Of a DNA stretch of 44,112 nucleotides, positions 1 to 44,112 are shown one piece after another; within the stretch, counting starts at the first letter, position 1; each line of letters opens with the position of its first letter. The DNA is from Glutinoglossum americanum. Taxonomy: Eukaryota; Ascomycota; Geoglossomycetes; Geoglossales; Geoglossaceae. The stretch covers positions 1-44,112 of the forward strand of contig JAGHQL010000206.1 of NCBI GenBank assembly GCA_020080175.1, given 5' to 3'. Below the pieces are notes generated by a model, which made no database searches, was not told the DNA's origin, and saw only the letters and a list, made by a program, of their open reading frames with translations. The translations under genes were made by a program, and so were the position numbers.

Positions 1-77
1 AACTTATTGAACACTATAAATTAAAGCCACGCGAAGTTGTTTATGCGTGGGTGGGTAGGGAGGTGGGTGGAACGTAC

Positions 78-240
78 CTTTGTCCATGTAGTCGGGCTTG
101 TTCTCCTTGGGCGGCGCGCCGGAGGAGTTGCCCTCGCCGGCGTTGTCCTTGGGCGCCTTGTCCTTCTCCTTCTCCTTGTCCTTGCCCCCGACGTGCTGGG
201 CGGCGAGCTTCGTGGCCTTTTCCTGGAGGGATTTGAACAT
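78..240 (-). CDS. Small lysine-rich hypothetical protein, first exon only (partial)
   Basis: The ATG at 240 opens a 54-codon exon that ends at a consensus donor (GTACGT, 77 down to 72), so the rest of the gene lies at or beyond the left edge. The peptide starts MFKSLQEKATKLAAQH, then has alternating Lys/Glu/Asp (KDKEKEKDK), and ends KPDYMDKG. It is small, hydrophilic and has no membrane segment. The closing YMDKG recalls short fungal proteins that continue with a DKxLDxxEKK-like helix, but that part is not visible here. A TATAG-type acceptor near base 13 could start exon 2, though only a few codons would fit. The frame is open further upstream to 438, but that stretch is proline-rich and low in complexity and reads like a 5' leader. 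A TATA-like box (GTATATAG) sits about 155 bases upstream. Function unknown. Confidence 0.55.
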
Positions 241-1454
241 TGTCTGTGGTTCTTGTTCTTCTTGGGGCTTGCGGTGGGCGGTGGTTGTGTGTTGTTGTAA
301 GAACGACGGGCTGGGTGGGCAGAAAGAGAGGATGGTGATGGTGGTGGTGATGTGTGAGGGAAGAGGGAGAGGACGAGGGGGGATTCCTCTGCGGCTATAT
401 ACCCCAACGCCCCCCCCCCAACCCCGCCGTCCGTGCATACGGGCTAAAATACGAACGGGATACGAGAATCATCTTATTTCCCGCTCCCGTTCTCCCCCTC
501 CCCCTTTTTCCATCTTCCAGCCCACACATACTAGAAGTCTGCCACACAGCATGCTGCGTGCCGTGCGCCTCCGCCAACCCTCTCTTGCTAGACGAACCAA
601 ATGTCTATTTTACCCGCGTATCCCCCCAGCACAAACAACAAACACAGCCCCCCCGCGCCGAAATGAGGGAAATTTTAGATTCGGAGCGGGGAGGGCTGGA
701 TTGGGTTGGAAGGAGGGAGAAAGCCGGAGCCAAGCCCCTTGAGAGGGTTAGAGGGGAGCTTGCGCGGTGCGTGCGTTTTGGAAATATGTTAGGGGGAACA
801 TGCGTGTGTTTGGGCGGTTGGGATTGGAAGGGGAGATGGTGATTCCAATGGGGGAGATAAGCGAGGTGGTGCGAGATTGGTGGTGCTGCGAACGGTATCT
901 TGGGCTCGGGAGTTGCCGAGGGGGAGGCTGGTTATGTAAGTTTGGGGAAGATGGCATTCTTGTTGATGCTCGTTGGCGCTCAAGATGAAAGGGACGTCTA
1001 ACTGGTGGCTGTCACTCGATTCGGTCTCCGGGCCTCATGATTATGGTATTAATAACTGTATGTTCTATCTGAGTATAAGCTGCGGTGGCCGGAAGCAATT
1101 AGGGTGCCAAATCCCCAGCCTCCCACCGTGTAAGATGCTCGTGCTCAGCTACTCGCGGAGCCTGCGTCGTCGCACTCTGCATCTAGACATACATATATAT
1201 ATGCTGGGGAGGAACAAGGCCGGTAATATATGCACATGTGAATATATCGATGAGGTGAATGGAAATTCTAGCCCGTGTGTTGTGCACAGTGTAACCGCCG
1301 CTTCCATGCGCCTTTGGGGAAACTTCGAGAACTGGTATCTTATGCGCAAGATTCCGCCATGCAATCACCAAAAATGAAACAGCTGAGATTATGCGCCGCT
1401 GATGCCCACGAGGATAACCGTTAGAGTGAGAGAGGTATGGAAGATTGCGGGAAT
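241..1454. other. Intergenic region with promoter of the small lysine-rich gene
   Basis: This holds the 5' leader and promoter of the left-edge gene (TATA-like sequence near 395-402, read on the minus strand) and the 3' flank of the PNUTS-like gene. The open frames here are short, low in complexity and show no family similarity. I see no RNA gene. Confidence 0.5.
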
Positions 1455-4400
1455 CTACTGTCTCTCATGCGAAAATGTGCAGCTACTCCCTTTGTTGCAC
1501 TTCCCTTGCGCATAGAATTTGCAAGGAATAGGAAACTTCTATCGAGGTAATAGTTAGCCTCGCTTTTGCTTTGGTATTGACGGCGAATTTACGTGCCTTC
1601 TTTCCTTCTCCATTCATACCGCCTCTGGAAGGTTCGCCATGTCCACCGTATCCGTAGTCACTCTTCCCGCCGCGCCGGTCGCCGCCGGAGTCACCGTTGC
1701 CCCAGCGATTCGGACGATCTCTGGGATTGCGAGAGTAGTAATCGTCCCTGTCGGTCTGGTATGAGGTGCTCTGGTCGTCACGCCCTTGATGTTGTGAATG
1801 TTGGCCACCCTGCCCGGGGTATGATTGGTACTGATTCTGTTGTTGAAAAGGCAATCCGCTAAAAGCTTGGGTTTGAGTCGTATTTCCCTGGCCTAGTTGA
1901 GCGAGAATAGCTTGGATTTGTTGTGCTTGTATCTGTTGTTGAGCTTGCGCGTGTTGTGGTGGCACGGGGACTTGAAACTGATTTTCGGAACGTTGTATAC
2001 TAGCAGGGAATGATGGCATGCTAAAACTGGATGTTGCAGGCATATTCGTCTGAGGCTGGCCCGCAGGTTGTGAAGTAGAGTACTGCGCAAATATTCTCTC
2101 AAGTTCAGTCATGGGCTTAGGGGCCTGCGTCTGCGTCTGCGTCTGCGTCTGCGTTGTCTGTTTTAGGGTTTTTAGCAATGACGAAATGTCATGCGGAGAG
2201 ACCAAGGAAGGCTGCTGAGGCATTTGAACCCCCCGCTGAAGGATTTTAGCTTCTCTGTCCTGGAGCGGAGATGGCTGGTTAGCCTAACTAAAGATCAGTT
2301 AAGGCAGAGGGGGGATTACCTTTGTTACATCCCAAGGAGTCCCGAATGGAATTAGTTCGGCCTTTTCACCAGAAAAGAGGTCAGACCCTTCCCTGGGGGT
2401 TCGAGGGATATCGCTAGGGTCTGTGTAGACGACCATCAGGGTCATGGTCTCGCGTTGCTCCTGAGTTTTCTTTTCTGGGCTATCTGGCTCTTTGGTGCCT
2501 CCGCGGGGAAGGTAATTCGCGTTGTATATGGTCATATCCCCGTGGTGAATTGTCTCGCCCAAGGTACTAAAATCGATCACTGTGATCGGAAGGTTAGGTC
2601 ACGTACCAAGCGGATTGAAAGAACGGGCCACATACAGCTCGGCTGAGCCCAAGGTTTGAATGAAACGACACTTCCAGGACCGCCATCCTCTTCTTCATCC
2701 ATCATGTCCTTTTCCACGTGTTGTTTGAAGATTCTGCCCTCTTCCCTGTCATTTCTGGCGTCTCTGACATGACTCCCTTCGTCAGGGTCTTCTTCCGCCT
2801 CGTGCGTGATGTACCGCACTTGTACAAGAGAGTCAGCCGGTTTGAAACGTACGCCTAGCTTCGTGAGCTTTCGGCGTGCTTCCTTCTTCAGGCGTATACG
2901 CTTCTCCTCTGGGGTCTCAGGCGGACCAGAATTCACGGGCGCGACGGATGACTCGGGGTCTGACTTCCTCTCAAGGTTTGCTATGGCTGTAGAGAAATTA
3001 AACACATTCTGGGGCCTAGCTTCTCCCATAGAGGCAGTAGGCGCTGAACCCTCACTAGACGCGTTGGAATCACATATTAGCGGAACTCACGGAGGTTATA
3101 GATGAGGCGTAGGCTATGAACATACCTAGTTCGTTGCCCAGGTTGCGTACTAGTCGAGAAGCTAGAGAAAAGAGCGGACTTGCGGGCTTGAACGTGGTTT
3201 GCTTTGACCTTGACGTTGGAAAGTTGCTTTACAGGGTTAACGGAAGGCTGTTTGCTAGAAGCAGGGGCAAGGCTCGGCGACTTTTTAATGTCTATAGCTG
3301 GTCGCTTTGCTAGACCACTATTTTTGGTGGATGCCGAGCCAGAGACGGCTCCTGCGACCGGGTTCTGTCTCTTGGATTGTGGTTGGCCACCAGCGTCTGC
3401 TTCTCTTGGGCGTTTTGCTCCAGAAACTGACTCTGCAGGTTTGGGAGCTCCCGAATCCACCTTTGCCTTTGGATCTCTAGTCGCTGGCTCATTCTCCTTC
3501 GACCCTGCTAGCCGCTTTGTGGCGGCAGCTACGTTGTCAAGCAATCTCTTTACCAGAGCCTTTGTGTGGTCATTTCCTCTCTTAGAAAACCTAGGCTGAA
3601 GCTTATCAAATTTCCACTTCTCAAGCGTGCTCTCAGTCAAAGTAGTACAGCGACAGAGGAGCTGCAAGTCTTAAGTCAGCATTTCACCCAAAAATGTATT
3701 AATAGCGAGCTCTTCATACCTCAAGTATCTTCGTTGTTAAACTTCCATTGATATCGTCGCCCTGCACCCGGCCATAAAGCCACGATATCAAGTATTGTGG
3801 CAATGCGACATCGGCAAGACTAGTCAGTTGATAAGTTAGATTTCACGTGTGAAAAGGGGGTTGGACAGCGATTGAAAGCGAGGGGTGCACGTTTCATACC
3901 ATTCGAGTATATCTTTATGTCCTAGCTCGAGTGCCGTGGTAACGGCAATGTCGATCATTCTGAGCGATTTAGAGACTTGAAGTTTAAGCTTAGGAATCTC
4001 GTCTTTGGCCTGTTCTGACTCCGCCTTTTTCAATGCGGCAACCTGCGCTTTCCAGACGTCATGTATACCCTTATGTAGATCCCAATAAAGCTTAAGAGCC
4101 GCTTTTATTTCCTCAGAAGTTGCTCTCCTTCGTGAGGGTAGCCACAAAGCCTTAGTAGTATCATACTTCACAACTTCAAACTCGTCAGTCGGTCGACTAG
4201 AAGGCAGTGGTGGCGTCTCATCAATATCCATCTCATCATCATCACTTGATGAGTACATGCTTGAGCTATCGCTATCCGGGTCTGAGGAAGAACTGCTAGG
4301 AGAGAGGTTGGTTGAGGGGCGGGCTATATTAGAGCTAGCGGGTGCGGGTTTAGCAGATATCACTTTACGCTTAATAGCTTTTGTTTTCCTAGGCTTGACT

Positions 4401-5506
4401 TCGGGGATATCTCCGCGTTTGCCACGACGCTCTGCGAAAGCAACTATTATTATCAAGTTCAACGTAATCCGGTTGCTGTTCGCAACGCGAACATAGAGTT
4501 CTGGTGTGGTAAGAGATAAGGAAAGAAGATAGGTCGGCAAAGTTTTAGAGAAAGGGTGCGGATAGGGGCAGGGATGGTAAAAGCTTCGAGCAACTTACCA
4601 CGCTCATTTAGGGACAGTCGTGGAATATATTTCGGAGCACTCGCTATTCCCGGGATTGGTTAGACTTGCTCGGCTGGTCATATCAATAGCTACCCGTGGG
4701 GTGTTTAACTTACCATCGCCAATATTTAGGTCTATAGCGAATTTCTCGAAAACAGCGAACGCTGCCTGTGGGAATTGCAGTGTTTCCCCAAGAATACTCG
4801 TAGGGTCGATGTACACAAATTCCGGCGCTCTTGGACTTAGCGGGGCTGGGGATCTTGTTGGCTTTGGGGGACCAGATTGATTTGAAGGCCCAGCTTGAGC
4901 ATTCTGTTTATCGTTATTACTATTGGCCTAAAGACAAAAAAAAATCAGCTTTGTTTAACAGAGTGTCAATGAACAGAGAGTGTTTTATGTCATTGACAAC
5001 AATGGGGGGAAGGATAATGAAAATAAAAATATAAAATATAAAATATAAAAATCTCGAAAAAAAAAAATTAAAAAAATTTTTTAAGGAAAAAAAAACAAGA
5101 TATTTACCTGTAGCGCCTGTCCTGTTTTATTTATTGCCTTATTTGCGTTGGACAAGGCCTGTGGAGATATAGTTTGAGTATAATTTGTAAACCCCGTAGA
5201 AGGTTGAATTTGATCTAACAAAGTTGGATCTCGACCAAAAACATTCTGCGAAAAGCCATAGGTTGTGTTCGTTGGAGCGTAGATAGAACCGTAAGGATCA
5301 CTCGAGTTTTGCGATGGAACAAAACGTTGATCTGTTGTTCGCCAATCACGAGAAAATTGTTGGTAAGCTGAGGAGGGGATTTGTGAACCATCCCATTGTG
5401 GACCATTATCACTAAATGATGTAGGAGCTTGAGAGATTCGTTTGCTGCCATCATTTGAACTTCTCGCATTTTCCTTCCCATTTTGAGCGGCTCGTTGGCT
5501 GGCCAT
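1455..5506 (-). CDS. PNUTS/Ppn1-like PP1 regulatory protein with TFIIS-N-like region and C-terminal CCCH zinc finger
   Basis: Ten exons: 5506-5108, 4927-4714, 4643-4599, 4431-3900, 3819-3720, 3661-3126, 3054-2636, 2579-2320, 2259-1597, 1538-1455; 1083 residues, and all phases agree. Residues 1-200 are Ser/Gln/Asn-rich. Residues about 350-455 are helical (LPQYLISWLYGRV, then STLEKWKFDKL), like the TFIIS N-terminal/LW domain of PNUTS. About residue 676 is KLGVRFKPADSLVQVRY, resembling the RVxF-type PP1-docking segment of PNUTS proteins. After a Gln-rich stretch and Gly/Arg-rich tail comes a C-x7-C-x5-C-x3-H finger (PCKFYAQGKCNKGSSCTFSH), also a PNUTS feature. In yeasts this family (Ref2/Ppn1) holds PP1 in the cleavage-and-polyadenylation factor and acts in termination. 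The last intron seems to use a GC donor. The assignment rests on domain order and motifs; another TFIIS-N/CCCH nuclear protein is possible. Confidence 0.6.
1539..1596 (-). other. Probable GC-AG intron (58 bases) in the PNUTS-like gene
   Basis: The donor reads AAG|GCACGT, close to the GC-intron consensus AG|GCAAGT. It is followed by a GCTAAC branch site and a GATAG acceptor. Only this donor joins exon 9 in phase 0 to the frame encoding the CCCH finger. The nearby GT donor (GTAAAT, four bases further on) gives phase 1 and an unrelated tail. Confidence 0.6.
2126..2155. repeat. Coding hexanucleotide repeat, five units
   Basis: Five copies of TGCGTC (last unit TGCGTT) encode an alternating Thr-Gln tract in the Q-rich region of the PNUTS-like protein. 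Unit length 6 keeps the frame, so copy-number change would only alter tract length. Confidence 0.85.
4928..5107. other. AT-rich first intron of the PNUTS-like gene
   Basis: A 180-base intron, long for this window, with CAG|GTAAAT donor and CTTTAG acceptor. It contains a run of ATAAAATAT-type repeats followed by A/T homopolymers at about 5020-5098. It is the most AT-rich stretch near any gene here. Confidence 0.7.
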
Positions 5507-5962
5507 CCTTGAACGCTCAGTCGCAGGTCAGTGCAACTTGTACGAGCAGGCTACTGTTACACCAAATTGCAAAGCCACAGTATAGGCGCTCAACATTCAA
5601 ATCCGGTTGCGTACTTTATATCTTCCTTCTTTGTTCCAAGTGTGATGATGTTGAAAGGATGATGATGGTTGATGAAGCGACAAGAGGATGGATCGCGCGT
5701 GTTCACTGGACAACTAAGCTTATTCGGTCCCGAGGAATGCCGCTTTATCGATGTCAATATCGACGATTGTGAAAGAACACTTGTAACAAAGACGGAAGAT
5801 ATAAAGTACGCAACCGGATTTGAACGTTGTAACGTACAAATTTTACACTATTAAAAAGAATATCTCCCAAACATATCCTAATAGCGTTCATACAACTTGC
5901 AAGATATGAATCGAATTGTCGCACTGGCTATATTGCAGCTATTCTTTTGACATTAATTTATT
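5507..5962. promoter_or_regulatory. Bidirectional promoter with mirrored duplicate core modules
   Basis: This interval separates the start codons of the PNUTS-like gene (-) and SLY1 (+). It contains two 53-base arms in inverted orientation, 5591-5643 and 5777-5829, identical at 50 of 53 positions and 133 bases apart. Each arm carries TATAAAG (5614-5620 read on minus, 5800-5806 read on plus) pointing at the nearer gene, about 108 and 157 bases from the respective ATG. Both genes therefore have the same element in the same relative orientation. That the modules act as core promoters is inferred from position and the TATA-like box. Confidence 0.6.
5591..5829. repeat. 53-base inverted repeat pair
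   Basis: Arm 1 spans 5591-5643 and arm 2 spans 5777-5829 (reverse complement), with three mismatches in 53. Similarity stops abruptly at both outer ends. I see no target-site duplication and no transposase, so a MITE origin is possible but unsupported. As single-stranded DNA or RNA it could form a long stem with a 133-base loop. Confidence 0.9.
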
Positions 5963-8463
5963 ATGATGGCTTCAGATCATCAGTCCCTGAGGGACCGGCA
6001 GGTTGGTAAGCTTCTCAAAGGAGCATGACGATTACGTGCGCTTTGTTCTGACGTCTTTTGAACAGCTTCAATAGCAAAAATTTTAAACCTCAATCAAGAC
6101 CCTTTGGCCTCTCCGGACAATCATTCTGTCCCTACCGTCTCCACACCTGGTCTTATTTCTCAAACTACGTCAATTCTGAATCCCGAGGGAGAGCCGATCT
6201 GGAAAGTTTTGGTGTTTGACAACTTGGGTCGAGATGTCATCAGCAGTGTTTTAAGGGTCAACGACCTTCGAGCTTGGGGTGTTACTATTCATCTGTCAGT
6301 CTGCCATAATACCTATACTGATGGAGCTTTGAGCTCCCAAAAGACTAACACAAAGCTATCTAGAAACATCAACTCTCCGCGCCATCCTATCCCTGATGTA
6401 CCTGTCGTCTACCTTCTTGAACCTACTCCCACGAATCTCCAGCTGATCACGTCTGACCTCTCACGTAACCTCTACTCTCCTGCCTATATCAATTTTCTCT
6501 CCTCGATCCCTCGCCCACTTCTAGAAGACTTTGCGGCAAGCACTGCTACGGCGAATACTGCGGAACACATTACTTGTGTGTACGACCAATACTTGAACTT
6601 TATCGTCGGCGAACCAGACTTGTTTAGTTTAGCGATGGGTAGTGGGACGTATTGGGCGCTCAATAGCGCTGTGACCAAAGACGAAGAGCTTGATGCTGTT
6701 GTTGATAGGGTTGTGAGCGGACTATTCAGCGTTGTTGTCACTCTTGGTAAGTCAGGCTCTGTGATCTATTGCGAATTTCCCCCACTAATGGTTCCTTACA
6801 GGTGTTATACCAATCATAAGATGCCCCAAAGGGGGGGCAGCGGAAATGATATCTATGAAGCTCGATCGTAAGCTTCGAGATCACATTCTGAATTCTAAGG
6901 ATAATCTTTTCTCGGCTTCAAACCAGCGGCCGGCGTCCGCAACCAGCACACCTGCATCGAGACCTGTCCTCATTATTCTTGATCGCAATGTTGACCTCAT
7001 CCCAATGCTTTCGCACTCATGGACTTACCAGTCGCTGGTGCACGACGTCCTAAAGATGAAACTAAATAGAATTACTGTCGAAACACCCCTAGATGAAAAG
7101 AATCCAACGACGGGTAAGACAAGGCGTTCATATGACTTGAATTCCAATGACTTTTTCTGGGCGAAGAATGCCGGCGTACCGTTCCCGCAAGTGGCCGAAG
7201 ATATAGATACGGAACTTACGCGATACAGAGAGGATGCGAATGAGATCACCAAAAAAACTGGAGCTTCTTCCATCGAAGACCTTCAGAATGACACTAGCGC
7301 ATCGGCACAGCACCTGAAGGCCGCCATTACCCTCTTGCCAGAACTCCGGGAGCGGAAGGCGACCCTTGATATGCATATGAATATAGCCACTGTACTTCTC
7401 CAAGGCATTAAGGACCGGCAATTGGACAATTTCTTTCAGATCGAAGAGAGCATTACAAAACAATCGAAGAGTCAGATTCTAGAGCTTCTAAACGATGAAG
7501 CAAAGAACAAGGAGCCGCTGGATAAGCTCAGATTGTTTATCATATGGTTCCTAAGCACAGAGCAGGAAGTCTCACGGGCGGAGATGGAACGCTTCGAGGA
7601 AGCACTGAAGAGAGCAGGTGCTGATACTACAGTTCTTGCTTATATTAAAAAGTAGGTCGCTAGAGACTACTGGAAGGATTCTGGCATGGGCGGCTGATTG
7701 AGCGAGCTTCAGGGTGCGGGAAATCACCCGGATGACGATGATGACATCTGCGCCATCACAACCGCCACAACAGTTGACTAGTGGCGAACTTTTCCGCGGC
7801 TTCAGTGCTATAAGTAATAGGGTGTGTTTTCGGCTTGTGCCTACCCGCTTCATGCATTGCCTATTACCTAGCTAACATACTGAATAGCTCACAGACCGCC
7901 TAAAGGATGGCGCATTAGGCGCTAACCTCGAGAACCTCATCTCTGGTGTGAAGAACCTAATACCCGCGAACAAAGACCTCACTATCACCCAAATCACCGA
8001 ATCCCTCATGGATCCCGCTTCCGCATCCTCATCCGCAATTGCCAAAACAGAGAACTACCTTTACTTCGACCCACGGTCCGCAAATGCTCGCGGCACCATG
8101 CCACCCCCGTCCACTGTACGTAGCCAAGCTACCTCCAGTAGCATGCCCGGAGGTCTAGGATCCGGTCTCGGATCACTAGGCCCAGGCACGGGTGCAAGCT
8201 TTGGGCAGCGCAGACAGGGGTTTAGCGAGGCGGTGGTGTTCATGGTTGGCGGTGGAAATATGGAAGAGTATGGGAACTTGCAGGATTGGGCGAGGAGGAC
8301 AAGCGGTGGCGGTGGCGGGGTTGTAGGTGTGGGTGGTGGGGGGGGGAGTAGCGCGGCGGGTGTGCCAAGGCGGAGGATTGTATATGGGAGCACGGAGTTG
8401 ATTAACGCGGAGGAGTTTGTGGTAGGGGAGTTGAAGCGGTTGGGTGAGGAGAGCAGTACGTGA
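5963..8463 (+). CDS. SLY1: Sec1/Munc18-family protein Sly1 (ER-Golgi vesicle fusion)
   Basis: Six exons: 5963-6005, 6066-6294, 6364-6746, 6802-7651, 7713-7821, 7888-8463; 729 residues, against about 666 in yeast. SM proteins of this branch bind the syntaxin Sed5 and drive SNARE assembly in ER-Golgi traffic at the cytosolic membrane face. Recognisable segments, in order, are [12 protein letters not shown] at the N-terminus, [71 protein letters not shown], then [11 protein letters not shown] and [14 protein letters not shown] Gly-rich insert near residues 675-695 is local low complexity. ATG occurs twice in tandem (5963 and 5966); the first is taken. The second intron (6295-6363) is 69 bases with no stop, so unspliced message stays in frame; homology favours removing it. 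Confidence 0.93.
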
Positions 8464-8772
8464 TTATTTCTTTGCGGAAATCACTATATTGGCTTTCAAA
8501 GAAACCCTGAAAGGGGTATCCGCCGTAATGGGTACCAGGGAGTTCTATCCCGTTATTTCCTACTATGGTAATCGATAGGGGCTATTTGTTATCACCTTTA
8601 ATAGCAATCGTATGCGCTCTAGTACGAAGGAGCATCTGGTATAGCCAGATAATTGCATCGTATAGGCCAAGCTATATTATGGTGGGTTAGATAACAATAT
8701 GCAATATGGATAGCTAAGCTATTTTGGATCAATATATCATCGAATATCGTCCTGCCATATCTCTAAAATAAT
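8464..8772. other. Convergent 3' flank between SLY1 and the GGT gene
   Basis: 309 bases of AT-rich sequence with short hairpins (for example TCTGG..CCAGA near 8635-8650), consistent with 3' UTRs and terminators of the two convergent genes. I see no coding region or RNA gene. Confidence 0.5.
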
Positions 8773-10829
8773 TTACGCCGGCACAGCCATCCCATCTCCC
8801 CTTGGATCACTCCCCGCGCTATAAACCACCTGCCCATCCTCATGATGGACCCTGATCACCTGGCCCCTTCCGAATGTCCCCCTCTCCCACCCCGTCAACA
8901 CCTGCACCTCATGTCCTAGCTCCTTCAGCGCCTTCACCACCCCGTCGCTAATCCCTTCCTCAACGCATATCATACTACCCAGCACTTTCCCCCGCCCGGG
9001 CATCCCCGCACCAATACAGATCCTTGGCGCGTCGAGCGCGGCTTGCGGGTTGAGTTTGAAGACGAGCATGTTGAGCAGGACTTGTACGTGTCCTTGGGGT
9101 TGCATGAATCCGCCCATGACGCCGTAGACGGTGTGGAGGGAGTTGTCAACGGAATTGGTGAGCATCGCGGGTATGATGGTGTGGTAAGGCCTCTTGTTCG
9201 GTTTGAGGGCGTTAGGGTGGCCTGGGAGAAGGGAGAAACCCGCACCGCGGTTTTGGAGCGTGAAGCCGGTGTCTTTGGGAATGATGGCGGAGCCGAAACC
9301 GCTGTAGACGGAGTTGATGAAGGAAGCGCCGTTGCCCCAGCGGTCAGTTACAGCGAAGTAGACAGTGTCACAGTGCTGGTGTGCTGGGGAGCCGTGCAGG
9401 AAGGTGGATGCCTTTGTGGGGTTGAAGAGTTCAGCCCGTGTTGCAAGGTAGGAGGGCGAGAGCATAGATTTGATGGGGACATCTTCGACGTCCGGGTCTG
9501 TGACGAACCAGCTGGCGTCTGCGAAGGCCATGCGGAGAGATTCGATTATTGCGTGAAGATATCTGCGGAATTTAGTACCCCCATTACGGTCATAACTAGG
9601 GAAGGCAACGTACTCAGTGCAGTTATGGTCTCCCTCTTGGAATTTCCGCACTTTTCCCGCCCGCTCAAGTTCCTGAAGTATACCTAGCGCCATCAATGCA
9701 ACGATCCCCTGTCCATTGGGAGGGCATTCCCAGATCTCTATCCCCCCATCTCCTGCCTCTCCATCTACAAATTGATTTTGCACTCTCCCGATATCTTGAC
9801 CATTAAACTTCAACGATATTGGATCCACTTCCTCGCTTCCTAACTCTCCATGTCTTTTGAGATCTCCCAGACTTAGATGACCGCCTCGATCTTGTACGAC
9901 TTTGATAATTGCTTCCGCTACAGGACCTTCATAGAAGCCCTTCTTACCTAGCTCTGCGAGTCGTTTGAGGGTTTTTGCAAAGTATACATTCTTGAATAGT
10001 TCCCCAGGAAGCGGAGCTCGAAAGCTTTCATGCCCTGACTTTAGGTCACGCTTTAAAAGTTCGTGAAAGTTCGGAGAAGCTTCCCTCATGAGAGGTTCTC
10101 CCTCATGCCACTACTAAGGTGAGTATACAAGGTAACTAGGAATAAGGAGAGGGGGATGTAAGTTGGGGAAACACGCACAAAAGAAGACGCGAGTTCAGAC
10201 ACGGGGAACCCGGCCTCAGCAAGCTCGATTGCAGGGGCCAATATTTGCTTCAAGGACAGCTTCCCATTTCCAAACATCTCCACCGTATCTATCCATCCAG
10301 CTGCGGCACCAGGTACGGTAACAGCGTGAATATTAGTCACTGGTATTGTGCCAGGTTCACCCTCCGGAATTCCTAGTTCCCGGCGAGTACGTTCAAGTGA
10401 AGAGTCTGACGCAGACCGTCCAGAGCCATTAAGGGCACGAACGCTCTTCGTTTCAGCGGAGTAATACAGGCAAAACATATCCCCCCCAATACCCGTAGAA
10501 GATGGTTCTGTCACATTGAGAACAGCCGCTGTGTATCTACCGTCAGCCTCTTTTGGGCAGCGGAGACTACTGGATGATATGGAGTAACCAACCAACAGCT
10601 ACTGCAGCATCCTATAATTCTCAATCAGCAACTGTTGCATGAAGAGTGACTGAAGGACACTTACTGCGGCATTTCCACCCTCTCTCAATATCCTCAGCCC
10701 CGCTTGGCAAGCCAGAGGTTGCGTACATGCTACAATTCCATTGGTACTATGCACGACGCTCCTTCTGCTCGGGAAAGAGATGAACTCAGGGTCCGAGGCA
10801 GGGAAAATTGCCTTGAAACTCAGCGGCAT
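8773..10829 (-). CDS. Gamma-glutamyltranspeptidase family protein (YwrD-like)
   Basis: Five exons: 10829-10665, 10611-10593 (19 bases), 10528-10179, 10110-9614, 9562-8773; 606 residues. The family are Ntn-hydrolases made as a precursor that cleaves itself ahead of a Thr, which then attacks gamma-glutamyl bonds (glutathione and related substrates). Visible are the N-terminal [14 protein letters not shown] and [20 protein letters not shown], the STGIGGDMF motif, the large-subunit [16 protein letters not shown], the likely processing site HCDTVYF with nucleophile Thr near residue 410, then [20 protein letters not shown] and [11 protein letters not shown]. There is no obvious signal peptide or membrane anchor, unlike classical vacuolar or surface GGTs, so this looks like the YwrD branch. 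The upstream in-frame TTG is not used as start. It is divergent from MRF1. Confidence 0.88.
10593..10611 (-). other. 19-base microexon of the GGT gene
   Basis: GATGCTGCAGTAGCTGTTG lies between a TTATAG acceptor and a GTTGGT donor. It encodes DAAVAV, needed for the conserved [20 protein letters not shown] motif. Flanking introns are 53 and 64 bases. Confidence 0.8.
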
Positions 10830-11229
10830 GGTCAAACGCCCGGCGTAACGAATTGAGGAGAAATTGCTAGATACTAACTGGGGATTTGGTGGCTAGATGT
10901 TGGTGCGGGGTAAAACATAGCAACGACTTCAATGGCACAATGGAGGGAGCTTAAGGCGGGTAATGGAGCAAATCATGCAATTCGAAGGGTGTGTGTATGG
11001 ATGTACATATAGCATGCATGTGTGTATGCATACGCACATGGTTGCTTCGGTGGTGATCAACCTTCGGTCCTCGAAGATTTCTGTTTCGCTGAATCAATTG
11101 GGCGCTCTGCAAATGTGTGTGGACGTCTGCATGTTTGCCCTGTTTGTTTTCGGCTGTGGCATGAGGCTCAAATTTTTCGAATCGACCTCTTTTCAAGGAT
11201 CGGTGAAACTGGAACAATAGGTATTTAAG
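10830..11229. other. Divergent promoter between GGT gene and MRF1
   Basis: 400 bases between two start codons. A stretch at about 10990-11040 alternates purine and pyrimidine (TGTGTGTATG, GCATGCATGTGTGTATGCATACGCACATG). No TATA box stands out and there is no other gene. Confidence 0.45.
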
Positions 11230-12669
11230 ATGATATCGACCATGCTCAAACCCCAATGGATATGTCATAGGTGTCTTGCTAGGTCTCTAGGCCCTTTGAG
11301 GAAGTACCAATTGCGTTTTCAGTCAGGTAATGATACCACACAGCTGTGGTTTGTATGTTTTAGAAAAGAACTTTTAGCTGACAATATGCTAGTTGCATCC
11401 GGAAGCGATTCAATTTCACCTACACTACTCAGTAGAGCTCGCACAGTAGCTGCTGAATACTCAAAGCTGTCAAAAGAGCTTAGTGAAGACTTCAATCCCC
11501 AAACCGCGAAGCGAGTAGGGGAGCTCTCCGCAGTCACAAATGCTCTAAAGGACTGGGAAGTCGCAAGCAATGTCAGTGAAAGGGCTTCATAGGTGCCAGC
11601 TTTGGGACCCTGTTTGACCCTAGGCTATGCTGAATCCCTCTAGTCCCTTGCAGAGCTCAACTCCCTCCTCCACGACCCGACCAGTGACCCCGAACTACGC
11701 TCCTTGGCCTCGGAAGATATCACGTTGACAACAGAGCAACTGGCCACCCTATCACAGAGTCTTGCATCTTCTCTCATCCCTGATCATCCTTTCGCCCACT
11801 TACCTTGCCTACTCGAAATCCGCCCAGGAGCTGGCGGGGGAGAAGCGGCACTCTTTGCTGGAGATCTCCTGCGAATGTATCAAGCCTTCTGCTCACGCAA
11901 GGGCTTTAGAACGAGCCTCTTGAAATACGAAGATGCGGAGGGGGGGTTGGATTGTGGAGGCTCGGAGGTTTCATTGCAGGAGGCGATTCTAGAGGTCCAC
12001 AATCCCGGCGCTTATGGTGAACTACGATGTGAGGCCGGGGTGCACCGTGTACAGCGAGTGCCGGCTACGGAAAGCAAAGGCCGCACCCACACCAGCTCCG
12101 CGGTTGTACTTGTCCTGCCTTCCTTTCCTGATAACAGTGATGGCGAGGATCCCGGAGAGGAATCTTGGAGTAACCCGCAGAGCGACTACTACATTGACCC
12201 GAAAGACGTCCGAACGGACATTATGCGTGCGCGTGGAGCGGGAGGACAACACGTCAACACCACAGATTCGGCGGTGCGCCTCACGCATCTGCCGACTAAC
12301 ACCGTCGTAAGCATCCAAGACTCGCGGTCGCAGCCTAAAAACCGAGAGAAAGCGTGGCGGCTTCTACGTTCGAAAATCGCCCAGTCAAGGAGGGAGGCTA
12401 GAGAAGACGAAGTGGTGAAGATGAGGCGAAGCGTTGTTGGGGTAGCCAAGATGGGACGGGGAGATAAGATCAGGACTTACAACTGGGGACAGCAACGCGT
12501 GACAGATCATAGGTCAGGAGTTAGTGTACATGACTTGGACGATGTGGTCGATGGTGGGTTGAGCCTAGAAAAGGTCATGGAGAGTGTCAGAGTGTGGATG
12601 GGCGAAAGGGACATGGAAAATTTAATTGCGGATGAGGCAGTTGAAGATTCTAGAGGGGTGAAGAAATAA
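11230..12669 (+). CDS. MRF1: Mitochondrial peptide chain release factor 1
   Basis: Three exons: 11230-11326, 11393-11571, 11644-12669; 433 residues, near the yeast length. Class I release factors read UAA/UAG in the ribosomal A site and trigger peptide release. The N-terminus (MISTMLKPQWICHRCLARSL) is basic with spaced hydrophobics, as expected for a mitochondrial presequence. Domain marks, in order, are EIRPGAGGGEAALFA, GELRCEAGVHRVQRV, the codon-recognition PxT element in RVPATESKGRTHTSS, and the peptidyl-release GGQ in RARGAGGQHVNTTDSAVR, then QDSRSQPKNREKAW. The short tail TYNWGQQRVTDHRSG is the usual RF-1 C-terminal motif. Intron 1 (66 bases) has no stop and keeps the frame; the family alignment argues for its removal. 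The gene ends 79 bases before the ATG of the next gene on the same strand. Confidence 0.93.
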
Positions 12670-12748
12670 CGGGGCGCTAGTGAGGTGTGCAGAGCTTATT
12701 TTGGCAAGGCATGGGCTTATCCACCGCTGCGTTGTATCGGCAGGCGCA

Positions 12749-13972
12749 ATGAAAGATCCTTGGGGCTCTAGACAACAACAGCACCCTCATCGTCAAAACC
12801 CAGTTCCCTTCTTCACCCACAATTCAATGCATCGACGACTCAGCACACGCTCCCTCCCCACCACCGTAAACCCTCCAACACCTCAAGGCCCTTGCACCGT
12901 GACTCAGATCCGGCATTGGGCCCTAAGGCTTGGCAATCAATGGACCAGATCCAGCATCTCGAATTGGCGCGACCACTGCTCCTCAGAGAGCCCAAGCACC
13001 AGCTCCCACAAAATCCGGAACCGCAACCTCTACATGCACTGCGTCCTCGCAGTCTACACTGGCCTTACCCCTGATGCCATCGCCAAAAGGCTCAACCACA
13101 TCCTCGGGCTAGAACTCTGCCCGGATGTCGTCGAGTTCGCACACCAAAAGATGAAGTGGAACGGGATGCTTGAGAGGGTCCGAAGGAAAGGCCCAAAGCA
13201 TAGGTGGATCATGCAGAGTATGGAACGACTATCTTTTGTGGAACCCGATACGGAGAATAGCTACCGCTCGGCGAGCAAACCCCGAGAATACGTATTCGCA
13301 ACCCCCAGTGACGTACACACCCTCTGCCTCAGCGAAGTATCCACGGCGCCCCCAAGCCCGCCTCCCGAGCCGCCAACCCGCAACCAGCGCCGAGCACAAG
13401 CACGAGCCCGCTCCGCCCGCTCCCCCAACTTCACGACCAGACGCTGGGCTTGCAAGCCAATGTGGGTCTGGCTCTGGATAGTCCAGCATCGCTGCCGCAT
13501 CAAATACATCCAAGACGGCGAGTGGCAGTGGGAAAACCCTATGAGGAGGAACATCTGGCACCTCAAGAGCGCGTACGAGAAGCCGTCCATGCCGCCGTCG
13601 TCCCCGAGCGAGGACGAGAAACCAAGCGTAGAGTCCGCGAACGGGATGGAGCTGAGCGACGGGTCTCTAGACGGGAGGGAGATGCGCGACGAGTCCTCGA
13701 GCGGCAGGGGGCTGAACGATGGATCCGCGAGCGAGAGGGAGATGAGCGGCGACGAGTCTGCGAGTGGGAACAGGCTGAACGACGACGATGACGGGTCCGT
13801 GAGTGCGAGAGAGACGGACCGCGAGACTTCTTCTCCTCCTTCTTCGGCGGGCCAGAGCGAAATTGACGATAGGCCTATGAGCGAGAGCGTGAGGGCGGCG
13901 AGCACGGCGGGGTCAGACGTCGACTCTATGGACGGACTCGCGGAGGAGATGGATGCGATGTTGGGTATTTGA
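12749..13972 (+). CDS. Unrecognised protein with acidic Ser/Glu/Asp repeats at the C-terminus
   Basis: A single open frame of 407 codons from ATG 12749 (an earlier in-frame ATG at 12680 is 10 bases from the MRF1 stop and seems too close). I do not recognise the family. Residues about 50-260 are basic and tryptophan-rich, with segments such as IRHWALRLGNQWTRSS, YMHCVLAVYTGLTPDAIAKR (a possible helix-turn-helix-like stretch), FAHQKMKWNGMLERV, RWACKPMWVWLWIVQHR and RNIWHLKSAYEK. The last 125 residues are acidic and built of degenerate units of about 10-11 residues (LSDGSLDGREMRDES, LNDGSASEREMSGDES). There is no signal peptide; WVWLWIV is too short and charge-flanked for a membrane span. Codon use is GC-rich like its neighbours. 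A large antisense open frame is a shadow of the repeats. Confidence 0.55.
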   Translation: MKDPWGSRQQQHPHRQNPVPFFTHNSMHRRLSTRSLPTTVNPPTPQGPCTVTQIRHWALRLGNQWTRSSISNWRDHCSSESPSTSSHKIRNRNLYMHCVLAVYTGLTPDAIAKRLNHILGLELCPDVVEFAHQKMKWNGMLERVRRKGPKHRWIMQSMERLSFVEPDTENSYRSASKPREYVFATPSDVHTLCLSEVSTAPPSPPPEPPTRNQRRAQARARSARSPNFTTRRWACKPMWVWLWIVQHRCRIKYIQDGEWQWENPMRRNIWHLKSAYEKPSMPPSSPSEDEKPSVESANGMELSDGSLDGREMRDESSSGRGLNDGSASEREMSGDESASGNRLNDDDDGSVSARETDRETSSPPSSAGQSEIDDRPMSESVRAASTAGSDVDSMDGLAEEMDAMLGI

Positions 13973-14679
13973 ATCGATCGATCAATCAAACCGGCGGGGG
14001 AGGAGGGGAATGCATTTCATTTTTCCGTCTTTTTTTTTTTTTTGGGGTCGACTCGTTTTAGAAGTCCCTATATCGCCCGTCTGCTCCAAGCTCGGGGGGG
14101 GTTCTGTTCCCCCCTATTGTAAAAAAAAAAAAACACCCTTTCACTCTGAGATCGATAGAAGGAGTGACGAATCCCTTCGTTGGGCATCAATAAGCACCAC
14201 AGTCGGGAAGTAGAAATAATAATAATAGAACCTTTTTGTTTTCCGTTTTTCCCCCCCCTTTCCTATGTTCCGGGGAGAAGCATGCAAAACCTATCCTGTG
14301 TATATGCATGGAAAAAGCCCCCCGAACGACCCCCAATGACCCTTTTTTTTTTTTACACATCCCGTGGCTGCGCTATGTAATACGCACGCACGGCGGGCGC
14401 CTCAAAAAGGGAAAGAGAAAGAAAGAGATTGTTTCCCCAACCATGACGGTCTTGAGCGCATATGTATGTACAACCTGGGGGGCAAGCCCCCCTCCCTCCC
14501 CCAGGATACATATAAATAACCCACTCCGCCCCATCCTGAACCCACGAATTTCACAGCAACCCAATACCCTCACAGCAACGCACCGCACCACGCACCGCAC
14601 CCCCACTTCCCCCTTTCTTTCCCCCCAAAGAAAATTCTTTTTTTCCAATACGATTACAAATGCAATCGTCCCGGCTCCC
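13973..14679. other. Convergent intergenic region rich in homopolymer runs
   Basis: Runs of T, A, G and C of 8-13 bases (about 14029-14043, 14094-14101, 14120-14132, 14341-14354) and C-rich stretches separate the 3' ends of two convergent genes. I see no supported coding region; the open frames are shadows of low-complexity DNA. Confidence 0.5.
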
Positions 14680-15606
14680 TCACCTACTCAACGGCGTAAG
14701 CACCTCTTCGTACCCTGGCGGCGGCAGCTCCCGCGAACGCCGCATAGTGTACGTCCTAGCCGGGATGGTCACCAAGCCGTGCGCAGCGAGGGGGAGGAAA
14801 GTGTCGGATTCCGAGCTGGAGGTGCGACGACGGTCATGATAGGTTGGGGGGTAGCTGGGGGTGTTTCTCCGGGGACGGGTGCCTGTCGGTGGCGGCGGCA
14901 GCGGCGGTGGTGGTAGTAGGGAATCTTCTGCTGATCTCGAGAGACGTTCGCGCAGCCGGGGCGGAGTGTTCGAGAAATCGCCTGGCGAAAACGCCGGAGG
15001 AGGGTGTTCGTATGGCGGGGGAGGCTCTACGCGGGCGTCGAGGCCCTCTTCCAGACTTCTGCCGCCGGTGCTTCGGCCGAGGGCGTACGCCGGGCCTCTA
15101 CGGCCGCCGAGGGTGCGGGCTCGGCTCATGCCGGGCCATGCGGCGAGGTCGCGGGCGAGAGCGATGTGGCGTCTTCGTTGCGAGCGGGCGGATTTCTCGC
15201 GGCGGCGGCGGCGGAGGATGTAGTAGATTAGGGCGACCAAGGCGGCGAAGAGGAAGAGGAGGAGGAAGTAAAGGTTCACGAGCGAATTGTCACGGTTGTG
15301 GTCGTGGTCGGAGGCGGGTTTGGTGGTTGTGAACATGGCAAACGGGGGGTCGTCTAGTGGGGTTGGGATGGCGGGGAGGGTCGTCGCTGGTGTTGTTGGG
15401 ATTGAGGAGGAAGTGGTGGTGGAAGTGGCGGTAGTGGCGGTAGTGGTGGGGGTTGATGAGGATGAGGGTTCCATGACCTGTGAGAAGGACGACCGGGGTA
15501 AAATGTACGACAGGAAGAGTAGAGACGACGAGCGCAGCGGCGAGCCATAGTAGTGGCGGTACGCGTAGCGTCCGCGACAGCGAGTAGCTTTGGCTATGAG
15601 ATTCAT
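14680..15606 (-). CDS. Single-pass membrane protein with three PPxY motifs
   Basis: One exon, 308 residues, taken from ATG 15606; the internal ATG at 15474 is an alternative. An N-terminal segment (RSSSLLFLSYILP, residues 25-37) could be a signal sequence. Residues 45-100 are Ser/Thr/Pro-rich, as in O-mannosylated cell-surface stalks. One strong membrane span lies at 111-131 (NLYFLLLFLFAALVALIYYIL), followed at once by RRRRREK, which places the C-terminus in the cytosol. The tail is proline-rich and carries PPPY (196-199), PPTY (253-256) and PPGY (296-299), the motif bound by WW domains of Nedd4/Rsp5 ubiquitin ligases. Yeast Rsp5 adaptors have this plan, so an adaptor or ligase-regulated receptor is a reasonable guess. 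I do not recognise a named family. It is divergent from TFB5. Confidence 0.6.
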   Translation of the reverse strand: MNLIAKATRCRGRYAYRHYYGSPLRSSSLLFLSYILPRSSFSQVMEPSSSSTPTTTATTATSTTTSSSIPTTPATTLPAIPTPLDDPPFAMFTTTKPASDHDHNRDNSLVNLYFLLLFLFAALVALIYYILRRRRREKSARSQRRRHIALARDLAAWPGMSRARTLGGRRGPAYALGRSTGGRSLEEGLDARVEPPPPYEHPPPAFSPGDFSNTPPRLRERLSRSAEDSLLPPPPLPPPPTGTRPRRNTPSYPPTYHDRRRTSSSESDTFLPLAAHGLVTIPARTYTMRRSRELPPPGYEEVLTPLSR

Positions 15607-16490
15607 TGCCGTTTTTCCGTCTGAACAATAAAACTATGCATCAAGCATGAATCGGAGGAAAGAAAGAAAGATGGTCGGAACCACACTCGGGATTTATTAA
15701 TTATTATTTAGGTTAGGTGAAGAAGAAGGAGGAGAAGGAGAAGAAGAAGAGAAAGAAGAACAAGAGGAGGAGGAGGATGGTGAAGAGAAGAAGAGGAGGA
15801 GGAGGGGGATAGTGAAGATAAGATGAAGAGAGGAAGGTAAGCCGTCATGGAGAAGGAAGGAAGAGAAGGCGTGAGAAGAGAAGAAGAAGAGTCAGAGGAG
15901 TGAAGGAGTGAAGGAGTGAAGGAGTGAAGAAGTGAAGAAGTGAAGAAGTGAAGAAGTAAAGAAGTGAAGAAGTGAAGAAGAAGAACAAGACCGGAATCAT
16001 CCGTCGTGTTGAGAACACGAGCAAACAGAGTCCAGCAACAGTCAAGCGGTAATCGACTCGCGCAGCAAATCGAAGACGGAGAGAAAGCGGAACAGCGGAA
16101 CAGGCCCCGATCCCGCTAAACCTCGCTCAGACGGTTAATCCGATTACACACGAACTCTCCACCAAAACTCTTGCTACACTTTTTCTTCTCTCTCTCTCTC
16201 TCAATCAGTCACACGTAGTTACCCATTTTACACGCGGCATGTAATTCGGTGATATAGATGATCGACAAGCACGAGAGGAAGAGAAAGAAAAAAGAAAAAG
16301 AAAAAGAACCAAAAAGACTCACAGCGAGCAAAGGAAATCCACCAACACACTAATAAAAAAACCCAAACCCCGCCAAGAGGAACCCACCCCACATGTTCAT
16401 CCAACATCCACCGCATCCTCCCTCCCTCCCTTCCCTCCTCCACCCAAACCCCCTAACACCAAACCAACCCCAAAAAAAAAAAAAAAAAGA
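15607..16490. other. Divergent promoter region with long polypurine block
   Basis: 884 bases between the PPxY membrane protein (-) and TFB5 (+). About 15655-16000 is strongly purine-rich on the plus strand (GAA/GGA units). This is followed by a CT run near 16185-16202 and a purine tract near 16270-16310. The last 120 bases before the TFB5 ATG are C/A-rich and end in an 18-base A run. I find no coding region. Confidence 0.6.
15902..15981. repeat. Octanucleotide minisatellite, ten units
   Basis: Ten tandem 8-base units: three GAAGGAGT, then GAAGAAGT variants with one AAAGAAGT. The ordered switch from GGAGT to GAAGT units suggests stepwise expansion. It lies inside the polypurine block. Confidence 0.85.
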
Positions 16491-16785
16491 ATGCCCAAAG
16501 CCATAAAAGGCGTCCACATCGACTGCGACGAGTCCATCCGCGCGCTGATCCTCAAGATCGACGCCGTCAACCACGACTTTGTGATCGAGGACCTGGACGA
16601 CCGCTCGCTCGTCGTCAAGGAGACCAAGCTGCCGGAGCTGAAGCGGCGGCTGGAGGAGGTGCGCATCCATCTACCGTTTCTTTTGGTCTCGGGGAGAGAG
16701 GGCTGATTTAGGGTTGTGTGCGTGTGTACAGGAGTTGAAGGATACGCAGGATGAGCCGAGGGATTCGGGGTCTGAGAGGGAGTAG
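16491..16785 (+). CDS. TFB5: TFIIH subunit Tfb5 (TTDA/p8)
   Basis: Two exons, 16491-16658 and 16732-16785; 73 residues, matching the 72 of yeast Tfb5. Tfb5 is the smallest core TFIIH subunit. It dimerises with Tfb2/p52, stabilises the complex and is needed for nucleotide excision repair and full transcription. The sequence starts MPKAIKGVHIDCDESIRAL and continues with the signature HDFVIEDLDDRSLVVKE, then LPELKRRLEEELKDTQDE. The 73-base intron has GTGCGC donor and TACAG acceptor in phase 0; reading through it would replace the last 17 residues. It is divergent from the PPxY membrane protein. Confidence 0.95.
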
Positions 16786-18582
16786 GGGAGTAGGGGAGTA
16801 GTTGGTTGGTGGGGTGGGGGGGCAGATGGGGTAGGATATGGTAGGATGTGGTAAGATGGGATGGGATCAGACGGGGCGTCGTGTATGGCAGATAGCTAGC
16901 CAGCTATACGGAGCCCTTGGTCTATCACTCATGTACGTCAGTCATTCTCCCGGCGCCACTCTAGAAAGACGGCGCTCCTTCTCTCCAATTTAAATTCTCT
17001 CAGGTGAGATGGCCTCAACCAGCTCCGAACTAGATGATAGCTCACGCCTTACAGACGCTACACGTAGCGGTAATTTCGCGCCGGCGAAATCAAACTTGGC
17101 GTATGCATGTATCCGGAACCATTAACTATTCCATCTGAAACTTACGGGGACGGTGAAATCGTGTGACTTTTTCTTCCTCTCCAAAATGCAACGTGCATAC
17201 GCCACGTACCATCAAACTCTCAAAGCCGAATCGAGGCTTCCGTCCACGGTGGGGGGGGGGGGCGGCGGGTCACAAGAGCGACACTCTCTCTCCGGGCCTT
17301 GCAGCTCCTGTTGACGATAGCACCAACTCGATTCGGGCCCAAAGACAACCCCACAGACATACGCAGGCCCACCGCGCAGGAGCGGACGCCCGGGGAAAAA
17401 AAAAAGAATGATGGACTCTCTACACGAACGAGACGAGACCCGTACGGCGGCTGGAGAAAGGGGAATGTTCAGCGAACGTGCATATACAGGTGAGGCCGTG
17501 TAGTCCCGCCGGAGCGCGAAAGAGGACAACGGTGAGAGAAGATACATCCTTGTCCTCAGCAGCGAGTCTCACGCCATGTCGAGATTCATGGTGCCTCTAC
17601 CACCGACCAGTGCTCCGAGCCTCTTTCGTGACCATATGCGCTCCGTCCTCTCTCACAGCGTCAGCTGCATGCGCGGCAGAACTGCCCGGCTAGCGCCAGC
17701 TCCCGGCCTGGCCCAAGGAGCAAAATGACGCGGATACTTGTAGAAGGGTTCGGCTCAGATGTAGAGCCTAGCGGGTTGGGGGCTAGGCGCTTTGGTTTTC
17801 GGCTTGATGAGAGCTGTTTTTTAAGTTGATTGGGCAGAGGGGAAAAGAAAACGAGTGGACAGGGCGAGGGCCAGGATTGGTGTTTTAGTGAATAGGCTTG
17901 GATATTACGTCCCACGTTGGCGCTCCAAATACAGTCCATTAAGTTTCACGCAGAAAAATAAGCCAGAAATGTACGCGCCCACAAGCTCTCATGAAAAGGA
18001 CATCCGGTCCCCTTCCCACTCACCCAGCCGACCGTCCTTCGACTCGAGCCTCTCTCAGATCTCTCCTGAACCTCTCCCACCTTTCTGCCACCCGCCCAAC
18101 CATCCGTCCTCCGACTCAAACCTCTCCCGGACCTCTCCTATCTTCTTACCACCATGGGCAAAAAGACACCTACAGCAAAAGAGCTGCTAGAAAGGCTACA
18201 ACTAGGGGTTATCAACCCGGTGCACACCGAGAGAAGGATGTCATAAAGGGGATCCCCAAATATGTTCAGAAGACTCTTAAAGATCAAAATTGGGCATTTA
18301 GACCGTTATGAAGTATATATTTGTAACGGTGACCGGCTAGACTTGCAGGTTCCGCCGAGGTGGGGCCCGTTGGGAGCATCCTAGCAGAACCCCGCTCGAG
18401 TATATAGCCTCATCGCTGCCTTCAGGAAAAGGCCAGCAATCAGAGTTCTTCAGCAATAGAAGCGCATAACCATCGAGCCTCCTCAATGGGGGTCTTGCAT
18501 AGTGACCTACAGCCGCATATCGTGACCTTATCGGCCCGTGCAACCCATAACTGTGAGAACCCGGTAGCTGCGCAAGACGTGA
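16786..18582. other. Gene-free region, about 1.8 kb
   Basis: Left part: G-rich repeats of GTAGGG/GGTAGGAT type just after TFB5 (16780-16870) and a 12-base G run near 17250. Middle: short open frames of biased composition and no recognisable family. Right part: an imperfect 72-base tandem duplication (about 18032-18175). A 30-codon frame starting MGKKTPTAKELLERLQ at 18154 resembles nothing I can name. No tRNA or snRNA seen. Confidence 0.45.
18032..18175. repeat. Imperfect 72-base tandem duplication
   Basis: CCGTCCTTCGACTC at 18032 recurs as CCGTCCTCCGACTC at 18104, and the C/T-rich sequence after each copy also aligns at a 72-base offset (CTCTCCTGAACCTC against CTCTCCTATCTTC). It is diverged, so old or fast-evolving. 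Confidence 0.55.
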
Positions 18583-20849
18583 TTAAACAAGAACAATGTC
18601 CTCCGACTCGCCAAATCCTAGCCTTGAGAGTATTTCGCAGGTCCTGAGATTCATCAGGCTTTGATGGAAGTTCCAGCCGGCCCTTACGGTTCCCAACTTC
18701 GACGTCGCCGAGAAGTACCCTACCCTCTTATAGCTCCGTCCAGAAGTTCGACCCTTTCCAACCATTTCAACAAAAATTCCTTGTAATTCAATGCTCACCT
18801 CTGCATCGTTTCCTGTCCCTTTGGAACGCAGAAAGTGAAGGAGAATGGGCAAACAAGCCATTGCTAGAAAGCCTTCCCTATCAAGTCTCTTCCGCATATC
18901 TGCGGTGTCAAGGTAACAGAATCCGGTATATTCGTGGTCCTTGGTCGTGATGACTATCTCTCTTGCCACTACGCCGTGGACGATCACCATCGGCCATATA
19001 TTACAAGTGCTCTCATTTTTGACGGTTCCGTCTTGAAAGTTTGAGCGTGCTCGGCTTTCGGATCCAGCTAACCCTACCAACAACGCGGCTCGGACGGTAA
19101 TGGATCCGAAAAGAAGCTGGCCAAATCGATCTGCGGATGCACTCACTAAGTCGGTACTAACCAACCGGATCAGCCTCACTTTTGCAACGACGCTGCTCGA
19201 TGAGTACTCATAAGGGACAACGTTTGGACTCCATGAAACGGCGCCTTTGAAAGATGCCCACGACCAGGATGGCGCACGCCATCTGAGGGAAGTTTCGCCG
19301 CTAAGATATTTAAGAATCATGGCTTCCCTATGCCAAAGTAAGCCTTCTTCAAGTGATTGTTTCCACAACCCAGCAAGGTATTGATCCGGGAGCATTTCGC
19401 TCCAACGCCTTGCAAGACCAGAAAATGCAATAAGGATATCCTCATCTCTGGTCAGCTTGCATTTGGTATATTCGCGAACGAGAGACAGCCAGGCCACATC
19501 TGGTTCCCGGTGGATAGAATTGATGACTGCGGTGGCGGTGGTGGAGCCCTGAGAGAAACGGGAAACCATGCGACGAAACTCATTAGGCTGGCGATTTAAG
19601 AGGGTGTCGGTCCCATTAGGGTGTGATTCATTCGCAAACATGTGCTCACATTCCCAGAACAGTTGATCTTTGGCGCAGTGAAGTGTACGTGGTGCAAGGA
19701 GTCGTTCCTGCATCACCCAGCCACGCGAGTTCAGCGGCTCTTTTTCAATTGACTCAAAATATGGCTTTTGCAGCAGGATATTATAGAGCCGAGATGGGTT
19801 CGTGGCATGATCAAATGGGAAGCGGCATGTTACTTGTACTGGCTGGACGGGTTGAGGGTCACGGTCGAAAACCAAACCGCCCTCGCTGTTCGTCGAAGAC
19901 GATGCTGCAAGATTGATGTGTGAGTGCTGGTATATACTTCCCATCAAGGCGCTTTGCGTTCGCCAGTCTTCGACAGAGTCCTGAATGATGCACAGAGAGT
20001 CGATCCATAGGAAGCGCAAGCCCAGTTCGCGAACAAGAGCTACTGCGTGTCGCATCGTTCTTGGAAGCTCCATGACGTTTATTCCCTCTTGAAATCTCTT
20101 CAACGTCGCTATTTCTAGTCTGATATGATTGGAGCCTCCCCAACAGTAGCTTAGAGTAGCATAATTGGCATTCTGTCCATCTCCCGAAGGTCGAGACTGC
20201 AATTTTATAATTCGATCTCCCTTGAGTCCAATATCCACCACCCGATCAGGGAAGAAGTCAGTTTGATCAGTTATGCGAGGAAGATGATCGTGCAAGCAGC
20301 TCCTCAACCACTCCCTAACAATACTGTAACTCTGGGGGGAATAAGATCTACTTCCAAAATCATGAATCGATCGACGGTCGATTCGATCTGCGAGAATTTA
20401 GTCTTTGTTGTGTGACTCGGAGGAAAATGAACAATACCAGTGGGAATCATTTCAAACCCAAGGACATCCCCGTGGAGGTACGAAGCGCCTCTCACCCTCA
20501 TCCATTGCCCTTCGAGAACCCCGTCCGTTGTCAAGACCATATGGGATGAGCCATCAGGATCTCTTCGCGTCCACCGATCGAGCTGTAGGACGTTCATCGT
20601 CCTTGTCTCCGATAATGGAATCGGCACAGCTGACGCCGTAATTAGAACGCCTCCGGCGATATCCTCTCTGCCCTGGTTGTCGGTCATGAATTTACGCCAT
20701 GCCTTACTGCATATACCACAGCCTAAATCTTTGGCACGGCGAAATGACGCCGAATCCTCGTGATGCATCTTGTAAAGCGGTCTCTGCTCTTCAGTGGAGG
20801 CATTCTCGGCACGACCAGCAAAGAGCCGTGTGCAAGCATAGCACAGCAT
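18583..20849 (-). CDS. HET-domain (heterokaryon incompatibility) protein
   Basis: Two exons, 20849-20438 and 20387-18583; 738 residues. HET-domain proteins mediate allorecognition and programmed cell death after fusion of unlike hyphae; the domain is TIR-like. The N-terminus has a possible metal site typical of these proteins: C3xxC6, a histidine pair at 29-30, and C44xxC47 in GCGIC. Then comes DFGSRSYSPQSYSIVREWL, and the HET domain at about 212-370 with YATLSYCWGG, LGLRFLWIDSLCIIQD and SIYQHSHINLAASSS. Further on are LLW and APSWSWASF, which usually follow the domain. The 50-base intron (GTATTG, GACTAAAT branch, CGCAG) is required: without it the frame stops before the HET domain. No NACHT, WD40 or ankyrin part is attached. 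It stands alone in gene-poor DNA. Confidence 0.88.
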
Positions 20850-21620
20850 GCTTATAAGAGGAAAGATCTGACCTTTCTAGCAGGAGATGAGGTAGACAAG
20901 TATCGGACTTCATTCATACGCAAAATGGGGGGAGTCCTTTCAACGGACCCATCTTGGCCACATAGTACGAGGCTTCTCAGCAGAAGCCCCATGATCTATC
21001 TTATGTGAAACGCGTCTCCCCTACAGCCCCATGGAAGACCTACCACACCTCCGAGGCAACCATGACGAATGGCAGACTCCGATGAAGGCACAAGTTCGGG
21101 CTATATCACCGCTTTAAATGGTGAGCCGGGCATTCGTGAGTCTGTGTGTGGGACTGCTATCACCGGTCGTTGGAATTAGATAGGGGGGCTTACATAACTT
21201 TTCTCGCGCTTCCCTTGTATGACGTCATGCATCACCAATGGTGCAAACCACAAGGGTTATAATGGTTCCTTCGATAACTTCTCTCGACTGCTTGGTAACA
21301 CTGGTTCAATTCAATCTAATGCAAATTACCCCAGCATAACTTCTTAACCACATAAACAAAAAAAAAAAAAGAAATTGTTCCCTGTAGTGGCATAAGGTGT
21401 ACAAGATCGCACAATATCCTGGCACCTCGCCTCATATACCTCTGCTTCCTCGGCTTTCGCACAACTACACTCTATAAAAAAAAAAAAACAGTACTCTAAT
21501 CATACAATCTAATTACCATGGTACTATTACGAGCAGTCACTCATGCTAACGGCGACTTGATAGTTAGACGCAGAGTAATTGCATGAAGTACTAGGAGTAT
21601 ATGTATATAGTTTCGCGTTC

Positions 21621-21639
21621 GGCCTCCACTAAGGAGGCC
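21621..21639. other. Perfect hairpin in gene-free DNA
   Basis: GGCCTCC, loop ACTAA, GGAGGCC: a 7-bp GC-rich stem with a 5-base loop, followed by GGGTTCAGTC. It looks superficially like an anticodon arm and T arm but the rest of a tRNA is missing. Confidence 0.5.
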
Positions 21640-22293
21640 AGGGTTCAGTCTTCCTTCTAAATCACGGGCACTATCAATTCCATCATTTATGCTACCTACT
21701 ATAACCTATATAGTGGTTCAAAGGTGTACCGTATCTATTTCAGTTGTCACATTGCCCATAGACCCATCCATGGTGTGATGGGGCCCTCCACACGATTGGC
21801 TGACCCTGAGGGTGTTATAGGCAGTGTGGCGTTCCGCGGGCCGACGAGTATGCGTTGCTGCGAGCAAGCAATTACTGCACACAATGGCTGCTGCTATGAC
21901 GGGCCCATAACGGCTCGCTACCGCGCAGGCTACTAGACGTACGTATAGAATATGCGTGCGAGGTATGCGCACAAGGCTAGACTGTGGAGAGAGCAAGACA
22001 ATGAGTTCTCTATCGCTATACGAGGAGTAATCTCATATGCGTGTTGTGAGGCGTCGTTAAAGTAGATAAAATATTTGGTATAAATAAAGTCGCGTCAAAA
22101 CTTATATCATTGACGTACTTCAAGTAAGCCGGTCTCTCTCGGGTTGCAGATGGAGATATATACCAACCCCCGAACATAAACCTGAATGAGTTTGGTTGTC
22201 TCTTAAAAAAAAAAAACATTAAGATATGCTCCTCCCATTATCTTTTATCTATATATATATATCTCAAGAAAAAAAAGAAAGAAAAGCTTCACG

Positions 22294-22328
22294 TACATAC
22301 ATACATACATACATACAATACATACAAT
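22294..22328. repeat. TACA microsatellite
   Basis: About eight TACA units with one interruption (ACATACAATACATACAAT at the right end). Confidence 0.85.
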
Positions 22329-22859
22329 CTCTACGCTAGGGTGTAAGCAAAACCCTCTCCCTTAGTAAGCCGCTGAAGAGACCCCCCCAAAAAAAAGTAG
22401 AAAATATTTGTTTTTGTTTTTTTAATAAGACAGATACGGGGAGAAAAACCGTTCTTGTCCAAATCGAAAAGGTTATCTTTTTAAAAAATGGAAGAAAAAA
22501 AAACCTGTAGTATGTACGAGGGTGCCCCCTCCCGGCTCAACTAAAAACACAAGGGGGGAAAGAGAAAAATCCTAGCATGCAGCGGTTTCTCATATTACGA
22601 GGAAAGGAATGTTTTCTGTACACGAGGCGGTCCCCAAAACGAAAGATGTAAAGATTTGGGACGGAAGAGCCAGGAAAAGCAGGACAAAGGAAAAAAGGGC
22701 GAGATGGAAAAGGAAAGAGAGCCCCACCCCACCCCCGGACCACGCTATGCTGGGCAAAACGAAGCAGACTAAGGAAACATGCTATCGAAAATATGTGTTT
22801 TAGTCGCTGATTGGAACTCGTTAGCTTCCTCTACCGGACAGCAGCGGAGGGGTTTCATA

Positions 22860-25800
22860 CTATATTTCAATTGGCGCCAATTGGTCGATACTGTACAGCC
22901 AATTCCCACCAATTTCTTCCTGCGAGAGCCTAGATCAACGACGAGGCCTCTGGTTAGCCGCTACGATCCCCTTCGAAAAGAAAAAAAATAGTACCCACCA
23001 ATCGTAAGGCCAAACCACAAGATGACCCTGAGTCATACCCATCAGCTCGGCCGCATCCGCAGGGTCCATGAGGTAATCTGATGCGTAGAATTTCCTCAAC
23101 GATGATCTTGTGCCGCGGCGGCGTCGCCGGCTAGCGGTTGAACCACGGTTGTTGAGGGTGTCCCCTCTACGCTCAACCTTTTCCGGCTCTCCCCCTTCCG
23201 TGTGGAAAGCGAGGGGAATGACATCTGCCATTTCTCCCTCGCTAGAGGATCGAGGATGTATTGCGGTTTTCTCGTCAAACTCAACACCTCTAGGGCTACT
23301 CTTTCTCTTGTCCTTCTCTGCCAAATCCCGGCCTTTGCGTTCAGGCTCCAACCGGGTTTTGTTCACTTCGTCAGCCCAATCCTGCGCAGTCACCGTTTGT
23401 AGGTCTCTCTGCTCCTTTCCAGGTAGTATATCACCAAGTCTCCCCCCGACGGTCTGTGCAGCTTTCTTTTCTGCATCGTTGACCTTCTCCCCGATGGCTT
23501 CTATCACCCCCACGCTGCCGGTGCCTGGAGGTCCGGTCTTGCCTTGGCATTCTTGTTGCGTCCTGGCTTTGCCCTTGCCGCCGCCATATGCATGCGCGAA
23601 TCTTTCTCCGTAAGCTACATACTCCTTGTATTCCTTCCAAGTCTTGACTTCGTTGTCCGGCATACATCTAAAGACTTGTCTAAAGAGCTTGGTGTTATTT
23701 TCTGCGACTGCGTGCCAGATGCTCAGATGAAAAGAGTCATTTAATGGATCCCGCATGCAGTCTTTGTCGACGAAAGGACGATGGATCTCGGAGGCAAGGG
23801 AGTGACACTTCTCCGACGAATTTTGGGAGATGGTCCGCATAACAGGCGACCCCCCAATATCTGTATCATCCGTGACCGGTAGAGGCGGTAATTGAGATAA
23901 TGTCGGCAGCCCGAGCTCTGTAGTAGTCATCCGTGGCATGGGAGGTATTCCGGCATTTCCTTGATCACCGCTAGTGGAAGACACATGGGAGTGGGGTGGA
24001 GGCGCTCGCCTCTCAACCTTTGCGGGCGAGGCTATGGTCCCCTTTCCTTCGGGCGCATCGCTGGCTACGAGAACCTCCCCCAGTCCCGCAACCAGCACTG
24101 AATCCCTGCCAAGCCCGTGGCCTGCACTCAGACCATCAAGCATGTGATCTATGCCCTCTCCCTGAACGTCTTCGCTGTGTTCCTTATTGTCGTTTACCCT
24201 CTTATCCGTAGATGTCGGTTTATTTGTCAGGATATTGGGGTTGCCAGCCTGCTCCCAGTCCACATCGTGATTGAAGCTGAACATTTGCGCTGCTCTGGCA
24301 ATGGCCTCGTCCTGGAGCTTGTGTTGCGAGTTGACAAGTTTGTCCTCTGTTGACTTATCAACGGTAGGGGATTCAGCGGATACCGTATCCCCATCGCCGT
24401 CGTGGAACCTATTCATATCGCTTTCCCAGTCACCACCTTTGTGTTCTTGCCGTTCTTCTTCCAATATCTCATCGACATCGATACCCAGATGCTCTCTCAT
24501 CAGCCTAACCCTAAGAGTGTGAGGGAATCGGCCAACGAGATAGGGTTTGCCTGCCATGATAGACGAGATCATATCGGTATCCCGCACGATGGCCGCGCAT
24601 TCCGAGTCTCTCGTCCCCAGCATAGAGCGTTCATTGATATTAGCTGATCCAATGATGGCAACACGGTCATCGATGATCATGCATTTCGCATGGATGTACA
24701 ACTGCTCGGTTACAAGTAACTTTTCCGGACCTAGCTTTCCCCAACTCCTTAGGCTATAGAATTGTATGTATTCTTCAGGGTCGATATCATGGGCTCGAAG
24801 CCTCCCAAATATTGACGAATGGCCCCTGCAGATACTTCGGTATTGGCACTGCATTATCAGCCTCACACTGGTACCATCTTGACTGTCCACCGTGTTCTGA
24901 AAGCCGGGCATCAAAGGAATGACGATAGTAGCACGCCAGTCTTCCTCATTTCTGTATGCGCGGATAATTCGCTCGACCAAGGCATCGCCAATGGTATTTT
25001 CAATCCTTGTGCCCTCCATCTCGCAGCTGCTGATGAAAAATTGGTTTTCCATATAGACAAAGTGTTCGGATTGCTCGATCAATTTGATGTAGGCATTCAT
25101 AATACTATGTTCGACCAAGGCCGTTGTACCGATAGACCAAGGTGAACAGGACCGCAGGATCTGAACCTCGCACGTGCCGTCGAGGCCCAATGCCTCGAGA
25201 TCGGCAGGGACGAAGTCTGGGGGAGGAAGGAGGAAAGGCGTTGGCCGGGACGGCTTTCGTTGGCGAAGGATGTAATTCCATCGTTGAACGAAGTGCCTTG
25301 TTAGGTCTCTAGCGGGTTGGCCGACGATCTGCATTGCAATGTCATGCCACGGCATTCTAGGCACTCTAGTACGATCGTACATTTCCTCATACGGCTTGTC
25401 TAGCGCATAAAAATCCCGCACCCTAGGATTCGAATAGTCTTTTCCTGGCCATAGTTGGCAATGATCTGCGTCTTTGGGAGAGTTCGATACTTCCTCAAAC
25501 CCCGTTAACCTGTCGTCGACGACCGAATGCTGCGGTGTATCCCATCTACCAAAACAAAGATCAATCCCACCAACAAAGGCCACAGTATGGTCTACCACAC
25601 ATATCTTTTCATGGTGGGCCCAAAAGAATGTGCCCTGTCTGATCTGATTGGGGGATCTCTGCACGAAGATGTTGGGATGCAAATCGAGCAAGGAAAATTT
25701 CGTATATTCCGAGTCAATCGGCACCGCAGAGTTGATGTTCCGATACATGATCACGAAGACTTTTACCCCTTCGGAAGCCTTTCTTTGGAGAAGCCTATCA

Positions 25801-28595
25801 AGCCTCCACTTAGAACTGATGGCCGCAGGCCGTCGCAGATATAGTTCGGGACTCAGCCACCAGTCGTGGATATAAACCACATCTCTTGCCATACTGATCG
25901 CCCGAGACACATTCCACATATAGTCTCTACCATCGACAAGCCACTGCGCAAACACACCCTTTCTCACAGGGGCAAAGCTACCGAACCGTTGGGGCTTGGA
26001 CCAGGGGGTATTCTTGGACATGAATCTGATAGATTCTTCAAACTGGAGCAATTGCCGATCATTTTTGGCTAGGAGCTTTACGTCCCGCTCTGTATTGTGA
26101 ATAGAGAGGGTATGATGTTTCCTTGGGTGGGCTGCATTATCTTTAGCACTCCTCGCGATATCCCTGGCCTTTTTTTGATCGCGAAGGCGGTTCCGCTTGG
26201 TCTCGATGGTGAACTCAGCGTCCACTAAGAACACATCATATATATTCATTTCCTCTGGCGAGTCTACGCAGACAATGTAACTATGTCTGACAAGAAACCA
26301 CTTCGGAGAATGCCGTTGTGCGATCAGAGAAGGATGCCAACCCCTCCGGAAATCAAGACCCTTTGAAGAGCGAATGATGAGCAAACCTTCCTTGCCATGG
26401 TAACTCCCTTCGGCGGCCAGACGCACACCAAGAGCAGATAACTCTAGAAACTTGCATAATCGATTGCTGTCGGCGCGAAATATCATCTGGCGAATAAGCT
26501 GTTGAAGGTAGACTTCCATCTTCCTCCGGAGGCGCTCGTTATACAACTCCCTTTTCCCGCTTGCTGCTCCAATCGCGCCTGCCATTGCGCCAACGCGAGC
26601 TGCCAGCGCTGTTGTCGCACCGCCGGCCTGCGGGTCAACGCTAGATCGCCGCCTACCGAGATTGAATGAGAGACGAGGACCCTTTTTTTTAGACTGTCCC
26701 TCTGTGGCACTGGCCGCCCCCTCACCAGCGCTCGGGCCGGTCTCATCGTCCAACTCGTCGTCGTCGTCACCCCGCCCGCCCCTCAAATAGTAAGGCACTG
26801 CAGCCCGCGGGTAGTGGGGAAGCTTTTGCTGAGGTGACTGTTCGCCAAGCAGAGAGTTGCTCACGTCCTGAGCCTTGTATCTCGAATGTAGGTTGAAAAA
26901 ATCTCTTAGTTCGCGGTGGATTACCCATTTCATTCTCGTTAGGCCACTACCGTACTCTAACTCAATCCTAAACAGAGTATGTCGGGAGCTATGCCTCCTG
27001 TCCATGTTGTTGCTGTCCGTAATTCGAACTTTTAACTGCTCCAAAAGAATAGGGATCCGCTTATTGCCATGCTCATCCCTTTGAAACATACTGGCCAGCA
27101 TAAGCGCAGCCGGAGCGCCAGCAGTAAGCTCCGCCAATAGCTCGGCTGACTTGGCCCGATCCACTCTGCTTTCTTCCCTCTTTCGCGGGGTCGCCATCAT
27201 CTTTAGCCCGGCCTTTATTGCTCGCCACTTAGCCGCACTGACACTAGAGGATCTCTCTGCTAAATGATGCCACGGGGCAGTCGACGGCGAGCCGTCAGCT
27301 CCCTCACTCCCCGCGACGAATCCTGTCAATCGCCTGAAATTACTCGGCCTACGGCCCTCCGGAGTCTGAGGCGGTTGACCTTGAGCACCACTAAAGCTCT
27401 GGCCCCTACCCCCATGCATCCACGCACTCCCTTTCCTCCAGGGACTTTCTCTCTCTAATCTCTCACGTCCCTCGCCGTCAGAAACCGCATGGCTCTGCTC
27501 CGGGATGTCAGTCATTGTAGCCCTCCGTACTGGAAAGAGAGGTCTACGAGGTCCGTCAGTGTGAGCAGATGACGGGGGAGAGCCTCGCCCAAGTCTACCG
27601 GCATCTAGAATCGTTGATTTCGGGGTTGTGGGTTCCGTCCGAATGCCCTCGCTTTCACGGCGACGAACCCGCCTTCTCCTCACACGGCTCATCCCCGTAT
27701 CCTCACCCGCACTCCCCTCAGCATCGGCATCGGTCGCTTCCTCCTCTAGGGTACTTTGGTATGTAAAATCCCCCCTCTCCGAGGCTGGTGACAGAGGCCC
27801 GGACGGAGTCTCATCGATAGAGCTTCCACCAATCGTATAACCGCTCTGACTTCGCCCGTGTGTCTGCAAACTAGTAACCCCGGCAAATGCTCTCTGGAGC
27901 TTGTGAAATAACCCAGACTGTTTTCCGCGCTCCCTCACTGGGGTCTCCATGTCGTCAGCCTCCGAGGATCCTCGTCGCGAGTATGAACCGTCAAGCTGGT
28001 CCACACCAAGTACTGGGCGAGCAAACTGTACGCTGCGGCGTCCAGGTGGTGTTGAAGTACCTGCATATGCCGAGGATGGCTGCAGCGTGGCATCTTGGAC
28101 ATTGGCGCTTACGCGAGGGGGTAGACCTGAGATGCTGGGCGAATTCCCTAGATCTTTGGCGGTATTTACCAACGATTGAGGAGCTAACCCGGGCGGACTC
28201 GCGTCAAGGCGGCCGACCTTCCAAGTCGTGATTGTGTCTAACGGCCCGCCGGGTTTGTGAGTCTCTTTAGGCCCCAACGAGCCCGGAGAGACAGGCCGAC
28301 TGACCTCGCCATTCTGCCGGCGCCCTAAAGATGAGTATTGGTTTGGCTTCTCATCCTTTGTCATATTAAGAACCGGCCCATTCCCAAGTGAAACTGGAGA
28401 TGCGTTGTTCGGCATTTGAGCTTGAGACCCGGTACGGGTCGTAGGCTGCACTGCATCGTTGACATTTGACGGATTGACTGTGCCATTTGCCTTGGGTGAT
28501 TGAGTATGTGAGCCTTGCAGTTGCGTTGATTCAGCCCCGTCTTTCGACTGCCGCGTGATCTTGCTCTCTACCTCGGGAACCATGGAAGAAGGCAT
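22860..28595 (-). CDS. SPO14: Phospholipase D (Spo14/PLD1 type, PX-PH-HKD)
   Basis: Two exons: 28595-22995 and 22919-22860; 1886 residues. It hydrolyses phosphatidylcholine to phosphatidic acid and choline, and in yeast is PI(4,5)P2-dependent. Residues 1-500 are Ser/Pro/Gly-rich and disordered-looking. A PX domain starts near 515 (RIPILLEQLKVRI), followed by a PH-like region (HPSLIAQRHSPKWFLVRHSYI). The catalytic HKD motifs are HHEKICVVD near 995 and HAKCMIIDD near 1300, with the partner segments GGIDLCFGRWDT and GSANINERSMLG. The C-terminal region WHAVAENNTKLFRQVFRC and LVVWPYDWW then EEIGGNWLYSIDQLAPIEI is the conserved fungal PLD tail. Splicing the 75-base last intron (GTACTA, GGCTAAC, CGCAG) is needed to obtain it. 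The in-frame TTG upstream is not an initiator; ATG 28595 is first. It is divergent from the alpha/beta hydrolase. Confidence 0.93.
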
Positions 28596-29134
28596 GCTCT
28601 TCCCGGTTTCATATATGGAGGACAAGTCCTAACGCGTACGTTGAAACAACCGGCTGGCGAGTTCATATGATCCCGAGGGCACGTGCCCCTTAGAGTTCTG
28701 GTCAATAGTTCTGTATCGGCTAAACGATAGAGGGAAGAAGGCAGTTGTAAACCCCAAGAGCCAATTGATGGTTCCTAAAGAGTTTCAATGCGGTGGAGCC
28801 ATCAAAGAAGCCGTCAAAAGAGGGAGCAATGTCGTAAGGAGCCTTCGACCCGCTTCAAGTAATTTGCTGTGGCTGAGACCATGACTAGCGTTGTGTGGTG
28901 ATGTCACCCCACAATCACAAAGCGGCAGCACGAGCAATAACAATAACATTGGCATTCAGTATTCTACGGCAAACCCAATATATCCTATAGACGTAGTGAT
29001 AACAATAGACTTGCTCCTGCAATTCCAATTTCCAGTTCCAGTAAATATCCACACTCACAGGCACAAAGGTTAGGGTTTCCAACTCGCTATGCGCCACATC
29101 CCACCTTCCAATCTCAAGAATTCGATACAACACG
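28596..29134. other. Divergent promoter between PLD and the alpha/beta hydrolase
   Basis: 539 bases with no coding potential. It contains CAATAACAATAACATTGG-type A/T-rich sequence near 28935-28955 and no obvious TATA box close to either start. Confidence 0.45.
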
Positions 29135-30282
29135 ATGGCAACACTACCCTCCCCAGGTTTCCAACCTTTCCCATCTCCCCCAATATCGATATCCAAGAGG
29201 AGTTTCTTCGTAGCCGGCATCATCAGCAGCGTCTACGGAATCGATGAGCTTCCCAAACATATTTCGGAGGTGGCATGCCTCTGGTTACTCCATCCGCGAC
29301 TCAAGTCTCGGGCAGACATGGAATTCGTTGCAGATGCCGTCCTTCGTGGCTGGTACAGACGGCTGGAGGACGGCAGTGCTGGAGACTCTCCAAAAGGCCT
29401 GATTGCCGTATCATTTGATGGGCGGAATCACGGATCCCGGGAGTTCACGCCTTCAGCTAACGAGGCCTGGAGAGCCGGAAATGAAACGCATGCACAGGAC
29501 ATGCTCTCCACCTACCGTACATTCCTCAAACTACACGCTCAATTTTCGAATTGCTGCTTATACTTAACCCCGTAGATGGCACCGCACTCGACGCCTCCAT
29601 CCTCATGCTCTACCTCCCCTCGTTCATCTTCCCAGATTCAAAAAAGAGCATCACAACCAACCTCGTTCTAGGCGTCTCGTTAGGTGGCCATGGAGCTTGG
29701 CTCTCACTGCTCCACGAACCCAGTGTGACCGCCGCTATAATCGTCATTGGTTGTCCGGACTACGTGCGTTTAATGAGCCACCGAGCCGCTAAATCCAAGC
29801 GTCCAAGTTGGGTCGACACTTCTCCTCAGGGCGCCTCGTTTATAGGCTCCACGGACTTCCCGGGATCGCTCCTTGCAGCAGTAAAGAAGTATGACCCGGC
29901 AGGGCTACTGATGGGACAATTGGATAGCGATGACTATTCGCGCAAGCCTTCCGACAAGGAGATCCAAAGACTTAGGCCCCTGATGCACGATCACCTAGCC
30001 AATAAAAAAATCCTTAATCTAGCCGGTGGTGCGGACAAGCTCGTCCCATACAGCTGTTCAGAGCCCTTCCTAGCATTTCTTAGCCGCGCGGTCGAGAAGG
30101 ATACCGGATGGTTCGCAGACGGCGGTGTGGGGCTCACAAACAAAGTCTTCGAGGGCGTTGGACACGAAATGACTCTAGAAATGTTACATGAAGCCGTAGA
30201 ATTTGTGGCGGATGTTTTGACGGCTGGCCCCAGCGATGGTAGTGGGGTTCCAGCCGGCGAGAGGGACTACCCAAAGATATAA
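29135..30282 (+). CDS. Alpha/beta hydrolase (esterase or serine hydrolase)
   Basis: Two exons, 29135-29516 and 29576-30282; 362 residues. The likely catalytic triad is Ser162 in the nucleophile elbow GVSLGGHGAW, Asp281 in GGADKLVPYS and His324 in GVGHEMTLEM. The oxyanion side has GLIAVSFDGRNHGSRE, the usual strand-loop ahead of the elbow. The mid region DASILMLYLPSFIFPD is a probable helix packing beside it. There is no signal peptide, so it is probably intracellular. The substrate cannot be read from sequence; fungal proteins of this type are often annotated as peptidase S9-like or dienelactone-hydrolase-like. The 59-base intron uses C|GTACAT and CCGTAG in phase 1; the exact residue at the junction (His128) is my least certain splice call in this gene. 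Confidence 0.78.
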
Positions 30283-30673
30283 TAAATCCCACGGTTATGA
30301 GCTACTTTGTAAGCTACTCATTTGTAGACACATGAGTTCGCCCCCCCATTTTAGGCTCCCCAACCCTAGTGAAAGAAATGCTACTCCATACAATTTCCCT
30401 CGAGAAAACCACTTCACCACTTCATTTTTGTCCAGCCGAGGAAGAGGGTCAATATACGGCTAGACACACCCCAACACAAAAAAAGAATTGGATAAAACAC
30501 CATCGCTCCTCTAAAAAGAATAGAAAAGGAAAAGGGGTAAGAGTAGGGTGAGTAAAAAAGGGTAAACCCCCCGTCGCCGCTAAGAACACAATGTAATCCC
30601 CGCTAATTACCAAAACAAGGGGTGGTTAAACAATGATTTGGTATATCGAAAACGAGCAAGAGACTCTGCCCCA
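30283..30673. other. Convergent 3' flank between hydrolase and OSH3
   Basis: 391 bases, A-rich in its second half (30475-30560), with no coding region. Expected to hold both polyadenylation regions. Confidence 0.5.
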
Positions 30674-33600
30674 TCAAGTATCAAAGAGCCTTGTTACCCC
30701 CTCCCATGAGCCCTTCGTCCTCTCTTCCCAATAGCTATCCTTCCCAGTCTTATACGTCCACTCGCCCTCCGCACCAGGTGCCTTCACGAACCATTTGGGA
30801 ACCCACTCGTCACCTCTCTCATCCATCTCCCTTCGCCTTGCCCTCTGTGCCTCCTCTAGTCTCGTCTTCAGCTCTTCAGCGCGCTCCAGGCTCCCCTGTT
30901 CCGCGGCGCGCTGGTCGGGACGCAGTCGGCTGTCACTGGGAGGTAGATTGCCTTTCTCCAGGCTCGTCACCTCATTCAGGCTTGCCGCGAACGCTGTGAA
31001 TCCATAACGAGCAGGGGCGTTGTCGACGAGATCCCCAACAGTCCAGAGGTTCGGTTTGATTTCAGTTCCATTGACGGCGTCAACAAGTGCAAGGCTTGCA
31101 GTCCACTTCCCGGAAAGGCCAAGAGGAAGTAGTTCGCCGGTGCTATCGAACGCTTGAACTTCGACTTCTTCGCTGCGGCCGGAGAACATGCCTTTAGCCT
31201 TAAATGTTACAATGGCTTTCTGGCCGTTCATCTCATTGAAAACGGTCATGGTGCCAACAGGCTCCACGTATTTCTCGCCGGCGATGATGTTCCGCAAGAA
31301 GCATGTTGCACCCGTCCAGCTATAGCGGTCTCCGGTGCTATGTAGGACAACGCGAACACGACCCTCCGTGTTCAACTCAACGGACTTACCCCAAAACTTT
31401 TGCGTCGGCATCGGCGACTGAGTCAAGGTCCAATTGTTTGCTTCAGCTTGGCACGCCATACGCACGGGGCGATGCGAGACCTTTTCCGTGATGAACCGGA
31501 AACCCCTATCTTCCCTAACGAGCTCGAAGGTCTCTCCAAGCATGGGGTTGAAAGGCTTGCGAAGCGATCGCTCTTTGACACGAGAATTGGAGAAGGTGGA
31601 GATCGCGTAGGCTGCAATGTGGAGGAGACGTTCGCCTGTGTCGGATTTAGCAGCCACCGAGTTGTCAAGGAGCGATGTATATTCCATTATTTCTGAGACG
31701 CGTTGCAGGATGCTCAAGGGCTCATTAGCAGATACTGGCATCGATATGGTCGATAGGTCTTTGCCAACGTTCTTGCGAAGGAAGCCAATCAAACTTGGCG
31801 GAAGGACAGTAGATGCCGGAACAGTGCCCCTTCTCCTAATTGGGGCCAGGGGCAAGGGGGTGAGAGACTTTGGCTTTGACGGGAAAAGGGCACCACTCTC
31901 ACTCCTCGAGCTGCTCAATCTATTAAAACTCCCTGTACCTTCGACATCGCTATTGGATGCAGAGTCGCCGTCAGAAAAGTACTCTTCTTCCGACTTCGTT
32001 GCATCATCATCGCTATCGGGGTTAAGATACAGAAGCTGCGAGTCATTCCCAGTCTCCCCCCCTTCAGCGTCGAAGAATTCTTGATCAGAGTTGGATTCTA
32101 GACTATGTCTTGAATTAGCAGAGACGGCCGACATAGGGGCTGGCCGGCGTCGACTTTTGCTCTCCGAAATTAGGGTTGCGAATTCCGCCACAACCGAATC
32201 TAAGTCATGAAGGATGGCAGCGTAGCGTTCCCCCAAATCCCCGTCAGGTCTACTAGAAGGGCGTTTACGTGGAATCGACAGCGGGCCGTTTATAGTTCCC
32301 GGAACCCCTAGCTGCGCTGAAACGCTTCGCTGGGAAGGAACAGGAGTGCCGGGTCCACTACTTGGCTTGCGTCTCCAAAAAGGTTTCCTCTCTTTATCTT
32401 TAGAGAGTTCAATCCCCGACTCTGTGAGACCCTCAAGGGGACTGCTCGAACCACTGCCTAGACTAGGAGATCCTGGACTCCGGTTGCTGTCGTATTCCAA
32501 AGCCAGTCTCCTAATCGCATCTCTTGTCCCAACGACTCTTCCAACAAGCCTTTCTACACTCGCCCATTCCCTTTCATCAGCAACGCTTACCGCCGCCGGG
32601 GGTCCGGCTGTCTTTAGCGCCGTTAATTTGGTGCTGTTGGGACCGGTAGCTGCTATTCTCGAAGCCCTCTCCAAGGCATCCATCCAGCCATTAAACTCCT
32701 TTTGGTTTCCTGCGAGCAGATGCCAGACTTCTGCACCAGAGTCCACAGATATCTCTCTATCTTTTCCATTTGCGCTAATCACGGCCAGAGACAGAGGTAT
32801 GGCTCCGCGTAAAGCAGAAGAGTCCTTGTTATGATAATATGATAGGGTTGAAGAGGCGAAATCCAACGAAAAGAATCTCCTAGCAAATCCCTGATGCCTC
32901 TTCCGGCGCCGCTTTCGGAGAACCCCAGTGTAGAATGGTGCCGGCGCTGGAACATGTGAGTCACCAGTACCTGGCCGTTCAGCACTCGAGACAGGTCGGC
33001 TCCCCCTGTCGCTATGATCCACCAAAGAATCTGAGGAAATGGCTGGGGGTAGCCCAAGTCTCGGACTTGGTTTGCCTCCAAGGTTATTCGTACTCGCTGC
33101 AATGGAGGGACCACCAGCTTGGAAATGGCGAAGATGATGGCTCGAGGATGGGGGCGCACTTGTAGGAAATGTCAGGAGCGCAAAGGTGGCAGTCTTGGCA
33201 AACTGCTTGGAGAACGTATTGTCGAAGACCAATGCATACATTCCACCTTGGTCGGCAGGGACGTCAAATTTGCCCGTAGTCACCTTCTCCGCTTCGCACT
33301 TTCCAGGCCATAAGACCAAAATCATGCCAATACCTTTAAGCTTTTCGACGGCAGTAGAGGAGTCATTACGTGAAGAAGACGCCCGCCGGGCTGCCGCCTC
33401 AACGTTTGGTGTAGCAGTATCGACAGATGAGGAAGATGCTTGGCTGGGAGTTAAGGAGGCGCCGGCGCCTGGGTGCTTAAACAAGCCAAAGTTTCTGGAA
33501 ACTTGTCAGAGAGCTCTTGAGGTCTCGTGCCGTTTGTCATACATGGACTTCTTGTGGGGCTTGATGCTCCATGAAATCGTGTGATCACCAGCGACATCAA

Positions 33601-33714
33601 CCCAGCGAACAAGATACGACTACGCCCGGACACACAAGTTAGTGCCGTGTAACTGCAAATGCAAAGAAACCCTCGTACCTTGCTATGAATCTCTAGCTGC
33701 TCCATGCCCGCCAT
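30674..33714 (-). CDS. OSH3: Oxysterol-binding protein, Osh3 type (GOLD-PH-FFAT-ORD)
   Basis: Three exons: 33714-33679, 33619-33543, 33494-30674; 977 residues against 996 in yeast Osh3. Such proteins bridge ER and plasma membrane and bind PI4P. The order matches Osh3: a GOLD-like N-terminus (MEQLEIHSKSYLVRWVDV, TISWSIKPHKKSINFGLF, to about 150), a PH domain at about 225-320 (FYTGVLRKRRRKRHQGFARR, WMDALERASR), and a FFAT motif EFFDAEGG near 509 that would bind ER-resident VAP/Scs2. The lipid-binding ORD runs from about 620 to the end (LSILQRVSEIMEY, RKPFNPMLGETFE, EKVSHRPV near 709, KPNLWTVGDLVD, WVPKWF). The ORP fingerprint EQVSHHPP appears here as EKVSHRPV, with one signature His replaced. 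The first two exons are short (12 and about 26 codons). Confidence 0.93.
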
Positions 33715-36042
33715 TTTAGAGAGGGATTCAGCTGGGGCACTCCCACGTTATACTAAAGTGATGATCAATGAGCCCAACGTTTGCGTTTCTAGGAACATAA
33801 AACACAGAGCGTTGTACGGTAGTGACAGATGAATTGCCCCAGACCAGGAATTGCATAAGGAACTATGTAGGTGTATTGAAGAGAAAGCCCTGAACGGGCG
33901 GTGCTTCGGATTGCTCGGGTAGTCAGCCGTAAAATAATACCCTTCTTAGCGGTTCTACTATGTACTAGGATAAATGGCCATTTCGCGAAAATGGGAAATT
34001 GAGATATATCCTGTCGCCCCTGCACAACGGCCCTCAAAAACAGCGAATTCTGCATAGGAAGCTGAAGGCACTGGTTTGGCAACCCAATTAGGGATAAGTT
34101 ACCTGAATACGGGTACGCCACCGCTACATTGCGATACGAGAGTCACTTGTGTGGTCATATGGATGTCCCCTGAAAATAAAAAGAGAATATATCAAAAAAA
34201 AAAATTACACTTGAAAAGCAACTAAGCCGGAATTAAAACTCCGCATTCCGGTGAGCCTTTGTGGTATCCAAATAAATAAAATGAAAAGTAGTGGAATCTA
34301 AGGAGCTATCCCATGCGGTGCAGGGGGTCACATTGGGTTTTCGTGAGTTTGTACGTTCCGTTTTTAATATCTTCAAGCGCCGCACATTAGATTCGTGTGT
34401 AATTGCTATATGAGTGTTTTCTTGCGGTCTCGAGTTATTTTCTGGTACAAAAATAATTATTATTTGCGTTCGTATAGATGTTTTAGGCTTGCTTGGGTAG
34501 CAGTGCGTCGCTATCTCGACGCTAGAATTTTGCGGATTTTTCATATAGGTATCACGTAGACGCACACTTAAAATTTTTTCAAACAAGATGTCTGGCTTGC
34601 GAAGATCTGATAGCCTTTTTATAGGATTACGGTACCACTACTCTGTACAGAACAGTCCGATTACTACGCGGTTTTAACGTTAGGCCATAGATTTTAGTTT
34701 CATTTCCATTTTCGCGGTGGTGTTTGATCGACTATCTGTGCTCCAAGTGCTATGACTTAACCATACTTACCGGCGGTATCCATCGGAAAGAGCATCGCCT
34801 GTGGATTAGCTATAGCGCAGGACTGGGGACTCCTCATGGCTGCTAGTAAGATGGTCGCGAAAACGTCTGAGTTCAGCCTTGCTGTCAGCCCTAGCTGAGA
34901 CAGGACTCAGCTCGCTCTAGAGTATGTTTACTTGCGTTGCTGCGTCGTCGCTATTGGAATGTTGTCCCGGGGGATTTCTTTGAACAATCGTACTTTGTAT
35001 TTCGGAATTATCGGTGATGGAGAAGAGGACATTCTGGGACTCCTGCGTAATGCTTGAAGTGCATCCGTATCGCTTGGTTTTCAATTAACCAGGGCCCCCA
35101 CTTGTCGGCATTTTCTGGCAGCTATCAGACTAGGGCAGCTCTTGGTATAGGTAAGCTTTCGAGGATCGGCCTGATTCCAGCCCCCGCAAGGATGGCTCTT
35201 AGTTAATCACTTACTAATCGCCTGATATTTCAAGAACAGCGCAGGAGTTATGCACTCTGGTGAGCATGAAGATACGTATAAATCGGAGCATAGCGATGGC
35301 GAAGGACCGAATTGGGCCACGCTCCATGCAGTTTGACGTTTGAAGGAACAAGTCTAGTTTCATCTATGAATAGTCGATTCGCAGCCCATTGCCTTGGTCG
35401 TGCAGCAGCCTCAATTTTGTTAAGAGTACGGAGTACATGGTGCGTGGTAGACCCCTGAGCAGGGCGGTTCCCAGCCGCTCGCCTATCCATGCACGGTACC
35501 CCACTATCAAATGATAAATCCCACCAATGCAACGCAAATGCACCAACTTGAGCCAAGTCGTTTGCCTCCCCCCCTCTGTCCTCGTTGCTTGTTCTCTATG
35601 ACCTGAAACGACGCACTCTACTCATTTCTCACTGCATCAACTGAAAACTTCACCGCGTCCTACACTACACAGGTACCCCGTCTACATTCGGCCTTGTCTC
35701 GCCTCGTCTCACCCCGCAGCTCCTCTCAGCCAACTTTTTCCCGCCTTATTTAGGATCTGCCATCTGCTTCTTCCCGCTCGCTCACACTTCTGTGCTAGTT
35801 CCTGTGGATCGCACAGTCATCGTCCTTTGTGTTCGATTACCACGTTGTGTCAAGGAACCCTCCAGGGCCTGTCAGTCGCTTCTCTCCTTCCCTCCCCGCA
35901 CATTATCTGCCACGGGCCCCGCCGTGAGCGCATCCCTTAGATATCCGTCGAACAAGGGTGTTGTCCCTTCAATAGTCACCTTTACGACGTCAACGTCTAC
36001 GCCACAATATACATCTCGGGGTCTTTTGACAAATCTGCAATT
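33715..36042. other. Long divergent intergenic region upstream of the MAP kinase
   Basis: 2.3 kb between OSH3 (-) and the MAP kinase (+). The left part (33790-34700) is AT-rich with only short frames; one of 117 codons on the minus strand (34233-34586) shows no family. The right part (35560-36042) is strongly pyrimidine-rich (CTCGTCTCACCCCGCAG and similar), typical of a long fungal 5' leader, and may contain a leader intron (CAG|GTACCC near 35670 to CCGCAG near 35718). ATACTTACC at 34763, identical to the U1 snRNA 5' end, lacks the rest of U1. Confidence 0.5.
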
Positions 36043-37687
<1,645 letters not shown>

Positions 37688-38204
37688 CATGGGGTCCTCC
37701 TCTAAGTAGAACAAAGCGGGGGCGGTGACTGATTATTCAATTGTGCCGCGCGGTTTGGAATATTTTCCATAGATCTAAATTTGTAGGGGGGCGGGGGTGT
37801 AGGAAGGCAGAGCCTTTTTTCTATAAAATTATGGGGTGGAGATGTCTCTATCAGGGAGGGGAGCTACGCTCGGAATCGCCGGAAATCCCGGCCTTTATCT
37901 TACTACCTCTACTGCCTCTACTTATCTCTTTCAATCCTCTCTATTTTACGATGTGGGTAGCTTCGAAGATAAAAAAAAAACCGTGTCCACCGAATTAAAA
38001 AGGACTCGGGCTCCCCCCCTGCTCTTAGTCCACAAGGGTGGGGGTGGGCGCAGTGCCCTAGAATCACCATCGGAGAATCGGCTTGGATTTCGTGGTAGAA
38101 AAACCCTGGAGCGGAACGAAATGCCGATTGTCCTGCGGCCTCTCTATACATAATCTAAGAGAAAAAAGGGAAAAAAGGGTAAGGAAAATTGGGGCCGGGA
38201 GACG
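37688..38204. other. Convergent 3' flank between the MAP kinase and tryptophanyl-tRNA synthetase
   Basis: 517 bases with A runs (37970-37981) and no supported coding region; holds the two 3' UTRs. Confidence 0.5.
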
Positions 38205-39733
38205 TCAAGTCTGCGATTCAACGGCGGCATCAGCTCCCTTTTTCTTCTTCGACTTCGACTTCGGCTTCTCTTTATCTTTAGCGGCAGAAGGAGGGGGAGG
38301 TGGCGGTTTAACAGGGTTTGGATTCCCCTTCCACTCTAGCTTCCTAGGCGTCATGAACAACGCCACGACCTCCTCCGTGACCTCCTTTTTCCTCTCCTGA
38401 AACCCCGCTACGTACATCTGGAGTTCCTTGATACATCGCTGTTTCAGTTCGCCTGTTAGCATCTCGCCCTTCTGATAAGCGACCCGGATGTTCTCTAACT
38501 CCTCGTCGTCTTCGATGAAGAAAGTGAGGTATTGGTATGAGACATCTACGTCCGGGTTGCCGCCCAAGAGACGCTGTTCTTCCGCCGACGTCTGGCCGCC
38601 AGAAAACGCATATTTATTGATTTTCTTCTTGATGAGTGCGGGGGTATCTTTCATGAAGATGGCGGAGGTGTCAATGCTGGCGGACATTTTGGAGCCGGGG
38701 CCTTGGAGAGCGGGTAGGAAGATGGAGTGGATTAAAGAGGGCTTGGGGTATTTGAGGCGGATGGCGACGTCGCGAGTCATGCGAAAATAGGGGTCTTGGT
38801 CGATGGCGCAGGGGATTAGACAAGGGATTGAGGAATTGCGCTTTTGGTCTGGGCCGAAGATATGGGGAAAGGTGGTTGCGAATGAGGTGGCGGCTTGGAT
38901 GGAGGCGAAATGGATTTTGCCGATGTTATCGCTGGTTTGTCGGAAGGGTTAGCAAGCATAGGTGATATGTGTAGCTATGGGTGGGGAGTATTACCTGTCG
39001 TCAAAGCCAAAGATTCCTTTACTTTGGTTCGCCGTGACACATCTACTCACCCTAACTACATTCTGGTAAAATGGGCCACCCATAAATTCCAGATCACTGA
39101 ATATGAAGGTTTTCTTAGGGTCAAAGCCCACGGCGATGATGTCTTTTGCGTTTTGTTTTGAGAATCCAATGACATCTTCGATGGTGAGGTTCATCTTGAA
39201 TAGGAATTTCTCGTCGTCGGTCAACATAATTACCAGGGGGACATCGAAAACGTTTTGTAACCATCTGCACCTCCCATCAGCCCTGCGATGAGTAAGTCTC
39301 TTTAGCGGCAATTGACAAACTTTGTGAATTCAAAGGGTATCATATGCCCTAGGTGCATACTATCACTACTTGGACCCCGTCCAGTGTAGAGAAAGAAAGG
39401 TTTTCCAGTCTCATATCGATCAAGGATGACTTCTAAATCCCGATGGCTGAACACAATCCCTCTCCGCATATATCTGTGCGGTTTATGTCCTGTGACGCGT
39501 TCAAACCGCTCGAGCAGAGGGGCATCGATGTGTCGCGTGCCGAACTGCGAGATTAGTTTCTCGTAGTCGATTGCTAGTGCCACACCATCGACAATCTCTC
39601 CCGAGACTGACCAAGGGTTCACGTCCTGCTCTTTCGCGACTGGCACAGCGCCACTCTCCGGGGCTTTTGCGGCCGGCCTCGAAGATTCGGCGGCGAGCGA
39701 GAGGCTGGTCAAGGCTGGTGGCTCTTCAGCCAT
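38205..39733 (-). CDS. WRS1: Cytosolic tryptophanyl-tRNA synthetase
   Basis: Three exons: 39733-39321, 39264-38995, 38931-38205; 469 residues (yeast Wrs1 432). It charges tRNA-Trp with tryptophan in the cytosol. Class I marks are the HIGH-like HLGH in [17 protein letters not shown] and KMSKS-like KMSAS in [13 protein letters not shown]. Eukaryotic TrpRS segments include [65 protein letters not shown] and [14 protein letters not shown]. There is no mitochondrial presequence: the N-terminus [18 protein letters not shown] is acidic. The C-terminus ends in a Pro tract and a Lys-rich tail ([12 protein letters not shown]) beyond the core, possibly for RNA contact. A strong GTGAGT inside exon 2 (39050-39045) must be ignored, because conserved residues continue across it. 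Confidence 0.95.
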
Positions 39734-40310
39734 ATTTTCTTCCGTGAATACGGGAGCTGGGGAGGGCGTTAGTTTCGGGACCTAGCAATCGAATATATAT
39801 TGGGATGTACCTAGGGCTGGAGGCCGTTTAATAGATCTTTCTGTTGCAAAATTGACGCAATTGCTGTGACTCAAGGGCGGGGTGGGTAGTAGAGGCCTTT
39901 AATCGTATGGTATAGCCCTTCGTACGAGGCTGTTTACCCAAAATATCTGCCTCCAGTAATCGCACAGCTTAGAGGACTAACAACAAGAAACTTGCTGGCG
40001 TTAATTCTTGCGCGCAGTCTGATAATAACGAATCCTAGTGGGCCTAAGGGTTTCCCTGTTGACACTATATGCACGTGACCCATTCCCCGCATTAAACCTT
40101 TTCCGAGTTTGCGCCTCTTGAAAAAGCCCCTGCGTCCTTGTTTCTGAAGTATCCTCACATCATCGCTGTCTCTGTCTCGACTACAGACTCTGTTTCACAG
40201 TCACTCATCAACGGGTTTGGTTCTTCGACCCAATTTTCGAATGGTTCTTAGATTCCTCTTTGCAGCTTCCACCCGTAGGTGAGAGGAGTGAGAATTACAG
40301 TGGTGCCACA
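39734..40310. other. Divergent promoter between tryptophanyl-tRNA synthetase and PRELI gene
   Basis: 577 bases, no coding region seen. The part next to the PRELI gene is pyrimidine-rich (40140-40270), consistent with a 5' leader. Confidence 0.45.
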
Positions 40311-41284
40311 ATGGTGAAGTTTTATGAGAATTCATTTAGTTACGAGTATGTCAATTCCCGATCCTCCAAAATCTTCGCAAACTCTATGCTGCAGACATCC
40401 TTCCTTGTATTCTTTTTTTGGCCTGTCATTGAGCTTTCAATTCGCCGCTGACTCGCTGGCCGTCTAGCTACACCTTTCCTGCTGTAACACTTGCCTACTT
40501 TCTCCGCTATCCAAATCCATATTCCACTCATGTCCTTTCGACGGACGTCATCGATCGCCATGTCGACCCTGTAACAAAACGTCTGCACACCGTTCGTCTG
40601 CATCTCAAGCGCTCCAAGCTACCATCAACAGTGCTTAAACTCCTTCCCAAGAGTATCTTGGGCGCAACGAGCAATGATTCTAGTCAAGCGTACATCCTGG
40701 AAAAGAGCGTGGTAGATGTCAATGAAGGTTGGATGGAGACCGAGTCGCATAACCTCGAATGGACAGGCGTTTTGAGCGTCGTCGAACGCCAAGTCTACCG
40801 ACGTCCTCTCTCCCTAGCGGCTACCAGAGACGACGCCAGTTCTTCAATCTCATCCAAAGCCTGGAACGAGCCCAAAGTCGAACGGACGGACGTAACAACC
40901 ACCGTAACATTCCACTCCCGCCTTGGCCAGTCCCGCCTCCTCCACCGACCCCACAAACCCGCCCCCGACGACGACCCCCCTACTCGCAGAGGCTTTTTCC
41001 AAACCTGGTCCACATCCTCAATCCAACGCTCGATCGAACATATCGGCGTCCGGCGCACCCGTGACCAGCTCGTCAAAAGCAAAGAAGGTATGAAGATCGT
41101 CCTTGAACGCCTCCGGGAAGGCGGTCTCGTCGGCGTGCTGGAGGGTATGCGGAAAGATAGAGAGACTGCATTTGGCGGCACTGGACATGCAGGGGATGGT
41201 GGAACGTGGAAGCGGGTTTGGGGCGGCGGCGGCAGGGAGCAGGGGGCGCAGCAGCATGCTGCTGCTGATGACCATCAGGACTGA
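40311..41284 (+). CDS. PRELI/MSF1-domain protein (mitochondrial intermembrane phospholipid transfer)
   Basis: Two exons, 40311-40345 and 40468-41284; 283 residues. PRELI/Ups proteins pair with Mdm35 in the mitochondrial intermembrane space and move phosphatidic acid or phosphatidylserine between membranes. The domain covers residues 1 to about 190: MVKFYENSFSYDYTFPAV, YFLRYPNPYSTHVLSTDVID, VDPVTKRLHTVRLHLKRSK, LEKSVVDVNEGWMETESHNL and VERQVYRR. The rest, with GFFQTWSTSSIQRSIEHI and DQLVKSKEGMKIVLERLRE, is a helical tail, then a Gly-rich low-complexity end. I cannot say which yeast Ups paralogue it matches; the Aspergillus-type MSF1 proteins look closest. The first exon is only about 12 codons and the 122-base intron is longer than average here. 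Confidence 0.9.
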
Positions 41285-41990
41285 GACGCACAAGGTATGA
41301 AATCTCCGCTTTCTTTATGCAAGGAATGGGTGTTTTGGAGTTTTTCTCTCTTTTCTCTTTTCATTTTCTCAAGGCGAAAAAAAGATCGGACCCGCTCTCA
41401 TCCGTTTCTCTGGCTTGGGGGGAGAGAATTTGTCCAATAACGTAAATACGTGTTGTTGCGCGGGGCATACATATACATTCCAAGACGTCGTATGCTTTTT
41501 TTTGCAATTTTCTTTTTTGTCTCCATGCCGAGTCAGGGCGTCTGAGGGCTGGAGTTTGTTTTTTAATCTCCCTCTTGCTACGGAGCATCAAAACATTTTC
41601 CCACATTCGAACGTGTATTACTATTTTTTTTTCTTTCTTTGGGACGCGCGTGACGCGGTGGTTCTAATGAATTGGTGGTTGGAGAGGTGGATTTTTCTTT
41701 GGGGGGTGGAGGGAGAGAGGGAGGAAGGGGAGTGTACTTGTATATACGTGGTATATCAACTGAGGAGAGCGTGTAATGGATGGGCTTTTAATTGCAGGAT
41801 TCCTTTTGTCGATATCCTGGAGAACATGAAGGGGTGGCACGAGTTGTTTAGGGGTGAGGCAGATGCGGTAGGGTTTAATAAATCCGGAGTGACGGGAACA
41901 AGAAATACACTCACCTAGTCTATCCTACCACAGGAGCCCCAAAGTATAGAAGAAAAAAAAAAAAATCTATAGTATCTACATATACCCAAC
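41285..41990. other. Convergent 3' flank between PRELI gene and RRP4
   Basis: 706 bases with T-rich tracts (41341-41371, 41490-41520, 41623-41640) and an A run (41951-41965). One open frame at 41415-41918 is low in complexity and F/W/C-rich, not convincing as a gene. Confidence 0.45.
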
Positions 41991-43081
41991 CTACCCTCCC
42001 ACAACCCTCCTAACGATCCTCCTGCCCTTCTCCCCACCTAAATACCCAACTCCCTCCTTATCCCCACCCACCATATCCTCTTCCAGAGAAACTTCATACC
42101 CCCTCCTGACCATCTCCTCATCGACCCTGACACCACTCTCGATAAGCGCTCTAATAACACCAGCCACGCGGGCGATCTCCCAGCGGGTCGCCGGGGGAAT
42201 GTGAGAGTTTTGCGAAGAATACGTCGTCGCCGCCACCTCCGCCACCGCAGAGCCCGCGGAAGCGGAAGCCGAGCGTCCATGCAGCCGCTGCGCGACAAAC
42301 ACAAACCCATTCACCCCCAAATAGACATCGACGCCATCCCCCAGCTCAAAGACCTGTCTCCGGCCCCTCGCCACGCCGCCCTGGGTCCCGCTCACGCGCA
42401 GGAAAACCCCGTTCCTCAGCTTGCCGTAGCGCGTGCTCCGCGTGTGCAGGCCGGCCGAGCCGTCGGCGTGCAGCGTCTGCACCTCTGCGGCGACGAGGTC
42501 GTTCTCCGAGAGGTAGGTGCGGATGTTGAGGGAGTCCGTCGCGGTGCGTTTGCGGAGGATGTTGCCGGGGAGGTTTATGGCGGAGAGGGGGAGCGGGGAG
42601 AGGAGCGGGGAGGAGAGCGAGACGAGGTACCGCGTCGTTTGGACTTCGGTTATGCGGCCGATTACTAGGTCGCCGATCTCGGGGGCGTAGCGGGCGCGGA
42701 GGGGGCGGATGGAGAGGAGTTTGTTGGTTGTGGTTAGGGTGCCGGCGACGGTTGCTAGGATTTTGGTGTTGTTTGGGGGGTTGTAGGTTCCATGGCCGCT
42801 GGGGTGTTGGTATACGTTAGTCGATTGGTTAGCTACATATATGGAATGGGGGTTTTGTCGTCTCTGAGGTTGTGGGCTTACCGCATCCATTGGGGGTCCT
42901 CAGTGATGGTCTCCCCGGGCGTTACGATCGAGGTGGTCTTTGCGCGTTTGGTGGGTCGGCCAGCCATTTGGAGATCACCGTCAGGGTCGAAGTAATCATC
43001 ATCGTTGTCTCCTTCTCCTTCTGGGGGGTAGGAGGGATCTAGGATTGCTGCTGGACGGGGAGGGGTTATTGTTATGGCCAT
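41991..43081 (-). CDS. RRP4: Exosome complex subunit Rrp4
   Basis: Two exons, 43081-42882 and 42798-41991; 335 residues (yeast 359). Rrp4 is one of three S1/KH cap proteins of the RNA exosome, which degrades and trims RNA from the 3' end in nucleus and cytoplasm. Residues 1-55 are acidic. DPQWMRGHGTY is the Rrp4 N-terminal hallmark and is completed only by the splice. The S1 domain follows (GDLVIGRITEVQTTRYLVSL, with LSENDLVAAEVQ at its end), then a KH domain with the loop YLGVNGFVFVAQR. The 83-base intron has GTAAGC donor and CCCAG acceptor. Codon use is GC-rich. It is divergent from the PLD-like gene across only 270 bases. Confidence 0.94.
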
Positions 43082-43351
43082 TTCTTAGTGTGGTTTTTGG
43101 TGTTGTATTTTTTTATTGATGTCTCCAAGGGTTCCATATCAAACAGCCCCCACCGTAAAAGCAGCGACATATATCATCATCGCCCTATCTCCATCCACAC
43201 ATCCACACACCATAGGTTTCTATGGATTCTGTGATGCTGTGGCCTGTGGTGCATCTCGCTCAGGCTATGAGGGTTGGTTTGCACCCTAGGGAGCTCGAGG
43301 ACTTCGAGGATTTACTTTAAACGGGAGAAATAACTTCATGATAATGCGATA

Positions 43352-44112
43352 ATGGCTCACGAGGAATACTTGCCCCTCCCCTCCTCATCAGCATCCCTCA
43401 ACGAACCCTCCAACTTCCTCCCTCCCTTCTCTACTCACGTCCTCAAAACATGGCTCTCCACCCTCTCCCAAGCCCGCACTAAAAACCCAACCACAACCGA
43501 CATCCCCACCGACCCTACAACCCTCCTCTCAACCAGCACGCCCCTCCGCTTCAGCGTCGGAACTGGCCTCTCTCTCCTCCAACCTCTCATCCCCACCATC
43601 CTCTCCGAAACCAGGTCGGAGCTTATAATCGTGACCTGCTTCTGGTCTAAGGATTCCGAATCCGTCGCCCAGATCGCCGAGCTATTGCGCGGGTTATCCT
43701 CTCGACGATCCAGCGAGAACGACAGCACCCCTCTGCGCGTCTACATCCTCCTCTCCTCCCTCTCGCCGCTCCAAAAGCTCTTCCACCCCCCACGCCACCG
43801 CACCCTCCCCCCAAGCGCTCTAAACCTCCCCTCGTCCCTCCCGGGCATAACACTCAAGATCCGCTCTTTGTTCCTCAAACCTTTCAGCGTGATGCACCCG
43901 AAATACATCATAGCGGACCGAACCCGGGCGTGGGTCATGAGCTGGAATCTGAGTTGGGAGAAGTGGTTTGAGGGGTGTTTGGAGATGGAGGGCGAGGCTG
44001 TGTGGGAGTTGGTTGCAGGGTTTTTTAAGGGGTGGGGGGAGGATGATGGGGGCTTATGGGAGGGCAGGCTCTCAAGTGGATTTACTAATGACAACACCAC
44101 CACCGCCCCCCC
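43352..44112 (+). CDS. PLD-superfamily protein, 5' part (runs off the window)
   Basis: ATG 43352 opens a frame with no stop to the last base, 253 codons plus two bases. The opening is MAHEEYLPLPSSSASLNEPS. Middle segments RFSVGTGLSLLQPLIPTIL and SELIIVTCFWSKDSESVAQI are an alternating strand/helix pattern. The region FSVMHPKYIIADRTRAWVMS contains HPKYIIAD, an HxK(x4)D motif of the phospholipase D/nuclease superfamily, with NLSWEKWFEGCLEMEG after it, as in a fungal family of predicted PLD-like phosphodiesterases. A second HKD motif would lie beyond the edge, so activity cannot be judged. The family is clear from the motif; the substrate is unknown. No intron is needed in the visible part. Confidence 0.75.
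   Translation, partial: MAHEEYLPLPSSSASLNEPSNFLPPFSTHVLKTWLSTLSQARTKNPTTTDIPTDPTTLLSTSTPLRFSVGTGLSLLQPLIPTILSETRSELIIVTCFWSKDSESVAQIAELLRGLSSRRSSENDSTPLRVYILLSSLSPLQKLFHPPRHRTLPPSALNLPSSLPGITLKIRSLFLKPFSVMHPKYIIADRTRAWVMSWNLSWEKWFEGCLEMEGEAVWELVAGFFKGWGEDDGGLWEGRLSSGFTNDNTTTAP

Follow-up and report, generated by a model that had tools for sequence, protein, structure and literature searches.

Two divergent genes and the region between them

We analyzed a window of 44,112 nucleotides from Glutinoglossum americanum, which is the whole of a short contig (C120) in an assembly of 25,765,983 bases and 317 contigs. Two inverted, nearly identical segments, hereafter the arms, lie in this window inside the 456 bases that separate the ATG of a minus-strand open frame (5506) from that of SLY1 (5963), so that two divergent genes share a short intergenic region, as in a bidirectional promoter, with the left start taken as the start of the open frame (Table 1).

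Table 1 Features at the locus, with positions in the window
Feature	Position	Strand	Remark
Left gene, first open frame	5081-5506	-	open-frame start; PNUTS-like in the original prediction
Left arm of the inverted duplication	5591-5643	-	reads toward the minus-strand gene
TATAAAG, left arm	5614-5620	-	108 bases before ATG 5506
Spacer between the arms	5644-5776		133 bases; own symmetry not significant
Right arm of the inverted duplication	5777-5829	+	reads toward SLY1
TATAAAG, right arm	5800-5806	+	157 bases before ATG 5963
SLY1 (Sec1/Munc18 family), several exons	5963-8463	+	start and first splice placed by eye

The name SLY1, given in the original prediction from the letters of the window, is borne out by three open segments that match Sec1 (Pfam PF00995; E = 1.5e-64, 1.7e-34, and 9.6e-18), by the middle segment, for which yeast Sly1 is the closest relative of solved structure (PDB 1mqs, E = 5.9e-50), and by the N-terminus, which we spliced by hand from ATG 5963 and which matches 1mqs over residues 7-91 of the piece (E = 1.6e-7), in support of this ATG as the start. 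The same N-terminus also matches 1y9j (E = 3.1e-11), mainly over residues 50-91, the first-exon part adding only 2.9 bits. In viral contigs, one pattern match to SLY1 was obtained and none was confirmed. A short upstream open frame (14 codons and a stop) is present at 5906-5950 on the plus strand, past the right arm and ahead of the SLY1 ATG.

The label of the left gene fared less well. Neither its open segments nor one hand-joined piece gave a relevant Pfam or PDB match, and its first open frame had no Pfam family at E = 0.001, the matches under cut-off being to unrelated families only (among them a weak one to DUF7383, E = 0.18). No PNUTS or Ref2 family domain was found in the left gene by Pfam and PDB sequence searches, in which exon joins were made by eye and the gene was partly assembled. 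The PNUTS identity may nonetheless be correct because fast-evolving proteins evade such searches and the gene is incompletely assembled; a story of 3′-end processing should not rest on that label. Among the papers listed by our literature search on SLY1 and this left neighbor, none dealt with the two genes as a pair.

A sharply bounded inverted duplication

The arms are 53 nt each and identical at 50/53 positions in inverted orientation (94% complementary), with a longest unbroken matching run of 31 bases and three scattered mismatches. They form the strongest inverted repeat among the nine pairs listed for the window. Under a uniform-base model, the probability of at least 50/53 matches is about 8e-27 per placement and about 3.5e-19 when all placements up to 1 kb apart in the window are counted, so chance cannot explain the match. 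Divergence between the arms is 5.7% (95% interval 1.2-15.7%). The ungapped sequence immediately beyond the arms is without similarity, i.e., the edges are sharp, and the arms, their inversion, the 50/53 match, and the unrelated sequence outside them had been predicted correctly to the base.

We also compared the surrounding sequence with gaps allowed. The outer flanks (100 bases each) gave a score of 24, compared with 95 and 99% points of 22 and 25 in plain shuffles, and this score was equaled or beaten by 6.7% and 8.5% of 100-mers drawn at random from the genome. The two halves of the spacer scored 16 (shuffle median 14, 95% point 20). The idea that the arms are the conserved core of a longer and older duplication is not supported: the spacer halves are no more alike than shuffles, and the similarity of the outer flanks is unexceptional by the standard of real genome sequence.

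Elsewhere in the window, at 15899-15980, an 8-base unit (AGTGAAGG-like) is repeated in tandem.

Search for further copies

The original prediction called for a genome search for other copies of the 53-base module and held that many dispersed copies would make the pair a MITE. No further copy was found in the 25.8-Mb assembly. A search with the 251-base interval returned the two arms only, and so did a search with a 64-base piece containing the right arm at E up to 10 (counts in both are lower bounds). We then searched for the three blocks of the arm separately, allowing up to three mismatches and using reversed blocks as controls. With the two arms included, the TATA block gave at least 73 matches (44 + 29) vs. 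73 (34 + 39) in the control, the outer block at least 3 (2 + 1) vs. 3 (1 + 2), and the inner block at least 28 (10 + 18) vs. 31 (14 + 17); for the TATA block, nothing was found between the exact pair and matches with at least two mismatches. There is, in this genome, no sign of a dispersed module, a regulon element, or a multi-copy MITE. Exact matches of 19 and 17 bases were found in two stretches of bacterial or archaeal genomes and in one of viral contigs, the best extension reaching 32/53.

The outer end of the right arm, when reverse-complemented, reads GTTCAAATCC (left arm: ATTCAAATCC), which we take to resemble a Pol III B box, and a 20-mer similar to this outer end is carried by another locus (L037). 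An origin of the outer end from a tRNA gene or B box was rejected: ARAGORN, run with bacterial settings, reported no tRNA gene in the window or in L037.

Comparable inverted repeats in the same genome

We scanned 279,674 bases for inverted repeats of at least 20 bases and 85% identity lying within 1 kb of each other. The scanned set comprised the window, 39 short loci, which had been fetched by pattern matches and are therefore a non-random sample, and 12 pieces of 10 kb picked by position, all on contigs of at least 168 kb; loci duplicating the window (L001-L006, L035, L036, L038, and L039) were left out. Nine pairs were returned, four of them low-complexity, one weak (17/20), and four substantial, namely the 5591/5777 pair and one pair each in L012, L033, and L042. 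Five first-order Markov resamplings of the scanned set yielded one 20-base match in total, and an earlier resampling of a smaller set with slightly different settings yielded two. The 12 position-picked pieces contained none of the substantial pairs. Close inverted duplications of unique sequence are recurrent yet uncommon in this genome.

The pair in L042 (559-766 and 898-1105; G000:C16:37649-38195) is a near parallel of the 5591/5777 pair in spacer (131 vs. 133 bases) and in divergence (4.3 vs. 5.7%, with overlapping intervals). Its arms are 208 bases long and match at 199/208 positions, and no further copy of them was found in their own genome. One arm is overlapped by a 95-aa open frame without a Pfam match; downstream are a segment with choline-kinase/APH matches under cut-off and, at about 400 bases, a 20-mer that recurs exactly on contig C112. 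L033 contains a perfect 50-base palindrome with 25-base arms (25/25; 672-721, G000:C69:9153-9202), again with no further copy found in its own genome. A distance of 60 bases separates this palindrome from a downstream open frame of at least 745 aa. The short inverted repeat in L012 (25/26; 997-1104, G000:C241) is of another kind: a genome search returned 14 matches, three at its own locus and 11 on six other contigs, with 75-91% identity, and the sequence is a member of a dispersed, diverged MITE-like family. The L012 search served as a positive control for the copy search, with a query of 181 vs. 64 bases that makes the comparison inexact.

TATA words in the arms

The predicted TATA-like boxes are located where they had been reported relative to the two ATGs. 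Both TATAAAG words point outward, and each is inside a 17-mer that is present exactly in both arms. TATAAAG is rare, with 10 occurrences in 120 kb of sampled sequence when both strands are counted (about one per 24 kb of strand), and finding it within an arm of 53 bases, close to an ATG, hints at a promoter role for one of the genes. Upstream of 58 long ORFs, we counted TATAAA five times on the same strand and three times on the opposite strand, in a weak test on ORFs unfiltered for real genes; the corresponding counts were 2 vs. 1 for TATAAAG, 1 vs. 2 for TATATAA, and 1 vs. 5 for TATAAG. Clear enrichment of TATAAA upstream of long ORFs was not found in this underpowered comparison of 58 ORFs from sampled sequence, which speaks neither for nor against TATA use.

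Origin of the arms

The inverted duplication of one segment in this divergent intergenic region, as originally proposed, is supported by the arm match, and the searches of this genome returned no other copy; it is real and of a known mutational kind. We favor the view that sequence otherwise unique in the genome was duplicated locally, in inverted orientation, by replication template switching, a reading to which we assign a probability of roughly 0.57. During replication or repair, a nascent strand would probably have switched template or undergone fold-back synthesis, and about 53 bases from one side of the gap would have been recopied as their reverse complement about 133 bases away. The copied segment would have included what is putatively one gene's TATA element, leaving the other gene with an outward mirror copy, and the three differences between the arms would be substitutions after the event. 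We infer the mechanism itself; template switching or fold-back is the most economical account because there is no other copy, the edges are sharp, the identity is high, and the distance is short. Special maintenance of the arms is not needed to explain the data, although arm-to-arm correction is a possible contributor to their high identity.

Published template switches yield nearby inverted repeats in one step; for its gold-standard great-ape set, PMC7954356 gives a median copied length of 12 bases and a maximum of 128. The arms, a nearby reverse-complement copy of sequence otherwise unique in the genome (counts being lower bounds), fall within that range at 53 bases, but well above the median. 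According to PMC8794818, template switches can make hairpin stems, but the largest pattern there, up to 59 bp, did not pass the authors' own quality control. Template switches occur in Saccharomyces cerevisiae and can homogenize inverted-repeat arms in yeast, according to PMC8604942, a study that looked at spacers of up to 70 bases only, and the spacer of 133 bases counts against our reading in this respect. The process is also infrequent, judging from the 12 position-picked pieces. Set against these points are the 50/53 inverted identity with unrelated flanks, the single pair of arms returned from the genome, block searches no richer than their controls, and the close inverted duplications of L042 and L033, likewise without a further copy found in the same genome.

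A different origin would be a low-copy transposon (a MITE or foldback element), with long inverted repeats at its termini, that inserted between the genes and survives there as a relic. It would suit the anatomy of long inverted ends around a short center, and a slightly smaller element at 5598-5822 is flanked by AACATT and AACGTT, a near match (5/6) that would fit transposon insertion and so counts against template switching. However, target-site duplication is absent at the exact edges of the arms, and this candidate, seven bases inside them, is the only one among 16 start positions and lengths of 2-12 tried; the 5/6 match is expected from arm symmetry because the flanking six bases are nearly self-complementary. 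The search at E up to 10 with the arm also returned no second copy from the 25.8-Mb assembly, whereas the same kind of search with L012, using a query of 181 vs. 64 bases, reached six other contigs. We consider such a relic improbable. An assembly or amplification artifact is hardly credible: inverted chimeras arise in amplified DNA, and the window is a whole short contig, but a chimera is normally identical in its arms, and the artifact is unlikely because these arms differ at three places. Scarcely more credible is a source of hairpin RNA (a small-RNA precursor). PMC3237417 reportedly discusses the origin of plant microRNA genes from inverted duplications, and the interval folds as single-stranded DNA at -56.1 kcal/mol, compared with a shuffle mean of -24.1 kcal/mol (z = -9.4). 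This stability is trivial evidence because it follows from the inverted repeat itself, and the divergent layout speaks against one transcript across both arms. A structured RNA was rejected, with no Rfam match at gathering score and two chance-level matches (E = 1.6 and 2.7) far under the gathering scores. The cruciform that had been envisaged for the pair is allowed by the single-strand folding energy, but a loop of 133 bases makes it unlikely in duplex DNA.

The remaining reading concerns function: both arms would be active core promoters, with TBP on each TATAAAG, transcription starts downstream, selection or arm-to-arm conversion preserving the arms, and the two genes tied in expression. 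Each TATAAAG does face its own gene at a plausible distance, the word is rare enough to make a copy within an arm near an ATG suggestive, arm identity is high, and the gapped similarity of the outer flanks exceeds 95% of plain shuffles. Yet the symmetry of the TATA words is not independent evidence, because an inverted copy across the gap flips orientation and the outward TATA in the second arm follows automatically. TATAAA is not clearly enriched in the underpowered counts upstream of ORFs, the distances to the two ATGs are unequal (108 vs. 157), and the outer flanks, where the starts would lie, are not significantly alike when judged against the genome. On these sequence features, we regard such a mirror promoter as unlikely. 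The combined account, in which one template switch copied a complete core promoter in mirror orientation and both arms are now active, coregulating SLY1 and its neighbor, we hold to be more doubtful still.

What may have happened at this locus under the template-switch reading is a one-off local copying accident that could have supplied both genes with one and the same promoter segment. If both arms are active, the locus would show clearly, in a natural setting, promoter sharing that arose by one local mutation and would illustrate a simple route to coexpression of head-to-head genes. If they are not both active, it would be an ordinary inverted duplication, an example of template switching able to copy regulatory sequence.

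Comparison with known systems

Judged by titles and abstract openings, the papers listed in our literature searches described no natural case of a core promoter duplicated in mirror orientation between divergent genes. MITEs and foldback elements share with the 5591/5777 pair two long inverted ends and a short center, but here no other genome copy was returned and there is no clear target-site duplication. Bidirectional promoters of head-to-head gene pairs are similar in layout, given the short gap between two divergent open frames. The core sequences of the two sides are unrelated in usual bidirectional promoters, whereas here they would be 94% identical mirror copies. The closest likeness is to short-range template-switch duplications (quasi-palindrome formation), which have in common with the arms a nearby reverse-complement copy, sharp edges, no other copy found, and a length within the known range; the arms differ from them in being longer than is typical, in lying on a divergent intergenic region, and in carrying a copied TATA-like word.
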